From Candidatus Binataceae bacterium (lineage in GTDB: Bacteria > Desulfobacterota > Binatia > Binatales > Binataceae): 64,000 nucleotides of DNA. Shown one piece after another: positions 1 through 64,000 of this stretch; the stretch's first letter is position 1, and each line of letters opens with the position of its first letter. The notes below the pieces were generated by a model. It was not told the origin of the DNA and searched no databases. It worked only from the letters and a program-made list of their open reading frames with translations. The translations under genes and the position numbers were made by a program. The stretch is taken from assembly GCA_015478645.1 (NCBI GenBank), contig JADMIL010000005.1, positions 1-64,000 of the forward strand. The letters are read 5' to 3'.

Positions 1-50
1 GACCCATGCGCTGCGCTCAGGGTGACAGCAGAGCCTTGTGCAGAGGTTCC
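1..50. repeat. MITE-like palindromic repeat, copy A (cut by window edge)
   Basis: Right part of the dispersed palindrome: one inner arm and the right terminal repeat CTTGTGCAGAGGTTCC ending at 50. The next four bases are TTAG, which fits the YTAR target pattern. The left half lies outside the window. It sits 20 bp beyond the stop codon of the sensor kinase gene. Confidence 0.85.
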
Positions 51-70
51 TTAGCTGGATACTTCGGAAG

Positions 71-1180
71 TCATGCCATCAGGCGCGGCAGGCGGACCGA
101 AAATGTCGTGCCCGCATCCTGGGTCGAGTTCACCGTCACGGTCCCGCCATGGGCCGAGACGATTTCCTTTACGATAAACAGCCCCAGCCCAAGTCCAGTC
201 CGCTCCCGATCGGGATCTCCACCCTGCACCAGCGGATCGAAGATCGTCGCGATCAGTTCCCTGGCGATCGGCGGACCGTCGTTGTGGACTTCCAGCAGCA
301 CGGAATCCTGATCGCCCCGGGCGGCGATGGTGACCTGCTTGCCGCTGCCGTGTTGCACCGCGTTCATCAACAGATTCGACGCCATCTGTTTGATCCGTTC
401 CGCGTCCCAGGTCCCGCTCAGATCGCCGTCCGCATCGAACCGTAGCTCGATTTCCGGGTGAGTCGCCCTCACCTCGTTGACCACCTCCTGAACCGGCGCC
501 GCCAGACTCGCCCGCGCCACCGTCAGTGGCATCGGACTTCCGAGCCGCCCGCGGGCGAAATCCAGGAGGTCCGTGACCATCAGATTTAGACGCTGCGTGC
601 TGCGCTGGATACGCGTGATGGTGCCCTGCTGCGGCTCACTTAGTCCCTGCGTGGCAAGCAGGCTCGCGCCAGCCGAAATGGAGTTGATCGGATTGCGCAG
701 GTCATGACCCAGGATGCCGAGGAATCGATCGCGATAACGAATCTCGCGCTCCTCATAAGACGGAATAGCCTCCGCGATATTCTGATCGATAGCCTCGCCG
801 AACCGGACTATTTCCGCCGCCCCGGCCGCGAAACCCTCCGGGCTGCTGATCCTCCACAGCCGCAGCACACCCGATCGGAGCGCGCGATACTCGGCGATAA
901 TCTGCACCAGGTCGAATCCCGATTCGACCCGAAGCCCGACGTGAACCGCCGCGACCCGCTCGATCGGGCCGCTCGGCCCTGCCCCTTGCGCTTTGGCGAT
1001 TTCTTCAGAAGTTAATTGAGGCTGCTCCATGCTTTCGGCGATATACTTGATAATCGCAGCAGCGTGGTCGCGCAGCACCCACCTGGAAAGCGGGACGTCC
1101 CCGGCGAGGTTCTTCGCAAATCCCTCCCACTCCCGGAGTATCTGTTCGGTATTTGTCTTGATGAATTCCGCAAGGCCCAT
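71..1180 (-). CDS. Soluble sensor histidine kinase (RsbRD-like N-terminus)
   Basis: A 369-residue cytoplasmic kinase with no membrane segment. Residues 1-145 are a helical, Trp- and Glu-rich input region resembling the RsbRD N-terminal domain. A HisKA box follows (GHDLRNP, His159), then an N box (NLLMNAVQHG, about 275), a G1 box (VHNDGPP) and a G2 box (GLGLGLFIVKE), so all parts for autophosphorylation are present. No response regulator lies beside it, so it is an orphan here. The upstream gene on the same strand is the DUF1646 transporter, separated by repeat copy B. The signal is unknown; the N-terminus suggests a cytoplasmic stress input (inference). Confidence 0.88.
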   Translation of the reverse strand: MGLAEFIKTNTEQILREWEGFAKNLAGDVPLSRWVLRDHAAAIIKYIAESMEQPQLTSEEIAKAQGAGPSGPIERVAAVHVGLRVESGFDLVQIIAEYRALRSGVLRLWRISSPEGFAAGAAEIVRFGEAIDQNIAEAIPSYEEREIRYRDRFLGILGHDLRNPINSISAGASLLATQGLSEPQQGTITRIQRSTQRLNLMVTDLLDFARGRLGSPMPLTVARASLAAPVQEVVNEVRATHPEIELRFDADGDLSGTWDAERIKQMASNLLMNAVQHGSGKQVTIAARGDQDSVLLEVHNDGPPIARELIATIFDPLVQGGDPDRERTGLGLGLFIVKEIVSAHGGTVTVNSTQDAGTTFSVRLPRLMA

Positions 1181-1277
1181 TAATTGATCCTATCAACTTA
1201 TCGCTATCAGTGCGTGGTCGAAATTCGCCCCCCGTCTCACCGAAAACCCGCAAAACCTCAGGCCCGCGCCGCGCTAG

Positions 1278-1385
1278 GGAACCTCTGCACAAGTTAGGTT
1301 GTCATTCTGAGCGCAGCGAAGAATCCCGGATCCGGGACCCATGCGCTGCGCTCAGGGTGACAGCAGTGCCTTGTGCAGAGGTTCC
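1278..1385. repeat. MITE-like palindromic repeat, copy B (best complete copy)
   Basis: A complete 108-bp element between direct repeats CTAG (1274-1277 and 1386-1389). Terminal inverted repeats are GGAACCTCTGCACAAG (1278-1293) and its complement (1370-1385), a perfect 16-bp match. Inner arms 1301-1318 and 1344-1361 are 18-bp inverted repeats with two mismatches. The centre is the 14-bp palindrome TCCCGGATCCGGGA (1324-1337). There is no coding capacity. The right CTAG holds the stop codon of the minus-strand gene that ends at 1386. Confidence 0.93.
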
Positions 1386-2396
1386 CTAGGCCAGCCACCA
1401 GAGCACGACGAAGCATAGCGCCATCAGCGGGACACCAACTGTAACGCCGACGCGGGCCCATTCGCGGCTGCCGATACCAAGGCGCCCAGCGGCGACGATA
1501 TTCGGGATGTTGCCCGGTATCAGGATGCCGCCGCTGATCAGCAGACCCATCAGGATTGCCCGCTGCTGCGCCGTGGTCAGCGCCGGACCGACTTCGGCCG
1601 CCGTCAATGTGGCGTTATCCACCACCGCCGAAAGGCCGTTGAGCCAGAACAGCAGCGCGCCGGGAATCTTGCTGATATAGCCCTCGGCCAGCGGCCGCAG
1701 CCCCCACGAAAGACCGACCAGCCCGGCCACGAACAGATAGACTTTGACCGCGCGCAGGATGACCTCGCTCCACGGCTCGTCGTCGCGCTCGGCCTTGAGC
1801 GCGTTGCCATGGCGCACCGGCAGCACCAGGCTGATGACTCCGACCACCACAATGCCGCAGATCACCAGCGGGCCGAGCAGACGCATCAGGTACCAGAAAT
1901 CGGCGTGCAGGGCCGCGATCGCGATAGTGCTGAGCGGCTCGCCGATCGGGGTGAGCGCGGCGCCCAGGCCAATCGCAAAGCAGGCCAGCACCACGGCCGC
2001 GATTTCGCTCCGGCGCTCGAGATCGAGCAGGGCGATCGCCTCGACCAGGACCAGGGCCGCGATCACCGCCGTAATCACGCTCGCGAGCAGGCCGAGCACC
2101 ACTATCAGGAAAAAATAGATCCAGCGTGCCGACATCATGGCGAGCAGACGTGCGATCCAGCCGTCGAGCCTAGCGCGCATCGCGCGGATCACCACGCCAA
2201 AGACCAGCACCGCGACCGTCAGGGCGATCGGCTCAACGGTCGCGGCATGCAGCAGCGGCCGGCCCATCTGGCCGGTCAGGATGGCCGTCAGGGTGCCGGC
2301 GAGCAGAAAAAATACCTCGATATTGCGTTCGATCGGCTTGCACAGAACCGGTCCGGACAATACCGCCAACAGAATCAGCGCCAGGCCAATCGCCAT
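1386..2396 (-). CDS. DUF1646 family membrane transporter
   Basis: A 336-residue integral membrane protein with about ten hydrophobic segments. It has the conserved start seen in DUF1646 putative cation transporters (KPIERNIEVFFLLAG) and two re-entrant-type motifs (GLGAALTPIGEPLSTI and PGNIPNIVAAGRLGI), as in the ion-transporter superfamily. The ATG at 2396 is 33 bp downstream of the PII gene on the same strand, so the two are probably cotranscribed. Co-location with PII suggests nitrogen-status control of transport (inference). Its TAG stop lies in the CTAG flank of repeat copy B. The substrate is unknown. Confidence 0.75.
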   Translation of the reverse strand: MAIGLALILLAVLSGPVLCKPIERNIEVFFLLAGTLTAILTGQMGRPLLHAATVEPIALTVAVLVFGVVIRAMRARLDGWIARLLAMMSARWIYFFLIVVLGLLASVITAVIAALVLVEAIALLDLERRSEIAAVVLACFAIGLGAALTPIGEPLSTIAIAALHADFWYLMRLLGPLVICGIVVVGVISLVLPVRHGNALKAERDDEPWSEVILRAVKVYLFVAGLVGLSWGLRPLAEGYISKIPGALLFWLNGLSAVVDNATLTAAEVGPALTTAQQRAILMGLLISGGILIPGNIPNIVAAGRLGIGSREWARVGVTVGVPLMALCFVVLWWLA

Positions 2397-2429
2397 CGTT
2401 GGTCCGATCCACGCTCGTCACCGAAATCG

Positions 2430-2997
<568 letters not shown>

Positions 2998-3016
2998 GCG
3001 GCGGTAAAAGCCGGAC

Positions 3017-3047
3017 GGCGCCGGTCCATGCGGGATGGACCGGCGCC
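3017..3047 (-). terminator. Strong hairpin between amt and glnK
   Basis: A perfect 12-bp inverted repeat (GGCGCCGGTCCA / TGGACCGGCGCC) with a 7-nt loop, 42 bp past the amt stop. On the minus strand it is followed only by a short TTTT stretch. It may partly terminate amt transcription or act as an mRNA processing or stability element, giving different levels of amt and glnK. Confidence 0.5.
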
Positions 3048-3088
3048 GCCGTGATTTTGAGCGAATCGATTAGCGAATCTAGCGCGCG

Positions 3089-4633
3089 TTATGCGACCTT
3101 CTTTTCTTTGGACGGTCGCGACAAGGTGCGCCGGCCGATCGGCACTTCGTCGATCGACTTCGGACAACCGTCGTCACCCGTCACCACGTACTCGGGATAG
3201 GCCGGGAAGCCATGCTCGTGCAGGTCGAGCCCCTCGATCTCTCCATCGGTCGGGATTCGCAGCCGGAAGCCCGCCTTGATCGCGTACATCAGGATCATCG
3301 AGACGACAAAGGTCGCGATGGTGATCGAGAAGCTTCCGATCGCCTGCGCCTTCAGGACGCCAAAGCCGCCGCCATAGAACAATCCCGTCACCACCGTGCT
3401 GGTGTCCGATCCCATGGCCGTCGGCGTGCCATACTTGCCGGCGGCGAACAGGCCCAGCGAGAGCGTGCCCCAGATACCCGCGATCATGTGCACGGGGACC
3501 GCGCCGATCGGGTCGTCGATCCGCAGGTACTCGAGCAGGTCGATACCCCAAACGACGACCATTCCGGCGCCAATTCCGAGCAGGAACGCGCCTTCCGGAT
3601 CGACCCAGTAACAGGGGCAGGTTATCGCGACGAGTCCGGCGAGAAAGCCGTTGACCGTCAAAGCGAGATCCCACTTACCGCCTTTGAAATACGAATAGAA
3701 CAGTGACGTGAGGCCCGCCGAGCAGGCCGCAATCGTGGTGTTGAAGGAGACCCGGCCGATGCCCTGCGCGTCCATCGCGGAAAGCGTGCTGCCTGGATTG
3801 AACCCGTACCATCCGAACCACAGGATGAGTCCACCGGTCGCACCGATAATCAGGTCATGCGGTTTCATCGGCCCACCGCCATCGCGTTTGAAGACCCGTC
3901 CGAGCCGGGGTCCCAAAGCGATCGCGCCGGCCAGCGAGATCGTCCCGCCAATCGTATGCACCACTGTGGATCCGGCAAAGTCGTGAAACGGAATCGGATT
4001 CATGTTGGCCAGCCATCCGTCCGGACCCCAGGCCCAATGTCCGATGATCGGGTAGATGAAGCCGGTAACGCCGACGCTGTACAGCAGATCGCCAATAAAA
4101 TCGCAGCGCCCGATCATCGCGCCGGACGTGACCGTCGAGCAGGTGTCCGCGAATGCGTACTGGAATACCCAGTAGGCGAGCAACGGTACGCCCGTGGTGC
4201 CGTACGTCGCCGGGATGCCGTGAAGCATAAAGCCGGTCGTGCCGATCCACGGAGTGCCCGGACAGAACATGAAGGCGAAGCCCCACAGCCAGAAGGTGAT
4301 GCCGCAGATGCAGGTGTCGGCGATACCTTCGACCATGATATTCACGGTCTCGCGCGAACGGGCGAAACCCGACTCGAGCATCACGAATCCGACCTGCATG
4401 CAAAACACCAGGTAGGCGGCGACCAGCGTCCAGATCGTGTTGATCGCATTGACTTGCGGTGGCGGCAAAGGCGGCGTGACATCGGCGAAAGCCTGCGCCG
4501 GCATCCACCATTTCGATATCAGGAACAAGACGATAGCGAGACCGATGGTTTTCCCGGCGAGCATCATGCCGGCCTTGCGGCGAACCTCAGGGTCCCTGAG
4601 CTTCTCACGAAACAGTTGAACTAGCTCCACCAA
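3089..4633 (-). CDS. amt: Ammonium transporter
   Basis: A 514-residue Amt/Mep/Rh channel that moves ammonium across the inner membrane. An N-terminal hydrophobic segment (about residues 25-50) precedes the usual eleven helices, beginning NTIWTLVAAYLVFCMQVGFVMLE. Both pore histidines are visible, in STVVHTIGGT and in VPVHMIAGIWGTL. The start is TTG at 4633 (or GTG at 4630): AAGGAGG lies 5 nt upstream and no ATG fits. The C-terminal tail is long (SKEKKVA end). A PII gene lies downstream and a sigma-54-like promoter 120 bp upstream, the classic nitrogen-limitation arrangement. Confidence 0.95.
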   Translation of the reverse strand: MVELVQLFREKLRDPEVRRKAGMMLAGKTIGLAIVLFLISKWWMPAQAFADVTPPLPPPQVNAINTIWTLVAAYLVFCMQVGFVMLESGFARSRETVNIMVEGIADTCICGITFWLWGFAFMFCPGTPWIGTTGFMLHGIPATYGTTGVPLLAYWVFQYAFADTCSTVTSGAMIGRCDFIGDLLYSVGVTGFIYPIIGHWAWGPDGWLANMNPIPFHDFAGSTVVHTIGGTISLAGAIALGPRLGRVFKRDGGGPMKPHDLIIGATGGLILWFGWYGFNPGSTLSAMDAQGIGRVSFNTTIAACSAGLTSLFYSYFKGGKWDLALTVNGFLAGLVAITCPCYWVDPEGAFLLGIGAGMVVVWGIDLLEYLRIDDPIGAVPVHMIAGIWGTLSLGLFAAGKYGTPTAMGSDTSTVVTGLFYGGGFGVLKAQAIGSFSITIATFVVSMILMYAIKAGFRLRIPTDGEIEGLDLHEHGFPAYPEYVVTGDDGCPKSIDEVPIGRRTLSRPSKEKKVA

Positions 4634-4751
4634 CGATTCCTCCTTGGGCTGCGTCCGGCGGCCGCACAGCCGCGGTTACCGCCGACCGCGAGATCACGAA
4701 ACACCGCAAAACTGCGCGGTGCACATCACACCAGATGCGCGCCGGAGCGAA

Positions 4752-4768
4752 TTGCAAGCGCGATGCCG
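4752..4768 (-). promoter_or_regulatory. Sigma-54-like (-24/-12) promoter of amt
   Basis: Read on the minus strand the site is CGGCATCGCGCTTGCA. It has GG and GC exactly 10 nt apart, and the -12 block TTGCA matches the consensus fully. Transcription would begin about 110 nt upstream of amt. NtrC-type control is expected for amt-glnK operons; I could not identify a convincing NtrC site. Confidence 0.6.
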
Positions 4769-5002
4769 AATAAGCGGGCAGACGCCAATATGGAATCAGC
4801 GGGACAAAACTAAATCTCTCGGATGGAGTCGTATCAATCAAACGATTGAGCCGGGGAAGATGTAATATCGCGGGACCGAATAGTCACGCACGATCGCAAT
4901 CGATGCGAATGCCTATTGCGGCATCACTGCACGATTATTCGGCAGGCCCGCCATGAGAATATATTTGTGCGATCCAGTTCGGCGAGAATTCGCTTACTAC
5001 CA
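4769..5002. other. Intergenic region upstream of amt, no gene seen
   Basis: About 230 bp between the amt promoter and repeat copy C, AT-richer than its surroundings. It probably holds enhancer sites for the sigma-54 promoter. No ORF with a ribosome-binding site was found. Confidence 0.4.
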
Positions 5003-5115
5003 CGGAATCTCTGCGCAAAGCCCACTGTGTCATTCTGAGTACAGCGAAGAATCCCGGATCCGGGACCCATTCGCTGCGCTCAGGGTGACAGCAGCCTTGC
5101 GCAGATAGTTACTCC
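5003..5115. repeat. MITE-like palindromic repeat, copy C (degraded)
   Basis: The same nested palindrome with diverged ends (GGAATCTCTGCGCAA at the left, TTGCGCAGATAGTTACTCC at the right) and an intact centre TCCCGGATCCGGGA. The right flank is CTAA, a YTAR-type target. Its CTA (5116-5118) is the stop codon of the minus-strand response regulator. No clear left target duplication remains. Confidence 0.8.
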
Positions 5116-5751
5116 CTAACGCGTGGGACGTTGCGGTTCGATGAGGCCGCTGCGGAAGGCATAGAGCGTGAGTTCGACGCGATCGCGCAAGCCAAGCTTC
5201 TGGAAGATATTGTTGAGATGAGTTTTCACTGTCGCTTCGGTGATTGACAGCCGTTCGGCGACCTCGGCATTGCGCAGGCCCGAGGCGACGCAGGTAATGA
5301 TCTCGCTTTCGCGCGCGGTGAGCCGGTTGGCTCTCGCCGATTCCCATTGGCTCGCGATTTCCGCCTGCACCGACGGCGGCATCCAGATAAACCCGGCGAA
5401 GGCCGCGCGAATCGCTTCCATCAGGGTCTCGACCGCGAAGCGCTTTTGCACGATCGCCCGCGCCCCGGCTTTCAGAGCCGCCATGGCGTCTTCAATGCGC
5501 TCGCTCGCGGTCAGCACGACGATCCTCACGGTGCGCGCCAGGCTCTGAATTTCCGGCAATGTCCACAGATCCATCTGCAGGTCGAGCAGCAGGATGTCGC
5601 ACGGAAACGAGTCCAGGGTCTGAGCGATCTGCCCGGCGGTCTCGATTTCGGCGACCACCTCGAGCTCGGACTGGAGGAGCAGGAGCGACTTCAGCCCCTG
5701 GCGGAACAGGGCGTGATCGTCGGCGATAGCGACGCGAATTGAAGGATTCAT
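5116..5751 (-). CDS. NarL/FixJ family response regulator
   Basis: 211 residues. The receiver domain has the acidic pair DD at 11-12, phosphorylation site Asp57 (DILLLDL) and the conserved Lys in VQKRF. A LuxR-type helix-turn-helix follows (LTARESEIITCVASG, then TEATVKTHLNNIFQKLGL). It begins 2 bp after the kinase stop codon, so the two are an operon pair. It binds DNA as a dimer when phosphorylated; target genes are unknown, though amt-glnK lies next door. The stop codon lies in the flank of repeat copy C. Confidence 0.93.
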   Translation of the reverse strand: MNPSIRVAIADDHALFRQGLKSLLLLQSELEVVAEIETAGQIAQTLDSFPCDILLLDLQMDLWTLPEIQSLARTVRIVVLTASERIEDAMAALKAGARAIVQKRFAVETLMEAIRAAFAGFIWMPPSVQAEIASQWESARANRLTARESEIITCVASGLRNAEVAERLSITEATVKTHLNNIFQKLGLRDRVELTLYAFRSGLIEPQRPTR

Positions 5752-5753
5752 AG

Positions 5754-6836
5754 TTATACCGTTGGCATCTCAATCTCGAGATGAGCACCCGCGCGATCGT
5801 CGCGCGCCATGCTCAGGCGCCCGCCGAACTGGGCCACACGCGACGCGATCGTCCACGGCGGCGACTGCGCTTCGGCGAAGCCCACGCCATCGTCGTCGAT
5901 CGCGATCCGAATCGACGCGCCGACTTCGCGGATATCGATGCTCGCGCTACGCGCGTTGCCGTGGCGCAGCGTGTTGCGCATCCCCTCGAGCATTATATGA
6001 ATGATCTGCTCGACGACGAGGCCGCGCGCGGTGAACGATGCGTTCAAATGGATACGCGTCTCACTGGAGCCCGTGACATTTACCTGCGTTAAAGGTTCAC
6101 CGGAGTCAAGCAAGGTCCTGATGTAGGAGCGGACTTCATCGTACTCGCGCGCCACGCCGCTTTGCAGTTCGGAAATTTCCGCCAGCGCGTCGGCCCCGCG
6201 ATCGTGCAGGAGCAATTCGCGGCAGCTCTCAAGGCGCAAATTCACGCCGGCCAGCGCCTGCACATAGCCGTCATGCAGCGAGCGCGCAATCGAATGGCGC
6301 TCGTTGCGGGTCTCCAGTTCGCGGACGCGGACCTCAAAGCGCGCCCGCTGACTGCCGAAGAAGCCAATCAGATAGCCGGCGATTGCCAGGTATCCGGCGC
6401 GCATCCAGTAGATATTCGGCACGCCGCGAATCGGCGCGGCGATCACCGCCAAGTAGAGGATAACGCTGGCGGCGGTGGCCGCGATGGTCTCCTTGAAGCC
6501 GCTGCGGGAACCGACGGCGACGATCGCGAAGACGAAGAAGATATAGGCCGGGCTGGTCGGTCCCTCGGTGACGATCGCGATGGCGGTGGCGAACATGATA
6601 TCGACCGCGGTCAGGATTTCGGGCAGCCACGGAATTTCGCCGCCCCGGCGCAGAATCGCATAGGTAATCGCGCCGTAGGCAAAATGACAGGCCAGTGCGA
6701 TCAGCACGGCCGTGCTGAGGTAAAACGTTCCGCCGTCGGCCGGATCGATATAGAGCAGCAATAAGGCAATCAGTGAGAGCCCGATGCGGGCGCGGGCAAT
6801 ACTCATATCGAGCACGCGAAAATCCGGCAATTGCAT
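5754..6836 (-). CDS. NarL-type membrane sensor histidine kinase
   Basis: 360 residues. Six predicted membrane helices fill residues 15-165 with very short loops, so the signal is probably sensed in the membrane. A HisKA_3 box follows (HSIARSLHDGYVQAL, phospho-acceptor His188), then a GHKL ATPase region with EGMRNTLRHG (N box) and IAIDDDGVGF (G1); the G2 region is short, as usual for this class. It is the partner of the adjacent response regulator. The first ATG gives good membrane topology; an inner ATG at about residue 11 is also possible. Confidence 0.92.
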   Translation of the reverse strand: MQLPDFRVLDMSIARARIGLSLIALLLLYIDPADGGTFYLSTAVLIALACHFAYGAITYAILRRGGEIPWLPEILTAVDIMFATAIAIVTEGPTSPAYIFFVFAIVAVGSRSGFKETIAATAASVILYLAVIAAPIRGVPNIYWMRAGYLAIAGYLIGFFGSQRARFEVRVRELETRNERHSIARSLHDGYVQALAGVNLRLESCRELLLHDRGADALAEISELQSGVAREYDEVRSYIRTLLDSGEPLTQVNVTGSSETRIHLNASFTARGLVVEQIIHIMLEGMRNTLRHGNARSASIDIREVGASIRIAIDDDGVGFAEAQSPPWTIASRVAQFGGRLSMARDDRAGAHLEIEMPTV

Positions 6837-7098
6837 TGCTCAACTCCCTCCGAGCGGAAGCGGCAGCTCGCGCAACGCCTTCGCGCGAGCCGGTCCGCCC
6901 GATCGAACCCTGATGAAATCACAGGCGAAATCGCCAGGCTATTAATTTTTTCGGCGGCCGTGGCGGCGGCCTCGGCGCGCCATGCGACGCGCCGCATGAG
7001 GCTCAGCGCGCGGCGCACGGGCAGGCGACGGTCGGGTTTGCCGCTGATGCCCGGCTTCGGCTAGATTCGAGTTGTTACCTACAAGGAAGCATACGCCG

Positions 7099-7578
7099 AT
7101 GCAGGAATTGTTGCCGATCGCCGAGAAAATCGGAGCGCTGCTCAAGGCCCGCAGCGAAACTATCGTGATTGCCGAATCGTCCACCGGCGGCCTGATCTCG
7201 TCGGCCTTGCTCAGCGTGCCTGGCGCGTCGGCCTACTTTCTGGGCGGCGAGGTGATCTACACGCTCAAGGCCCGGCGACTGCTGATCGATCTGCCGGAGG
7301 ACGCCTTCAAAGGGATGCGCGCGTCGACCGAGGAGTACGTGCGGCTGATCGCGGAGAGCGTGCGCACACGCTTCGGCGCAAGCTGGAGTATCGCGGAGAG
7401 CGGCGCGACCGGCCCGACCGGCAATCGTTACGGCGATGCCGCCGGCCATAGCTCGATCGCGGTGGCGGGCGCGTCCGCACGGTCGCTGACGATCGAAACC
7501 GCGAGCGCCGATCGGGTCGCCAACATGCGCGCGTTCGCAGCCGGCGCGCTCAACCTGCTCGCGCAATGCATGGGCTGA
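7099..7578 (+). CDS. pncC: CinA-family nicotinamide-nucleotide amidase
   Basis: 159 residues corresponding to the stand-alone C-terminal domain of CinA, which deamidates nicotinamide mononucleotide to nicotinate mononucleotide in pyridine-nucleotide salvage. Family motifs are visible: IAESSTGGLISSALLSVPGAS near the N-terminus and SGATGPTG around residues 107-114. The ATG at 7099 is preferred, with AAGGA about 12 nt upstream; a longer frame from 7072 lacks support. It is followed by bcp 71 bp downstream on the same strand. Confidence 0.85.
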   Translation: MQELLPIAEKIGALLKARSETIVIAESSTGGLISSALLSVPGASAYFLGGEVIYTLKARRLLIDLPEDAFKGMRASTEEYVRLIAESVRTRFGASWSIAESGATGPTGNRYGDAAGHSSIAVAGASARSLTIETASADRVANMRAFAAGALNLLAQCMG

Positions 7579-7649
7579 ATCAGCCAATCGTCGCGCGCTA
7601 ATCACGCCGCGCGCCAACCGTCACGAACGACAAAGGGAAAGGCGTCATC

Positions 7650-8108
7650 ATGATCGCAAGCGGCCAACCGTTTCCGCAGTTCAGCCTCGCCAACCAGGAC
7701 GGCAAGACCGTCAAACTCGGCGATTTCGCCGGTAAATGGCTGGTGGTCTATTTCTATCCCAAGGACGACACGCCGGGCTGCACCATCCAGGGCAAATCCT
7801 TCACCGCGACCAAGGCCGACTTCGACGCGGCCGGGATTCGCGTGGTTGGCGTCAGCCAGGACGATGTCGCGTCGCACAAAAGCTTCTGCACCAAGTTCGG
7901 CTTCACGATCGATCTGCTCGCCGACACCAACAAGGAACTACTGACCGCGTGCGGTATCGGCCAGAGCGAGTTCAAAGGCAACAAGTACTGGGATCGCACC
8001 AGCTTCGTGGTCGATGGCTCCGGCGTGGTCCGCAAGGTCTATGAAAAGGTTAATCCGCAGGGCCACGAGGCGACGCTGCTCGCCGACATCAAGCAGCTTC
8101 AGGGCTAG
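7650..8108 (+). CDS. bcp: Thiol peroxidase of the Bcp/PrxQ type
   Basis: 152-residue atypical peroxiredoxin that reduces hydrogen peroxide and organic hydroperoxides in the cytoplasm with thioredoxin as donor. The peroxidatic cysteine sits in PKDDTPGCTIQGK. The second Cys of the canonical CxxxxC pair is absent (CTIQGK); further cysteines occur in KSFCTKFG and LTACGIG, so the resolving thiol is uncertain. The length is normal. Repeat copy D begins 10 bp after the stop. Confidence 0.93.
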   Translation: MIASGQPFPQFSLANQDGKTVKLGDFAGKWLVVYFYPKDDTPGCTIQGKSFTATKADFDAAGIRVVGVSQDDVASHKSFCTKFGFTIDLLADTNKELLTACGIGQSEFKGNKYWDRTSFVVDGSGVVRKVYEKVNPQGHEATLLADIKQLQG

Positions 8109-8117
8109 CCTCTCTAG

Positions 8118-8225
8118 GGAACCTCTGCACCAGGCGCTGCTGTCACCCTGAGCGCAGCGCATGGGTCCCGGATCCGGGATTCTTCGCTGCGCTCAGAATG
8201 ACAACCTAACTTGTGCAGAGGTTCC
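8118..8225. repeat. MITE-like palindromic repeat, copy D (reverse orientation)
   Basis: A complete 108-bp copy, inverted relative to copy B, between CTAG direct repeats (8114-8117, 8226-8229). The flanks continue as CCTCT on the left and AGAGG on the right, so the unoccupied site would read CCTCTCTAGAGAGG, itself a perfect palindrome. It lies between the convergent genes bcp and the SDR. Confidence 0.93.
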
Positions 8226-8300
8226 CTAGAGAGGACCAGGCGCGGTGGAGCACGCGGGCGAACGCGCGCTCCACCGCGCGATTGAACGATCCGCCGCGCG

Positions 8301-9092
8301 TCAGTCGGCCGAATGCGCCGCCTTGGGATACGCCGCACCGCCATCGATCGTCAGGACCGCGCCGGTGGTATAGCTGGCTGCCGGACTGGCGAGATAGAGC
8401 GCCGCACCAACGATCTCGTCGGGTTCGCCGCCGCGCTGCAAGGCGAAGTTCTCGCGCGCGCGGTGGGTGAAAAATTCGGTCCGCGACCAGCTCTTGCTGA
8501 TATCGGTGTGGAACGCGCCGCACATGATGCAATTCACGCGGACCTTGGGGCCGTACTCCTTCGCGGAAGCTACCGTCAGGATGTTGAGGCCGGCCTTGGC
8601 CGCCGCGTAGGGCGCGGTGTCGGGCGACGGCTGAATCGCCGAGATCGACGAGATATTGATGATCGCGCCGCCCTCGCCCGCCGCCATCCGCTCGCCGAAC
8701 AGCGCGGTCAGGCGAAACGGCCCCTTCAGGTTGACGGCCATCACTTTGTCGAATAGCTCCTCAGGCGTCTGCAATGACGACGGCGCGACCGGCGAGAGGC
8801 CGGCGTTGTTGATCAGCACGTCGACGCGGCCCCACCGGGCATAGGCCTCTGCGGCCAGCCGATCGCAATCGGCCCATTTGCCGACGTGAATCGCATGGGC
8901 CGAGGCGTCGCTGCCGAGCGCGCGAATCTCGGCGACGGTCGCTTCGCACGAATCGATCTTGCGGCTGGCGATCGCCAGCCGCGCGCCGGCGCGGGCAAAG
9001 CCCAACGCCATCGCATGGCCCAGGCCGCGGCTGCCGCCGGTGATGACGACGACCTTGCCGGTAAAGTCGAAAGGATTGGCGATCGCCGTCAC
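8301..9092 (-). CDS. SDR family oxidoreductase
   Basis: 263-residue classical short-chain dehydrogenase. The Rossmann dinucleotide motif TGGSRGLG is at residues 18-25, NNAG at about 92, a catalytic Ser in INISSISA and the YxxxK motif in YAAAK. It starts at GTG (9092), overlapping the stop of the upstream acyl-CoA dehydrogenase as GTGA, so the two are translationally coupled. The coupling suggests oxidation of a hydroxyacyl intermediate in the same catabolic route (inference). The substrate is unknown. Confidence 0.9.
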   Translation of the reverse strand: MTAIANPFDFTGKVVVITGGSRGLGHAMALGFARAGARLAIASRKIDSCEATVAEIRALGSDASAHAIHVGKWADCDRLAAEAYARWGRVDVLINNAGLSPVAPSSLQTPEELFDKVMAVNLKGPFRLTALFGERMAAGEGGAIINISSISAIQPSPDTAPYAAAKAGLNILTVASAKEYGPKVRVNCIMCGAFHTDISKSWSRTEFFTHRARENFALQRGGEPDEIVGAALYLASPAASYTTGAVLTIDGGAAYPKAAHSAD

Positions 9093-10387
9093 TGGGACGC
9101 CACCTCGTGCTCAACGCGATCGGCGTACTTCTTGATCGCGGCTTCGCGCAAAGACGGGATATGGCCGGTCGGGAAAAGTCCGTCGGTGCCGCGATAATCG
9201 CGCAGGATCTGGCGCGCGAGCGTGATCTTGTGAACTTCGGTCGGTCCGTCGGCCAGCCCCATCACGAAGCTCTCCATCACCTGATCGACGAACGGCATCT
9301 CGGGCGTGACGCCGAGCGAGCCGTGAATCTGGAGCGCGCGCACGGCCACGTCGTGAAACACCTTGGGCATCTGCGCCTTCACCGCGGCGATATCCTTGCG
9401 CACCTTGAGATAGTCCTTGTAGCGATCGATCCGCCATGCGGTACGCAGCACCAGCAGGCGGAACTGCTCGATGTCGATCCACGAATCCGCGATCTTCTCC
9501 TGCACCATCTGCTTGTCGGCCAGCCGCGAGCCCTGCGTGGTGCGCGAGAGCACCCGCTCGCACATCTGGTCGAAGGCCTTGCGCACCTGACCGATCGTGC
9601 GCATCGCATGGTGGATGCGGCCGCCACCCAGGCGCGTCTGGGCCACGACGAAGCCGCTGCCGCGCGTGCCCAGCAGATGATCCTTGGGCACCTGCACGTC
9701 CGAATAGCGAACATAGGCGTGGGCGCCGGCGCCCTCGGGCTCCTGGCCGACGCCGACGTTGCGCTCGATCTTCACGCCCGGCGCGTTGGCCGGCACGATA
9801 AACATCGAGAGGCGCTGATAAGGCGGCGCGTCGGGGTCGGTCACCACCATCGCGATGAGGAATGACGCCCAGCGCGCGTTGGAGGAGAACCACTTCTCGC
9901 CATTGATCACCCAGTTGTCGCCGCGCAGCTCGGCGTGCGTGGTGAAGACCTTGGGATCGGCGCCGCCCTGCGGTTCGGTCATCGAGAAGCACGAGACGAT
10001 CTCGTTTTTGAGCAGCGGATCGAGAAACTGTTTTTTCTGCTCGGGCGTGCCGTACTTGGCCAGGATTTCGGCGTTGCCGGAATCGGGCGCCTGGCATCCG
10101 AAGACCGTCGGGGCGAAGCGCGAACGGCCCAGGATTTCATTCATCAGCGCGAGCTTGACCTGGCCGTAGCCCTGGCCGCCAAGGTCGGGCTCGAGATGGC
10201 ACGCCCAGAGCTTGTGTTTGCGCACTTCGGCTTGCAGCGGACGCACCAGCGCGTTGCGCTTGGGATCGAGCACGTCGTAGGGCGATTCGAGCAGGTAGTC
10301 GAGCGGCTCGACCTCGGCGCGGACGAACTGTTCGATCCAGTCGAGTTGCTTCTGAAATTCGGGTTCGGTTTCAAAATCCCAGCTCAT
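9089..10387 (-). CDS. Acyl-CoA dehydrogenase family protein
   Basis: 432 residues. It oxidises an acyl-CoA thioester using FAD, passing electrons to ETF. Visible family signatures are CFSMTEPQGGADPKVF (FAD and substrate loop), INGEKWFSSNA and, near the C-terminus, QIHGSLGVTPEMPF. The start at MSWDFETE (10387) is chosen for the GGAGGA just upstream; the open frame beyond it is not coding-like. It is coupled to the SDR downstream. The sequence resembles the larger acyl-CoA dehydrogenases of branched or unusual acyl chains; the exact substrate is unknown. Confidence 0.92.
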   Translation of the reverse strand: MSWDFETEPEFQKQLDWIEQFVRAEVEPLDYLLESPYDVLDPKRNALVRPLQAEVRKHKLWACHLEPDLGGQGYGQVKLALMNEILGRSRFAPTVFGCQAPDSGNAEILAKYGTPEQKKQFLDPLLKNEIVSCFSMTEPQGGADPKVFTTHAELRGDNWVINGEKWFSSNARWASFLIAMVVTDPDAPPYQRLSMFIVPANAPGVKIERNVGVGQEPEGAGAHAYVRYSDVQVPKDHLLGTRGSGFVVAQTRLGGGRIHHAMRTIGQVRKAFDQMCERVLSRTTQGSRLADKQMVQEKIADSWIDIEQFRLLVLRTAWRIDRYKDYLKVRKDIAAVKAQMPKVFHDVAVRALQIHGSLGVTPEMPFVDQVMESFVMGLADGPTEVHKITLARQILRDYRGTDGLFPTGHIPSLREAAIKKYADRVEHEVASQ

Positions 10388-10548
10388 GGGAAATCCTCCA
10401 TCGGTTCGGGTAAAGATTTGCCGCGCGTGCCGTGGCCGGCCATTGCGACTCGCGGCGCATACGGCTCGGATCGCGCGCGCCGGCGCCGCTCCAGGCTTGC
10501 GTCCGACAGCGTAGCGAGCCGCATCCGCAAATGCCAAGGGCGGGCGCT

Positions 10549-11730
10549 TCAGTCGGCCTCCATCAGGGGAATATCGAAGGCGCTCTTGCCGAGAAATTCG
10601 AGGCTCTCATCGCTGTCGAACGGATGATAAAGCCCGGCGCGCACGTCGCGGTAGTAACGTTCCAGCGGCAGCCGCTTGAAGTACGAGGAGCCGCCCACCG
10701 CGCGCAGCGCGAGGTCGACCACCTTGACCGAGTTTTCGATCGCGATCATCCGCGCGGCGACCGCCTTGCGCGACCAACTGCGCGGATGATCGATCTCGAG
10801 TTCGGCCGCCGCCTTCCACATCACCGCGCGCGCGCCTTCGATCAGGAGATCCATTTCGCCGACCTTGTTGAAGACGCTCGGCAGATGGCTCATCGGTTTC
10901 TTGAGCGGATAGCGCGGCCGATCGCGCATGAAGTCGACTACGAAGTTGCGCGCGGCGACGGCGATACCGATATACGGCGCGCCGATCGAAAACGGCGCCT
11001 TGGCAAAGACCCGCGTGATGCGCCCGCTGCTCGAGACCTTGCGCTGGAGCACCACGTCATCGTCGGCGACGAAGACCTCTTTCAATTCCGCGCTGCGCGA
11101 CTCGGTCGCCCGCATGCCCATCGTGTTCCAGTCGTTCTTGAACTCGAGGCCGGCCACGTCGCGCGGGTTGAAGTAGAGGCTTAAGATCGACGGTCCCTGC
11201 GGCGCATCCTCCCATGCGGCCTCGATGAAATACTGATCGAGCGCGATACTCTGCGTGCCGAAAATCTTGCGGCCGTTGACGATCCATCCGCCGGGACCGC
11301 GCCGCGCGGTGGTCCGCGGCCGCAGCGCGATGACCGCGTTGTCGGGTTCGGAGCCCGAGCCGCCGCAGATCAGCCGCTCGCCCGCGATACGCTTGAGCTT
11401 GCGCTCAACGTTGGGCGCCTTGAACTTGCGATACAGGTCGACCAGCAGCTCGACCACGTTGAAATGCATGTTGATCGCGAGCGCGGTCGCGCCGCAGCCC
11501 TGGGCGAGACGCTCCTGGGTCTTGATCCGCTCGAGCATCGAAGCACCGAGCCCGCCGAAGGCCTCGGGGATGATCAGGGTGGTGTAGCCGGACTCCTTGA
11601 GGCGGGCGTAATTCTCGTGCGGGAAGGATCGTTCCTCGTCGTGGCGCGCGGCGCGCTCGGCAAAATCATCGGCCAGCGTGCCCGCCAAATCGATGAAGCG
11701 CTGCTCGCGTTCGGTATTGATCGGATTCAT
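10549..11730 (-). CDS. Acyl-CoA dehydrogenase family protein (second)
   Basis: 394 residues, divergent from the previous protein. N-terminal helical domain with the EAFGGLGASMLERIKTQERLAQGC region, the flavin-domain motif GGWIVNGRKIFGTQS and a C-terminal AVGGSSYFKRLPLERYYRDVRAG motif typical of the acyl-CoA dehydrogenase/monooxygenase superfamily. No obvious catalytic glutamate could be assigned, so it could be a flavin monooxygenase such as a DszC/HpaB-like member. The ATG at 11730 has GGAGGG upstream. It is transcribed away from the TfdA-like gene. Confidence 0.85.
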   Translation of the reverse strand: MNPINTEREQRFIDLAGTLADDFAERAARHDEERSFPHENYARLKESGYTTLIIPEAFGGLGASMLERIKTQERLAQGCGATALAINMHFNVVELLVDLYRKFKAPNVERKLKRIAGERLICGGSGSEPDNAVIALRPRTTARRGPGGWIVNGRKIFGTQSIALDQYFIEAAWEDAPQGPSILSLYFNPRDVAGLEFKNDWNTMGMRATESRSAELKEVFVADDDVVLQRKVSSSGRITRVFAKAPFSIGAPYIGIAVAARNFVVDFMRDRPRYPLKKPMSHLPSVFNKVGEMDLLIEGARAVMWKAAAELEIDHPRSWSRKAVAARMIAIENSVKVVDLALRAVGGSSYFKRLPLERYYRDVRAGLYHPFDSDESLEFLGKSAFDIPLMEAD

Positions 11731-11962
11731 CGCCCGCCCTCCGTACATCCCAGATCGCATCCCCGGGCGCGCCCTCAGATTGACGCCCGGATCAGCGGCT
11801 CGTGGATCGTGGCGCGAGCTTACTACCAAGGTTGCGCAGCGTAAAACGGTTGCGCAGTGTAGAGTGATACGGCGAGCGGCGCGCGGGACGGGCGTGACGG
11901 GCGCGTCCGCTTGACCGTGCGCCGCGCCATTTGCGATAGAAAATGCCAGCGCGACGGCGCGA
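11731..11962. other. Intergenic region between divergent genes
   Basis: About 230 bp between the divergent acyl-CoA dehydrogenase and TfdA-like genes, up to the left end of repeat copy E. It includes a short AT-richer part around 11815-11875 that could hold a promoter. No gene is supported. Confidence 0.35.
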
Positions 11963-12069
11963 GGAACCTGTGCGCAAGTTAGGTTGTCATTCTGAGCGCA
12001 GCGAAGAATCCCGAATCCGGGACCCATTCGCTTCGCTCAGGGTGACAGCAGAGCCTTGTGCAGAGGTTC
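11963..12069. repeat. MITE-like palindromic repeat, copy E
   Basis: A nearly complete copy in the same orientation as copy B: left end GGAACCTGTGCGCAAG, right end CTTGTGCAGAGGTTC. The flanks are GCGA on both sides (11959-11962 and 12070-12073), so here the target duplication is not YTAR. The right end is 25 bp upstream of the TfdA-like start codon. Confidence 0.87.
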
Positions 12070-12094
12070 GCGAGGAGCGCGCGAGGAGTGGACG

Positions 12095-12994
12095 ATGGCG
12101 ATCACGGTTTGGCCGGTAACTGATGGATTTGCCGCCGAGATCGGCGACGTTGACCTGTCGCGCCCGCTCGAGGCGGACGAGGTCGCGGCGATCAAGCAGG
12201 CGTTCTGGGATTATGGCGTGCTGATCTTTCCCGCGCAGGATCTCACCGAACAGCAGCACGTCGACTTCGCGCGCCATATCGGACCGATCGAGATCAGTAT
12301 CGCCGCGCTCAACAGCGACGCCCCGCAGCGCATCCGGACCGACCTGGCCGACGTCTCGAATCTGAATCCGCGCAACGAGATTTGGGGCGAGAAGAGCCGC
12401 CGGCGGGCGCTCGGCGTGGGCAATCGCCTGTGGCATACGGATAGCTCGTTCAAATTTCTGCCGGCGCGCGCGTCGCTGCTCTACGCCCGCAGCATCCCGC
12501 CGATCGGCGGACACACTGAATTTGCCGATATGCGCGCGGCTTACGACGCGCTCGACGAGGCGATGAAGGAGCGGCTCGCGGAGTTGATCGCGGAGCATGC
12601 ACTGTCGTATTCGCGCGAGCGCACGGGCTTTACCAGCTTCACCGAACGCGAGCGCAACAATCTGCCGCCGGTGCCGCAGATGGTCGTGCGGACGATTCCC
12701 GAAAACGGCCGCCGCTCGCTCTATATCGCCTCGCATATCGGACGGATTCGCGGCCTGAGCGAGGATGATGCCTGCGCCCTCATCGACCGGCTGATCGCGC
12801 ACGCGACGCAGCGCCAGTTCGTCTATACCCATCGCTGGCGCACCGGTGATCTGGTCATGTGGGACGACCGCTGCACGATGCATCGCGGCACCGCATTCGA
12901 CGACCTGCGCTGGCCCCGCGACATGCATCGCGCGACCGTCTCGGATATCGCCAACACCTGCGAACAGGCCGGCATCGCGGTCGCCGCGGCCTAG
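12095..12994 (+). CDS. TauD/TfdA-family 2-oxoglutarate dioxygenase
   Basis: 299-residue Fe(II)/2-oxoglutarate-dependent dioxygenase. The iron triad is visible: HTD in LWHTDSSF, and the distal His in MHRGTAFDD; the 2-oxoglutarate Arg is in WPRDMHRATV. Such enzymes hydroxylate taurine, aryloxyacetates or alkyl sulfates and release them by cleavage; this sequence looks closer to TfdA than to TauD, but the substrate is not readable. The ATG at 12095 has GAGGAG upstream. Repeat copy E ends 25 bp before the start, so it lies in the leader or promoter. The alcohol dehydrogenase follows 80 bp downstream. Confidence 0.9.
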   Translation: MAITVWPVTDGFAAEIGDVDLSRPLEADEVAAIKQAFWDYGVLIFPAQDLTEQQHVDFARHIGPIEISIAALNSDAPQRIRTDLADVSNLNPRNEIWGEKSRRRALGVGNRLWHTDSSFKFLPARASLLYARSIPPIGGHTEFADMRAAYDALDEAMKERLAELIAEHALSYSRERTGFTSFTERERNNLPPVPQMVVRTIPENGRRSLYIASHIGRIRGLSEDDACALIDRLIAHATQRQFVYTHRWRTGDLVMWDDRCTMHRGTAFDDLRWPRDMHRATVSDIANTCEQAGIAVAAA

Positions 12995-13074
12995 CCGCCG
13001 ACGCACCCACCAGCCGGGTCCGGCCGCGCGCGGCGCCGCCTAATGACAATTCAACCCATCGAGGAATAATTGAG

Positions 13075-14160
13075 ATGAAGGGAAAAATTGCTTTTCTGCC
13101 GTCAGCGCACAAGATTGAATTTCACGAATACGAAGTTCCCCCACCGCCCGCCGGCGGCATCATCGCGGAGGTCACACAGACCAACGTCTGCGGCTCCGAG
13201 GTGCATATGTGGCGCGGCGAATTCGGCGGACGCCACGGCACCATGCCGGGCCATGAAATGAGCGGCCGTCTGCTCGCGCTGGGCGACGGCGTCAAGCAGG
13301 ATTGGGCCGGTGCGCCGGTCAAGGTCGGCGATCGGATCGCGCCGGTCTACTACTCGGTCTGCAACCGCTGCGTGAATTGCGTGCGCGGCAACCAGGCCGC
13401 CTGCCTCAACAAGGTGATCAGCGGACGCCATCCCGACGATCCGCCGCATTTTGTCTCGACCTTCGCGACCCATTACGTGGTGCGGCCCAACCAGCATTTC
13501 TACCGCGTGCCTGACAACGTCCCGGATATCATCGCGGCGTCGGCCAACTGCGCGATGACGCAAGTCTACTGGGGGCTCGATCGCGCGCGGGTGACCTACG
13601 GCGACAGCCTGGTGGTGCTCGGCGCCGGCGGACTCGGCCTGCATGCGATGGCGATCGCCAAGGCCCGCGGTGCACGCGTCATCGCGATCGACGGCGTCGA
13701 CCAGCGGCTCGAGGAGGCGCGCAAATTCGGCGCCGACGAGACGATCGATATGCGCAAGCATCCCGAGATCGACGATCGCGTCAAACGCGTGCGCGATCTG
13801 TGCAACGGCTTTCCCGACGTGGTGCTCGAAGTCGCCGGCGTGCCCCAGGCGTTTGCCGACGCGCTCCGGATTGTCGGCGCCGGCGGACGCGTGATCGAGA
13901 TTGGCAACATCTCGCCGGCGCTGACCGTGCCGGTCGCGCCGTCGACCATCACTTTCAAGTCAATCGAGATGATCGGCGTGGTGATGTATCCCCCGCATTA
14001 TCTGAAGAAGTCGCTCGATTTTCTCGCCGCGCATATCGACCGCTTTCCCTATCGCGAAATGTGCGACGCGACCTTTCCGCTGACCCGCGCGGCCGAGGCG
14101 CTCGAGCGCAGCGATCGGCGCGAATTGACCCGCGCGGCCTTACTGCCGCAGGAGGGCTGA
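13075..14160 (+). CDS. Zinc-binding alcohol dehydrogenase family protein
   Basis: 361-residue medium-chain dehydrogenase. The catalytic zinc site is in NVCGSEVHMW and GHEMSG; the structural zinc site is the four-cysteine loop CNRCVNCVRGNQAAC; the NAD(P) motif is LGAGGLGLHAMAIAKARGA. It starts at ATG 13075 with GAGGAATAATTGAG before it. It probably forms an operon with the TfdA-like dioxygenase and could oxidise the alcohol or aldehyde that enzyme releases (inference). A possible alternative is a threonine- or sorbitol-dehydrogenase-like enzyme. Confidence 0.9.
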   Translation: MKGKIAFLPSAHKIEFHEYEVPPPPAGGIIAEVTQTNVCGSEVHMWRGEFGGRHGTMPGHEMSGRLLALGDGVKQDWAGAPVKVGDRIAPVYYSVCNRCVNCVRGNQAACLNKVISGRHPDDPPHFVSTFATHYVVRPNQHFYRVPDNVPDIIAASANCAMTQVYWGLDRARVTYGDSLVVLGAGGLGLHAMAIAKARGARVIAIDGVDQRLEEARKFGADETIDMRKHPEIDDRVKRVRDLCNGFPDVVLEVAGVPQAFADALRIVGAGGRVIEIGNISPALTVPVAPSTITFKSIEMIGVVMYPPHYLKKSLDFLAAHIDRFPYREMCDATFPLTRAAEALERSDRRELTRAALLPQEG

Positions 14161-14503
14161 TCCGGCGCCGCGAAGGAAAACCAGCCGAGGGTTGGCGCAC
14201 GGCCCGCACGCCTATGCGCGGCGCGTGCGTGGCGCCCTACCCCAAGGCTGCACGCGACTCCTTAAAGCAGGACCTTGTGCCTAGGAGATCTGAAGTCCAG
14301 GTTCAATCACAAACGTCACCGCCATGTTGGCGATGGTGCTTGGGACGTAAACGCGGCACATCATCCGGGCTGGACCTTTATCGGTATCGCTGCCGGCGAG
14401 AACGCGGAAGGGTTACGGCGAGTAGGCGCCCATACGATTATTCCGGACACCATCCAATCGGGAAATTTCTGTCCATTCTTCGTGGATTACGGGAGCGCGC
14501 ACC
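14161..14503. other. Intergenic region with a drop in GC
   Basis: 343 bp after the alcohol dehydrogenase. From about 14265 the GC content visibly falls and continues low through the SnoaL-like gene. Short ORFs here lack ribosome-binding sites and known motifs. The base change marks one edge of a probable acquired segment. Confidence 0.45.
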
Positions 14504-14956
14504 ATGTCAGGCGAAGTGAGCGACATCGATAATTTTTTGCGAACCAGAAATGGGCTGCTGATTCACCGCTTCTATCATGAAATGTGGAATCGCTTCGATA
14601 AAAGCATCTTGCCCGAGTTGCTGACCGAAGACGTACGGTTTCGCGGCTCACTCGGACAAAACAAAACCGGCTACGGGGAACTTTCAGACTACGTCGAGTT
14701 TATTCAACAAGTCTTCCCTGACTTCTCTAACGAAATCGAAGAAATCATTTCTGAGGGCGATAAGGCGTTCGCCCGTCTCACCTACCGAGGCACTCATAGC
14801 GCAGACCTATTTGGCATAGCGCCCACCGGTCGTACTATCCAATATGCTGGCGCCGCAGTCTTCAGGTTTCGGGGTGATCGCATTGCGGAGATCTGGGTGC
14901 TCGGCGATATCTGGAACTTGGTATCTCAGTTAAAAGACCCCACACCGGATGTCTAG
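14504..14956 (+). CDS. SnoaL-like / NTF2-fold ester cyclase family protein
   Basis: 150-residue protein of the SnoaL-like polyketide cyclase family (cone-like alpha+beta barrel with a small-molecule pocket). Typical features are HRFYHEMWNRFD at the start, the central FPDFSNEIEEIISEGDKAFARLTYRGTH and GRTIQYAGAAVFRFRGDRIAEIWVLGD at the end. GGGAG lies 8 nt before the ATG. Its base and codon use is clearly AT-richer than the neighbours, suggesting recent transfer. The biochemical role is unknown; family members isomerise or cyclise small aromatic or ester compounds. Confidence 0.8.
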   Translation: MSGEVSDIDNFLRTRNGLLIHRFYHEMWNRFDKSILPELLTEDVRFRGSLGQNKTGYGELSDYVEFIQQVFPDFSNEIEEIISEGDKAFARLTYRGTHSADLFGIAPTGRTIQYAGAAVFRFRGDRIAEIWVLGDIWNLVSQLKDPTPDV

Positions 14957-15092
14957 CGTCGCTCGCGAAGCACGTCGTTGGCATCTTTTGCCGTCATGCA
15001 GCGCGACAAATTCGAATGCCGCAGGTGATTTCGTTCGGTCCCTTCCGCGAATTCAATCTGCGCAAGCAGACACGGCTGGAGCTATTAACGCC

Positions 15093-16310
15093 CTACCCCA
15101 ACGCTTCGGCGGCGACCAGTTCGCTGATGCGATCATCGCTGTAGCCCAGCAGATCGTGCAGTACGTGATGGTTATCCTCGCCCAGCGCGGGCCCGGCGCG
15201 ATCGACCCGCGCCGGCGTACCCGACATTTTGTAGCGTGAATTTTCGACCGCCGTGGCGCCCGCCACCGATTGGGTAACCTTGACGAAGTGATCGCGATGG
15301 GCCAGTTGCGGATCGGCCGCGAGGTCGGCGGATTCCTGCACCGTATGGGCCGGCACGCCGGCCGCCTGCAACGCGCGCTCACTCGCATGCGGATCGAATT
15401 GCATTGTCCACTGCGCAACGGCCGCATCGAGTTCCAGGCGCCGCGCGTCGCGTGCGGCAAAGGTCGCGTAGCGCTTGTCGGCGGCGAGGTCCGGCCGCTT
15501 CATCACCGCGCATAGCGCCTGCCAATGGGCGTCGGTGGCGCACGCGATCGCGATCCAGCGATCGTCGCCAGCCGCCGGATAGACCCCGTGCGGCGCATGA
15601 CTCGGATCGTAATTGGCGACCGGCGAATAGACCGTGCCGTTGGCCGCGCAATCGAGAATCGGAATCGTCAGGAACTGCATCGCCGACTCGGCCTGCGCCT
15701 GATCGATATACTGCCCCTGTCCGGTGCGCTTGCGATGGATCAGCGCGGCCATCAGGGCCACCAGGCCAAAGCGCGGCGCGATATAATCGGTATAGGCGCT
15801 GTACGGTCCCGACGGCGTCCGGTCGGGCCATCCGACCAGGTTGTAGAATCCGCATAGCGCCGCCGCCAGGTTGCCGAAGCCGGCAAAGCGCGCGAGCGGC
15901 CCCGTCTGGCCCATCAGGCAGGTGCTGAGCATGACCAGGTCGGGCTTGATCGCGCGCAACGATTCGTAATCGAAGCCCCACGCGCGCATCGCCTTGGGCG
16001 AGAAGGCCTCGCAGACCACGTCGGCCCAGCGCACCAGGTCGAAAACCACTTCGCGCGCGCCGGGTTTGGACAGGTCGAGCGAGAGCGCCAGCTTACCCGC
16101 GTTGTTATTGGCGTAAAGGCCCGAATATTCGAGGCCCGGGTTGTTGCCCTTGAACGGACCGACCGTGCGCACCGGATCGATGCGGCCGGCCGACTCGATA
16201 CGCACGATGGTCGCGCCGTAATCGGCCATCGACCGCGTGATCCCGGGTCCGGCCAGCACCCACATGAAGTCGAGCACCTTGACGTCGGCGAGCGGCAGTT
16301 TGCGCGCCAT
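15093..16310 (-). CDS. CaiB/BaiF family (type III) CoA-transferase, downstream of a pair
   Basis: 405 residues. The start (VLDFMWVLAGPGITRSMADYGATIVRIE) is the family N-terminal Rossmann-like region, and the catalytic region contains GQGQYIDQAQAESAMQFL. These interlocked-dimer enzymes move CoA between carboxylic acids. Its ATG overlaps the stop of the upstream paralogue by one base (TGATG), so the pair is translationally coupled and may form a heteromer, as known for BbsEF. The substrate is unknown. Confidence 0.9.
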   Translation of the reverse strand: MARKLPLADVKVLDFMWVLAGPGITRSMADYGATIVRIESAGRIDPVRTVGPFKGNNPGLEYSGLYANNNAGKLALSLDLSKPGAREVVFDLVRWADVVCEAFSPKAMRAWGFDYESLRAIKPDLVMLSTCLMGQTGPLARFAGFGNLAAALCGFYNLVGWPDRTPSGPYSAYTDYIAPRFGLVALMAALIHRKRTGQGQYIDQAQAESAMQFLTIPILDCAANGTVYSPVANYDPSHAPHGVYPAAGDDRWIAIACATDAHWQALCAVMKRPDLAADKRYATFAARDARRLELDAAVAQWTMQFDPHASERALQAAGVPAHTVQESADLAADPQLAHRDHFVKVTQSVAGATAVENSRYKMSGTPARVDRAGPALGEDNHHVLHDLLGYSDDRISELVAAEALG

Positions 16311-17551
16311 CAGATAATCCCCTTGCGCGCGAGCGCGGTGATCTCGCCCTCGCTCAATCCAAGTTCGCCGAGATAGACCTCGCGATTATGCTCGCCGACG
16401 CGCGGCGGACGGCGCCGATAGCCGATCGGCGTCGCACTCATTTGCGCGAACGGTCCCGGATAGGTCAGCGCGCGCGGCAGTTCGGGATGCTCAACGTGGC
16501 GCCAGTATTCGCGCGCGGCGAACTGCGGATTGTCGAGCACCTCGCCGATCGTCGCGAGCGGCGCGATCAGCAGATTATGCTCGCGGGCGATCGCGAACAG
16601 TTCCGCCTTGGTGTGATGCGCGAAAAAATTGGCGATCTGCTCCTTGACCCGATCATAGGCCGTGAGCGGCTCAACGCCGGTCAGCAGCAGGTTGCCATAG
16701 GCGATCCAGTCCTTGTCGCGCGTCGCGTCATCGCAAAATCCCGCCGCGTGGATAAAGTTCACCAACTTGCGGGTGAAGACCCCGAGCGCCGGGCCGAACA
16801 GCACGACGCTCGAGACCAGGCCGTCGCGCGCCGCCCATACCAGTGGCACCCGGATCGGACCCATCTTGGCGCCGCCCGCCATGCGCCGCGTGTCGTCGCC
16901 GCCGATCACCGCGGCCAGCGGGGTCGATTGCGCGGCGAGGCCCACACTCTCCTGCGCGGCCACGTCGAGATGCTGGCCGAGCCCCGAGTCGAGCCGGCCG
17001 TAATAGGCGATCAGCGCGGCGCCGGCCGCGTCGCAGCAGGCGTGCAGGTAGGCCTGCGGCACACTCATCCGGATCGGTGCGCGATCTTCGTCGCCATAGA
17101 GGATCAGCACACCGCCCGCCGCCATGATGATCAAATCGCTGTCGGCGTAAGTCGCCTTGGGACCGTCCTGGCCAAACGGCGTGATCGAAACGTAGACCAG
17201 CGCCGGATTATCCGCCGCCAGGTCGCCGTAGCCCAGTCCGCGCCGCGCGAGTTCGCCCGGATTGTCGGACTCGAGCAGGAAATCGGCCCGCGCCGCGAGT
17301 CGCCGCAGCAGGCCGCGCCCTTCGTCGGTCTCGAGGTTCAGCGTGATTCCGCGTTTGTTGCGGTTATACGCCCACCAGCAGATCGAACGATCCGCCGCCG
17401 ACGCTCCGGCAAAGAATGGACCCTGCGCCCGCACCGGGGAGCCCCCCGGCGGTTCGATTTTGATTACGTCCGCACCCAGATCGCCGAGCAACTGGCCGCA
17501 CAGCAGCCCGCGCTCGGTCGTCAGATCGATTACCCGGCATCCGTCCAGCAT
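16310..17551 (-). CDS. CaiB/BaiF family (type III) CoA-transferase, upstream of a pair
   Basis: About 413 residues from the ATG at 17551, preceded by an uncertain extension. The N-terminal motif is LCGQLLGDLGADVIKIEPP, the catalytic-loop region is GLGQHLDVAAQESVGLAAQ and a C-terminal GVEPLTAYDRVKEQ follows. It shares the family fold but is clearly different from its neighbour, consistent with a heteromeric enzyme or divergent substrates. No strong ribosome-binding site was seen before 17551, so the start may lie elsewhere. The VOC genes lie upstream on the same strand. Confidence 0.87.
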   Translation of the reverse strand: MLDGCRVIDLTTERGLLCGQLLGDLGADVIKIEPPGGSPVRAQGPFFAGASAADRSICWWAYNRNKRGITLNLETDEGRGLLRRLAARADFLLESDNPGELARRGLGYGDLAADNPALVYVSITPFGQDGPKATYADSDLIIMAAGGVLILYGDEDRAPIRMSVPQAYLHACCDAAGAALIAYYGRLDSGLGQHLDVAAQESVGLAAQSTPLAAVIGGDDTRRMAGGAKMGPIRVPLVWAARDGLVSSVVLFGPALGVFTRKLVNFIHAAGFCDDATRDKDWIAYGNLLLTGVEPLTAYDRVKEQIANFFAHHTKAELFAIAREHNLLIAPLATIGEVLDNPQFAAREYWRHVEHPELPRALTYPGPFAQMSATPIGYRRRPPRVGEHNREVYLGELGLSEGEITALARKGII

Positions 17552-17709
17552 GATTTCGCACGCACCCCAATGCGAACCGCACCGGTACCAGCTCCAACCC
17601 GGACTCCCCCGACCAGCACCGGCACTACTCCGCGCCACACTTTCGCCCGCTCGAGCCGCCGACGTCAAACGGCGCGCGCACGGCGCCGACCACGGAATTG
17701 GTCCCGCGA

Positions 17710-18171
17710 TCAGGCGCCGCGCTGATCGATCTGCAGGATTATCCCGTCGGGATCCTCGAACAGACAGGTGAGATACTTGCGGCCCGTCGCGTCACCATAG
17801 CCGCCTGAGTCGAGCTCGGCCGGCGCCACCAGGATTTTGACGCCCGCCGCCTTGAGCCTCGTATGCATCGCGCGCAGATCGTCGACCCACCACGCGAAGT
17901 GCGAGATGCCCACCTGGTCGAGCTTGATCGATTCACCGGGCGTGCCTCCCGGCATCTCGCTCAGCACCAGGAAACCGCCGGCCGCGCCGTCGCCGTAATG
18001 CAGATGGACGGCGCGCCGCGTACCCTTGCCGGGATTCGCATAGAGCTCCGGCATCCCGCCAATCGGCTGGGTCGCGTCGAAGCGCACTTCGAGTCCGAGC
18101 AGGTCGCGGTAAAAGCGCAGCGATCGCTCCATGTCGCGCACGCCCAGTGCCACGTGTGAAACTCCGTTCAT
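17710..18171 (-). CDS. VOC (glyoxalase/dioxygenase) family protein
   Basis: 153 residues with two beta-alpha-beta-beta-beta modules. Likely metal ligands are His in GVSHVALGV, His in AVHLHYG or ISHFAWWV, and Glu in CLFEDPDGIILQID near the C-terminus. AAGGAG precedes the ATG at 18171, so this start is well supported. It is followed by the CoA-transferase pair, suggesting a shared catabolic module. Ring-cleavage dioxygenase, epimerase or glyoxalase activities are all possible. Confidence 0.85.
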   Translation of the reverse strand: MNGVSHVALGVRDMERSLRFYRDLLGLEVRFDATQPIGGMPELYANPGKGTRRAVHLHYGDGAAGGFLVLSEMPGGTPGESIKLDQVGISHFAWWVDDLRAMHTRLKAAGVKILVAPAELDSGGYGDATGRKYLTCLFEDPDGIILQIDQRGA

Positions 18172-18234
18172 AAAATACTCCTTGCGGCGCCGCCCGCTCG
18201 CGGCGCACCGCGCCAATCCGGCGGTCCGAGGCGA

Positions 18235-18660
18235 TCATTCACCCGGCGGCGGCGGTACGTACGCGTAACTGATCAGTTCCAGCAGATTGCCGTCGGGATC
18301 GCGAAAATAGACGCTCATGCCCTTGCCGCGTCCACCGATACGGAACACCGACCCTTCGACCAGCGGGATCTCGAGCCGCTCGAGATGATCGACCGCCGAC
18401 TCGATCGGCCCGGGCCACACAAAGCAGTAATCGCCGCCGCCGACCATCGGATGCGCCGCCTTGAGCGTGATCCGGTTTTCGGGCGGATGAAAGTTGAACT
18501 TCTGGCGCCCGAGGCTGACGCTCACGACGATCGCCTTGCCCGCGCGCCATTGCTCGAGTCCCAGCGGCCGGGCGCCGAGCACTCGCTGATAGAATTCCAC
18601 CGACCGTTCGATATCGCCGACCGGCATCGCCACGTGATCGAATTCGATTTCGGTATCCAT
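18235..18660 (-). CDS. VOC family protein (small)
   Basis: 141 residues, one VOC unit: FDHVAMPVGDIERSVEFYQRVLGARPLG at the N-terminus, a central GDYCFVWPG strand and the C-terminal FRDPDGNLLELISY with the metal-binding Glu. The ATG at 18660 follows GAGGATT. It lies 63 bp upstream of the next VOC gene. Likely a metal-dependent lyase, isomerase or dioxygenase; the substrate is unknown. Confidence 0.85.
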   Translation of the reverse strand: MDTEIEFDHVAMPVGDIERSVEFYQRVLGARPLGLEQWRAGKAIVVSVSLGRQKFNFHPPENRITLKAAHPMVGGGDYCFVWPGPIESAVDHLERLEIPLVEGSVFRIGGRGKGMSVYFRDPDGNLLELISYAYVPPPPGE

Positions 18661-18802
18661 GTTGAATCCTCGCCGCTGCTGGAAAATCGCCGGCTGCTCC
18701 GCGCCCGCCGGACGCGACGCCCCTTGTTCTCGTTCGCCCAATCATAATTGCGAATCGCGCGCAGGTGTGAGCGCCGCGCAGCTCCCGGCCCATGCCATCG
18801 AC

Positions 18803-19810
18803 TCACCGCGTGTCGGCCTGATGCTTCATCGTGGCAATCTGCGACTGCATCCGTTCGATCATCTCCTGCTGCGCCTGGAGCTGGTTGTTCACGTCGAACT
18901 TCGAGATGATCGGCGCATCGGCCGAAGCGCTGACCGCGGTAATCGCGCCGGCGACGGGCACCGCCGTCCCCATCGTCGAATGCTCGATTTCCGTCACGCG
19001 CCGCGTGCACGCGGCGGCCGACAGCTCTTCGTCGTCGCATTGGGCGGTGACCAGCTTGGCGAGCTGCGTGCGTAGCTGGGTGATCTGCGTCTGCTGGGCC
19101 GCGATGCGGTTGTTGAGTTCGGTCTGTGCTTCCTCCACCGCCTTAGTGTGATTGATCGCCTCGATCGCGCCCGTGCCGACCACGCCGATCGCGCCGCCCG
19201 CCTCCGCACCGGTGGTGCTGCCAACCAGGCCGCCCACGGCGGTGCCGAGGATTCCGCCGGCGATCACACGGCTGGCCGAATCAACCACGCCGGGCGTCGC
19301 GCGCAGTGCGCATTCAACCGTCATCCGGTTGCTCATCGTCACCGCGCGGCCGGTTATCGCGACTTCGGTGCCGGCCAGATTTTGAATCTTTTGCACGTCG
19401 ACAACGGCGTCGAGTCCCGCCGGATATTGTTGCCGCGCAAGCGCGCGCAAATGTTCGTTGAGCTGCTTGTCGTCGGGGTCGATTACCGACTCGAAAAAGG
19501 GCTCCGTATAGGTCACCGGGCCGAGGTCGTGATAGCACTCGCCGGGCAGGCTTTCGCTCGATACATAAATATGGCCGTCGTTCGGGCCGCGCGCCGGGGC
19601 GGCGGACGCGGAGGGCGATAGCGGTGGCGGCTTCGCCGGCGCCTGCGCGGTGGCGCATCCGGCGATCATTGCGGCCAAGGCCCACGCCCCAATCCGGACC
19701 TTCGGCAGCCGTCGCCGCGCGCATTGCCGGCCCGCCAAGGGAACCATCCGCGCGTCATCGGTGGGCTCGGCAAATTCGCTGTATCGCGTATCGGTATCGA
19801 TCATCCTCAT
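18803..19810 (-). CDS. Putative lipoprotein with glycine-zipper and coiled coil
   Basis: 335 residues. A type II signal peptide ends in the lipobox MIAGC (about residue 52), after a basic region, so the mature protein is probably lipid-anchored; the ATG at about residue 22 may be the true start. After a Pro/Ala-rich stretch come a soluble domain, a glycine-rich hydrophobic segment (about 185-220) that could be a glycine zipper, and a Gln-rich coiled coil (TELNNRIAAQQTQITQLRTQ and a C-terminal QAQQEMIERMQSQ). I do not recognise a named family. It is divergent from a small secreted protein gene. Confidence 0.65.
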   Translation of the reverse strand: MRMIDTDTRYSEFAEPTDDARMVPLAGRQCARRRLPKVRIGAWALAAMIAGCATAQAPAKPPPLSPSASAAPARGPNDGHIYVSSESLPGECYHDLGPVTYTEPFFESVIDPDDKQLNEHLRALARQQYPAGLDAVVDVQKIQNLAGTEVAITGRAVTMSNRMTVECALRATPGVVDSASRVIAGGILGTAVGGLVGSTTGAEAGGAIGVVGTGAIEAINHTKAVEEAQTELNNRIAAQQTQITQLRTQLAKLVTAQCDDEELSAAACTRRVTEIEHSTMGTAVPVAGAITAVSASADAPIISKFDVNNQLQAQQEMIERMQSQIATMKHQADTR

Positions 19811-19888
19811 GCGCCATCCGCCGCAGCCGCGGCCCCTACACTCTTGCCTGAGCCGCCCCCGCTTGGGTAGTCTGCGTACGTTTTGAAG

Positions 19889-20392
19889 ATGCCTAAATTA
19901 TTGCCGATTGCAATCGCCGCGATCGCTGCGAGCGTAACCGCGATGCCGATAGGCGCCGCGCACGCGGCCGCCGGCGCACCGCGCATGAATGTCAGCGTCG
20001 ATTGCCGCTGCGCCGACGCGGTCGGCCAGAAATTCTGCTCCGCGTTCAAGCAAAAGGTTCGCGAATCCAGTAACTATCGCCTCGTCGACAACCCGGTCGG
20101 GATGGGTATGGGCGTGCACCTTTCGTCGGTCGATATGTGGCAGGGCATCAATGGCCAGTTGCTCGGCCGGATGTCCGCGATGTCGGTCGCGTTCACGATC
20201 TATGCGGACACGTTGCCCGGCGAGATCTACGAAGACTCCTCAGTCTTCCGCGTTGGAATCGACGCGGTGAACGACATGACGACCAAAATTCTCGCCGGAC
20301 TCGATCAGCTCGTCACGATTAACGCGATCTCGATCGCCGAGCTGCGCGCCGGCAGCAATCCGAAAGTCACGCCGATCCCGTCCGCGCATTAG
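19889..20392 (+). CDS. Secreted protein of unknown function
   Basis: 167 residues from the ATG at 19889 (a TTG at 19883 is also possible). A Sec signal peptide ends near GAAHA-AAGAP. The mature part has an N-terminal pair-rich Cys stretch (VDCRCADAVGQKFC) that could form disulfides in the periplasm, then a mixed alpha/beta region. No catalytic motif is recognisable. It is head-to-head with the lipoprotein, hinting at a joint envelope role. Confidence 0.7.
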   Translation: MPKLLPIAIAAIAASVTAMPIGAAHAAAGAPRMNVSVDCRCADAVGQKFCSAFKQKVRESSNYRLVDNPVGMGMGVHLSSVDMWQGINGQLLGRMSAMSVAFTIYADTLPGEIYEDSSVFRVGIDAVNDMTTKILAGLDQLVTINAISIAELRAGSNPKVTPIPSAH

Positions 20393-20427
20393 GCGCGCGA
20401 TTCGCTGACGGCCCCCGCGGCCGGCCT

Positions 20428-21261
20428 TCAGCGCAGACCGGGCCACAGGGCAAGCGCGGTCCCGCCCATGATCGCCTGGCGATCGGCATGGCCGAGAAAC
20501 TCAAGCTCGCGGCGCGCCAGGTCGACCTGCTCGACGAATCCGCGATCGTGCGTCGCCGGATAGTTCGTTCCCCACATGATGCGGCGCGCGCCATAGCGAT
20601 CGACCAGCCGGCCGATAAAATCGCGTGCCGTCGACGCGCCGCGCGCGGCGGCGTAGAGCGTAACGCTCGACAGCTTCAGGTAGAGGTTCGGGTAGCGCGC
20701 GAGATCGAACAGCGGACGCGCCGCCGCATAGGGCGGCCCGTCGTCGAGGCGCGGCAGACCGGCGTGGTCGAGCGCCACCGCGACCCGCGGAAAACGCTCG
20801 AGCGGCGCCATCAGCCGCGGCACCTGGCGCATCGGCGCGCATACGCAGATCGGAATATGCAGCGACTCGGCCAACTCCCACAGCGGAAAGGTCCGCGGAT
20901 CGTCGAGCCATTCGCCGGCCGGTTCCGTCAGCGCGAACAGCCTGAGCCCGCGCATCGCACGCTCGGTCACCCAATAATTCAGCCGCCCGGCGGCATCGTC
21001 GCGCAGTGGATCAACGATCGCCACGCCGGCGAACCGGTCCGGATAGGCCAGCGCCGCGTCGGCCGCGTAGCTGTTGTCGTAGCCATAGGCGCCGTGGGCC
21101 TGCACGAGGACCGTGCGATCGACGCCCGCCGCGTCCATCACTTCGATCAGATGCTCGGCCGAGGTCTCGCGGACCCATTCGCTATGCGCCCCGGAGAGCG
21201 TGCGCGGATACTTGCGCTGGTCCGGCGCAATCACATGCACATGCGTGTCGACGACCACCAT
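20428..21261 (-). CDS. Amidohydrolase family protein (TIM barrel, COG3618-like)
   Basis: 277 residues. The N-terminal metal motif is intact (VDTHVHVIAP), and a barrel His occurs in VALDHAGLPRL. At the position where metal-dependent members usually have Asp (GSDYP), this protein reads WGTNYP. Asn is common in some LigI-like lactonases that need no metal, so it may be a lactone- or ester-hydrolase of ring-cleavage metabolism rather than a metal amidohydrolase. It lies 63 bp beyond the enoyl-CoA hydratase on the same strand and may share its operon. Confidence 0.82.
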   Translation of the reverse strand: MVVVDTHVHVIAPDQRKYPRTLSGAHSEWVRETSAEHLIEVMDAAGVDRTVLVQAHGAYGYDNSYAADAALAYPDRFAGVAIVDPLRDDAAGRLNYWVTERAMRGLRLFALTEPAGEWLDDPRTFPLWELAESLHIPICVCAPMRQVPRLMAPLERFPRVAVALDHAGLPRLDDGPPYAAARPLFDLARYPNLYLKLSSVTLYAAARGASTARDFIGRLVDRYGARRIMWGTNYPATHDRGFVEQVDLARRELEFLGHADRQAIMGGTALALWPGLR

Positions 21262-21324
21262 CGTGCGTGAAACCCTCGCGGCACCAGCGCGAATTCGCGC
21301 GGCCGGGACAATCGGGGCGCGCGG

Positions 21325-22083
21325 CTACTTGCCCTTCCATTCGGGCGCGCGCTTGGCGGCGAAGGCCCGCGCCCCTTCGCGCGCGTCGTCCGTGCCCTGG
21401 AGCCATTTATACAGATCGCGTTCGAGCTTGAGACCGTCGGCCAGCGGCAGATCGAGTCCGCGCAGCGCGGCCTGCTTGATCCGCTGCACGGCGAGCGGCG
21501 CGCTCTTGCAGATCTCGCCCGCGATCGCCTCGCACTTTTCGCGCAGCCCGCTCATCGGCACGACGTAGTCGACGAGCCCCAGGCGCAAGGCCTCGTCGGC
21601 GCCGATTCGATTCCCCGTGTACAGCATCTCGAGCGCGCGGCCGAGCGGAATCAGGCGCGGCAGGCGCTGCGTGCCACCGCCCCCCGGCAGCCATCCAAGG
21701 CGCACCTCGCCGAGTCCGAACTGCGCATGCTCGGCGGCGACGCGGATATCGCAGGCCAGCGCCTGCTCGAGTCCGCCGCCGTTGGCATGGCCGTTAATCG
21801 CCGCGATAATCGGCTTGTAGAGGTCGTACATAATCGGGAACGGCGAGCTCGGCGGATCCTCGCCGGGGCGCGCGACGTAGTTGTCCTTCACGTCGCTGCC
21901 GGCGCAAAAGGCGCGCTCGCCCGCGCCGGTCAGGATCGCGACGCGCAGCGCGGCGTCGTCGCGGAACTCGCGCCAGATCTCGGCCAGCTGGCCGTAGGCT
22001 TCGAAATCGCACGCGTTGAGCCGCTCGGGCCGATTGATCGTGACGTAGGCGATCGCTCCGCGTTTCTCGAATATCACTTTCAT
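21325..22083 (-). CDS. Enoyl-CoA hydratase/isomerase family protein
   Basis: 252-residue crotonase. The oxyanion hole FCAGSD, the GHANGGGLEQAL motif with the Glu equivalent to rat Glu144, and FGLGEVRLGWLPGGGGTQ with the Glu equivalent to Glu164 are all present, so it should hydrate enoyl-CoA. The ATG at 22083 is taken because the family start (MKVIFEKRGAIAYVTINRPE) falls there. It lies between the amidohydrolase and the benzoate-CoA ligase and could act in the lower part of benzoate degradation (inference). Confidence 0.88.
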   Translation of the reverse strand: MKVIFEKRGAIAYVTINRPERLNACDFEAYGQLAEIWREFRDDAALRVAILTGAGERAFCAGSDVKDNYVARPGEDPPSSPFPIMYDLYKPIIAAINGHANGGGLEQALACDIRVAAEHAQFGLGEVRLGWLPGGGGTQRLPRLIPLGRALEMLYTGNRIGADEALRLGLVDYVVPMSGLREKCEAIAGEICKSAPLAVQRIKQAALRGLDLPLADGLKLERDLYKWLQGTDDAREGARAFAAKRAPEWKGK

Positions 22084-22221
22084 CGCCGGCGGCCTCGCTT
22101 CACGCGCGCAGCGGTCGCGCGCATCATCATAAATCGCTGATAAATCGTGCTCCGACGCGACCCTCGGTTGCAAGCCCGCCGAAGGAGTCGCGCGAATGCG
22201 GGCCGTCACACGCGATCGCGT

Positions 22222-23871
22222 TCAGCCCTGGCTCAAGGCATAGCGCTTGAGTTTGCCGGTCGCGGTGCGCGGCAGCTCGGCGCGGAACTCGATCCAGCGC
22301 GGATATTTGTAGGGCGCGACGCGCGCCTTGACGAAATCCTGCAACTCTTCCGCCAGCGCCGGCGAGGCCAGCGCGGCGTCCTTCAACACCACGAATGCCT
22401 TGGGCTTGATCAGTTCGTCGGCGCCGGCCGCGCCAATCACCGCCGCCTCGCGCACCGCCGGATGCGCCATCAGGGCATTCTCGACCTCGAACGGCGAGAC
22501 CCAGATGCCGCCGACCTTCAGCATGTCGTCGGAGCGGCCGGCGAAATGGTAATAGCCGTCGGCGTCGCGCAGATATTTGTCGCCGGTGCGCAGCCATCCG
22601 CCGACGAAGGTCGCACTGCTCGCGGCGCGATTGTTCCAGTAGGCCGCGCCGATCGATGGTCCGCGCACCCAAAGATCGCCGATCGCGTCGGGCGCGGTCG
22701 CGGCGCCGTCCTCGCCGCGCAGAGCCAGTTCGTAGCCGCCGACCGCCGTGCCCGAAGATCCATGGCGCACCGCTCCGGCGCGATTCGACACAAAGATGTG
22801 CAGCGCCTCGGTCGATCCAAGCCCGTCGAGGATCTCCGTCCCGGTCCGCGCGCTCCATTCGCGGGCCACCGCCGCGGGCAACGCCTCGCCAGCCGAGGTG
22901 CATACGCGCAGCCGCGAGGTTGCCGCCGCGTCCGCGAGCGACGGCTCCGCAAGCATCCCGGCATACAGCGTCGGCACGCCGCAGAAGATCGTCGGGCGAT
23001 GGGTCCGGATCATGCGGATCACAGCCGCGGGCGCCGGCCGCTCCGCCATCAGTACCGCGGTGGCGCCGGCGTGCAGCGGAAAGGTCATCGAATTGCCCAA
23101 CCCGTAGGCGAAAAACATTTTCGAGGCCGAGAACAGCAGGTCGTCCGCAGCAATCCCGAGCACCCGCTCCGCATATAGCACCGCAGTCTGCACCAGACTA
23201 CGATGCAGATGCAGGACGCCCTTGGGGCGCCCGGTCGAGCCCGACGAATAGAGCCACAGCGCAACATCGTCGGCGACTGTCGGCGCGGCATTCAGCTCGT
23301 CCGCCGCCGCCGCACTTAGCGCGTCGAACGAATGAGCAGTGCGGTCCGCGATCGTCGCCGCCGCCCCGCCGCATACGATAACCTCGCGCAGAAACGGCTG
23401 GCTGCCGAGCGCCGGCGCGATCCGATCGGCGAGCGGCGCGGAAACCGCGAGCAGCTTCGCCCGGCTGTCGCGCAGCAGATAGTCATAGTCATCGGCGGCG
23501 AGCATCGTGTTGACCGGAACGGGCACCGCGCCAATCTTCACCGCGCCCCAGAACAGCGCCGCGAAATCGATCCCATCCTGCACGCAGAGCATCACGCGCT
23601 GCTCCATCTCGAGGCCGAGACGCCTCAGCGCATGGCCGGCGCGATTCACTCGCGCGGCGAGATCCGCATACGTGTAGCTCCCGCAATCGTCGATGTAGGC
23701 GATCTTCGCACCGCGCCCCTCGCGCGCGTGGCGATCGATAAAGTACGTCGCCGCGTTATACTCGCGCGCGGTCGCGATGCCGCCGGCCTCGTGCGTCGCG
23801 CCGGCCCCATCGGACAGCGCTGGCAAAGGTTCGCGCGATGCGGCAGCGCTTTGCGGAATCTTATTCGTCAT
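22222..23871 (-). CDS. bclA: Benzoate-CoA ligase
   Basis: 549 residues from the ATG at 23871 (an ORF extends upstream). Acyl-adenylate-forming enzyme that activates benzoate with ATP and CoA, the first step of benzoate catabolism. Motifs: AMP-binding loop LYSSGSTGRPKG (A3), GSTE, YRTGD-like RTGDKYLRDADGYY, and the catalytic Lys in TATGKLKRYAL (A10). The benzoate-CoA ligase family has about 520-530 residues; the extra N-terminus is Ala-rich. It is transcribed divergently from boxR with a BoxR-type operator in the gap. The choice between BclA and a related aryl-CoA ligase is supported by the box neighbours. Confidence 0.88.
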   Translation of the reverse strand: MTNKIPQSAAASREPLPALSDGAGATHEAGGIATAREYNAATYFIDRHAREGRGAKIAYIDDCGSYTYADLAARVNRAGHALRRLGLEMEQRVMLCVQDGIDFAALFWGAVKIGAVPVPVNTMLAADDYDYLLRDSRAKLLAVSAPLADRIAPALGSQPFLREVIVCGGAAATIADRTAHSFDALSAAAADELNAAPTVADDVALWLYSSGSTGRPKGVLHLHRSLVQTAVLYAERVLGIAADDLLFSASKMFFAYGLGNSMTFPLHAGATAVLMAERPAPAAVIRMIRTHRPTIFCGVPTLYAGMLAEPSLADAAATSRLRVCTSAGEALPAAVAREWSARTGTEILDGLGSTEALHIFVSNRAGAVRHGSSGTAVGGYELALRGEDGAATAPDAIGDLWVRGPSIGAAYWNNRAASSATFVGGWLRTGDKYLRDADGYYHFAGRSDDMLKVGGIWVSPFEVENALMAHPAVREAAVIGAAGADELIKPKAFVVLKDAALASPALAEELQDFVKARVAPYKYPRWIEFRAELPRTATGKLKRYALSQG

Positions 23872-23910
23872 TGCCTGGACAGATAGCAGCCCGGCGGTCT
23901 CGTTCCCAGC

Positions 23911-23924
23911 GGCATTATATTGCA
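23911..23924. promoter_or_regulatory. BoxR-type operator, bclA-boxR gap
   Basis: The sequence is GGCA-TTATAT-TGCA, one base off the TGCA-N6-TGCA operator reported for BzdR/BoxR regulators. The minus strand carries TATAAT in this same element, so BoxR binding would overlap a -10 of bclA. A further TGCA occurs at 23954-23957. Confidence 0.72.
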
Positions 23925-23956
23925 TATCGAGCCCGATGATGACAACCATCTCTTGC

Positions 23957-24880
23957 ATGAGCCGTCCGTCGTCCATCGCGATCTCCGGCGCCGCATCGGC
24001 CGCGGCGTCCGCGGATTATCTGCGCCTGCTCGGCGAACGCGTGCGCGACGCGCGCGCCCGCCACGGCATGACGCGGCGGATGCTCGCGCAAGACTCCGGG
24101 GTCTCCGAACGCTACCTCGCGCAACTCGAAGGCGGTCGCGGCAATTTTTCAATCGTCTTGCTCAAGCGGGTCGCCGCCGCGATCGACGTGCGCCTCGCCG
24201 ACCTGGTCAGCGAAGAGCGCGCGTCGCTCGAATACGAACTCGCGGCCCAGCGCCTGCGCCGCCTCGCCCCGGCGCAACTCGCCGAAGCGTCGGCGATCCT
24301 GGCCGCACGCTTTGGCGCCAGTGCCGATCGGATGGAACGTATCGCCTTAATCGGGATGCGCGGTGCGGGCAAAAGCACGCTCGGCCCGCTGCTCGCGCAG
24401 AACCTCAACTGGCAGTTCATCGAACTGAGCCGCGAGATCGAGCGCGAAGCCGGCGTCGGGGTCCACGAGATTTTTGCGCTAGGGGGACAGGCGGCCTACC
24501 GGCGCTACGAACGGCGCGCCACCGAACGGATTCTGCGCACCCGCGCACACGTCGTAATCGCGGCCGGCGGCGGCCTGGTCGCGGAACTCGGCACCTTCGA
24601 GCAACTGCTCGGCGCCTGCTACACCGTATGGCTGCGCGCCGCGCCCGAGGACCATTGGGAGCGCGTGGTGCGCCGCGCCGGCGATCAGCGCGTCCGCGGT
24701 GGCGCCGACGAAGCCCACGCGATGGCCGACCTGCGGCGCATCCTCGGACAGCGCGAGGCGCTCTACGGCAAGGCCGACGCGCGCCTCGACACCAGCGGGC
24801 GGACGCCGGCCCGCTCGCTGCGCGACCTGCTTGAGCTGGCCGGCCGGAGGCGACCGGCTAACGGCGTGCGGCGCGCTTGA
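23957..24880 (+). CDS. boxR: BoxR/BzdR-type benzoate regulator (HTH plus shikimate-kinase-like domain)
   Basis: 307 residues. An XRE-type helix-turn-helix occupies about 18-80 (RDARARHGMTRRMLAQDSGVSERYLAQLEGGRGN). The C-terminal half resembles shikimate kinase, with a Walker A loop GMRGAGKST and a kinase-like lid region (IAAGGGLVAE, then RVVRRAG). In known BzdR and BoxR this half binds benzoyl-CoA, which releases the repressor. The start may be ATG 23957, or ATG 23936 for a slightly longer product. It sits between bclA (divergent) and boxC; matching operators lie at both promoters. Confidence 0.92.
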   Translation: MSRPSSIAISGAASAAASADYLRLLGERVRDARARHGMTRRMLAQDSGVSERYLAQLEGGRGNFSIVLLKRVAAAIDVRLADLVSEERASLEYELAAQRLRRLAPAQLAEASAILAARFGASADRMERIALIGMRGAGKSTLGPLLAQNLNWQFIELSREIEREAGVGVHEIFALGGQAAYRRYERRATERILRTRAHVVIAAGGGLVAELGTFEQLLGACYTVWLRAAPEDHWERVVRRAGDQRVRGGADEAHAMADLRRILGQREALYGKADARLDTSGRTPARSLRDLLELAGRRRPANGVRRA

Positions 24881-24911
24881 CGGATCGAAGTGTAATATGC
24901 ATTATAATGCA
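24877..24911 (+). promoter_or_regulatory. boxCB promoter and BoxR operator
   Basis: A perfect TGCA-TTATAA-TGCA operator at 24898-24911. A -35 box TTGACG (24877-24882) is 17 nt from the -10-like CATTAT (24900-24905), so a bound repressor would cover the -10. The -35 overlaps the boxR stop codon. Confidence 0.8.
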
Positions 24912-24940
24912 TTTCTCAAGACACCGCGATCGGACGACAG

Positions 24941-26623
24941 ATGTATCTTAAGACGCCCGCCAGGCAAGCCATCATGATCGACTTTCGCACCCATCCCGGA
25001 GCCTACCGCCATTGGAAACTCGCGATCGAGGGACCGGTCGCCGTCCTCGCGCTCGACGTCGCGGAAGGCGGTGGCCTGTTTCCCGGCTATGAGCTCAAGC
25101 TCAACTCCTACGACCTGGGCGTCGATATCGAACTCAACGACGCGATCCAGCGGCTGCGCTTCGAGCATCCGCAAGTGCGCAGCGTGATCCTCACGTCGGC
25201 CCGTGAGCGGGTCTTCTCGGCCGGCGCCAATATCCGCGCGCTCGGCCAGGCGACCCATTCGTTCAAGGTGAATTTTTGCAAATTCACTAACGAAACGCGC
25301 AACTCGATCGAGGACGCCACGCGCAACTCGGGCCAAGTCTATCTTGCCGCGATCAACGGCGCGTGCGCCGGTGGCGGCTACGAACTGGCGCTGGCCACCG
25401 ACTACATAATGATGGCCGACGACGGCGCGACCAGCGTCTCGCTGCCCGAAATTCCATTGCTCGCGGTGCTGCCCGGCACCGGCGGTCTCACCCGCCTGGT
25501 CGACAAACGCCACGTGCGTCGCGACCACGCGGATTTCTTTTGCACCACCGAGGAGGGCATCCGCGGGGCGCGCGCCGTGCAATGGCGCCTGGTCGACGAA
25601 ATCGTGCCGCGCACGCGCCTGGCCGATGCGGCCCGGGCCAAGGCGCTCGCGCTCGCCGCGGCGTCGCCGCCGCAAGCCGGCGCCGCCGGCGTCGCGATGA
25701 CGCCGCTCAAACGCGAAACCGCGCCGGATCATCTAGGCTACGCGCAGCTCGAGATCGCGATCGATCGCGCACGCGGCGCCGCCGAATTCATGCTGCGCGG
25801 ACCCGCCGCACCGGCGCCGTCGACGCTCGCCGCCATTCGCGCGCAGGGCGCTTCGTTCTGGCCGCTCGCAATCGCGCGGGAGCTGGAAGACGCAATCCTG
25901 CATCTGCGCTTTAACGAGGAAGCCATCGGCACCTGGGTCTTCCGCTCCGCGGGCGACGGCCCAATCGCCGGATCTTACGACGATGCGCTGCGCGAATTTG
26001 CAGGCGACTCGATGATGCGTGAAGTCACGCTCTACTTGAAGCGCACGCTGGCGCGCCTCGACGTGACCGCGCGCTCGATGTTCGCGTTGATCGAGCCCGG
26101 CTCGTGCTTTACCGGGACGCTTCTCGAACTGGCGCTCGCCGCCGATCGCATCTATATGCTGGCCGGCAATCGCGAGGACGACGTGACTCCGGCCGCCGCG
26201 CTTTCCTTGACCGGGGCAAATTTCGGCGCCTACCCGATGATCAACGGCCTCACTCGCCTCGCCGCACGTTTTGCGGGCGATCCGGCGCACCTTGATGATT
26301 TGCGCCGCCGATGCGGTCGTCCGATCGCCGCCGCCGAAGCCGAAGCGCTCGGTCTCGCCACCTTCACGCCCGACGATCTCGACTGGGACGACGAGGTGCG
26401 GCTCGCGCTCGAATCGCGCAAATCGTTTTCGCCCGACGCACTCACCGGGATGGAGGCGTCGCTGCGTTTCGCCGGCCCCGAGACCATGGAGAGCAAGATT
26501 TTCGCGCGCCTCTCCGCCTGGCAGAACTGGATTTTCCAGCGTCCCAACGCCGTCGGCGAGCGCGGCGCACTCAAACTCTACGGCACCGGCCAACGCGCCG
26601 CATTCGACCCAAAGAGGGTATGA
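24941..26623 (+). CDS. boxC: 2,3-Epoxybenzoyl-CoA dihydrolase
   Basis: 560 residues, crotonase superfamily. It opens the 2,3-epoxide of benzoyl-CoA and yields 3,4-dehydroadipyl-CoA semialdehyde and formate. The long BoxC-type architecture is seen: N-terminal DFRTHPGAYRHWKL, crotonase core motifs FSAGANIRAL and GACAGGGYELALATDY, and LPEIPLLAVLPGTGG. ATG 24941 is 30 nt after the operator; ATG 24974 would give a slightly shorter form and lies closer to the conserved start. It is coupled to boxB by an ATGA overlap. Confidence 0.93.
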   Translation: MYLKTPARQAIMIDFRTHPGAYRHWKLAIEGPVAVLALDVAEGGGLFPGYELKLNSYDLGVDIELNDAIQRLRFEHPQVRSVILTSARERVFSAGANIRALGQATHSFKVNFCKFTNETRNSIEDATRNSGQVYLAAINGACAGGGYELALATDYIMMADDGATSVSLPEIPLLAVLPGTGGLTRLVDKRHVRRDHADFFCTTEEGIRGARAVQWRLVDEIVPRTRLADAARAKALALAAASPPQAGAAGVAMTPLKRETAPDHLGYAQLEIAIDRARGAAEFMLRGPAAPAPSTLAAIRAQGASFWPLAIARELEDAILHLRFNEEAIGTWVFRSAGDGPIAGSYDDALREFAGDSMMREVTLYLKRTLARLDVTARSMFALIEPGSCFTGTLLELALAADRIYMLAGNREDDVTPAAALSLTGANFGAYPMINGLTRLAARFAGDPAHLDDLRRRCGRPIAAAEAEALGLATFTPDDLDWDDEVRLALESRKSFSPDALTGMEASLRFAGPETMESKIFARLSAWQNWIFQRPNAVGERGALKLYGTGQRAAFDPKRV

Positions 26624-28038
26624 CGATGGCCATCGACTACACCGAACGGATTCCCAACAACGTCAACCTCGCCGGGGATCGCCGCCTGCAGCGCGCGCTC
26701 GAACAATGGCAGCCGGGCTTCCAGAGCTGGTGGCGCGAGATGGGACCGGCCGGCTACCAGGCGACGGAGGTCTACCTGCGCACGGCGATTTCGGTCGATG
26801 CGCAGGGCTGGGCGACCTTCGGCCACGTGCGCATGCCGGATTACCGCTGGGGCATCTTTCTGGCCGAGCCGCATCGCGACCGCACGATTCCGTTTGGCCG
26901 CCATCTGGGCGAACCGGTATGGCATGAGGTGCCGGGCGAATACCGCGGCGCGCTGCGCCGGCTAATCGTCACCCAGGGCGATACCGAACCGGCCTCCGTC
27001 GAGCAGCAGCGCCATCTCGGTGCCACCTGCCCGTCGCTTTACGATCTCCGCAATCTCTTCCAGGTCAACGTCGAAGAGGGCCGCCATCTGTGGGCGATGG
27101 TCTACCTGTTGCACGCCTACTTCGGGCGCGACGGGCGCGAGGAGGCCGACACGCTGCTGGTCCGCCGCTCGGGCAGCCCCGACAATCCGCGTATCCTGGG
27201 GGCTTTCAACGAACCGACGCCCGACTGGCTATCTTACTTAATGTTTACATTTTTTACCGATCGTGATGGCAAGTATCAGCTCGCGAGCCTCGCCGAATCG
27301 GCCTTCGATCCGCTCTCGCGCACCTGCCGCTTCATGCTCACCGAAGAGGCCCATCACATGTTCGTCGGCGAGACCGGCGTCGGCCGCGTCGTGCAACGCA
27401 CCTGCGAACTGATGAAGGAGCACGACGCCGCCGAGGTTGGCCCGTTCGGCGGCATCGACCTGAAGCTGATTCAGAAATATCTCAACTTCCACTATTCGGT
27501 CTCGATCGATCTGTTCGGCTCGGAGCTTTCGACCAACGCCGCCAACTACTTCAGCATGGGCCTCAAGGGCCGCTTCAACGAGACCGCCCGCGCCGACGAC
27601 CATCAGTTGAGCGAAGCGCAGTACTCGGTCGCGCGATGTGACGGCGATCGCATCGTCGACCGGGCCGAACCGGCGCTGCTCGCGCTCAACGAATGCCTGC
27701 GCGACTCCTATGCGATCGACTGTGCGCGCGGCGTCGCGAAATGGAATCGCGCGATCAAGGCCGCCGGCATCGACTTCGAGCTCACCCTGCCCCATCGCGG
27801 CTTCCATCGCGCGATCGGCGACTGGGCCGCGGTCAAGGTCGCGCCAGACGGATCGATCATTTCACCGGCCGAATGGGAGCGCCGCCGCGACGAATGGCTG
27901 CCGACCGGCGCCGAGCGCGCCTTCGTCGGCTCGCTGATGCAGGGAGTGACCGCGCCGGGCAAGTTCGCCGGATGGATCGCGCCGCCCGCGCGCGGCATCA
28001 ATCATCAGCCGCTCGATTTCGACTACGTCAGGCTCTAA
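26620..28038 (+). CDS. boxB: Benzoyl-CoA 2,3-epoxidase, oxygenase subunit
   Basis: 472-residue di-iron protein of the BoxB family; with reductase BoxA it forms 2,3-epoxybenzoyl-CoA from benzoyl-CoA, O2 and NADPH. Iron-binding helices are visible as VEEGRHLWAMVY and LTEEAHHMFVGE. It matches family length (about 470). It begins MTMAIDY at 26620, overlapping the boxC stop as ATGA. No BoxA gene is present in the window. An AT-rich patch with TTA and TTT codons occurs at about 27236-27262. Confidence 0.94.
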   Translation: MTMAIDYTERIPNNVNLAGDRRLQRALEQWQPGFQSWWREMGPAGYQATEVYLRTAISVDAQGWATFGHVRMPDYRWGIFLAEPHRDRTIPFGRHLGEPVWHEVPGEYRGALRRLIVTQGDTEPASVEQQRHLGATCPSLYDLRNLFQVNVEEGRHLWAMVYLLHAYFGRDGREEADTLLVRRSGSPDNPRILGAFNEPTPDWLSYLMFTFFTDRDGKYQLASLAESAFDPLSRTCRFMLTEEAHHMFVGETGVGRVVQRTCELMKEHDAAEVGPFGGIDLKLIQKYLNFHYSVSIDLFGSELSTNAANYFSMGLKGRFNETARADDHQLSEAQYSVARCDGDRIVDRAEPALLALNECLRDSYAIDCARGVAKWNRAIKAAGIDFELTLPHRGFHRAIGDWAAVKVAPDGSIISPAEWERRRDEWLPTGAERAFVGSLMQGVTAPGKFAGWIAPPARGINHQPLDFDYVRL

Positions 28039-28154
28039 CGCCCGTCGGCGGCGGTGTGATCGATCCGCGGCGGCGAACCTATGCGGCGGTCGAATGCGCG
28101 GCCCGGCGCGCGCCGCGCTCAGCGTGACAAATCGCCCACGCCGTGCAAACGCAC

Positions 28155-28946
28155 TTATTCCGCGCCCGGCATCCGCCCAATCCCGGTCTGCGCGGTTAGC
28201 CCACCGTCGACAATATAGGCGGCGCCGGTGATGAACGACGCTTCGTCGGACGCCAGGAAAGTCACCGTATTCGCGATCTCCTCCGGCTCGCCCATCCGGC
28301 CCACCGGATGAATCTTGCCCATCGCGCGCCGGAATTCCTCCGCGCGCTCGCCACCGAGCACCTGCGCGACGCGGGTGTTGATGCCGCCCGGGCAGACGCA
28401 ATTCACGCGGATCTTGTGTTTGGCATTCTCCAGCGCGGCCGCCCGCGTCAGATTGATCACGCCCGCCTTGGCCGCGTTGTACGAGGCCATCCCGTAGTCG
28501 CCGCGCGTGCCCGAGACCGACGCGGTGTTGACGATCGCGCCGCCGCCCTGCTTGCGCATAATCGGAATCGCATATTTCAGACCGAGAAACGTGCTCGTCA
28601 GCGTCACCGCGATCACCCGGTTCCAGCTCTCGAGCGTGGTCTCGTGCAGCCACGAAACCTCGGCCATGCCGGCATTGTTGAACAGGATATCGAGGCGCCC
28701 GAAGCTGTCGATCGCCAGCTTGATCGTCGCCTGCACCGCCTCGGCATCGCCGGCGTCCATCTTGATCGCGGCGGCTTTACCGCCGCCGGAATTAATCTCG
28801 TCTTTGACCTGGTTGGCGCGCGTGCCGCTCAGATCCGCGATCACCACCGCCGCGCCCTCACGCGCAAAGCGCCGTACCGTCGCCGCGCCGATTCCGGCGC
28901 CGCCGCCGGTCACGATCGCCACCCTGCCGTCGAATTTTCCCGCCAT
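28155..28946 (-). CDS. SDR family oxidoreductase
   Basis: 263-residue classical SDR with TGGGAGIGAATV near the N-terminus, FNNAGMA at about 90, a catalytic Ser in NTASVSG and YNAAK for YxxxK. It is convergent with boxB and lies 21 bp downstream of the acyl-CoA dehydrogenase stop on the same strand. Likely oxidises a 3-hydroxyacyl-CoA or cyclic alcohol; the substrate is unknown. Confidence 0.9.
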   Translation of the reverse strand: MAGKFDGRVAIVTGGGAGIGAATVRRFAREGAAVVIADLSGTRANQVKDEINSGGGKAAAIKMDAGDAEAVQATIKLAIDSFGRLDILFNNAGMAEVSWLHETTLESWNRVIAVTLTSTFLGLKYAIPIMRKQGGGAIVNTASVSGTRGDYGMASYNAAKAGVINLTRAAALENAKHKIRVNCVCPGGINTRVAQVLGGERAEEFRRAMGKIHPVGRMGEPEEIANTVTFLASDEASFITGAAYIVDGGLTAQTGIGRMPGAE

Positions 28947-28967
28947 CTGCGACGCTCCGCTTCCGCC

Positions 28968-30155
28968 CTAGCCTTTCGGTAATCCGAGCACGCGCTCGCC
29001 GATTATGTTGTGCTGGATTTCGTTGGTCCCGGCCGCGATCGTGCCGCGCCGTGCCGCCAGCATGCGATGCGACCATTTGCCGCGATCGATCGATCCCGGC
29101 GCGCGATACTCGAACACGCTGTACGGCCCGAGCAGCTCCATCGCGAACTTCTGGATGCGCAGGTTGAGCTCGCTGGTGCACAGCTTCATCATCGATCCCT
29201 CGGGCCCCGGCGGCAATCCCTTGAGCTGGCGCGTGAGCTGGCGAAAGCTCGTGTACTTGAGCCCTTCGGCCTCGCAGGCAAACGACGCGATCGTGTCGCG
29301 CACGTAGTCGTCCTCGATCGCCGGCCGCCCGTCGCGCGTGATCTGCTTCGCCAGCTCGGCGAGCTGCCTGATCTCGACCATCATGTCGGTGCGCCCGCCG
29401 TGGATTGTCCGCTCGAACATCATGTTGGTGATCGCGACCATCCAGCCCTGGTTCTTCTGTCCGACCAGGTTGGCCTTCGGCACCACCACATCTTCGTAAT
29501 AGACCTGGTTGAAGCCGCTCTCGCCGGTGATTTGCACCAGCGGCCGCACCACCACGCCGGGACTCTTCATGTCGAGCAGCAGGTAGCTCAGTCCGCGATG
29601 CTTGGGCGCGCTCGGGTCGGTGCGGCAGAGCAGCGTCGAGTAGTCGGCGTGATGCGCGTTGGAGGTCCATACCTTCGATCCGTTGACCACGAAATGGTCA
29701 CCATTATCGACCGCGCGCGTCTCGACCGCCGCGAGATCGGATCCGTGGTTGGGCTCCGAGAGCCCCTGGCACCAGATCTCCTCGGCCGACGGAATCCGCG
29801 GGATGTAGCGCGCCTTCTGCTCCGGCGTGCCCCATTGCATCAGTGTCGGCCCGACCCGCGCGATACCCTGGAAATTCACCGTGGGCGGCGCCTTCGCGCG
29901 CTCGAGTTCCTGATGATAGATGAACTGCTGCATCAGCGTCGCGCCGCGGCCGCCCAGCTCTTTGGGCCAATGAATACACATCCAGCCGGCGGCGTTGAGC
30001 TGGCGATGCCACGTGCGGCGCCGCTCGAACTCCTGCTTCGAGTCGGCGTCGGACAATTCGTCTTCGTCACGCCAGTCGCGCGGCAGATTGGTTTCCAGCC
30101 ATCCGCGGAATTCCGCGCGGAAGGCCTCATCCTCGTCGCTGTATTTGAAATCCAT
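28968..30155 (-). CDS. Acyl-CoA dehydrogenase family protein (third)
   Basis: 395 residues. N-terminal helical domain with HWPKELGGRGATLMQQFIYHQELE, flavin contacts in QGLSEPNHGSDLAAV and VVNGSKVWTSNAHHADY, and a C-terminal IAAGTNEIQHNIIGERVLGLPKG. The well-conserved pattern suggests a functional dehydrogenase for long, branched or cyclic acyl-CoAs. The start at MDFKYSDED (30155) matches the family; the frame upstream is not coding-like. It probably shares an operon with the downstream SDR. Confidence 0.92.
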   Translation of the reverse strand: MDFKYSDEDEAFRAEFRGWLETNLPRDWRDEDELSDADSKQEFERRRTWHRQLNAAGWMCIHWPKELGGRGATLMQQFIYHQELERAKAPPTVNFQGIARVGPTLMQWGTPEQKARYIPRIPSAEEIWCQGLSEPNHGSDLAAVETRAVDNGDHFVVNGSKVWTSNAHHADYSTLLCRTDPSAPKHRGLSYLLLDMKSPGVVVRPLVQITGESGFNQVYYEDVVVPKANLVGQKNQGWMVAITNMMFERTIHGGRTDMMVEIRQLAELAKQITRDGRPAIEDDYVRDTIASFACEAEGLKYTSFRQLTRQLKGLPPGPEGSMMKLCTSELNLRIQKFAMELLGPYSVFEYRAPGSIDRGKWSHRMLAARRGTIAAGTNEIQHNIIGERVLGLPKG

Positions 30156-30592
30156 AGAAATCCACCCTTGAATTGGGCTTCCTGAATCTTCTACGCCACT
30201 TCGCTTTAATCGATGGCGGCGATGCAGACTTGTTTCTAGCGCGCGACGGCGCGCACGCGCAACGCCACACGCCCCGCCACGGCGACTGGTGGGTTGGGCT
30301 CGGCCGAGTTGCCTTGCGCGCGGCAGGCGCCGGATGTGTCCGACTCCCCGTACTCCCCCAGGAACGGAAAACGCCAATCCGTTCCTCAGGTTACACTTTG
30401 AGCTTTATTACCTTTGCGTGAGCGGTGTTGGCGTGAGACCGTCAATGCAGGTGCCGCGATGCCTTTGCCCCCCAAGGGTTCGCGGAAAACTCGCAGCGCG
30501 TTCGATAGGCTGGCCCCACTCCGATTGGCCCAACGAATGCGCTGCTTTCTTTTTATCCACCATTCAGGTTTTCAACCTGAAGGATCGATCCT
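30156..30592. other. Intergenic region with two hairpins, no gene seen
   Basis: 437 bp. It holds a perfect inverted repeat GGAACGGA / TCCGTTCC (30362-30386, 9-nt loop) and another, TTCAGGTT / AACCTGAA with a 3-nt loop (30563-30581), which lies 12 bp past the VOC stop and could act as a terminator for that operon. The second half is AT-richer than the surroundings. No convincing ORF. Confidence 0.5.
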
Positions 30593-31480
30593 CTATCGCG
30601 GATCGCCCGGAATCGCGCGCCCGCTGAATCCGATCGTCATGCCGAACGCGTCCGCGCGATCGATCACGAACGAATCGCCGCCGTCGTCGTGCAGACGCTG
30701 CCCCTTGGCCTTGAGAAATTCCGCCGCCCGCCCGAGGTCGCGGCTCTGGAAGGTGATCGAATAGACCCCTGCCCCATTGCGCGCAAAATCCTGCGCCTCG
30801 GCACTGGTCGTCGATAGCGGCTCCGCAGCCTCGATCACCGTATCCTCGCCGATCGCGAAATAGACGCTGCGCTTGCGCCCCGCGACTTCCGCGCGATGGA
30901 TCAGCCTACCCCCCATCGTCTCGCCGTAGAGCGTCGCCGCCGCCGCGAGATCGCCGACCGTCACCGTGATATGCGACGCGCGTACGATGCCCAGCGGATG
31001 CTCGTCGCGCCACATCGCCGTCGTCCATCCGGCTTGCAGGCGCGGGTCGAGCGTATAGCTGCCCTGCGCGGCGAATTCGAGCAGCGCCTGGGTCTCGCGC
31101 GGATGGGTCCAGACCGCTTCGGTCTTGGTCGGCGGCGTGACCACCTTGCCGACCACGTTATAGAGCCGCTGATGCCGCGCGCCAAACGCCGCGCAGGTCT
31201 CCGCGATGCTGTCGACGTACCATGCGATCGAATGAAAGCGATGGCCGAAGCGGCTCTGGAATTTGCCGATCGGCGAATGTTCCGCACCGGCCACCCGGCC
31301 GAGCATCACCGGCTCCATCACCACGTCGCCGATCAGCACCAGCGACGCCTCGCGCACCGCGAGCTTTTCGTAGCCGCGATAGAAGCGGTTGACCGCGAAG
31401 ATTTCGTCGTACCAGCGATCGGCCGCGTCGAGATCGCCGACCACGTGCGTCAGATGGAACAGCTTGCCGATCTTGAACAT
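30593..31480 (-). CDS. Two-domain VOC family protein
   Basis: 295 residues with two VOC units (about 1-140 and 160-290), the size of extradiol-dioxygenase-like proteins. Possible ligands: His in LFHLTHVVGD, His in HRFHSIAWYV and His in ASHITVTVGD; the C-terminal Glu ligand is not obvious, so metal use is uncertain. It is last in a three-gene run with an LLM flavin oxidoreductase and an alpha/beta hydrolase, a grouping that suggests ring or lactone breakdown (inference). Confidence 0.83.
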   Translation of the reverse strand: MFKIGKLFHLTHVVGDLDAADRWYDEIFAVNRFYRGYEKLAVREASLVLIGDVVMEPVMLGRVAGAEHSPIGKFQSRFGHRFHSIAWYVDSIAETCAAFGARHQRLYNVVGKVVTPPTKTEAVWTHPRETQALLEFAAQGSYTLDPRLQAGWTTAMWRDEHPLGIVRASHITVTVGDLAAAATLYGETMGGRLIHRAEVAGRKRSVYFAIGEDTVIEAAEPLSTTSAEAQDFARNGAGVYSITFQSRDLGRAAEFLKAKGQRLHDDGGDSFVIDRADAFGMTIGFSGRAIPGDPR

Positions 31481-31542
31481 CGCCGCACTCTCCGCGCGCC
31501 TTACTCACATCACGCGCGATTTACTTCATCGCGCGCGATTTA

Positions 31543-32871
31543 CTATTTACCCAGGTCGGGCATCAACTCGCGATTGACCACCGGGGCGCGCTTGGTTCCC
31601 GCCGCGAGCTTCACGCTGCCGGGCGTGCGCTGGAACGGATCGAGGATCCCGCTCTCCTTCGCATACGCCTTCAGCTCCGGGATCACCTCTTCGGCAAACA
31701 GCCGCATGCTGGTGCGCCGTTCGTCGTCAGCCACCGGACCCTGAATACTCAGTATGATGAAGATGCCGATGCGCAGCGTGCCCATGATCGTCTTGATCTT
31801 GGGGATGATCGTCTTGGGCGTGCCGACGATCACCTGCATATTCTGCTGGCCGCGCATCAGCGCCGCGTGCAGCTTGCGCCGCACGTCGGTGTAATCGATC
31901 TCGCCGGTGTCGCCGCCGTGCATCTGCTCGCGCACCTTCTCGCCGCTGATGCCGAGCCAGGCGCTGGTCTGCTGCTTGGCCAGGATGCGAATGGCGGCCT
32001 TGGAGTTGTACCCCGGCGGCATCGTGAACTGCGGCGCCGAAAACGCGTTCTGGCCGCCGCCATAGACGAAACCCTCGGCGATCTTCTGGGCCTTTTCCTC
32101 GGTCTCCGCCACCGCCGTCGCGACCATGTAGCCGAAATTCTCCGGGCCCGCCTGGTAGCCGTGCTTGGCCGCTTCGTCGGCGTAGAAATCCCACAGGTCA
32201 CAGGTCGGTCCGAGCGGCGTGCCCAGCCCGATGTACGGGTAGCGATGCTCCGCGCACCATTCCACGGTCTCCGGACTGAGCGTGCCCGGAATCCACATCG
32301 GCGGATGCGGCTTCTGATACGGCAGCGCCCACGGATTGACGTGGCGATAGTGGAAATGTTTGCCCTCATAGCGCCACGGACCGGGCCGCGTCCAGGCCTG
32401 CACGATAAAGTCGTGCGCCTCGTTGAACATCTCGCGGTTGTAGGCCGGATTGGCGTTGTTGAAGAACTGCTCGCTGCCCGCGCCGCGCACCCATCCGGTG
32501 ACCAGCCGCCCGCGCGAAATCAGATCGATCTCGGCCAGCTCTTCGGCCATCCGCAACGGATGCTTGATCACCGGCAGCGGATTGCCGATCAGCACCAGGC
32601 GCACGCGCTTGGTCCGATAGGCCAGCACCGACGCCTCGACGTTCATCACCGAGCCCATGCAAATCGGATTGCCGTGATGCTCGTTGAGCGCGACTACGTC
32701 GAAGCCCAGGTCCTCGGCGTAGCAGTTTTCGTCAAGGTAGTAATGGTAATCGTCGGCCGCCCGTTCGCGATCATATAATTTATTCGAGACGGCGAAGAAC
32801 GCGCCGTTCTTGAGAATCACCTCTTCCGGCAGCCATCGATAGGGCCGTTCGGTGAAATAGCCTATCTGCAT
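31543..32871 (-). CDS. LLM class flavin-dependent oxidoreductase
   Basis: 442-residue luciferase-like TIM barrel that uses reduced flavin. Family signatures: GYFTERPYRW at the start, ALNEHHGNPICMGSVMNVEASVLAYRTKRVRLV (the EHH motif), LAEIDLISRGRLVTGWVRG and a C-terminal SIQGPVADDERRTSMRLFAEEVIPEL. It is longer than most family members (about 350-380) because of a central insert near 280-330 and a C-terminal tail. It probably hydroxylates or Baeyer-Villiger-oxidises a substrate passed to the hydrolase gene 43 bp upstream. Confidence 0.9.
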   Translation of the reverse strand: MQIGYFTERPYRWLPEEVILKNGAFFAVSNKLYDRERAADDYHYYLDENCYAEDLGFDVVALNEHHGNPICMGSVMNVEASVLAYRTKRVRLVLIGNPLPVIKHPLRMAEELAEIDLISRGRLVTGWVRGAGSEQFFNNANPAYNREMFNEAHDFIVQAWTRPGPWRYEGKHFHYRHVNPWALPYQKPHPPMWIPGTLSPETVEWCAEHRYPYIGLGTPLGPTCDLWDFYADEAAKHGYQAGPENFGYMVATAVAETEEKAQKIAEGFVYGGGQNAFSAPQFTMPPGYNSKAAIRILAKQQTSAWLGISGEKVREQMHGGDTGEIDYTDVRRKLHAALMRGQQNMQVIVGTPKTIIPKIKTIMGTLRIGIFIILSIQGPVADDERRTSMRLFAEEVIPELKAYAKESGILDPFQRTPGSVKLAAGTKRAPVVNRELMPDLGK

Positions 32872-32914
32872 GTGCGAACTCCTTTGTGCCGAACTCCTAT
32901 CTCCCGGAACCGGC

Positions 32915-33703
32915 TCACGACGCGAGAAACTTGCTCACGATCCGATCGAACTCCGCCGCCGACTCGATCTCCGGGCGATGGCCCACGCCTTCGCACAGCG
33001 CCACCTGCGCCCCCGCGATCGCCGCGCGGTACGCGTCGATACATCCGCGCGGCACGATCGCATCGCGCGTGCCCCACACCAGCAGCGTCGGGATTTTCAC
33101 CCCGCGCAGCAGATGCGGCAAGCTGGGATTGTGCATGAACGGCTCCCAGCCGATTCGCGCCGTCTCCGATCGCGCGTCCTCGAACGCCTCGAATTGCGCC
33201 GGCGTCATTTGCGCGCCATAGATTTTCGTGAACTCGGGGGTTTTGGCCGCGTCGGCCACCGTCGACAGCAGATGGTTGCGCACCGTCATGGCGAGGAAAT
33301 CAGCGATTTCGCCCGCCGCCGGCTTAATTCCCATCGGCGCGACCAGCACCATGTGCGAAAAGATATTCGGATCGGCCGCCGCCATCTCGGCCGCGATATA
33401 GCCGCCCGCCGAAAATCCGATCACGTCGATCGGCGCCGCGCCCAGCTCGCGCACGATCTGCGAGTACAGCCCCGCCAGATCGCGATAGCTGCGGATCCAG
33501 TCGATGCGCTCGGTCTGGCCGAAGCCCGGTTGCAGCGGAATCACAAACGATCGTTCCCGCGCCAGCCCTTCGTTCCATTCGAGCCAGCCCGGATAGCCCA
33601 ATTCGTCGTGCAAGACCAGGATCGGCTTGCCGCTCCCGCCGCGCACTACTCCCATCTCGGCGCCCGCCGCGCGGACGATTTCCTGTTTCGGGGTCGTCAC
33701 CAT
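32915..33703 (-). CDS. Alpha/beta hydrolase
   Basis: 262 residues. The catalytic triad is visible: Ser in GFSAGG, Asp in WGTRDAIVP and His in GVGHRPE. An oxyanion-hole motif LHDELGYPG precedes it. ATG 33703 is preferred, with GAGGAG close by (the spacing is short; GTG 33700 is an alternative). It is first in the hydrolase-LLM-VOC run, consistent with hydrolysis of an ester, lactone or ring-fission product. It is divergent from the aldo/keto reductase. Confidence 0.9.
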   Translation of the reverse strand: MVTTPKQEIVRAAGAEMGVVRGGSGKPILVLHDELGYPGWLEWNEGLARERSFVIPLQPGFGQTERIDWIRSYRDLAGLYSQIVRELGAAPIDVIGFSAGGYIAAEMAAADPNIFSHMVLVAPMGIKPAAGEIADFLAMTVRNHLLSTVADAAKTPEFTKIYGAQMTPAQFEAFEDARSETARIGWEPFMHNPSLPHLLRGVKIPTLLVWGTRDAIVPRGCIDAYRAAIAGAQVALCEGVGHRPEIESAAEFDRIVSKFLAS

Positions 33704-33948
33704 CTCCTCCTCGGGCTCGTTCGCGTCCGCAGCCCTGCCGCTTCTGTGCACGCCGCAGCGGTCCGCCTTCGCCAATGGCGCGGCGGATTCATCGCGGGCG
33801 CGCGCGGCCTGCCGATGCCCGGGCCAGATTTCCGTCTACCGAAGAACTTTATTCGCAGGTATCCCGCGCCACTGTCAAACCCGCCGCCGCTTGCCCTCGA
33901 GACGCCGCCGATGCTTAACCAATGAACAGACCCTTAACGAGGTGCCTC

Positions 33949-34893
33949 ATGGAGTATCGCAATCTCGGCAACTCCGGCCTGCAGGTTTCGCTGGCCGGAC
34001 TCGGATGCAACAACTTCGGGATGCGAATCGACGCCGCCCAAACCCGCGCCGTGGTCCATCGCGCGCTCGACGAAGGTGTCAACTTCTTCGATACCGCCGA
34101 CATTTACGGCAATCGCGGGCAGTCCGAGGAGATGCTCGCCAAGGCCCTCGGCGACCGCCGCCGCGATATCGTGCTGGCCAGCAAGTTCGGCATGAAGATG
34201 GCCGACGGACCCTATGGCAGCGGCGCCTCCCGCCGCTATATTGTCACGGCCTGCGAGGCCAGCCTCAAGCGCCTCGCCACAGACTACCTCGACCTCTACC
34301 AGATTCACACGCCCGACCCCGCGACGCCCGAGCACGAGACCCTCGCCGCCCTCGACGATCTGGTCCGCGCCGGCAAGGTCCGCTACCTCGGATGCAGCAA
34401 CTATGCGGGCTGGCAGCTCGCCGATTCGCACTGGATCGCGCAAACCCGCCATCTCGCGTCATACATATCGGCTCAAAATGAATACAATCTGCTCGATCGG
34501 ACGATCGAGCGCGAATTGATTCCGGCCTGCCGCCACTTCGGCGTCGGCATCCTGCCCTACTTCCCGCTGGCCAGCGGCTTCCTCACCGGCAAATACCGCC
34601 GCGGTGCCGACCTGCCCGCCGATACGCGCTTCGGCGCGATGAAGGCGCTCGCCGATCGCGTGCTGAACGAGGCCAACTTCGCCACCCTCGAGCGCCTCGA
34701 CGAGTTCGCCGGCAAGCGTGGCCACAGCCTGCTCGAACTGGCGGTATGCTGGCTCGCCGCGCAACCGATGGTCGCGAGCGTGATCTGCGGCGCGACCCGT
34801 CCCGAACAGGTCTCCGCTAACGTCAAGGCGATGGACTGGAAGCTCGCCCCCGAAGAGCTCAAGCAGGTCCACAAGCTCACGTCGATGAAATAA
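33949..34893 (+). CDS. Aldo/keto reductase
   Basis: 314-residue NADPH-dependent (alpha/beta)8 reductase. The catalytic tetrad is visible: Asp and Tyr in NFFDTADIYG, Lys in ASKFGMK and His in LYQIHTPDP. The C-terminal cofactor region includes VICGATRPEQVSANVKAMDW, like the YghZ/Kv-beta-type subfamily. ATG 33949 follows CGAGGTGCCTC. It is divergent from the alpha/beta hydrolase operon. Substrate unknown. Confidence 0.92.
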   Translation: MEYRNLGNSGLQVSLAGLGCNNFGMRIDAAQTRAVVHRALDEGVNFFDTADIYGNRGQSEEMLAKALGDRRRDIVLASKFGMKMADGPYGSGASRRYIVTACEASLKRLATDYLDLYQIHTPDPATPEHETLAALDDLVRAGKVRYLGCSNYAGWQLADSHWIAQTRHLASYISAQNEYNLLDRTIERELIPACRHFGVGILPYFPLASGFLTGKYRRGADLPADTRFGAMKALADRVLNEANFATLERLDEFAGKRGHSLLELAVCWLAAQPMVASVICGATRPEQVSANVKAMDWKLAPEELKQVHKLTSMK

Positions 34894-35031
34894 CGCGCGC
34901 GCCGCATGCCTGAATGCCCACCCGCCGGCGGCGTGACTCTGGGCGATGCGCACGGAATTGCAAGCAAAAAGCAGAGGCGGACCGCGCTCGTCCGCCTCCG
35001 CCGGTTCGATCCCGTCTGCTGCGCTATGCGC

Positions 35032-35883
35032 TCAGGCCGCGAAGCGGAAGCCGCCGTTGTGCCGCACGATATGGCCCGACGTCGGCCCCGCGAAATGCGT
35101 CCCGATGACCGTCACCGGCTGGTCGCAATAGCGCTCGACGAAGGCCTTGCGCGTCGCCGATCCCATCGCCGGATCGGTGTCGAATTCGCAAATCCAGTCG
35201 GGATGCGCGATCTGAATCGGATGATGGATCATGTCGCCGGTGATCACCGCGTTCTCACCGCCCGATGAAATCCGCACGCTGGTATGCCCCGGCGTATGGC
35301 CCGGCGTCGCCTCGAGTACCACGTCGGCGCTCAGGCGATGGCCGTTGTCGATCAGCTCGGCGCGCCCCGCCTCGATTATCGGCCGCACCGAGTCGTCGAT
35401 GGTCATTTTGAAATCCGCCATCCCGTCAAACTTGTTCCAATGCTCCCATTCGCGCTTGACCATCAGGTACTTGGCCTTGGGAAAGGTCGGCACCCATTTG
35501 CCGTTCTCGAGCGTGGTGTTCCAGCCCACGTGGTCGAGATGCAGATGCGTGCAGAGCACCGTGTCGATCGACTCGCGCGTCACGCCGGCCTTCTCCATGT
35601 TCTGCAGGAACGGCAGATGCAGATGGTTCCAGTCGGCAAAGCCCGGACGCGTCTTGTCGTTGCCCACGCAGGTGTCCACCAGGATGCGCTTGCCTTCGGT
35701 CTCGACCAGCAGGGCGTGGATGCTCAGCTTGAAGTTGCCGTCCTTGCAGAACGGATTGAGCCATTCGCCCTCGCGCTTGACGTTGTCGGCCACCGCCTCC
35801 TTCAGAATCATCGTGCCCGGCCAGACCGGCTCCTGCTCCTGCAGCCGCGTAATCTTCACGTCGCCAATTTTCCAGCTATCCAT
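35032..35883 (-). CDS. MBL-fold metallo-hydrolase
   Basis: 283 residues. The metallo-beta-lactamase motif is HLHLDHVG (HxHxDH), followed by GHTPGHT and a GDMIHHP segment that supply the other metal ligands. AAGGAGAGCATT precedes ATG 35883. Related enzymes are quorum-quenching lactonases and arylsulfatase- or PNKP-like hydrolases; a lactonase is plausible but not shown. It is convergent with the aldo/keto reductase and divergent from the phosphotriesterase-like gene. Confidence 0.9.
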   Translation of the reverse strand: MDSWKIGDVKITRLQEQEPVWPGTMILKEAVADNVKREGEWLNPFCKDGNFKLSIHALLVETEGKRILVDTCVGNDKTRPGFADWNHLHLPFLQNMEKAGVTRESIDTVLCTHLHLDHVGWNTTLENGKWVPTFPKAKYLMVKREWEHWNKFDGMADFKMTIDDSVRPIIEAGRAELIDNGHRLSADVVLEATPGHTPGHTSVRISSGGENAVITGDMIHHPIQIAHPDWICEFDTDPAMGSATRKAFVERYCDQPVTVIGTHFAGPTSGHIVRHNGGFRFAA

Positions 35884-35999
35884 AATGCTCTCCTTTATCG
35901 CCGCGGCGCGCATCCCGAGGCGCGCGCGTCCCGTGTGGGCGCATCTTAGGGCCGAATCGCCATAACGGCAACCACAATTCGTTCGTCATTTGCCGCGTC

Positions 36000-36027
36000 T
36001 TGTATTAACTTTGGCTCCCACTATAAA
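36000..36027 (+). promoter_or_regulatory. Sigma-70-like promoter upstream of phosphotriesterase-like gene
   Basis: TTGTAT (36000-36005), 16 nt, then TATAAA (36022-36027); the start codon lies 48 bp downstream. This is an AT-rich pocket in GC-rich DNA. Confidence 0.5.
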
Positions 36028-36074
36028 GGTTGCCCGGAGGCCGCATCGCCTTCCGCAACACAAGGAGCCGAGAA

Positions 36075-37040
36075 ATGTCCATTAACACCGTCCTGGGCAA
36101 ATGCGAGCCGCGCGACCTGGGCTTCACCCTCATCCACGAGCATATCACCGCCGGGTTTCCCGGCTGGGAGCTCGACAACGCCGGCTTCAACCGCAAGGTC
36201 GAGATGGCCAAGGTGGTCGACAAGCTCAAGGAGATCAAAGCTCTCGGCGTCTCGAGCTTCGTCGATCCCTGTCCGATGGAACTCGGCCGCGACCCCGAGT
36301 TCTCGGCCGAAGCCGCCGAGAAGGCCGGTATGCGCGTGATCATCGCCACCGGCCTCTACAATGACGCGCTCGGCATCCCGCAGCACTTCCGCTTCTTGAG
36401 CCCCGACGACATCGCCGAGGTCTACGTCCGTGAGCTGACCGAGGGCATCGGCAAGACCGGCGTCAAGGCCGGCCTGATCAAGACGGCTACCGGCGGCATC
36501 CCGGGCATGACCACCGACACCGCCATCACCAAGAACGAGGAAAATTGCCTGCGCGCCGCCGCCCGTGCGCACAAGAAGACCGGCGCGCCGATCCTTTGCC
36601 ATAACAGCGAGGCCTCGCCCTTCGGCCGCGAGACCCTCGATATCTTCGAGTCCGAGAACGTCGATTTCAACCGCGTGCTGATCGGCCACGCCTGCGGCGT
36701 CGGCGACATGAAGTACTACTTCGACATCCTCGAGCGCGGTGCGTGGATCGGCTTTGACCGCTTCGGCCTCGACGTCATCGCGCCCGACAAAATGCGTATG
36801 GCGTCGCTCTTCGGCCTGCTCGCCGTCGGTTACGACCGCATCATGCTGAGCCACGACTCGGTCGCCTGCTGGCTCGGCCGCAAATTCCCGGCAATCGAAA
36901 AGATGTTCGAAGCGTCGCCCAATAACCACTGGGCGCATATCTCGAAGAACATCCTGCCGCAGTTGCGCAAGGGCGGCGTGACCGAAGAAAAGATCCGCAT
37001 CATGACGGTCGACAATCCGCGCGCCTACTTCGGCGGCTGA
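36075..37040 (+). CDS. Phosphotriesterase-family metallohydrolase
   Basis: 321 residues, amidohydrolase TIM barrel. A full binuclear metal site is visible: HxH in LIHEHIT, bridging Lys in GLIKTATGG, His in CHNSEAS, His in IGHACGVGD and Asp in LSHDSV. The family includes lactonases, phosphotriesterases and aryl-dialkylphosphatases; natural members mostly hydrolyse lactones. ATG 36075 follows AAGGAG. It is 98 bp upstream of a CoA-transferase on the same strand, so a lactone-to-acid-to-CoA route is possible (inference). Confidence 0.92.
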   Translation: MSINTVLGKCEPRDLGFTLIHEHITAGFPGWELDNAGFNRKVEMAKVVDKLKEIKALGVSSFVDPCPMELGRDPEFSAEAAEKAGMRVIIATGLYNDALGIPQHFRFLSPDDIAEVYVRELTEGIGKTGVKAGLIKTATGGIPGMTTDTAITKNEENCLRAAARAHKKTGAPILCHNSEASPFGRETLDIFESENVDFNRVLIGHACGVGDMKYYFDILERGAWIGFDRFGLDVIAPDKMRMASLFGLLAVGYDRIMLSHDSVACWLGRKFPAIEKMFEASPNNHWAHISKNILPQLRKGGVTEEKIRIMTVDNPRAYFGG

Positions 37041-37138
37041 TTACCAATCTGTAACCCCGGCCGGCGGAGTGTCGCGCACGCGATACCCCGCCGGCCGCGT
37101 CTCGATCGCGCGGCGGCGCGCCGCGGGAGAATCCGGCG

Positions 37139-38368
37139 ATGGAACACGATGCGGCACAACCGCCTGCGATGCTCGCGGGCGTCAAAGTTCTCGACTTCAC
37201 CCAATATCTCGCCGGGCCGACCGTCACCCGCCTGATGGCCGAGATGGGCGCCGACATTATCAAGGTCGAGCAGTACCCGATGGGCGATCCGGCGCGCCTG
37301 CTCCCGATCGTCAAAAACGGACGCAGCGCCTACTTCATCCAGCAAAATCGCGGCAAGAAAAGCCTCTGCCTCGATTTCTCCAAGCCCGAATCGATCGAAT
37401 TGCTCCACGACCTCGTCCCGCGCATGGACGTGGTGGTCGAGAATTACGGGCCCGGCGTGCTCGAACGCAAGCAACTCGACTACGCGTCGCTGCGCAAGAT
37501 CAACCCGCGCCTGATCATGGCTTCGATCTCCGCCTTCGGCCGCACCGGCCCGCTCTCGCATAAGGTCGGCTATGATTTCATCGCCCAGGCGTTTTCCGGC
37601 CTGATGCACATGACGGGCTATCCCGATCGTCCTCCGGTTTTCGTCGGCATGGGTATCGGCGATCAGGGCAGCGGCGTCCACGCCTTCGCCGCCATCGGCC
37701 ACGCGCTCTACTATCGCGAAAAGACCGGCATCGGACAGCACATCGACATCTCGATGGTCGACGCGATCTACCACATGCACGAGGTCAATGTTCAGGCCTA
37801 CATGATGACCGAAGGCCAGTTCGTGCCCGAGCGGATGGGCTCGCATCATGCGCTGGTCAGCCCGTGCGGCACGTTCAAGGGTCCGCAGGGCTACATCGTG
37901 ATCCTCGTGCTCGATCGGCAATGGCCCGCGATGGCCAAGGCGATCGGCCGTCCCGATCTGATCGGCGATCCGCGCTTCGCCACCGGACCCGACCGCGCCA
38001 AAAATCAGCAAGAGCTAATTCCGATCATCGAAAACTGGATGGCCGCGCAGCCCTCCGACGAGGCCGTGCTCAAGGTGCTCGAAGAGTTCCGCATCGCCGC
38101 CGCGCCCGTCATGTCGGTGGTCGACACCCTCAATCATCCCTACTTCGCCGCGCGCAAGATGGTCCGCAAGGTTCCCGATCCGATCCTCGGCGAAGTGACT
38201 ATTACGGGCTTCCCGTTCAAGTTTTCGGAATTTCCCGATCTCCCCGACCTCCAGGCGCCGCTCCTCGGCCAGCATGGCGCCGACGTGCTCAAGGAAGTGC
38301 TCGGCCTCAGCGACGCAAACATCGCCGCCCTGACCGCCTCCGGCATCCTGCACTCGGAGAACAAATAG
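37139..38368 (+). CDS. CaiB/BaiF family (type III) CoA-transferase
   Basis: 409 residues. Family features: VLDFTQYLAGPTVTRLMAEMGADIIKVEQ at the start, NRGKKSLCLD and the catalytic-loop region GIGQHIDISMVDAIYHMHE with a candidate active Asp. It is a third, separate member of this family in the window and differs from the tandem pair at 15-17.5 kb. It probably works with the phosphotriesterase-like hydrolase upstream. A bidirectional terminator follows. Confidence 0.91.
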   Translation: MEHDAAQPPAMLAGVKVLDFTQYLAGPTVTRLMAEMGADIIKVEQYPMGDPARLLPIVKNGRSAYFIQQNRGKKSLCLDFSKPESIELLHDLVPRMDVVVENYGPGVLERKQLDYASLRKINPRLIMASISAFGRTGPLSHKVGYDFIAQAFSGLMHMTGYPDRPPVFVGMGIGDQGSGVHAFAAIGHALYYREKTGIGQHIDISMVDAIYHMHEVNVQAYMMTEGQFVPERMGSHHALVSPCGTFKGPQGYIVILVLDRQWPAMAKAIGRPDLIGDPRFATGPDRAKNQQELIPIIENWMAAQPSDEAVLKVLEEFRIAAAPVMSVVDTLNHPYFAARKMVRKVPDPILGEVTITGFPFKFSEFPDLPDLQAPLLGQHGADVLKEVLGLSDANIAALTASGILHSENK

Positions 38369-38388
38369 CAATCGCGTATCCTGGGAAT

Positions 38389-38424
38389 AAAAAAGGGGCG
38401 GCCCATCTCGATCGGCCGCCCCTT
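38389..38424. terminator. Bidirectional rho-independent terminator
   Basis: A perfect 11-bp stem AAGGGGCGGCC / GGCCGCCCCTT (38393-38403, 38414-38424) with a 10-nt loop. The A-run at 38389-38394 gives a U-tract on the minus strand, terminating the LLM gene there. It lies between two convergent genes. Confidence 0.82.
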
Positions 38425-38452
38425 CGCATTGCGATTGGCTATTCGCCGTGAC

Positions 38453-39574
38453 TTACGCGGCCTGCGAATGCCGCGGCATCGGCAGCGCCGCCGGCTCGGC
38501 CAGTTCCTCGGTCTTCATCTTCTTCAGTTCCGGCAATACCTTCTTCGCGAACAGCGTATAGCTGCGCTCGACCTCGTCGAACGGTATCCCGGCATAGCTG
38601 AAGTTCATCATTACGCCGTTGGCGTCGATCGTGTCCCTGATAAACGCGATCTTCTCCACCACCTGGCCGGGCGTGCCCCACGGCATCAGCTTGGCGAAAT
38701 CTTCCGCCGCCTGGTCCGCGCCGTGCCGCGAAATATACTTGCCGACGTGGCTGTAGAATTCATAGCCCTTGTTCTTGCCGAAATGCTCGGCCGTCATTTC
38801 GTAGTGTTTCATCGCCGTATGGTAATACGCCATGATCCACTTCATCGCCCGCTCCTCGGCGCGGTCCTTGTTCTCGTCGACGTAGCAGAATCCGCCCGAC
38901 AGCGGCTTGGGCGGTGGCGTCGCACCGTTAATCTCGTGCCACACCTTATGGTAAATCTTGAAGTCTTCCTTGACTACGTCCCACGGTTTCTGCGGAATCA
39001 CCAGCAGGCCCACGCCGAGCTTCGCCATGATCGGCATCGACTCGGGCGAGACCGCCGCCGCGTAGGTGCGTCCCTTGAACGATCGCGCCGGGAAGGGCCG
39101 GATGTCGCGGCGCGGCTGCTTGGTGAACTTGCCGCCCTCGACGTAGCCCTGCTCGAGCCCGTTCAGGATCAACTCCGCGTACTCGACGAACAGGTTGCGC
39201 CCCTCGTTCTGATCGAGCCTAAAGCCCTCGTACTCGATCCGCGCCAGGCCGCGCCCGAGCCCCAGGATAAACCGGCCGTTCGAGACGTGATCGAGCAGCG
39301 AGATCTGCTCCGCCACCCGCATCGGATCGTGCCACGGCAGCACCACGACCATCGAGCCGAGCTTCACGTGCTTGGTCTTGCCCGCCATGTACGACAGGAA
39401 CTGCAGCACGTCGGGACACATTGTGTAGTCGTCGAAGTGATGCTCGACCGACCAGACCGAATCGAAGCCGAGTGGCTCGGCCATTTCGGCCAGCCGGATC
39501 TCGTTGCGATAGACTTCGGCGTCGGACAGTGCGTTGTTGGGGTTTTGAAATGCGGCTCCGTATCCTACGTGCAT
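38453..39574 (-). CDS. LLM class flavin-dependent oxidoreductase (second)
   Basis: 373 residues, normal family length. Motifs: AEPLGFDSVWSVEHHFDDYTMCPDVLQFLSYMA, LGSMVVVLPWHDP and ISLLDHVSNGRFILGLGRGLARIEY. It is a bacterial-luciferase-like flavin monooxygenase, and it clearly differs from the larger one at 31.5 kb. GGAGGAG precedes the ATG. It is transcribed alone and ends at the shared terminator. Confidence 0.91.
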   Translation of the reverse strand: MHVGYGAAFQNPNNALSDAEVYRNEIRLAEMAEPLGFDSVWSVEHHFDDYTMCPDVLQFLSYMAGKTKHVKLGSMVVVLPWHDPMRVAEQISLLDHVSNGRFILGLGRGLARIEYEGFRLDQNEGRNLFVEYAELILNGLEQGYVEGGKFTKQPRRDIRPFPARSFKGRTYAAAVSPESMPIMAKLGVGLLVIPQKPWDVVKEDFKIYHKVWHEINGATPPPKPLSGGFCYVDENKDRAEERAMKWIMAYYHTAMKHYEMTAEHFGKNKGYEFYSHVGKYISRHGADQAAEDFAKLMPWGTPGQVVEKIAFIRDTIDANGVMMNFSYAGIPFDEVERSYTLFAKKVLPELKKMKTEELAEPAALPMPRHSQAA

Positions 39575-39806
39575 GGGTCTACTCCTCCGCCGCTGAATGG
39601 ATTGATTGCCCCCATCACTTAGGTATGATCGGCGGTGTCATCCTGCAAATGGGGATAGTAAGTGGACTTCCAGCCCTTCTTATAGCAGGGTCAAGGGTGA
39701 TTTCCAGAGACCAGCGTGCGTCCGCGCGACGACCCGCGATCCGGCCGGCGCGATCGTCCGCGGTCCAGCCTGCGACGGTCCGCCGTGGATCGAACGGCCG
39801 CCCGCG

Positions 39807-40412
39807 TCACGCCGCCGGCGCGGCTTTGCGCAGTCCCATCCCGGTCATGCGATCCTCCAGCACCGCGAGGCGATCGTGGCCCCAGAACGGCTCCCGCTCG
39901 AAGATAAACAGCGGCACGCCAAAGACGTTGTCCAGGGCCGCCTCCTGCTGCGCCCGCTCGTAATCGCGCGCGCCCGCGCCAGCAAGATATTCCCGATACT
40001 CCTCGGCCGGCAGCCCGATTCGCCCGATTAGCGCCGCGACCGCGTCGGCCTGGTCGGCCTCGAACTCGCGCCGGAAGAATCGCTCGAACGCTTGCCGGCT
40101 GTACTCCATCAGGCGCCCGTGACGCTCGGCAAACAGCCCGCCAATCAGCGCCGGCGTGGTGTCGTAAATCTTGAGCGGTCCGCGAATCACGAGGTCGCGC
40201 GGCCGCGCCCAGCGCCGCGCGTCGAGGTAGGAGTAGCGCGCCTTGTACTCGGAGTATTGGCTGCGCTCGCCCTTGCCCTTGATCCGCAACTGAAACGGAA
40301 TCCAGCGGATCTTAATCGCGTAGCGCTCCTCCAGCGCGAACGCCGGGTCGAAAGCCAGATAGGCGTAGGGACTCTTGTAGTCCGAGTACATCTTGACCAC
40401 CCGCTGCTCCAT
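39807..40412 (-). CDS. DsbA-family protein, 2-hydroxychromene-2-carboxylate isomerase-like
   Basis: 201 residues, thioredoxin-fold of the HCCA isomerase / kappa-GST group. The N-terminal motif YSDYKSPYAYLA has Ser where DsbA has Cys, as in HCCA isomerases, and the C-terminal motif GVPLFIFEREPFWGHDRL is typical of them. In naphthalene-type pathways such enzymes isomerise glutathione-bound ring-cleavage products. ATG 40412 gives the conserved start; an in-frame upstream ATG adds 16 residues. The other pathway genes are not beside it. Confidence 0.84.
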   Translation of the reverse strand: MEQRVVKMYSDYKSPYAYLAFDPAFALEERYAIKIRWIPFQLRIKGKGERSQYSEYKARYSYLDARRWARPRDLVIRGPLKIYDTTPALIGGLFAERHGRLMEYSRQAFERFFRREFEADQADAVAALIGRIGLPAEEYREYLAGAGARDYERAQQEAALDNVFGVPLFIFEREPFWGHDRLAVLEDRMTGMGLRKAAPAA

Positions 40413-40683
40413 CCGGACCTCCGCGGCGCGTATGCCGCCGACGTGCGTAAATTCAACCATTGCCCGGTCAAAATTACAAAGCCGCCGGGCGTCGACGCTA
40501 CGCGCCGCCGGCCGCCGCCGAGCCCTTTAGCGACGCGCTATGACGGCTGCCGTTTGCATACCGTCGCAGCCGTTCGTTTTGGGTTGCGCGTTGCACCAAA
40601 TACTTCACGATGCGCTTCGGTAGGCCCGCCGCGATCGCCAGAATTCGCCGATTCATCAAGCATCCGCCTTGCTTTCAGGCCGC
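40413..40683. other. Intergenic region upstream of glycosyltransferase
   Basis: About 270 bp with no convincing gene. An inverted repeat ACGGCTGC / GCAGCCGT (40543-40550, 40566-40573) lies in it. The next stretch holds a sigma-54-like promoter. Confidence 0.4.
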
Positions 40684-40699
40684 TGGCACGATGCTAGCT
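40684..40699 (+). promoter_or_regulatory. Sigma-54-like promoter upstream of glycosyltransferase
   Basis: TGGCACGATGCTAGCT: GG and GC are exactly 10 nt apart; the -24 block TGGCACG is a perfect match and the -12 block TAGC differs by one base from TTGC. It lies about 200 bp upstream of the glycosyltransferase start, on its strand. The long leader lowers certainty. Confidence 0.5.
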
Positions 40700-40898
40700 A
40701 TTGTAGATTTCCAAGATGTGCCCGTTACCCCCTGCCCGACCTGATTCGGACTCCCGCCGCGGCGCTTTCAGGTCATGGTCATCCGAAACTGGAAGATCAA
40801 TAATGCCACCAGTCGCAGAGCGCTCCGACAGCTCGCCCATCCGGGTGGGCGTCCGATCGGTGGCCACAACAATCACGATCGCGGATCGTTGAGGATTT

Positions 40899-42041
40899 AT
40901 GTCATCCAATAGCCCCGTCAACCCGCGCCCGCCGATGGCGAACTCCACGATGCCGCGTTTGCGCATCGCCCAGATCGCCCCGCTTTACGAACGTATCCCG
41001 CCCAAGCTGTACGGCGGCACCGAGCGCGTCGTCTCTTATATCACCGAGGAGTTCGTCCGCCGCGGCCATGACGTGACCCTGTTCGCCGCCGGCGACGCGC
41101 AAACCAGCGCGCGCCTGAGCCCCGGATGCCCGCAGGCGTTGCGGCTCGCCGGCAAGCAGGAACTCGGTTCGTTCCTGCAGCTCCCGATGCTCTCCGATGT
41201 CTACGAAAATCCCGACCGCTTCGACGTCATCCATTCGCATATCGACTACTGGACCTTCCCCTTCGCGCGCCTGTGCAAGGTGCCGACCGTCGCCACGATG
41301 CATGGGCGGCTCGATATCGAAGATCTGAAGCCGGTCTACTCGCGCTATCCGGCGATGCCGCTGGTATCGATCAGCGACAAGCAGCGCGAGCCGCTTTCGT
41401 TCATGAATTGGGTCGCCACCGTCTACCACGGATTGCCCCGCGATCTGCTCACCTTCAGCCCCAATCCGGGCAAGTACCTGGCCTTCCTCGGCCGCATTTC
41501 GCCCGAGAAGCGCCCCGACCTCGCGATCGATCTCGCGGTCAAGGCCGGCGTCCCGATCAAGCTCGCGGCCAAGGTTGACGTCGTCGACCGCGCCTACTTC
41601 GACCAGGTCATCAAACCGCGCCTCGCGCTGCCCGGCGTCGAATATATCGGCGAGATCAACGAATCGCAGAAAAACGAATTCCTCGGCAACGCGCTCGCCC
41701 TGATGTTCACCATCGATTGGCCCGAGCCGTTCGGCCTGGCCATGATCGAGGCGCTGGCCTGCGGCACGCCGGTGATCGCGCGCCCCTGCGGCTCGGTGCC
41801 CGAGGTGATGCGCAATGGGGTCACCGGCTACGTCGCCACGGAATTTGACGACCTGCTCAAGGCCATCAAGAACGTCGAGTCCGTCTCGCGCGCCGCCTGC
41901 CGCAAGGAATTCGAGAGCCGCTTCACCGCCGACGTGATGGCCGCGCAGTACGAAGAGATCTTCTACGGTCTCATCGCCGCGCGCCGCGGCAACTCGATCC
42001 TGCGCCAGACCTACGAAGAAGGGCGGTCCACCGCTCGGTGA
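40899..42041 (+). CDS. Family 4 glycosyltransferase
   Basis: 380-residue GT-B enzyme. N-terminal IAQIAPLYERIPPKLYGGTERVVSYITEELV-like region (about 22-50), a central GRISPEKRPDLAID and the C-terminal nucleotide-sugar motif WPEPFGLAMIEALACGTPVIARPCGSVPEV, the E-x7-E signature of GT4. The first ATG (40899) is used; an internal ATG at about residue 13 or 18 is also possible. Its stop overlaps the next start (GTGA), so it is coupled to the debranching-type enzyme. Such pairs appear in trehalose/glycogen-type carbohydrate metabolism. Confidence 0.9.
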   Translation: MSSNSPVNPRPPMANSTMPRLRIAQIAPLYERIPPKLYGGTERVVSYITEEFVRRGHDVTLFAAGDAQTSARLSPGCPQALRLAGKQELGSFLQLPMLSDVYENPDRFDVIHSHIDYWTFPFARLCKVPTVATMHGRLDIEDLKPVYSRYPAMPLVSISDKQREPLSFMNWVATVYHGLPRDLLTFSPNPGKYLAFLGRISPEKRPDLAIDLAVKAGVPIKLAAKVDVVDRAYFDQVIKPRLALPGVEYIGEINESQKNEFLGNALALMFTIDWPEPFGLAMIEALACGTPVIARPCGSVPEVMRNGVTGYVATEFDDLLKAIKNVESVSRAACRKEFESRFTADVMAAQYEEIFYGLIAARRGNSILRQTYEEGRSTAR

Positions 42042-44407
42042 AATCCCGGATTGACGGCGGCCGCGTCCCCTCCGGGAGCGGCCGCCGCGTCGGCCATCCG
42101 CGCCCCGGCGGCCATCCGCGCCCCGGCGGCACCGTTCTCAAGGTCGGTTCCGACTTCTATGTACTCGCCTCGTCGCTCGGCTCACGCCGCTCGACCAGCG
42201 TCCTGACCGACGGGCGCAGTTTCTCGATCTTCGACGCCGGTGGCGACATCGTCGAATCGCCGCTCGAGGCGCTGGGCTTTTTCCATCGCGATACGCGCTA
42301 CCTGAGCCGCTTCGAGCTGCGCATTGCCGGCCAGACGCCCTACTATCTCAATTCGTTTCTGAGCGACGACAAGGCGCAAATGCGCGTCAACCTGACCAAT
42401 CCCGACCTCGGCAAAAACGGCGACATCATCGAGTTCCCGCGCAACTCGATCCAGATCGAACGTGGGTGGGCGCTGGCCCAGGCCACCCTCGTCCATCGGC
42501 TGGTCGTGCGCAACTTCGCCCGCACCGCGATCACGCTGGCGCTCGACTTTACTTTCGGCGTCGATTTTGCCGACCTCTTCGAGGTTCGCGGAGTCAAGCG
42601 CAAACGCCACGGCCAGACCCTCAAGCCGGCCCTCCATCGCGACCGCGTCGAGTTTTACTATCGCGGTCTCGACCGCGCCACGCGCCACACCGCGATTCGC
42701 TTCGAGCCGCCGCCGCTTCATCTCGACGCCCATCACGCCGCCTTCAAAATCGCCCTCGAGCCCGACGCCGCCGCGACCCTCGAAGTATGCGTCACCGGCG
42801 GCGCCGACAGCGATCCCGCGCACGGCAGTCCGCCGCCCGTCGCGCTTGGCACGGCCGGCCCGCCTCCAGTCGCCGCCGCGCGCCCCGCGCCCGCGCCCAT
42901 TCGCGCCACCGCCCGGACCAATCCTGGCTCCGACGGTGTCACGAATTTCGCCGGCGCGCTCAGCGTGCGCCACGCCGAAATCAGCGCGCTCCAGCGCGGC
43001 GCGACCCAGCTCTCGGCGAGCAACGAGATCCTCGACAACCTGCTGCGCCGCTCGCAATGCGATCTCACTTCGATCATCGCCCGCGGCGCCGAGGGCACCT
43101 TCATCATGGCCGGCATCCCGTGGTTCGCCACGCTCTTCGGCCGCGACAGCATCCTCACCGCGCTCTCGATCCTGCCCTTCAATCCCTCTGTCGCGGCCGG
43201 CACCCTGCGCACGCTCGCGCGCTTCCAGGGCACCGAAATCAATCCCGATCGCGACGAGCAGCCCGGCAAGATCATCCACGAGATGCGCTCCGGCGAGATG
43301 GCCGTCACCGGCGAGATACCCTTCGGCCGCTACTACGGCAGCGTCGACTCGACCCCGCTCTTTCTCTGGCTCTATGGCCGCTATGTCGCCGCGACCGGCG
43401 ATCTCAAACTCGCCAATGAGCTATGGCCCAACGTCGAACGCGCGCTGGCCTGGATCGATAATTACGGCGACGTCGATCACGACGGCTACGTCGAATATAT
43501 CCGCGAGACTCCGCGCGGCCTCTCCAACCAGGGCTGGAAGGATTCCTTCGATTCGATCTCCCATGCCGACGGCACGCTGGCCCACGCCCCGATCGCGCTG
43601 GCCGAGGTCCAGGGCTACGTCTATGCCGCCTATATTGCGATCGCCGACGTCGCCAGCCGCCTCAATCGCAACGCCGTCGCCACCCGCCTCGCCGATCGCG
43701 CGCAGGCGCTGCGCACCGCCTTCACCCGCGACTTCTGGCTCGAACCCGAAAGCACCGTCGCGCTTGCGCTCGACGCCGACAAGCGCCCCTGCCGCGTGAT
43801 GGCCTCCAACGCCGCCCATGCGATGGCTTGCGGGCTGCTCGATCGCGATCGCGAGGCCGCCCTCGCTCCGCGCCTGCTCGCCGCCGACATGTTCTCCGGA
43901 TGGGGTGTGCGCACGCTCAGCGCCAACGAAAAACGCTACAACCCGATGAGCTATCACAACGGCTCGATCTGGCCCCACGACAACGCCATCGCCGCGATGG
44001 CCCTCGCGCGCATCCCCGGCCGCGCCGGCGCCCTGCGCATCCTCGAGGGCCTGTTCGACGCCGCCGTCCATCTCGACAGCGGCAGCCTGCCCGAACTCTT
44101 CTGCGGCTTCCCGCGCGAGCCGCGCCTGGGCCCCGTGCCCTATCCGGTCGCCTGCCATCCGCAAGCCTGGGCCGCCGCCAGCGTCTTTTTGATTCTGCAG
44201 GCAATTCTCGGGCTCGCGGTCCACGGCTTCGATCGCCGCCTGGTCATCGATTCGCCGGTGCTGCCCGACCAGCTTGAATGGCTGAGGGTCGACGGTCTTG
44301 CGGTCGGCGACGGCGCCGCGTCGTTCATGGTCTGCGGCACGCCGCGTGGCGCCTCGGTCGAGATTAGCGACAAACGCGGCCCGATCACGATCGAAGTAAA
44401 GACGTGA
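42038..44407 (+). CDS. Amylo-alpha-1,6-glucosidase-like glycoside hydrolase
   Basis: 789 residues. Residues about 40-270 match the N-terminal domain of glycogen-debranching-type enzymes (SIFDAGGDIVESPLEALGFFHRDTRYLSRFEL). The (alpha/alpha)6-barrel region has GIPWFATLFGRDSILTALSILPF and SVDSTPLFLWLYGRY, then NQGWKDSFDSISHADG and NPMSYHNGSIWPHDNAIAAMAL. It probably trims alpha-1,6 branches. A GTG start (42038) overlaps the glycosyltransferase stop. The N-terminus is repetitive (HPRPGG twice, encoded by an 18-bp direct duplication), so the mature start may be later. An Ala/Pro-rich linker splits the domains at about 250-300. Confidence 0.86.
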   Translation: MKSRIDGGRVPSGSGRRVGHPRPGGHPRPGGTVLKVGSDFYVLASSLGSRRSTSVLTDGRSFSIFDAGGDIVESPLEALGFFHRDTRYLSRFELRIAGQTPYYLNSFLSDDKAQMRVNLTNPDLGKNGDIIEFPRNSIQIERGWALAQATLVHRLVVRNFARTAITLALDFTFGVDFADLFEVRGVKRKRHGQTLKPALHRDRVEFYYRGLDRATRHTAIRFEPPPLHLDAHHAAFKIALEPDAAATLEVCVTGGADSDPAHGSPPPVALGTAGPPPVAAARPAPAPIRATARTNPGSDGVTNFAGALSVRHAEISALQRGATQLSASNEILDNLLRRSQCDLTSIIARGAEGTFIMAGIPWFATLFGRDSILTALSILPFNPSVAAGTLRTLARFQGTEINPDRDEQPGKIIHEMRSGEMAVTGEIPFGRYYGSVDSTPLFLWLYGRYVAATGDLKLANELWPNVERALAWIDNYGDVDHDGYVEYIRETPRGLSNQGWKDSFDSISHADGTLAHAPIALAEVQGYVYAAYIAIADVASRLNRNAVATRLADRAQALRTAFTRDFWLEPESTVALALDADKRPCRVMASNAAHAMACGLLDRDREAALAPRLLAADMFSGWGVRTLSANEKRYNPMSYHNGSIWPHDNAIAAMALARIPGRAGALRILEGLFDAAVHLDSGSLPELFCGFPREPRLGPVPYPVACHPQAWAAASVFLILQAILGLAVHGFDRRLVIDSPVLPDQLEWLRVDGLAVGDGAASFMVCGTPRGASVEISDKRGPITIEVKT

Positions 44408-44551
44408 GCCGGCGACCGTCTCGCGTAACGCCCGACCAACTTCATGATGGCCTGAACCGGACTTCCTTTCGGACGAACGCCACGGCTTTCAAGTAGGCAA
44501 GCGTAGATTTTGCGGTGAAGCATAATCACCGCGAGGCGCCGCGCGGATGGC

Positions 44552-46183
44552 CTAGCCCGTCGGCGATGGCGACGGCGCCGGCGTAGTTGACGGCGCGACC
44601 GTCTCCGCGGGCGTCGCCGTACTTGACGGCGGCGCGGCGGGCGTGCCCGTGACCGTGATCGTCGCCGTTGGCGTCGCGGTTGGTGTGACCGTTGGCGTGG
44701 CGGTCGGCGTAGCCGTTCGCGTCGGCGACGGCGTCCGCGATGCCCTCGGGGTCGCCTTGCGCGTGGCGGTTGGCGTCGCCGTGGCGGTCGCGGTTGGTGT
44801 GGCGGTCGCCGTCGGCGTTGGAGTGGGCGTCGGCGTCGGCCTGATCCATGCCGCCGGCCAGCGCACCTCGATCAGCGTCGCCGTATGGCCCGCCCGCGCC
44901 TGGTTCAGATCGCCGGTCGCACTCCATTTTCCGCTCTTCGGATCGAACAGCTCGGCGCTCTTGAGCGGCCGATATTTCTGATCCCAGCCGCCCGCGATCA
45001 GCACCCGTCCGTCCGCCAGCAGGTTCGCCGAATGGCCGTAGCGGCTGACGCTCATCGGCGCGGTCGCAGTGAATTTATTGATCGCTGGATCGTAGATCTC
45101 CGCCGACGGATCATCGCGTCCGCCGACGATCAGAATCCGCCCGTCGGCCAGCGTGGTCGCCGTATGGCCCGCGCGCTCATGGGTCATCGTGGGGCCCGGC
45201 GCAAAGCGCCCCGACTGCGGATCGTAAAGCTCGGTCGTGGCGAGCGCGCCACTGCGCGCATAGGGACTGCCGCCCGCGATCAGTACGCGCCCGTCGGCCA
45301 GCGTGGTCGCGGTATGGTAGATGCGGTTGGTGCTCATCGATCCGGTCACGGTGAATTTGCCGCGCGCCGGGTCGTAGGTCTCGGCCTGGGCGTCGCCGCC
45401 GCCCGCGATCAGCACGCGCCCGTCATCCAGGATTGTCGCCGTCTGGCAATAGCGGCTGTCCGAGAGATCGCCGGTCGCGGTGAATTTTCCGGTAGCCGGA
45501 TCGTAAAGCTCCGCGCTGGTCGACCCCCCGCCGACGATCAGCACCTGGCCATTGGCGAGCAGCGTGGCGGTCGGCTCGTCGCGCGCCGTGGTCAGCGGAG
45601 CGGCCGGGGCAAATTTGCCGCTGGCCGGATCGAAAATTTCGGTCGACGGCAAAATCCACGGCATCGTCGGCCCCGGAAACAGGATTAGCGGCACCAGCAC
45701 CGTATCGACGCCGCCCACGATCAGCACGCGCCCGTCGAGCAGCCGGATCGCCTCGTGGCGGTCACGATGCGTCCCCATCGAGCCGGCCGGGATAAATCCG
45801 CCCGCCGCCGGATCGTAAAGCTCGGCCGAGCCGAGCACCGCCGGACTGTCGCCAGTCGGCACGCTGACGGTACCCGTGCCGCCAGTCATCAGCACCAGCG
45901 GACGCATCACGATTGCCGGCGTGGGATGCGGCGTTGGCGTGGGCGACGCCTTGGCTCGTTTAGCATGATGCGCGCCATGATGCGGGTGATGGGTCGCGGC
46001 CGCCGCAGCCGTCGCGCCGCCCCCCAAAATGATCAGCCCGATCGTCACGATCGTCGCGATCGCCCATCCAATGCGATCGACGGCCCGCCGCCATCCGCGC
46101 GCGCCCGCGCCGGCGCCTTGCCGCTTATCGGCGCGCCCCGCCGTCCGCCGCGCGCGCGTCCGATCCTGCCCCGCGTCACTCAT
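44552..46183 (-). CDS. Kelch-repeat protein with Thr/Pro tail
   Basis: 543 residues. A membrane segment at about 39-62 follows a basic cytoplasmic N-terminus, so it is likely anchored with its body outside. Then a His/Ala/Lys stretch, and about seven Kelch repeats at 95-440 (each with [16 protein letters not shown] or close to it, plus a YDP/FDP motif) that should form a beta-propeller. A long Thr-Pro-Ala tail (about 445-543) resembles a glycosylated linker. No enzyme motif is seen; a protein-binding or sugar-binding surface role is likely (inference). Confidence 0.85.
44570..44870 (-). repeat. Low-complexity tandem repeat encoding the Thr/Pro tail
   Basis: Short imperfect tandem repeats built from GGCGT, GTCGC and GGTTG-like hexamer units, encoding TPT / TAT / PTATP repeats. 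Such DNA may slip in length. It is inside the Kelch gene. Confidence 0.75.
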
Positions 46184-46216
46184 GATTCGTCGATCACCCC
46201 GCGCGCCGCGCGAACC

Positions 46217-47572
46217 TCATGCTCCCTGGGTCTCCGCAGACCCCGCCGGTTTGGTAGTCGGACGGTAGACGCGATGCTGCGCGCGCGCCCACTCCTCCTC
46301 GCGCGCCGCCACGTCGAGCGGCAAGCCGCGTGTCTCGTCGATAAACAGGCCAAAGATGATCGCGGTCGGAATTCCGAGCGTCGCGAAATAGCGCACCACG
46401 ATGGTCAGTCCGCCGAGCGGCCCGATCAGCGCCGCGATCAGCGCCTGCGCGAGCATCGAAAAGACCGCGCCGGTGATCATCTGCCAGCCGACCATCGTGG
46501 TGCGCAGCGCCGCCGGAAATAGTTCCGTCGCCGCCGAATTGGCCCCCACCGTCATCACGCCCGAAAGGATTTTGAACCAGCAGTAGGCCACCGCCAGCCA
46601 CAGAAACGGATAGGAAATGCCGCTCGGCTCCCAGTAAAAGGCCAGCGCCCCGAGCCACGCCGCGCCGCCGGCATAGACCACCGTCGGCACCCGTCCGAAA
46701 CGCTCCGCGGTCCACGCCCCGATCGGAAAGCCGAGCATCCCCACGCCCATCCCGAGCACCACCAGCATGCTCGCCTTTTCCGGCGAGAGCCCGAGGATCG
46801 AGACCGCCTCGAAATAGAGCCAGCCGTTGACCGCCGTCCCAGCCATCGTATCGAACGCCGCGCAGGTCAACAGGGTGGCGGCGCGGCGCCGGTAAAGCGG
46901 ATGAAAGATATCGTAGAAATGGCTGGCCTCGACCGATCCGGTGGAGGACACGCGGGCCCAGCGATTCTGCTTGGGCAGCATCCGCGCCACCGACGGCACC
47001 AAGGCGATTCCGGCGACGCTCGGCGCGAACAGCCATTGCCACGAGTACCCCCACTTGAGCAAAAACGGGATGACGATATAGCCGAGCACGCCGCCGATCG
47101 CGCTGGCCGCCGCGGCACACGCCTGCCCGGTCGAACGCCGATCGACGGGCAACTCCTCGGCCAGCATCACCGTGGCCGACGAGACCGATCCGCCGAGCAG
47201 CGCCGAAATCAGCACTTGAAAGATGGCGAATTCCCACGGACTGGGCGCCATCGCCGACCCCAGGGAGAAGATCGGCGCGAGAATCAGGCTGGCGAGGATG
47301 ATCCGGCGCCGCCCGATATGGTCGGCCAGTCGCGCCAGCAGCATCGACCCGAACGCCGAGACCGACATCCAGGCAAACAACCGGGCCAGCGCCGGCTGGT
47401 CCAGATGGAAGCTGCGGGCGATCCACGGCGATGCGATGCCCGCGACCGAGAGTGTATAGCCCTGGTAGATCAGCAGCAGGGCAATCGCGACGACAATCGG
47501 CCGCGCCGCCCGGGCGCTCTGGCTGCCCGGGTCACGCTCTGTTTTGCCGCCTGCCGCTACCTGCTCCGCCAC
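46217..47572 (-). CDS. MFS transporter
   Basis: 451 residues, twelve predicted membrane segments. The MFS signature between helices 2 and 3 is seen as ARLADHIGRRR, and the C-terminal half repeats it as AERFGR. The sequence RWARVSSTGSVEASHFYDIFHPLYRRR in the central loop links the two six-helix halves. It resembles sugar/organic-acid and metabolite:H+ symporters (VMLAEELPVDRRSTGQ). It is 33 bp downstream of the Kelch gene's start on the same strand, so the two may be cotranscribed. Substrate unknown. Confidence 0.88.
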   Translation of the reverse strand: MAEQVAAGGKTERDPGSQSARAARPIVVAIALLLIYQGYTLSVAGIASPWIARSFHLDQPALARLFAWMSVSAFGSMLLARLADHIGRRRIILASLILAPIFSLGSAMAPSPWEFAIFQVLISALLGGSVSSATVMLAEELPVDRRSTGQACAAAASAIGGVLGYIVIPFLLKWGYSWQWLFAPSVAGIALVPSVARMLPKQNRWARVSSTGSVEASHFYDIFHPLYRRRAATLLTCAAFDTMAGTAVNGWLYFEAVSILGLSPEKASMLVVLGMGVGMLGFPIGAWTAERFGRVPTVVYAGGAAWLGALAFYWEPSGISYPFLWLAVAYCWFKILSGVMTVGANSAATELFPAALRTTMVGWQMITGAVFSMLAQALIAALIGPLGGLTIVVRYFATLGIPTAIIFGLFIDETRGLPLDVAAREEEWARAQHRVYRPTTKPAGSAETQGA

Positions 47573-47936
47573 GATAATCCCGCGATCCCGCTTCCCACTC
47601 TAGCGGCTAACGGCGTCGAACGGGATGCCCACCAACGGCTACGCGCGCCGCGTGGGTTAACTTCGCATCCATCGGCGATACGACGCCCATCGGCGCCGCG
47701 AGGGCGGCTGTGCGGGCTCGGCGGACTGGCCCGCATGGCGCGGGACTTTTGACGATTTGGGATGACACACGCAAATGGGGTAACCGAAGCCGGCTGGGAA
47801 CGTCTTGGCGCCATCCCGAGAAGCCCGAATGCTCAAGCAAATCCAAGAATTTTTCCGCTGGCACGCAAGGCATGTCAGTTGCACTCCCTCTTAAATGCAG
47901 TAACTTCGCAACCTCTATTCGGAATTGGATCGTTTT
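47573..47936. other. Intergenic region between divergent transporter genes
   Basis: About 360 bp. The half next to the ABC gene is AT-richer and includes TTGCAC-N16-TAACTT, a weak promoter candidate. Several small open frames cross it but lack ribosome-binding sites and coding character. Confidence 0.4.
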
Positions 47937-49832
47937 ATGGACTCCTGGTCATCCCGCCTTGGACAGAAACCACTCGTACGCTTTCTGGCCTGCGTCAAAC
48001 CCCAGATCCGGCTGGTAGTTGGCGCCGCCCTGATGGGCATCGGCAAATTCACCTTGCCGCTGGCCTTTCCGTTCGCCTTCAAATACGTCGTCGACATGCT
48101 GCTCACCGCGCAGCCCAAGCCCGACCGTATCGATCTGGCGATTGATCATTGGTGTACGCATCTCGCGGCGCTGACCGGGCTCGGCGCCTCGGCGCAGGGC
48201 AAGCTGGCGGCACTCAGCCTGGCGATGCTCGCGCTGTACGTGGTCCAATCGGGCGCCAGCTACTATCGCAATCTGTGGGCCGGAGTCGCCGGCAATCGCC
48301 TGATCTTCAGCCTGCGCAGCCGCCTTTACGCGCATCTGCAACAGTTGCCCCATTCGTTTTTCGACCGCAATCCCTCGGGCGCGATCGTTTCGCGCGTGCT
48401 CAACGACGTTACGCAGGCCAATGATCTTGTCAGCTCAACCCTGATCGACGTCTGGATGGACGCGGTGTCGCTTGGCCTGGTGATTTTCGCCCTGCTCGAG
48501 CTCAACTGGCGGCTGGGCCTGCTCTCGCTATGCATCGCGCCGCTGTGGGTCGGCTTCATGCGCTTCTTCGCCCCGCGTATCAAGGCCGTCAGCCATCGCA
48601 TGCAGGAGTCCGTCGAGATTATCACGGGCGAGGTGTGTGAGCGGGTGGTCGGCGCGACCACGGTGAAATCGTTCGGGCGCGAGGAGTACGAAGTCAGCCA
48701 TTTCAACCTGCGTAACGAGGTGCTTTTCAACCGCACCATCGACAAGGTCAAGCTGGCGGCGGCGCAGGAGATGCTCATCCAGTTGCTCACGCGCTGCGCC
48801 CCGGCGATCGTGGTGTGGGCCGGCGCGGTGATGATCATTCGCGGCGAGATGACGCTCGGCACACTGATGGCGTTCTTCACGCTGCTCGGCTTCCTCTACA
48901 TGCCGCTCGAGCGTTTTGCCCAGCTTTCGATCGTGGTTTCGGCCTCGACCGCGGCGATCGAACGGATCTTCAACTTCCTCGACCTGAAGCCCGAAATTGT
49001 CGACCATCCGCTGAGCCGGCCGTTCGCGATCAAGCGCGGCGCGGTCGAGTTCGAGCAGGTCAAGTTCGGCTACCTGCCGCGCGACGGCGCGCCCGCCCGC
49101 GAAGTGATCAAGGGCGTCGATCTGCGCGTGCCGGGCGGCTATCGGGTCGCGCTGGTCGGCCGCTCGGGCGCCGGCAAGACCACGCTGGCGAATCTTATCC
49201 CGCGTTTCTACGACGTGACCGGCGGCCGTGTGCTGGTCGACGGCAAGGACGTGCGCCATTTCACGCTCAAGTCGTTGCGCGAAAACGTCAGCCTCGTGAG
49301 CCAGGACGCGCTGCTGTTCAGCGCCAGCGTCCGCGACAACCTGCTCTACGCGCGGCCCGAGGCCAGCGACGCGATGATGTGGCAGGCGCTCGAACTGGCC
49401 AATCTGCGCGGCTTCGTCGAGGAGTTGCCCGAAAAGCTCGACGCCGTAATCGGTGAGCGCGGGGTCAAGGTCTCGGGCGGCCAGCGCCAGCGCATTGCGC
49501 TCGCGCGCGCCTTCCTCAAGGACTCGAAGATCGTCATCCTGGACGAGGCGACCTCGGCGGTCGATTCGGAAGCCGAGAACCTGATCCACGAGGCGATGGA
49601 ACGCCTGATGACCGGCCGCACCGTGTTCCTGATCGCCCATCGCCTGCGCAGCGCGATCACCGCCGACCTGATCGTCGTGCTCGATCAGGGCCGCGTGGTC
49701 GAGACCGGCACGCACGACGAACTGATCCGCCGCAACGGCACTTATGCGCGGCTGTTCAACGAACAGACCCGCGGGCTCAACTTGGTCGAAGCGCCCACGC
49801 CGGACGGCACCGCCGCGGCGCGCCAGGCCTGA
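47937..49832 (+). CDS. ABC transporter, fused permease and ATPase (MsbA-like)
   Basis: 631 residues from ATG 47937 (TTG 47925 adds four). Six membrane helices fill about 20-330, the exporter TMD with the EIITGEVCERVVGATTVKSFG coupling region. The nucleotide-binding domain has Walker A GRSGAGKTT, the signature VSGGQRQRIALARAF, Walker B IVILDEATSAVDSE and H-loop IAHRL. It would work as a homodimer and export lipid or a drug-like compound. It is separate from the MFS gene and ends at a terminator. Confidence 0.92.
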   Translation: MDSWSSRLGQKPLVRFLACVKPQIRLVVGAALMGIGKFTLPLAFPFAFKYVVDMLLTAQPKPDRIDLAIDHWCTHLAALTGLGASAQGKLAALSLAMLALYVVQSGASYYRNLWAGVAGNRLIFSLRSRLYAHLQQLPHSFFDRNPSGAIVSRVLNDVTQANDLVSSTLIDVWMDAVSLGLVIFALLELNWRLGLLSLCIAPLWVGFMRFFAPRIKAVSHRMQESVEIITGEVCERVVGATTVKSFGREEYEVSHFNLRNEVLFNRTIDKVKLAAAQEMLIQLLTRCAPAIVVWAGAVMIIRGEMTLGTLMAFFTLLGFLYMPLERFAQLSIVVSASTAAIERIFNFLDLKPEIVDHPLSRPFAIKRGAVEFEQVKFGYLPRDGAPAREVIKGVDLRVPGGYRVALVGRSGAGKTTLANLIPRFYDVTGGRVLVDGKDVRHFTLKSLRENVSLVSQDALLFSASVRDNLLYARPEASDAMMWQALELANLRGFVEELPEKLDAVIGERGVKVSGGQRQRIALARAFLKDSKIVILDEATSAVDSEAENLIHEAMERLMTGRTVFLIAHRLRSAITADLIVVLDQGRVVETGTHDELIRRNGTYARLFNEQTRGLNLVEAPTPDGTAAARQA

Positions 49833-49883
49833 CGCGAGTCGCGCAACGGATCGGGCGCGAGCCAAGCGCCAAGCGAATAAATC

Positions 49884-49921
49884 GGGTGGTCGAAGCATCT
49901 TCGGCCGCCCAATTTTCTTTA
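49884..49921 (+). terminator. Rho-independent terminator of the ABC transporter gene
   Basis: A 12-bp stem GGGTGGTCGAAG / CTTCGGCCGCCC with two G-U pairs and a 3-nt loop, followed by AATTTTCTTT, 52 bp after the stop codon. Confidence 0.8.
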
Positions 49922-50215
49922 GGCTCCGCGCGACGATCCCAGCCCAGCCGCTCACCTCAGCGCAATCGGGTTTGCGTCTCGCGCATTTACCCGCCATATT
50001 TCGAGGTGCCCGCCGAATGACCCTCTGATGACGCTCTATCGACCGCCTCGGGACGCAATCCGTCCGCTATGCGGCCGACTTGATCGACCTGATCGATCGG
50101 ACGCGCGCCCGATCGTGGCGGGCGGTTCAGTAACCTTCTGAAGCGCGCCGCGTCTGCATTACTAGTGACTGCGATCCTATCGATACCGGCGCTCCGTGCC
50201 CGCCGCGAGACCGTC
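49922..50215. other. Intergenic region upstream of DUF2141 gene
   Basis: About 290 bp after the terminator of the ABC gene. No ORF with supporting signals was found. It presumably holds the promoter for the DUF2141 gene. Confidence 0.3.
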
Positions 50216-50734
50216 ATGCGGATGAGCCTGCGCACAGGACGCGCGGCCGGTGAGCGGCGCTCGTCACTCGTGGCGTCGATCGTGCTCGCGTGGGTAGCGC
50301 TTGCGATCGTCGCGGCGCCCAGCCTGGCGAATCCGATCGGCCCGGCGACCATCGGAAACCTGTTGAACGTTCGCGTGCTCGGATTGCGCAACAACCAGGG
50401 GCGCGTCTGCTGCACGATTTTTCCACGCTCGAAAGAGTTCCCTGGCGGCTACGACCCCGGCGAACGAACCGTGTGGGCGCCGATCGCCGATCGCGCGGCG
50501 AACTGCGAGTTTCACGACCTCGCGCCAGGCGAGTATGCGGCCGTGACCTTTCACGACGAAAACTCCGACGGCATCTTCAATCGCAATTGGCTCGGGATGC
50601 CGAAGGAGGGCTTCGGCTTTTCCAACGACGCGCAGGCGCTCTGGCGGCCGCCCAACTTCAACGAAGCCAGCTTCCCCTATGGCGGCGGCGCCGTAACCAT
50701 CCTCATCCATATCCGCTACGGCCTGCGCGGCTGA
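50216..50734 (+). CDS. DUF2141 family secreted protein
   Basis: 172 residues from ATG 50216 (50222 also possible). A Sec signal peptide covers about residues 1-38 (LAIVAAPSLA-NPIG). The mature domain matches DUF2141: LLNVRVLGLRNNQGRVCC at its start, then CEFHDLAPGEYAAVTFHDENSDGIFNRN and GMPKEGFGFSNDAQ. Family members are exported beta-sandwich proteins of unknown function. It is followed by a promoter and a small zinc-ribbon gene. Confidence 0.82.
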   Translation: MRMSLRTGRAAGERRSSLVASIVLAWVALAIVAAPSLANPIGPATIGNLLNVRVLGLRNNQGRVCCTIFPRSKEFPGGYDPGERTVWAPIADRAANCEFHDLAPGEYAAVTFHDENSDGIFNRNWLGMPKEGFGFSNDAQALWRPPNFNEASFPYGGGAVTILIHIRYGLRG

Positions 50735-50945
50735 GCGGCCGCCCGTCGCACTACGGCCACGCGGCGCCCGCCGTGACGTGCGTCCGGCGCGTCGCGCTGC
50801 TCACTAATGGTCAGCCGGAGATGACTTGTAGTTAGCGCGGCGGCGCCGGCGGCCTTGGTGGACTCGCGGCAGCGCTAACTGGAAGTGGACAAGAGCCACA
50901 CCGTCAGTTAGCAGAATAAGTTCTACAGAAGTTAAAAAAGCAGGC

Positions 50946-50974
50946 TTGACACTCTTATAGCATGAAGCTACTAC
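50946..50974 (+). promoter_or_regulatory. Sigma-70-like promoter of the zinc-ribbon gene
   Basis: TTGACA (50946-50951), a perfect -35, 17 nt, then a weak -10 TACTAC (50969-50974), in an AT-rich stretch. The start codon is about 51 bp downstream. Confidence 0.45.
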
Positions 50975-51025
50975 ATTGTTCAGCAAACTTTGGCGCGCCG
51001 GTCTAGGTCCGGAGGTCGGGGAGCA

Positions 51026-51247
51026 ATGGAAACCGAACTGATTGAAATCGAGATGATCGAGGATCGTTCGAGCCTGGCCGCGATGTCCGCCGAAGCGCGC
51101 TCGAACGGCGCCGAACTGGTCTGCCGCCGATGTGGCAATGCCGAGGAAGTCATCGCGGGCGTGCTGGTCATGATGGAAGGGAGCGAAATCTGGGCGCTGT
51201 GCGGGCCGTGCTGGCGCCAATTGCCGCAGGGATCGCATATCGTCTAG
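51026..51247 (+). CDS. Small zinc-ribbon-like protein
   Basis: 73 residues. Two CxxC pairs (CRRCGN at about 32-35 and CGPCW at about 59-62) are spaced as in a zinc ribbon. The N-terminus is acidic (METELIEIEMIEDRSS). The ATG at 51026 has GGAGG 11 nt upstream, so the start is well supported. Its TAG stop is the CTAG target site of repeat copy F. The small size and zinc-binding shape fit a regulatory or adaptor protein; I do not recognise a named family. Confidence 0.68.
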   Translation: METELIEIEMIEDRSSLAAMSAEARSNGAELVCRRCGNAEEVIAGVLVMMEGSEIWALCGPCWRQLPQGSHIV

Positions 51248-51354
51248 GGAACCTCTGCACCAGGCTCTGGTATCACCCTGAGCGAAGCGCATGGGTCCCG
51301 GATCCGGGATCTTCGCTGCGCTCAGAATGACAACCTAACTTGTGCAGCGGTTCC
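51248..51354. repeat. MITE-like palindromic repeat, copy F (reverse orientation)
   Basis: A near-complete 107-bp copy between CTAG direct repeats (51244-51247, 51355-51358). The left CTAG is the end of the zinc-ribbon gene and includes its stop codon. A one-base deletion occurs in the inner arm. Confidence 0.92.
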
Positions 51355-51358
51355 CTAG

Positions 51359-51908
51359 CGCCAGACGCGATGCGCGACCTCCCAGCTGATTGGAAACTGT
51401 TCTAAACCCTCGAAAACTAAGACTAATTCGTACCTGCCAAAGCTGCTGCCAAGGCCTCGTGCGCGCATTGCGCCGAGCGCGCCGAGAGCAGTCTTGAGTC
51501 CAATCAGCGAAAGGCGTATCGATTTGAAGTGAGGCGTAGGCGGCTCGCGTCTGCGGCGGGATCGCGCGGCGGATTGCGTGGATCGCACGGCTCTTTCGCA
51601 GATTGCGAAGCGAGCTGACGAAACGGCTGAATCGGGGTATGCGACGCATCTCCGATTGAACCCCAGCACCGGGAGGAGCGGGCGGCGCGAGCGGCCCCGG
51701 CTGAATCGGGGTATGCGACGCATCTCCGATTGAACCGGCGATGGCACGAAATTCGCTGCGTTGGCTTACGACCCGGTATCCGCGAACGGAACTGGAGCCT
51801 CCGGACAGCTTGTGGGGGTCGCCTCGAACGCGCCGCTCGATCGGCCGCGTAATTCATCCCCTGAACGTGAGTCCAGCTTCACGCGCGAATCGCGCGGCCC
51901 GGGATTGA
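51359..51908. other. Gene-free region with a duplicated hairpin
   Basis: 550 bp between repeat copy F and the MFS transporter. Open frames in it are scattered and unsupported. It holds two copies of a 39-bp palindromic repeat (next entry); nothing else could be recognised. Confidence 0.45.
51624..51736. repeat. Pair of 39-bp palindromic direct repeats
   Basis: Two identical units at 51624-51662 and 51698-51736, 35 bp apart. Each contains an imperfect inverted repeat around GAC (ATCGGGGTATGC / GCATCTCCGAT). It is a possible protein-binding site or folded RNA; the next gene starts 172 bp downstream. Confidence 0.8.
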
Positions 51909-53519
51909 ATGGATTCACCGATGGCCACCGCACCAAAGATCACCCCGCCGCCGCCCGAGCATGCGCGCGCCGAGTCGCATAAATGGCTGGTCGCACTCGC
52001 GGTGATGCTGGGCGCGACGCTCGAGGTGCTCGACACTTCGATCGTCAACGTCGCCCTGCCCCACATGCAGGGGAGCTTCTCCGCCAGCGTCGACGAAATC
52101 ACCTGGGTGCTGACCAGTTACCTGGTCGCCAACGGCGTGATGATCCCGTTGACCGGATGGATCTCGGCGCGCTACGGACGCAAGCGCTACTTCATGGCCT
52201 CGGTGATCGTGTTCATCTTTGCCTCGGGGCTGTGCGGGGCGGCCCAGACGCTCACCCAGATGGTCATCTTCCGGCTGATGCAGGGGGCGGCCGGCGCCGC
52301 GATGATCCCGTCGTCGCAGGCGATCCTGATGGAGACCTTTCCGCCCGCCGAGCAGGGGCTGGCGATGGCCATGTGGGGCGTCGGCCTGATGGCCGCGCCG
52401 GTGCTCGGGCCGACGCTCGGCGGCTGGATCACCGATAACTGGAACTGGCGCTGGAATTTCTACATCAACCTGCCGATCGGCACGATCGCCGCCGTGATGG
52501 TCTACTGGTTCGTGCATGACCCGGCCTATCTGCGCGCGCGGCGCGGGGTCAGCCGGCAAATCGACTACGTGGGGATCGCGTGCCTGTTCTTCGGGCTGGG
52601 CCTGCTGCAGATCGTGCTCGATCGCGGCCAGCGCTCCGACTGGTTCAGCACCGGCTGGGTCTGCTATTTCACGGCGGGATCGATCGCGGCGATCGCGATC
52701 CTGATCTGGCATGAGCTGCGCTTTCCGGATCCGATTCTCGATCTGACGATTCTCAAAATTCCGGTCTTCAACATTTCGGTCATCACCGTGATGGCGATGG
52801 TGATGATCTTGTATGGCACCAACCTGCTGAATCCGCTGTTCCTGCAGGACCTGATGGGCTACGACGCCTGGCGCGCCGGATTGGCGGTGGCGCCGCGCGG
52901 TGTCGGCACGCTGGTCACGATGCTGTTCGTCGGCCAGATGTCCCGGCGCGGCTTCGACATGCGCCCGTTGGTCGGCGTCGGCTTCGCGATGGTCGCTTAC
53001 GCCACGTGGATGATGGGCCATTGGGATCTCGACGTCGGCACCTACGCGCTGGCGATACCAATCGTCCTGTCAGGCGCCGGTTCGGGCTTTATTTTTCCCA
53101 CGCTCTCGGCGACCACGCTCTCATGCGTCGAGAAAGAACGGATGGGCTACGCATCGAGCCTGTACAACATGATGCGCAATACGGGCTCCGCGATCGGCAT
53201 CTCGCTGGTCACCAATCTGCTCAACAGCCTCGAGCAGAAACATCAGTCGTACCTGGTCGATCACGTTTCGATATTCGACGCGTGGCGGCTGAGCGAGCAG
53301 GGCGCGCGGATGCCCGGGGCGCCGACGTTCAATTACGCCCAGGAACTCGCGACCAATCAGCGGCAGGGGCTCGGCATGCTCTACCATACGGTGCAGTCGC
53401 AGGCGTCGCTGCTCGCCTACAACGATATCTATCGCCTGCTGGCAATCCTGGGCGCACTGTTTATTCCGTCATTCCTGATGCTCAAGAAGACCGCGGGCCG
53501 CGCCCCCGCGGGGCATTGA
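51909..53519 (+). CDS. DHA2-family drug:H+ antiporter (EmrB/QacA-like)
   Basis: 536 residues, fourteen predicted membrane helices. Motif C/A features of the family: LDTSIVNVALPHMQGSF at helix 1, WISARYGRKRYF (loop 2-3), FRLMQGAAGAAMIPSSQAIL and the helix-5 antiporter motif GVGLMAAPVLGPTLGGWITDN. It should export a hydrophobic toxic compound using the proton gradient. ATG 51909 is used; ATG 51921 is also possible. No regulator or membrane-fusion partner is adjacent. Confidence 0.91.
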   Translation: MDSPMATAPKITPPPPEHARAESHKWLVALAVMLGATLEVLDTSIVNVALPHMQGSFSASVDEITWVLTSYLVANGVMIPLTGWISARYGRKRYFMASVIVFIFASGLCGAAQTLTQMVIFRLMQGAAGAAMIPSSQAILMETFPPAEQGLAMAMWGVGLMAAPVLGPTLGGWITDNWNWRWNFYINLPIGTIAAVMVYWFVHDPAYLRARRGVSRQIDYVGIACLFFGLGLLQIVLDRGQRSDWFSTGWVCYFTAGSIAAIAILIWHELRFPDPILDLTILKIPVFNISVITVMAMVMILYGTNLLNPLFLQDLMGYDAWRAGLAVAPRGVGTLVTMLFVGQMSRRGFDMRPLVGVGFAMVAYATWMMGHWDLDVGTYALAIPIVLSGAGSGFIFPTLSATTLSCVEKERMGYASSLYNMMRNTGSAIGISLVTNLLNSLEQKHQSYLVDHVSIFDAWRLSEQGARMPGAPTFNYAQELATNQRQGLGMLYHTVQSQASLLAYNDIYRLLAILGALFIPSFLMLKKTAGRAPAGH

Positions 53520-53547
53520 CGAAGCTGCGCTGGCGCGTGCAACGCGA

Positions 53548-55002
53548 TCAGATTGCGCCGGTGCAGAGCACCAGCGCCGTGCGCAGGCGCGCTACGGTGC
53601 GCGCGCGGCCGAGCACCGCTATCACTTCATAGATGCCTGGGCTGACGGTGCCGCCGGTCAGTGCTACGCGCACCGGCTGGGCCAGTTGGCCGAGCTTGAT
53701 CGCGAAGCGCCCGAGCACGCGCTCGAAGGCCGCGGCGATCGCCACTTCGCTGAAATCCGCGCCGAGCGAATCGAGCTCGCCGGCCAGCGCGTCGAGCGCC
53801 TCCGCAATCTCGGGCTTCAGGAATTTCGAGGCCGCCTTGGGCTCGATCGCGATCTCGTCGAGAATGTAAAAGCTCGCGAAGTCGGCCAGCTCGGCGAGTG
53901 TCTTGGCGCGCTCGCGCAGCGTCGCGACGGCGCGTTCGAGCCATGCGTCGTCGCCCGGAATCGTCCATCCGCGCTGTGCGATGAACGGTTTCACGTCCTG
54001 CGCGAGTTGCGGGACGGGCCGCTCCTTGAGGTAATGAAAGTTCAGCCAGAGCAGTTTTTCCGCGTTGAAGATGCCGGCCGACTTGCCGCAACTGGCGAAA
54101 TCGAAATAGTCGAACATCTCCTGGCGCGAGAAAATCTCCTGGTCGCCATGCGACCATCCGAGACGCACCAGGTAATTGAGCAGGGCCTCGGGAAAATAGC
54201 CGAGATCGCGATAGGCGAAGACCGAGGTCGCGCCGTGGCGCTTGGAGAGTTTCTGCCCGTCCGCCCCCATGACCATCGGCAGATGCGCATAGGCCGGCGG
54301 CTCAAGCCCGAGCGCGTAGAAAATCTGCATCTGGCGCGGAGTGTTGGGCAGATGGTCGTCGCCGCGCACGACGTGCGTGATGCCGAAGTCGAAGTCGTCG
54401 AGCACGGTGGCGAAGTTGTAGGTCGGCACGCCGTCGGAGCGGAAAATGATCAGGTCGTCGATTTCGCGGTTCTCGAACACCGCACGGCCCTTGATCAGAT
54501 CATCGACCACGGTCGCCCCTTCGTGCGGAGCGCGAAAGCGGATAGTATAGTTGCGACCCGCCTTTTTGTCGGGAAGCTCTACTTTCGGCAGCTCCGCGGG
54601 CGGCGTGCGATCGCGGCAGCGGCCGTCGTAGCCAGGCTTGCGATGCTCGCGGGTGGCCTGCTGGCGCATCGCGTCGAGCTCGGCCGCCGAGCAGAAGCAG
54701 GGATAGGCCTTGCCCTCGGCGAGCAGCTTGAGCGCGCTCTCGCGGTAGCGATCGTAGCGGCTCGACTGAAAATACTTGCGGTCGGGCGGCCCCTCGTCCC
54801 ATTCGACGCCGAGCCAGCGCAGGCTCTCGAGGATTTCGTCGAGCGACTCGCGCGTCGAGCGCTCGGTGTCGGTGTCGTCGATGCGCAGGATGAACGCGCC
54901 ATGGGCGTGGCGGGCAAACAGGTAGGCGAACAGCCCCGAGCGGACGTTCCCGATATGCAGGGCGCCGGTCGGGCTCGGCGCATAGCGCGTGCGGACGGTC
55001 AC
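53548..55002 (-). CDS. gltX: Glutamyl-tRNA synthetase
   Basis: 484 residues. Class I signatures: HIGH as ALHIGN near residue 17 and KMSKS as KLSKRHG at about 250. A zinc site is complete (CFC in YPCFCSAAELDAM and the later Tyr-x-Cys in GYDGRC). The anticodon-binding region is present at the C-terminus. It charges tRNA-Glu (and possibly tRNA-Gln where GatCAB is used). It lies 97 bp downstream of guaA on the same strand. Confidence 0.96.
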   Translation of the reverse strand: MTVRTRYAPSPTGALHIGNVRSGLFAYLFARHAHGAFILRIDDTDTERSTRESLDEILESLRWLGVEWDEGPPDRKYFQSSRYDRYRESALKLLAEGKAYPCFCSAAELDAMRQQATREHRKPGYDGRCRDRTPPAELPKVELPDKKAGRNYTIRFRAPHEGATVVDDLIKGRAVFENREIDDLIIFRSDGVPTYNFATVLDDFDFGITHVVRGDDHLPNTPRQMQIFYALGLEPPAYAHLPMVMGADGQKLSKRHGATSVFAYRDLGYFPEALLNYLVRLGWSHGDQEIFSRQEMFDYFDFASCGKSAGIFNAEKLLWLNFHYLKERPVPQLAQDVKPFIAQRGWTIPGDDAWLERAVATLRERAKTLAELADFASFYILDEIAIEPKAASKFLKPEIAEALDALAGELDSLGADFSEVAIAAAFERVLGRFAIKLGQLAQPVRVALTGGTVSPGIYEVIAVLGRARTVARLRTALVLCTGAI

Positions 55003-55099
55003 GAGATCATCACCATGCGGACGATTTTATCAACTTTTGCGGCCGACTGCGCGCGCCGACGAGATCGACTGCGCCCGCTTCAGCGGCCGCCCGCGCCGG

Positions 55100-56632
<1,533 letters not shown>

Positions 56633-56717
56633 AAAGCTCTGCCTTGCTCAAAGAATATAGCCGAGCGCGGCGGCGCGGCGAAGCGCATGGGGCTTAATTA
56701 TGACCGCGCGGTGTTAT

Positions 56718-56778
56718 GTCACCCTGAGCGCAGCGAACGGGTCCCGGATCCGGGATTCCTCGCTCCGCTCAGAATGAT
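56718..56778. repeat. MITE-like palindromic repeat, copy G (core only)
   Basis: The inner arms and centre TCCCGGATCCGGGA survive, but the terminal repeats are gone. It lies between CTTAATTA sequences at 56694-56701 and 56799-56806, both followed by similar sequence. It sits between guaA and der. Confidence 0.78.
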
Positions 56779-56882
56779 CGAGAATGCGCGGCCCATGACT
56801 TAATTAAAACCGCGGCTTTGACTGGGATGCGGACGAGTCCGCGAAGTCGCGCTTTTGGTGACTCGCCCGCACCCCATGCCCG

Positions 56883-58358
56883 CTAATGGCGGGCGTCGCC
56901 GGGACGGCGCAGCTTGGCGCGCGCGGCGCGCACGCGCGGCGCGGCGGCAGCCGGCGGCGGTCGCGATTCGACCCATGAACGGCCGGTGCGGCGGAACTCG
57001 AGACGCAGCGGTGTGCCGACGCCGTCGAGCCGCAGGGCGGCGCGAAAGCGCCCTTCGAGAAAGCGGATGTAATGGGCCGGGATGTCGCGCTCGACGTTGG
57101 TGAAAAATACCAGTCGCGGCGGCGCGCTGCCGGTCTGCGTCACGTACATCATCTTGAGCCGGCGCCGGCCGACCAGCGGCGGATCCTGCGCGTCGATGGT
57201 CTCGGCCAGGATGCGGTTGAGCTGCGCGGTCTGAAACGCCGAATGCCATCCGTCGCCCGCGCGCGCCGCGGCCGGCAGGATGTCGTCGACGCCGTCGCCA
57301 GTGATCGCCGAGGTGAAGATCATCGCGGCGAACTCGAGAAACGGATGGCGATGGTAGGCGTCGCGCACGAAGATCGGCACGCGCTTGCCGGTCTTGGCCG
57401 CCGCGTCCCACTTGTTGCACACCACGACCATCGCGCGGTCGTTGCTCTCGACCAGCCGCGCCAGCCGCACGTCCTGATCGGTGATGCCCTCGGTCGCGTC
57501 GATTACCAGCACCAGCACTTCGGCGCGGCGAATTACCTCGATCGCGCGGCCGACCGAATGATGCTCGAGGTCGCCTTCGACCTTGGGCGGCCGGCGGATG
57601 CCCGCGGTGTCGATCAGCAGCACGTCGCGGCCACCCGCGTCGAGGCGCACGTCGACCGGATCGCGCGTGGTGCCCGGACGATCGTCGACGATCGCGCGAT
57701 CGTACCCGGCGAGCCGATTGAGGATCGACGACTTGCCGACGTTGGGCCGGCCGATCAACGCCACGCGCAGGTCGGGCCGATGCTCGGCGACCGCTTCGCG
57801 CGGCGGCATCTGCGCCACGATCGCGTCGAGCAGATCGCCCATGCCCAGTCCGTGCGCCGCGGAAATAAACGTCACGCTGGCCAGCCCGAGCGCATAGGCC
57901 TCGGCGGCCGACGCTTCCTGGTTGGCATGGTCGACCTTGTTAACCGCGGCGATCACCGGGCGGCCGGTCTCGCGGATGAGCGCGAGCGCTTCGCGATCGC
58001 CGGTGGTGATGCCGGCGCGGCCGTCGATCACCAGCACCACGAGGTCGGCCGCCGCGACGGCGGCCAGCGCCTCTTCGACCGCGCGTTCGGTGGCCGGCTC
58101 GCGCGCGTAGAGCTCGAGGCCGCCGCTGTCGGCGATGACGAACTCGTGATCCTCATGCGTCGCGCGCGCCAGGTTGACGTCGCGCGTGGTGCCGGCGATT
58201 GCGCTGACGATGGCGCGTCCGCGTCCCGCGATCCGATTGAAGATGGTCGACTTGCCGACGTTCGCGCGGCCGACCAGCACGACTACCGGAAGGCCACCGG
58301 CGTTGCTCGCGACCAGGCTCGGCCCGGCCGCGGGATTGGTTTTGGTGCGCGTCGTCAT
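56883..58358 (-). CDS. der: Ribosome biogenesis GTPase Der (EngA)
   Basis: 491 residues with two GTPase domains, typical of Der: G1 loops GRANVGKSTIFN and GRPNVGKSSILN, G3 DSGG and DTAGI, G4 NKVD and NKWD. A C-terminal KH-like domain follows, with an Arg-rich tail. It helps assembly of the 50S subunit. ATG 58358 lies 1 bp from the era stop, so the genes are coupled. Confidence 0.96.
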   Translation of the reverse strand: MTTRTKTNPAAGPSLVASNAGGLPVVVLVGRANVGKSTIFNRIAGRGRAIVSAIAGTTRDVNLARATHEDHEFVIADSGGLELYAREPATERAVEEALAAVAAADLVVLVIDGRAGITTGDREALALIRETGRPVIAAVNKVDHANQEASAAEAYALGLASVTFISAAHGLGMGDLLDAIVAQMPPREAVAEHRPDLRVALIGRPNVGKSSILNRLAGYDRAIVDDRPGTTRDPVDVRLDAGGRDVLLIDTAGIRRPPKVEGDLEHHSVGRAIEVIRRAEVLVLVIDATEGITDQDVRLARLVESNDRAMVVVCNKWDAAAKTGKRVPIFVRDAYHRHPFLEFAAMIFTSAITGDGVDDILPAAARAGDGWHSAFQTAQLNRILAETIDAQDPPLVGRRRLKMMYVTQTGSAPPRLVFFTNVERDIPAHYIRFLEGRFRAALRLDGVGTPLRLEFRRTGRSWVESRPPPAAAAPRVRAARAKLRRPGDARH

Positions 58359-58359
58359 C

Positions 58360-59256
58360 TTACAATCCGAGCTCCTTGAGGCGGCGCGGATCGCCGGTCC
58401 ATCCGCGCTCGACCTTGACGCGCAAGGCGAGGAACAGGTGCCGCCCGAGCATCTGCTCGAGCTCGCGGCGCGCGCCGGTGCCGATCTCCTTGAGCTGGCG
58501 CCCGCCGGCGCCAATCACCATGCCCTTGTGCGCTTCGCGTTCGACGATAATCAGGGCTTCGATGCGGGTGAGGTTGCGATCGGCCTCTTCCGCAAATTGC
58601 TCGACCAGCACGGCGGTGGAAAACGGAATCTCCTGGCGCATCGCGAGAAACAGCTTCTCGCGAATCACCTCCTCGGCGATCATCCGTTCGGTCTGGTCGG
58701 TGTATTCGTCACCCGGCATCAGCGGCGGCCCCGCCGGGAGCATCTGCTTGATCACGCGCACCAGCTCGTCGACGTTGTCGCCGGTCAGCGCGCTGATCGG
58801 CACGATCTCGGCGCGCGTGGCGGCCGCGTGAATCTCCGCCACCAGCGCCATCAGACGCTCGCGCGACGCGCGATCGATCTTGTTGATCGCGACGATCAGC
58901 GGCCGGCCGAGCGCGGCGGCGTCGGCCAGAAAGGCGCGATCGTCGCCCGACAGCGCTCCGCCCGCCGCGACCACCGCGACGATCACCTCGCCCTCCGCGA
59001 GGCATCGATGAGCCGTCTCGACCATCCGGCGGTTGAGCTGATGGCGCGGCTGATGGAGTCCGGGCGTATCGATCAGGATCATCTGCGCGTCGGGATCCGA
59101 GCGAATGCCCAGGATGCGGCGGCGCGTGGTCTGCGGCCGGGGCGTGACGATCGCGACCTTCTGTCCGACCAGGCGGTTGAGCAGCGTCGATTTACCGACG
59201 TTGGTCTGGCCGCCAATCGTGACGAAGCCCGCGCGATGAGTACTAGTTTCGCTCAC
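58360..59256 (-). CDS. era: GTPase Era
   Basis: 298 residues. G1 is GQTNVGKSTLLN, G3 is DTPG, G4 is NKID; the C-terminal KH domain is present (VIGAGGRQLKEIGTGARRELEQMLG). It binds 16S rRNA during 30S maturation. Its start overlaps the rnc stop by 14 bp, an era-rnc linkage common in bacteria. Confidence 0.96.
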   Translation of the reverse strand: MSETSTHRAGFVTIGGQTNVGKSTLLNRLVGQKVAIVTPRPQTTRRRILGIRSDPDAQMILIDTPGLHQPRHQLNRRMVETAHRCLAEGEVIVAVVAAGGALSGDDRAFLADAAALGRPLIVAINKIDRASRERLMALVAEIHAAATRAEIVPISALTGDNVDELVRVIKQMLPAGPPLMPGDEYTDQTERMIAEEVIREKLFLAMRQEIPFSTAVLVEQFAEEADRNLTRIEALIIVEREAHKGMVIGAGGRQLKEIGTGARRELEQMLGRHLFLALRVKVERGWTGDPRRLKELGL

Positions 59257-60019
59257 TATTATCCTGTTCGATGCGGTCGAGTGCGGCGCGCGCCGCCGCC
59301 TGTTCGCTCTGTTTCTTGCTGCCGCCTTCGCCCATCCCGAGGTCGCGGCCGGCCACGCGGATGCGCGTGGTGAAGCGCTTGGCGTGATCGGGTCCGCGCG
59401 CGGCGACCAGTTCGTAGACCGGCTGGGCGCGGAAGCGGCGATAGGCGACCTCCTGCAATTCGGTCTTGTAGTCGCGCTCGGCCGACGGGCCGCCGATATC
59501 GTCGGTGAACAGGCGCTCGACCACGCCCTTGGCCGGCGCGAGTCCGGCGTCGGTATAGATTGCGCCGATCACCGCTTCGAAGGCGGCGGCCAGGATCGAG
59601 GTCTTGTCGCGCCCGCCGCTCTTCTCCTCGCCCTTGCCCAGGCGCAGCTTGCGGCCCAAGCCAATCTCGAGCGCCTTGAGCGCGAGCGTGCGGCCGTTGA
59701 CGATCGACGCGCGCTCCTTGGACAGCGCGCCCTCCTTGGCCTCGGGAAAGCGGCGCATCAGGAGGTCGGCGATCGCGAGATCAAGCACCGCGTCGCCGAG
59801 AAATTCGAGCCGCTCGTAATGCGGCTCGCCGGCCGCCACGGCGCTCGGATGGGTCAGCGCAATGGCCAGCAGATCCGGCCGCTGAAACGAATATGCCAGA
59901 GTGCGCTCGAGATCCGCGTTGCTGTTTTCAGGCGGAGACGGCGGCTCCGCCGCGGAGCGAGTCGCACCCGGGAATAATCCGGCGAATAATCTGGCCAACC
60001 ACTTGCGCGCCCTCGACAA
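59243..60019 (-). CDS. rnc: Ribonuclease III
   Basis: 258 residues. RNase III signature ERLEFLGDAVLDLAI at about 70, the second catalytic acid region FEAVIGAIYTDAG, then a dsRNA-binding domain ending RIEQDNSERN. The start is TTG at 60019: GGTGGAGG lies 6 nt before it and no ATG occurs before the domain. This makes a 92-bp overlap with mtaB. The N-terminal 40 residues are not part of the core fold. Confidence 0.94.
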   Translation of the reverse strand: MSRARKWLARLFAGLFPGATRSAAEPPSPPENSNADLERTLAYSFQRPDLLAIALTHPSAVAAGEPHYERLEFLGDAVLDLAIADLLMRRFPEAKEGALSKERASIVNGRTLALKALEIGLGRKLRLGKGEEKSGGRDKTSILAAAFEAVIGAIYTDAGLAPAKGVVERLFTDDIGGPSAERDYKTELQEVAYRRFRAQPVYELVAARGPDHAKRFTTRIRVAGRDLGMGEGGSKKQSEQAAARAALDRIEQDNSERN

Positions 60020-61265
60020 ACGATGCCTCCACCTCGACCTCGGAATTGATCAGTTCGGCGGGTCCGTCGGCGGCCACCCGCACGTAATTGCGGCTATAGC
60101 CGCAGAGCCGGCCCTCGATCCGTTCTTCAAGTAGTACCTTAAGTATGCTCCCGGCCGCACGCGCGGCAAAATCCGTCCGCTTGCGCTCGCCCAGCGCGCG
60201 CAGCGCGGCCGCCCGCCGCTTGATCTCGGCCGGCGCCACGCGATCGCCGAACTTGGCCGCGGTGGTCCCGGCCCGCACCGAGTAAGGGAAGACGTGGAAG
60301 TAGGCCAGCGGCAGGCTCTCGACAAATCTAAAGTATTGCTCGAACTGAAACGGCGACTCGCCGGGAAAGCCCGCGATCAGGTCGGTGCCGATCGCCGCCG
60401 TGGGCATCGCCGCAACGACCCGCTCGACGCGCTCGCGGAAATGCGCCGTATCGTACCGCCGCCGCATCCGCGCCAGCGTCGCGTCCTCGCCGGATTGCAG
60501 CGGCAGATGGAAATGCGGGCAGAACTTTTCGTTCCCCGCGACGATCGCGATCGCGCGATCGCTCAGCTCCTCGGGATCGATCGAGCTTATCCGGACGCGC
60601 TCGATCGGCGAGCGCTCGGCCACCATCTCGAGCAAATCCTCGAGCACTGCCGGCGGGTCGAGGTCGCGGCCGTAGCCGCCCAGATGCACGCCGGTCAGAA
60701 TCACTTCACGAAAGCCGCGCGCGTGCAGCCCGTCGATCGCCTCGATCACGCGGCGCGGCTCGACGCTGCGCGACTGTCCGCGCGCGAACGGCACGATGCA
60801 AAACGTGCAGAACTGATCGCATCCCTCCTGCAATTTCAGGTAGGCGCGCGTGCGCCCGTCGAGCGCGACCGTGCCCAGCTCGATCGCCGCGCGCTCCTTG
60901 CGCAGGTTCGCGACCATCACGCGTTCGGTGGCCTCGCCGCGCACCGCGCGCTCGAGATCGCCCGGCCGGCCGAGGCCGACCACCGCGTCGACCATCGACG
61001 CGTTGTCGAGCCGGGCGGGATTGGCCTGCGCGAGGCATCCGGTCATGATCACGCGCGCGTGCGGATTAAGCCGGCGCGCGCGCCGCGCCAGGCGCAGGCT
61101 CTCGGTGTCGGCGCGATCGGTAATCGTGCAGGTGTTGACGATATAGACGTCGGCCGGCTCGCTGAACTCAGCCCGCTCCATGCCGAGTGCGCCCAGGCGC
61201 GACTCGATCATGGCCGAGTCGTACTGGTTGACCTTGCAGCCCAGCGTGGCGATCGCGAAACGCAT
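59928..61265 (-). CDS. mtaB: tRNA t6A37 methylthiotransferase MtaB
   Basis: 445 residues. Adds a methylthio group to t6A37 of certain tRNAs. The MTTase N-domain cysteines are in TLGCKVNQYDS, NTCTITD and MTGCLAQ; the radical-SAM cluster is EGCDQFCTFCIVPF (CxxxCxxC); a TRAM-like C-terminal domain follows. The stop lies inside rnc. It forms a tRNA-modification run with mnmA and the desulfurase. Confidence 0.94.
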   Translation of the reverse strand: MRFAIATLGCKVNQYDSAMIESRLGALGMERAEFSEPADVYIVNTCTITDRADTESLRLARRARRLNPHARVIMTGCLAQANPARLDNASMVDAVVGLGRPGDLERAVRGEATERVMVANLRKERAAIELGTVALDGRTRAYLKLQEGCDQFCTFCIVPFARGQSRSVEPRRVIEAIDGLHARGFREVILTGVHLGGYGRDLDPPAVLEDLLEMVAERSPIERVRISSIDPEELSDRAIAIVAGNEKFCPHFHLPLQSGEDATLARMRRRYDTAHFRERVERVVAAMPTAAIGTDLIAGFPGESPFQFEQYFRFVESLPLAYFHVFPYSVRAGTTAAKFGDRVAPAEIKRRAAALRALGERKRTDFAARAAGSILKVLLEERIEGRLCGYSRNYVRVAADGPAELINSEVEVEASFVEGAQVVGQIIRRIIPGCDSLRGGAAVSA

Positions 61266-61271
61266 TGCGCC

Positions 61272-62366
<1,095 letters not shown>

Positions 62367-62385
62367 CGGATGGTCTCCGCTGCGC

Positions 62386-63555
62386 TCATCGCAAAGCCTC
62401 GGCGTCGCGCAGCGGCTCGGCCGCGGCGACGCGCCGCCAGACGCGTGCGATCGCGGCGGCGGCGTAAGCGATCTCGTCGGCGGTCGTGCTCCAGCCCAGA
62501 CTCAGACGCAGCGAACTGCGCGCGGCGTCGGCACTGCGGCCCATCGCCGTCAGCACATGCGACGGCTCGACCGCGCCCGCCGCGCACGCCGAGCCCATCG
62601 AGACCGCCACGCCTTCGAGATCGAGCGCGATCAGCAGGCTCTCGCCGCGCACGCCAGGAAAGGTGACGTTGATCGTATTGGCGGCGCGCCCGTCTTCCGG
62701 CCCGTTCAAACGCAATCCGGGAATCGCGCCGCGCAGATGGCTCAGCAGGGCGTGGGCGAATGCGGCGACGCGGCGATTTTCGTCCGGCCGCGTGCGCGCA
62801 ACTTCCTCGGCTGCCGCGCCGAAGCCGACCGCGCCAATCAGATTCGGCGTGCCGGCGCGCAGCCCGCGCTCCTGCGGACCGCCGAGCATCACGGGCGCGA
62901 GCCGCGCACCAGGACGAATATAAAGCGCACCGATACCCGCGGGACCGCCGAGCTTGTGCGCGCTAATCGTCATCAGATCGCAGCCGAGATCGGTCGCGGC
63001 GACGGGTATGCGGCCGACGGCCTGCGCGGCGTCGAGATGAAACGTCGCACCGGCGCGCGCGGCCGCCGCGGCGATTGGCGCGGTCGCGAGCATCGTGCCG
63101 ACCTCGGCGTTGACGATCGCGAGCGTCACCAGCGCGGTGCGATCGTCGATCGCTTCGGCGATCTCCTCCGGCGCAATTCGGCCGTCGCGGTCGGGCGCGA
63201 CGCGCGTCACGCTGAAGCCACTCCCCTCGAGATCGGCGACCGGCGCGATTACCGACGAATGCTCGATCGACGACGTGACGATATGCCGGCGGGATTCGCC
63301 CGCCGCGCGCGCCGCGCCGAAAATCGCCAGGTTGTTCGATTCGGTGCCGCCGCTGGTAAAGACGATCGTGCGCGCGGGCGCCTCGATCAGCTTGGCCACC
63401 TGCTCGCGCGCCGCCTCGAGCGATCGGCGCGCCGCCTGGCCCATCCGATGAATCGACGCGGGGTTGCCGTGCGATGCCTCGGCCATCCGCGCCATCGCGG
63501 CGCGCGCCACGGGGCGGATCGGCGACCCGGCGTTATGATCGAGATAGGCGCTCAT
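62386..63555 (-). CDS. Cysteine desulfurase (NifS/IscS class)
   Basis: 389-residue PLP enzyme. N-terminal YLDHNAGSP motif; PLP Lys in TISAHKLGGPAGIGALY; the persulfide Cys in SMGSACAAGAVEPSH. It liberates sulfur for MnmA and Fe-S clusters. Class I type; NifS- versus IscS-like cannot be settled here. It heads the run of tRNA and RNA genes on the minus strand. Confidence 0.92.
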   Translation of the reverse strand: MSAYLDHNAGSPIRPVARAAMARMAEASHGNPASIHRMGQAARRSLEAAREQVAKLIEAPARTIVFTSGGTESNNLAIFGAARAAGESRRHIVTSSIEHSSVIAPVADLEGSGFSVTRVAPDRDGRIAPEEIAEAIDDRTALVTLAIVNAEVGTMLATAPIAAAAARAGATFHLDAAQAVGRIPVAATDLGCDLMTISAHKLGGPAGIGALYIRPGARLAPVMLGGPQERGLRAGTPNLIGAVGFGAAAEEVARTRPDENRRVAAFAHALLSHLRGAIPGLRLNGPEDGRAANTINVTFPGVRGESLLIALDLEGVAVSMGSACAAGAVEPSHVLTAMGRSADAARSSLRLSLGWSTTADEIAYAAAAIARVWRRVAAAEPLRDAEALR

Positions 63556-63783
63556 ATCGATAGTTTTGATAACCCGCGAAAAACTCTAACTTATCCTACT
63601 GACCCTTACGGCAAAAGACTGCTGACCCGACCGGCAAAAGACGGGGGTTGCGATGCTCGGATAGCTCACCTCGATTTCATTAGGAGGATTCCAGGGCCGG
63701 GCGTGCGAGAAATCCGCTGGTGGGGAAGATTGTTCGTCGGTTAGTATCGAGGAGCAAAACTCTTTCGCCGGCGGCTGCATCGC
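63556..63783. other. Gap between cysteine desulfurase and PhzF fragment
   Basis: 228 bp. An imperfect direct repeat with CGGCAAAAGAC occurs twice (about 63609 and 63630), then AT-rich sequence with an unused GGAGG. No gene is seen. Confidence 0.35.
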
Positions 63784-64000
63784 ATGAAATCGCCGATTTA
63801 CCGATTTTTTGCGCCGAAAGCCGGCGTGCCGGAGGATCCCGTCACCGGCTCGGCCCATTGCACGCTGATTCCCTATTGGTCGGCCAAGCTCGGAAAGCAG
63901 GCGCTCAGCGCGCGGCAGTTGTCAGCGCGCGGAGGCGAGATCGAGTGCGAGATGCGCGGGGATCGCGTGACGATTGCCGGTGGTACGGTGGAATACCTAC
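63784..64000 (+). pseudogene. PhzF-family protein, C-terminal fragment
   Basis: An open frame from ATG 63784 to the edge encodes MKSPIYRFFAPKAGVPEDP, then DPVTGSAHCTL and a GGEIECEMRGDRV segment: the conserved C-terminal part of PhzF-like isomerases. The N-terminal two thirds are absent from the preceding sequence, and a stop codon at 63742 interrupts the frame. It may be a decayed remnant, or the gene may continue outside the window in an odd form. No ribosome-binding site is convincing. Confidence 0.65.

Follow-up and report, generated by a model that had tools for sequence, protein, structure and literature searches.

The 108-bp repeat dispersed through the window, the 64,000-nucleotide stretch of DNA analysed here, is, with a probability of about 0.88, an IS5-group MITE that is moved in trans and carries an inverted hairpin pair as passenger cargo, the pair being spread by the MITEs of several transposases. 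The reading as an IS5-group MITE, put forward in the original prediction, is supported by the ends that the repeat has in common with IS5-group elements, by YTAR duplications and by empty sites. That prediction overlooked the nature of the MITE interior, a hairpin repeat in its own right that also occurs in MITEs of other transposon types. The first base of the window is base 1 of contig C35 in a 3.06-Mb genome assembled in 98 contigs (G000; hereafter the own genome).

All seven copies or remnants that had been proposed within the window are present where they were reported (Table 1), as are the perfect 16-bp terminal repeats of copy B, the CTAG on both sides of three copies (B, D and F) and the TTAG on the visible right side of copy A. 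The accompanying claim that the copies are all intergenic stands for six of the seven, as judged by a simple gene caller run on the window, but not for copy E, which overlaps the called start of a minus-strand open reading frame (10549–12027); this may be a wrong start. An exact 39-bp direct repeat (51624–51662 and 51698–51736) lies near copy F. The window also contains six imperfect repeats with a spacing of approximately 130–180 bp (44987–45827), which possibly encode a repeat-domain protein.

Table 1. Copies of the MITE in the window, component parts of copy B, and terminal-repeat frames enclosing the hairpin pair in other genomes.
Feature	Position in window	Strand	Remarks
Copy A, right half of MITE	1–50	+	cut by contig start; TTAG at 51–54
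Copy B, intact 108-bp MITE	1278–1385	+	inverted repeat, perfect 16-bp ends
Copy B, left target duplication CTAG	1274–1277		right counterpart at 1386–1389
Copy B, left terminal inverted repeat	1278–1293	+	GGAACCTCTGCACAAG; common to IS5-group element
Copy B, right terminal inverted repeat	1370–1385	-	common to IS5-group element
Copy B, hairpin unit 1	1300–1325	+	TGTC-ATTCT-GA-GC-GCA-GC-GA-AGAAT-C
Copy B, hairpin unit 2	1335–1362	-	inverted, partly decayed; TGTC-ACCC(T)...GGGT type
Copy C, decayed MITE	5004–5115	+
Copy D, intact MITE	8118–8225	-	CTAG at 8114–8117 and 8226–8229
Copy E, full-length	11963–12070	+	flanks non-YTAR (GCGA/CGAG)
Copy F, intact 107-bp MITE	51248–51354	-	CTAG at 51244–51247 and 51355–51358
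Copy G, hairpin pair alone	56718–56778	-	without recognisable terminal repeats
Frame F2			TATAGTGAACGACTTAA; looks TA-flanked
Frame F3			ATACCAAGTTGCGGTC; looks TA-flanked
Frame F4			CAGGCTGTTGAAAAAC; CTAG or TTAA outside, read directly
Frame F5			GAAGCTGTTGCAAAACC
Frame F6			GAGCCTCTTGCAAAA
Frame F7			GGAAGCTCTGATTAATTC; TTAA outside
Frame F8			GGGAAACTGTCCCAAAACC

The repeat is dispersed over the whole genome, where GGAACCTCTGCAC, with at most one mismatch, occurs at 112 + 117 places, compared with 1 + 1 for the reversed control. Since some of these ends belong to IS copies, the number of MITEs in the 3.06-Mb genome is approximately 100–115. The consensus of the 63 two-ended copies is 108 bp long, with a median identity of the copies to it of 0.972. 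Being short, non-coding and present in many copies, the repeat has the features by which a MITE is recognised; the whole of it folds into one long hairpin (z of approximately −11 as DNA and −12 as RNA), and the second of its two internal hairpins is partly decayed in the own genome. Many contigs, including that of the window, start or stop within a copy, from which it follows that the MITE breaks the assembly. At one locus (L034:130–350; C55, 67140–67348) a MITE copy is split by about 100 bp of a different palindrome, which is flanked on each side by CTGAG and is probably a further miniature element, and at another (L027/L224; C7, 1–161) a MITE directly adjoins an IS5 right end, a single CTAG being common to both.

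Duplication of YTAR is the target pattern of the IS5 group. A census of the flanks of the 63 two-ended copies (in 64 rows, the L027 copy having been counted twice through an overlapping end match) revealed identical 4-bp flanks for 35 of the 63, every one of them YTAR, in agreement with the predicted bias. These exact duplications comprise CTAG (21, one row being the double count), CTAA (10) and TTAG (4), and no other tetramer is duplicated in the 64 rows; YTAR is found on the left of 52 rows and on the right of 49. The proposed comparison with sister genomes likewise yielded empty sites: the locus of the L003 copy is uninserted in five congeners (G001, G002, G003, G004 and G006), as seen when the flanks of the copy, joined with one CTAG, were used as the query. 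The alignment runs across the junction, at which the congeners read CAGG or CTGG.

The original prediction had suggested looking for a full-length IS5-group element that has the ends of the MITE, and such elements were found in several relatives. Complete elements of 1172–1215 bp with the same 16-bp ends are present in G013, G017, G021, G029, G052 and G085 (loci L094, L096, L097, L098, L124 and L132), and complete IS copies in relatives are flanked on both sides by CTAG or TTAG, as is the MITE. The transposase of the G029 element (321 residues) matches the NCBIfam model IS5_4 (NF033581; E = 4.6e-97, 324.8 bits against a cut-off of 140) and contains the Pfam domains DUF772 and DDE_Tnp_1. In the own genome, the IS left end GGAAGCTCTGCACAAGTGTTTCGGTTCGGGTATAAATAG is located at seven places, all of them contig ends and preceded by CTAG or TTAG, with slight variation among the seven within its first six bases; the right end GGAACCTCTGCACAGGTGGTTGTGC is located at three, again all contig ends. 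These IS stretches are ends of some 45–70 bp only, and the parent transposase gene is absent from the own assembly in searches with PF01609, PF05598 and the N-terminal transposase protein, of which the first returned only a broken transposase of another type and the other two gave no match. Apart from the 16 terminal bases, the IS and the MITE have little in common, and the MITE interior is therefore not simply a relic of the IS.

Some further features were observed. At the end of contig C68 of the own genome (L031) lies a DDE transposase of another type that is broken, with interruptions of its reading frame, and is bounded by inverted ends resembling CTAGTACTACTGTGTCATAA. In G022, the IS left end continues into the start of a transposase gene; on contig C117 of the same assembly (L082), a CRISPR-like direct repeat of approximately 36 nt (GATTTCCGCGCCCATTGGAGCGCGG.CCCATTGAAGC) with unique spacers lies beside an internally deleted IS5-group copy. 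The copies in G022 are 99% identical, and we do not claim horizontal transfer to it, as one of them has the right flank of contig C66 of the own genome; the likeness between the two possibly stems from a mixed or very close MAG.

The interior of the MITE is an inverted pair of units, each of approximately 28 nt and reading TGTC-stem-GA-GC-GNA-GC-GA-stem-CTC; the same unit of about 28 nt also occurs alone, with sharp bounds and unrelated flanks. GCGNAGC is the unusually stable DNA mini-hairpin of Hirao and colleagues, as cited in PMC4686876. A scan with the stem left free gave 48 units, with kinship among them ignored, in which 12 combinations of the 5-bp stem occur, seven with perfect pairing (ATTCT/AGAAT, ATCCT/AGGAT, ATTCC/GGAAT, ATGCT/AGCAT, ATCCC/GGGAT, ACCCT/AGGGT and GTCCT/AGGAC); the observed pairing was reached in none of 5000 shuffles of these 48 units, kinship likewise being ignored. 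Further scans, which also disregard kinship, found GNA in 64 of 72 units when the loop was left free (GAA 27, GCA 18, GTA 10 and GGA 9), GA/GA kept in 64 of 67 when the tandem GA was, and complementarity in 74 of 85 when the inner GC was, including the compensations AC/GT (8) and GT/AC (2). For the second arms of pairs across the phylum, 30 of 36 non-ATTCT arms are perfect, whereas shuffles, which similarly leave kinship out of account, give 14 on average and 24 at most. The co-variation and the loop rule together show that the hairpins are maintained as structures. Rfam contains no known RNA family for the element; its sole match, MIR8622, reaches 41 bits against a gathering score of 197 and was dismissed as a chance hairpin match.

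The hairpin pair is nested inside other terminal repeats as well. An outer inverted repeat (score of at least 10) surrounds 50 of the 92 two-armed cores in genomes other than G000, compared with 6.6% in a permuted control in which right flanks were swapped between genomes. At least seven frames (F2–F8, Table 1) enclose the core pair besides that of the window (F1, GGAACCTCTGCACAAG). According to alignment scores, F1 partly resembles F6 and F7, and F4, F5, F6 and F8 partly resemble one another; F2 and F3 resemble none of the other frames and are unlike IS5-type ends, which implies that at least three unrelated kinds of ends enclose the same pair. No autonomous parents of the other frames were found, and a search of seven genomes for DDE_3 transposases gave none with F2 or F3 ends. 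Among IMG/VR contigs, outer inverted repeats are present around just one of 28 hairpin pairs, so that nesting is a feature of the genomes of this phylum and not of the repeat everywhere. In family f5 (L062, L063 and L069; G089, G044 and G099) a larger conserved frame (~...attggcacactTG ... gtgtatgaatgttctg...) encloses the core and is a candidate further MITE. A first look gave some 136–155 candidates in each of G044, G089 and G104, and 30 in G099.

In the mechanism that we propose, an IS5-type transposase from a separate IS of approximately 1.2 kb would bind the common 16-bp ends and would insert the MITE in trans at YTAR, duplicating 4 bp, with the hairpin pair presumably carried along inside; recombination between MITEs, or insertion, may have brought the pair into the different frames. 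Most likely, the pair is a module that travels as a passenger inside the MITEs of several transposases and spreads in this way. As in MITEs of IS5-family elements, the repeat is non-coding and about 108 bp long, with 16-bp repeats common to an IS5-group element, a YTAR duplication and about 100 copies; it differs from them in that its interior is a hairpin pair that MITEs of transposons of other types contain as well. TIMEs (Tn3-derived miniature elements; PMC4133298) similarly have non-autonomous ends able to carry foreign modules, although theirs are Tn3 ends of 38 bp, with larger cargo and no shared hairpin repeat.

Two alternatives concern what moves the pair or how it came to lie within the outer repeats. 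The inverted layout is that of a REPIN (PMC3116915), and Y1_Tnp genes are present in most core-rich genomes outside the family of the window, as might be expected if a RAYT (Y1 tyrosine transposase) moved the pair and the IS5-like ends were incidental. However, there are no Y1_Tnp matches in the own genome, G004, G225 or G360, the core lies within approximately 1.5 kb of only one of 30 Y1 loci, no RAYT gene flanked by the hairpin repeat was found among those 30, the GTAG tag is absent, and YTAR duplications are located outside the IS5 ends. We rejected a REPIN/RAYT origin, which we regard as scarcely credible, because the Y1 loci are not flanked by the core. The outer palindromes might instead be pre-existing targets entered by REP dimers, a view held for some dimers in PMC3733652, in which GTAG-15 and CGTC-1 dimers are reported within long palindromes. 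This is very improbable here, as the outer repeat corresponds to the ends of complete IS5 elements and has the IS5 target duplication outside it; moreover, among the 100 TIR matches listed, no pair lies much closer together than in a full MITE, and no core-free frame was seen.

The remaining alternatives concern function. Selection might keep the copies at gene ends as bidirectional RNA elements (terminators or mRNA stabilisers), their mobility being old; the very stable RNA fold, the mostly intergenic location and the co-varying stems are consistent with this, and effects of MITEs and REPs on mRNA are known (PMC3733652). Near-identical copies, exact duplications and empty sister sites nonetheless point to recent spread, and a run of U is absent, which together make such a role unlikely as an explanation for the copies. 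Their adjacency to genes tells the same way: the stop codon of a long open frame is used by 11 of the 19 copies with YTAR on both sides, little above the proportion among YTAR sites throughout the window (40 of 94). Gene-end selection need not be invoked, because YTAR sites often overlap stop codons in any case, and target choice explains most of the positioning of the MITE. That the copies are small protein genes of the HSERSEESR type is exceedingly unlikely. The core does read HSERSEESR in one frame, as the original prediction stated, but changes on one side of the stem are compensated on the other, as fits a structure rather than codons, and the copies are mostly intergenic; the further statement that the sequence is often mis-annotated as such proteins is unconfirmed, the string not being found in the literature searched.

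The units can be compared with published repeats. CGTC-tagged REPs often carry TGTC, have an A–T pair at the stem base, form inverted dimers and occur without a transposase; whether other transposases move them was asked by Di Nocera et al. (2013; PMC3733652). The units described here share with them the unpaired TGTC tag (a variant named there), the A–T stem start, the inverted dimers, the frequent heterodimers and the lack of a dedicated transposase. The published REPs have an 8–9-bp stem, a 4–5-nt loop and a CCA tail, whereas the present units have 5 bp, a tandem G-A and 2 bp, with a GNA loop and a CTC tail and, unlike those REPs, are nested in transposon ends with a known parent. Since the match covers the tag, the base of the stem and the dimer arrangement but not stem length, loop or tail, we regard the units as related to the four published families but as belonging to none of them. 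REPINs with RAYTs (Bertels and Rainey 2011; PMC3116915) likewise consist of two inverted hairpin repeats with a short spacer; the pair here differs in having no GTAG tag and no cognate RAYT, and has IS5-type ends instead.

The core (approximately positions 22–86 of the MITE) extends well beyond the MITE itself: it is matched in 55 of 193 relatives, in most cases unaccompanied by the MITE ends. The exact 26-mer TGTCATTCTGAGCGNAGCGAAGAATC is present in 31 of 395 genomes of the phylum, with at most 29 copies per genome outside G000, and its reversed control is at zero everywhere. The core pattern occurs in 74 IMG/VR stretches, and relatives of the core are located on plasmids of Calothrix, Planktothrix and Hymenobacter. 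A literature search by sequence words gave unrelated matches only, and the TGTC/GNA hairpin repeat seems not to be described in the literature searched. Its stem and loop rules define a precise pattern with which this repeat, distributed over several phyla, can be searched for.

More broadly, we lean, if only slightly, towards the view that bacterial MITEs commonly carry the co-varying GNA hairpin pair as a passenger, and that the pair has repeatedly entered the ends of different transposons (IS5-like with YTAR, and at least two unrelated TA-flanked kinds) and has spread over the phylum. The spread of CGTC-type REPs has long been an open question because no transposase accompanies them (PMC3733652); a similar hairpin pair within the ends of a known parent family, with duplications and empty sites, makes that question directly testable. 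If the view is true, repeated entry into transposon ends would answer how REPs of the CGTC/TGTC type move without a transposase of their own.

Follow-up and report, generated by a model that had tools for sequence, protein, structure and literature searches.

A familiar BoxR circuit, earlier described mainly in proteobacteria, is found here in the uncultured phylum Binatota. The window, a stretch of 64,000 nucleotides on contig C35 of a Candidatus Binataceae genome (3.06 Mb, 92% complete), carries the gene order bclA-boxR-boxC-boxB, in which boxR is linked to the box genes. This locus is very probably a BoxR-controlled box-pathway cluster, in which BoxR represses boxCB, and here also bclA, through their -10 regions and is released by benzoyl-CoA. 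The protein family, the sites, their overlap with promoters, their conservation and their dependence on BoxR are shown below at the level of sequence comparison. A first-pass annotation of this DNA had noted two operator-like sites flanking boxR and had predicted benzoyl-CoA-responsive control of bclA and boxCB. The observation is confirmed, and its interpretation is largely supported.

No report of a BoxR regulon in Binatota was found in the open-licence literature. Aromatic ring-hydroxylating oxygenases have been described in the phylum, with nothing on benzoyl-CoA in the available sections of that paper (PMC9535955). The terms benzoyl, benzoate and aromatic are absent from the accessible portion of the main Candidatus Binatota genome survey (PMC8262859). 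The locus would extend the range of a characterised benzoyl-CoA switch to include Candidatus Binatota, and it yields the testable prediction that these uncultured bacteria use benzoate and do so inducibly.

The gene names bclA, boxR, boxC and boxB given by the first-pass annotation are right, as each product scores above the cut-off of its curated family. bclA encodes a benzoate-CoA ligase (22222 to 23871, reverse strand, start codon at 23871; TIGR02262, 698 bits, cut-off 375). boxR encodes a regulator with an XRE helix-turn-helix and a shikimate-kinase-like domain (23957 to 24880, forward strand), which passes the full-length family model NF006015 with 350 bits against a cut-off of 204. Its start is uncertain, with in-frame ATG codons also at 23936 and 23939. 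Next come boxC, for the 2,3-epoxybenzoyl-CoA dihydrolase (24974 to 26623, forward strand, with a further ATG at 24941; TIGR03222, 870 bits, cut-off 712), and boxB, for the benzoyl-CoA 2,3-epoxidase subunit (26611 to 28038, forward strand; TIGR03225, 821 bits, cut-off 499). The start of boxB, taken from the alignment start, is approximate and overlaps the end of boxC. An enoyl-CoA hydratase family gene (21325 to 22209, reverse strand; Pfam ECH_1) lies 12 bases after bclA and is its probable operon partner; it adjoins bclA in genomes G002, G003 and G004 as well. A lactonase-like amidohydrolase-2 family gene (20428 to 21261, reverse strand; Pfam Amidohydro_2) is possibly the end of the bclA operon. 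Genes of the CoA-transferase family III, acyl-CoA dehydrogenase, SDR and luciferase-like monooxygenase types are abundant around the locus (15093-17668, 9089-12027 and 28155-30377 of the window). These gene-rich surroundings suggest a larger CoA-thioester catabolic region.

The boxR-boxC gap contains a perfect 16-bp palindrome, ATGCATTATAATGCAT (24897 to 24912, neither strand assigned), which is the predicted boxC-side operator. Its core, TGCATTATAATGCA at 24898-24911, fits TGCA-N6-TGCA without a mismatch. The predicted bclA-side operator is an imperfect copy in the bclA-boxR gap, CGGCATTATATTGCAT (23910 to 23925, likewise unstranded), in which GGCATTATATTGCA at 23911-23924 has one mismatch to TGCA-N6-TGCA. 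Both sites are present where they had first been noted. They had been assigned to both divergent promoters; only bclA and boxR are divergent, whereas the boxC-side site stands between boxR and boxC, downstream of the former.

The published BoxR/BzdR palindrome, obtained by phylogenetic footprinting, is ATGCACTATAGTGCAT in the available part of PMC6449761, and BzdR operators are described as TGCA(N6)TGCA in passages of PMC6678401. The window sites fit both descriptions, as had been claimed, and a palindrome of the ATGCACTATAGTGCAT type is present at the predicted controlled promoters. The sites also lie outside the described lineages, in a Binataceae genome as against the Betaproteobacteria treated in the accessible parts of the cited work. 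BenR/XylS sites, quoted as TGCA-N6-GGNTA in excerpts of the same two papers, are alike in one TGCA half and a similar spacing. However, these sites serve AraC/XylS-type activators, whereas in the window TGCA palindromes stand next to a regulator of the XRE type.

TGCA-N6-TGCA was rejected as stand-alone evidence, since it shows no enrichment: with one mismatch allowed, the window has 10 matches where 19.3 are expected. Genome-wide, it has 13 exact matches, and the reversed control pattern has 9. The case for the operators comes from position, the full palindrome and conservation, and not from TGCA-N6-TGCA by itself. As a test pattern we used ATGCANTATANTGCAT, a form of the published palindrome in which N replaces the two most variable positions; it was chosen after the window sites had been viewed, and the bclA-side copy has two mismatches to it. 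This pattern has one exact match in the genome and three places with at most two mismatches, two of which are the operators described here. At up to three mismatches it finds 16 places, the same number as the control. A place at C74:16801 with at most two mismatches lies inside a respiratory-complex-I-like gene cluster and was rejected as an extra regulon member. The regulon appears self-contained, as had been proposed, for the strong sites only.

Multiple sites per regulated region are the usual, although not strictly defining, trait of BoxR/BzdR, and published sites are almost always multiple in the portion of PMC6449761 available. The window has one site per gap. A single site is also found in 10/10 Binataceae upstream gaps that have a site and in 11/14 downstream gaps, whereas roughly half of the Rhodocyclaceae-order loci have two. 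Single sites per gap, set against the multiple published ones, count against the BoxR-regulon reading. Pairing of the two sites over a distance was judged by eye from their spacings, which are not constant, and was set aside.

Both operators appear to overlap the presumed -10 region, a position that would suit a repressor. The putative boxC promoter (24877 to 24905, forward strand) consists of a -35 TTGACG (24877-24882), which overlaps the boxR stop codon, a 17-base spacer and a -10 CATTAT (24900-24905), which is the left part of the palindrome and lies inside the operator. TTGAC[AG]-N17/18-CATTAT, with the operator on the -10, recurs in all six genus genomes in which the gap is covered; the background for a -35 with 5 of 6 matches or better is 1.9% of places. 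The putative bclA promoter (23917 to 23945, reverse strand) has a -35 TTGTCA (23945-23940), a 5 of 6 match to TTGACA, followed by a 17-base spacer and a -10 CAATAT (23922-23917) inside the bclA-side operator. In most of the other genera of the Binataceae the -35-like hexamers are weak. This is a point against the BoxR-regulon reading, and the promoter assignment is therefore to be taken as firm only for the window's genus.

Binding, repression and the effect of benzoyl-CoA would be those of the characterised relatives. A BoxR dimer would bind ATGCATTATAATGCAT over the boxC -10 region and turn boxCB off. In this genome it would also bind the weaker bclA-side copy over the bclA -10 region, a site that adjoins the boxR start, so that autoregulation may be possible too. 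Benzoate would enter and be converted to benzoyl-CoA, which would bind the kinase-like domain; BoxR with benzoyl-CoA would then leave the DNA, allowing the genes to be read. The model follows betaproteobacterial BoxR (that of Azoarcus sp. CIB, and the regulons in Suvorova and Gelfand 2019, as far as described in the available text of PMC6449761), which has the same protein family and palindrome and a like arrangement, with boxR beside boxC and boxB and bclA on the divergent side. The Binataceae differ in belonging to another phylum, in having no canonical BoxA found and in a changed lid stretch of BoxR. The BzdR/PN promoter system of Azoarcus (excerpts of PMC6678401 and PMC3602430) also combines an HTH-XRE with a shikimate-kinase-like domain and has TGCA(N6)TGCA operators. 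BzdR is described there as a repressor released by benzoyl-CoA, and by analogy the same is predicted for the window BoxR. However, BzdR acts on the anaerobic bzd genes by way of three operator regions, whereas the window has aerobic box genes and single palindromes.

Of the 148 genomes of the class, 19 have BoxR, and 15 of these belong to the window's family. At each BoxR locus the scan covered 300 bases before the aligned boxR start and -50 to +250 around the stop. The boxC-side site (at most two mismatches) is present at 13/14 covered Binataceae BoxR loci, the fourteenth having three mismatches and G001 standing outside the count because its contig ends without that side; dinucleotide shuffles give 0.0004 expected per locus. 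The bclA-side site is present at 10/15 loci (shuffles 0.0000), and is missing in 5/7 genomes of the window's genus, being kept in the window and G002. The comparison of related genomes that had been suggested as a check thus bears out the boxC side and, in part, the bclA side. With this difference in conservation, control of boxCB is well supported, while the predicted control of bclA stands for this genome but is not general in the genus. The bclA-side absence in the five genomes counts against the BoxR-regulon reading. These five form one clade in the BoxR tree (100/99 support), so a single loss would suffice to explain the missing sites. The left half is GGCA instead of TGCA in 6/10 upstream sites, including that of the window, and this common weak half-site suggests a graded response rather than random decay.

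The bclA-side copy could instead be a relic, or serve only boxR autoregulation, in which case only boxCB would be BoxR-controlled in this genome. We regard this as somewhat unlikely. The two mismatches to the palindrome and the loss of the site from a five-genome clade of the genus would both fit such a history, but the site stays at a constant place in the ten loci that have it, across several genera. Furthermore, the window and G002 have a TTG-type -35 at 17 bases in the bclA direction (TTGCCA in G002), and no -35-like hexamer was seen toward boxR in either.

Beyond the family, none of the four other BoxR loci of the class has a site with two mismatches or fewer. By the same threshold, an upstream site is present in 27 and a downstream site in 17 of 31 proteobacterial loci; these are one on a Mycetohabitans plasmid and the best-scoring 30 loci from 49 positive genomes in the order of a Rhodocyclaceae genome, not a random sample. 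For the class to which a genome titled Alphaproteobacteria belongs, an upstream site occurs in 23 and a downstream site in 13 of 30 loci, again the best-scoring ones (from 36 positive genomes) and not random. Loci L072-L077 were not counted, as they repeat genomes G001, G002, G005, G053, G014 and G066; the weak hits L084-L085 were not used, and tblastn matches below 33% identity were dropped. An operator sequence can, it appears, remain nearly fixed between phyla.

The window BoxR has an N-terminal Pfam HTH_3 domain (29-83) and a C-terminal SKI domain (135-292), and retains the SERYLAxLExGxGN stretch of proteobacterial BoxR. The kinase-like domain keeps its Walker A loop (GMRGAGKST). Where E. 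coli shikimate kinase I has FYDSD, the window BoxR reads FIELS, with Ser in place of the second Asp; this Asp is reported to be catalytic from Asp36Ala work (PMC3602430). Nearly all non-Binataceae BoxR compared have RPM in the lid stretch of this domain, whereas all 15 from Binataceae have RV or RM there, with additional residues. With such a lid the effector response of Binataceae BoxR could differ, which is a point against the BoxR-regulon reading.

The BoxR tree has an arbitrary rooting and omits L097, which is the same locus as L078. In it, the Binataceae BoxR fall into a single group (100/100 support). Two BoxR of another Binatia family (L062 and L063) group with a Rhodocyclaceae BoxR (100/99). 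This split grouping would mean repeated entry of BoxR into the class, or its exchange, and a separate transfer is suggested for L062 and L063. The upstream sites of these two loci are degenerate, with three mismatches.

Of the box pathway, BoxB (TIGR03225) and BoxC (TIGR03222) are both over the cut-off. A canonical BoxA (TIGR03224) was not found in this 92% complete genome, where the best score is 83 bits against a cut-off of 459, nor at E 1e-60 in any of the 41 Binataceae genomes, though 27 of them have BoxB. Among 11 genomes searched as a control, three have BoxA over the cut-off and a fourth has a partial BoxA; it was not found in three further proteobacterial genomes nor in four other Binatia. 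The lack of a canonical partner for BoxB counts against the BoxR-regulon reading. A speculative and rather doubtful extension is a BoxA-less box pathway in which an unknown reductase feeds BoxB and a rebuilt BoxR lid changes the response or the aryl-CoA recognised, with the operator unchanged across phyla. It is also quite unlikely that BoxR binds the sites while the Binataceae branch uses another effector, such as another aryl-CoA, or partly activates. The lid change in every Binataceae BoxR is in its favour, but the predicted controlled genes are benzoyl-CoA genes, described family members are benzoyl-CoA-responsive repressors (PMC6449761 and PMC6678401, in the parts available), and an operator over the -10 region fits repression.

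The preferred reading, a BoxR-controlled cluster, draws on the distribution of the palindrome relative to the regulator. All 16 places with at most one mismatch in BoxR-bearing Binataceae genomes are at boxR, with none elsewhere in all 15 genomes; 12 of the 15 have such a place. Among the 26 BoxR-less Binataceae genomes, four (G020, G016, G061 and G052) have one each. The places in G020, G016 and G061 are inside long reading frames and were rejected as operators; the G052 sequence is complementary to that of G020. The 27 Binataceae genomes with BoxB include 14 without BoxR, and a place with at most one mismatch occurs in 0/14 of these. Within 400 bases upstream of boxC, a site with up to two mismatches occurs in 0/13 readable BoxR-less clusters (L199 was excluded, its boxC being cut), while two of the 13 regions have a three-mismatch site. 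Fisher p values are 7e-7 and 1e-5, with related genomes treated as independent. The BoxR-less sister clusters without the site serve as a natural control tying the motif to the regulator, and they appear to be the strongest link between palindrome and BoxR, with the reservation that related genomes are not independent. That the palindrome is a mere AT-rich promoter element (TATAAT on both strands) read by no regulator, as its overlap with the -10 region and the lack of over-representation of TGCA-N6-TGCA might suggest, is highly improbable in view of its conserved outer TGCA halves and of its presence in 13/14 box clusters of the family with BoxR against none of the 13 without.

The BoxR-less, operator-less boxCB-type clusters number fourteen (L190-L203). 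No common replacement regulator was found near them, as no gene family besides boxC and boxB occurs in more than 3/14 of these loci. TetR-like reading frames were seen by eye near L196 and L198.
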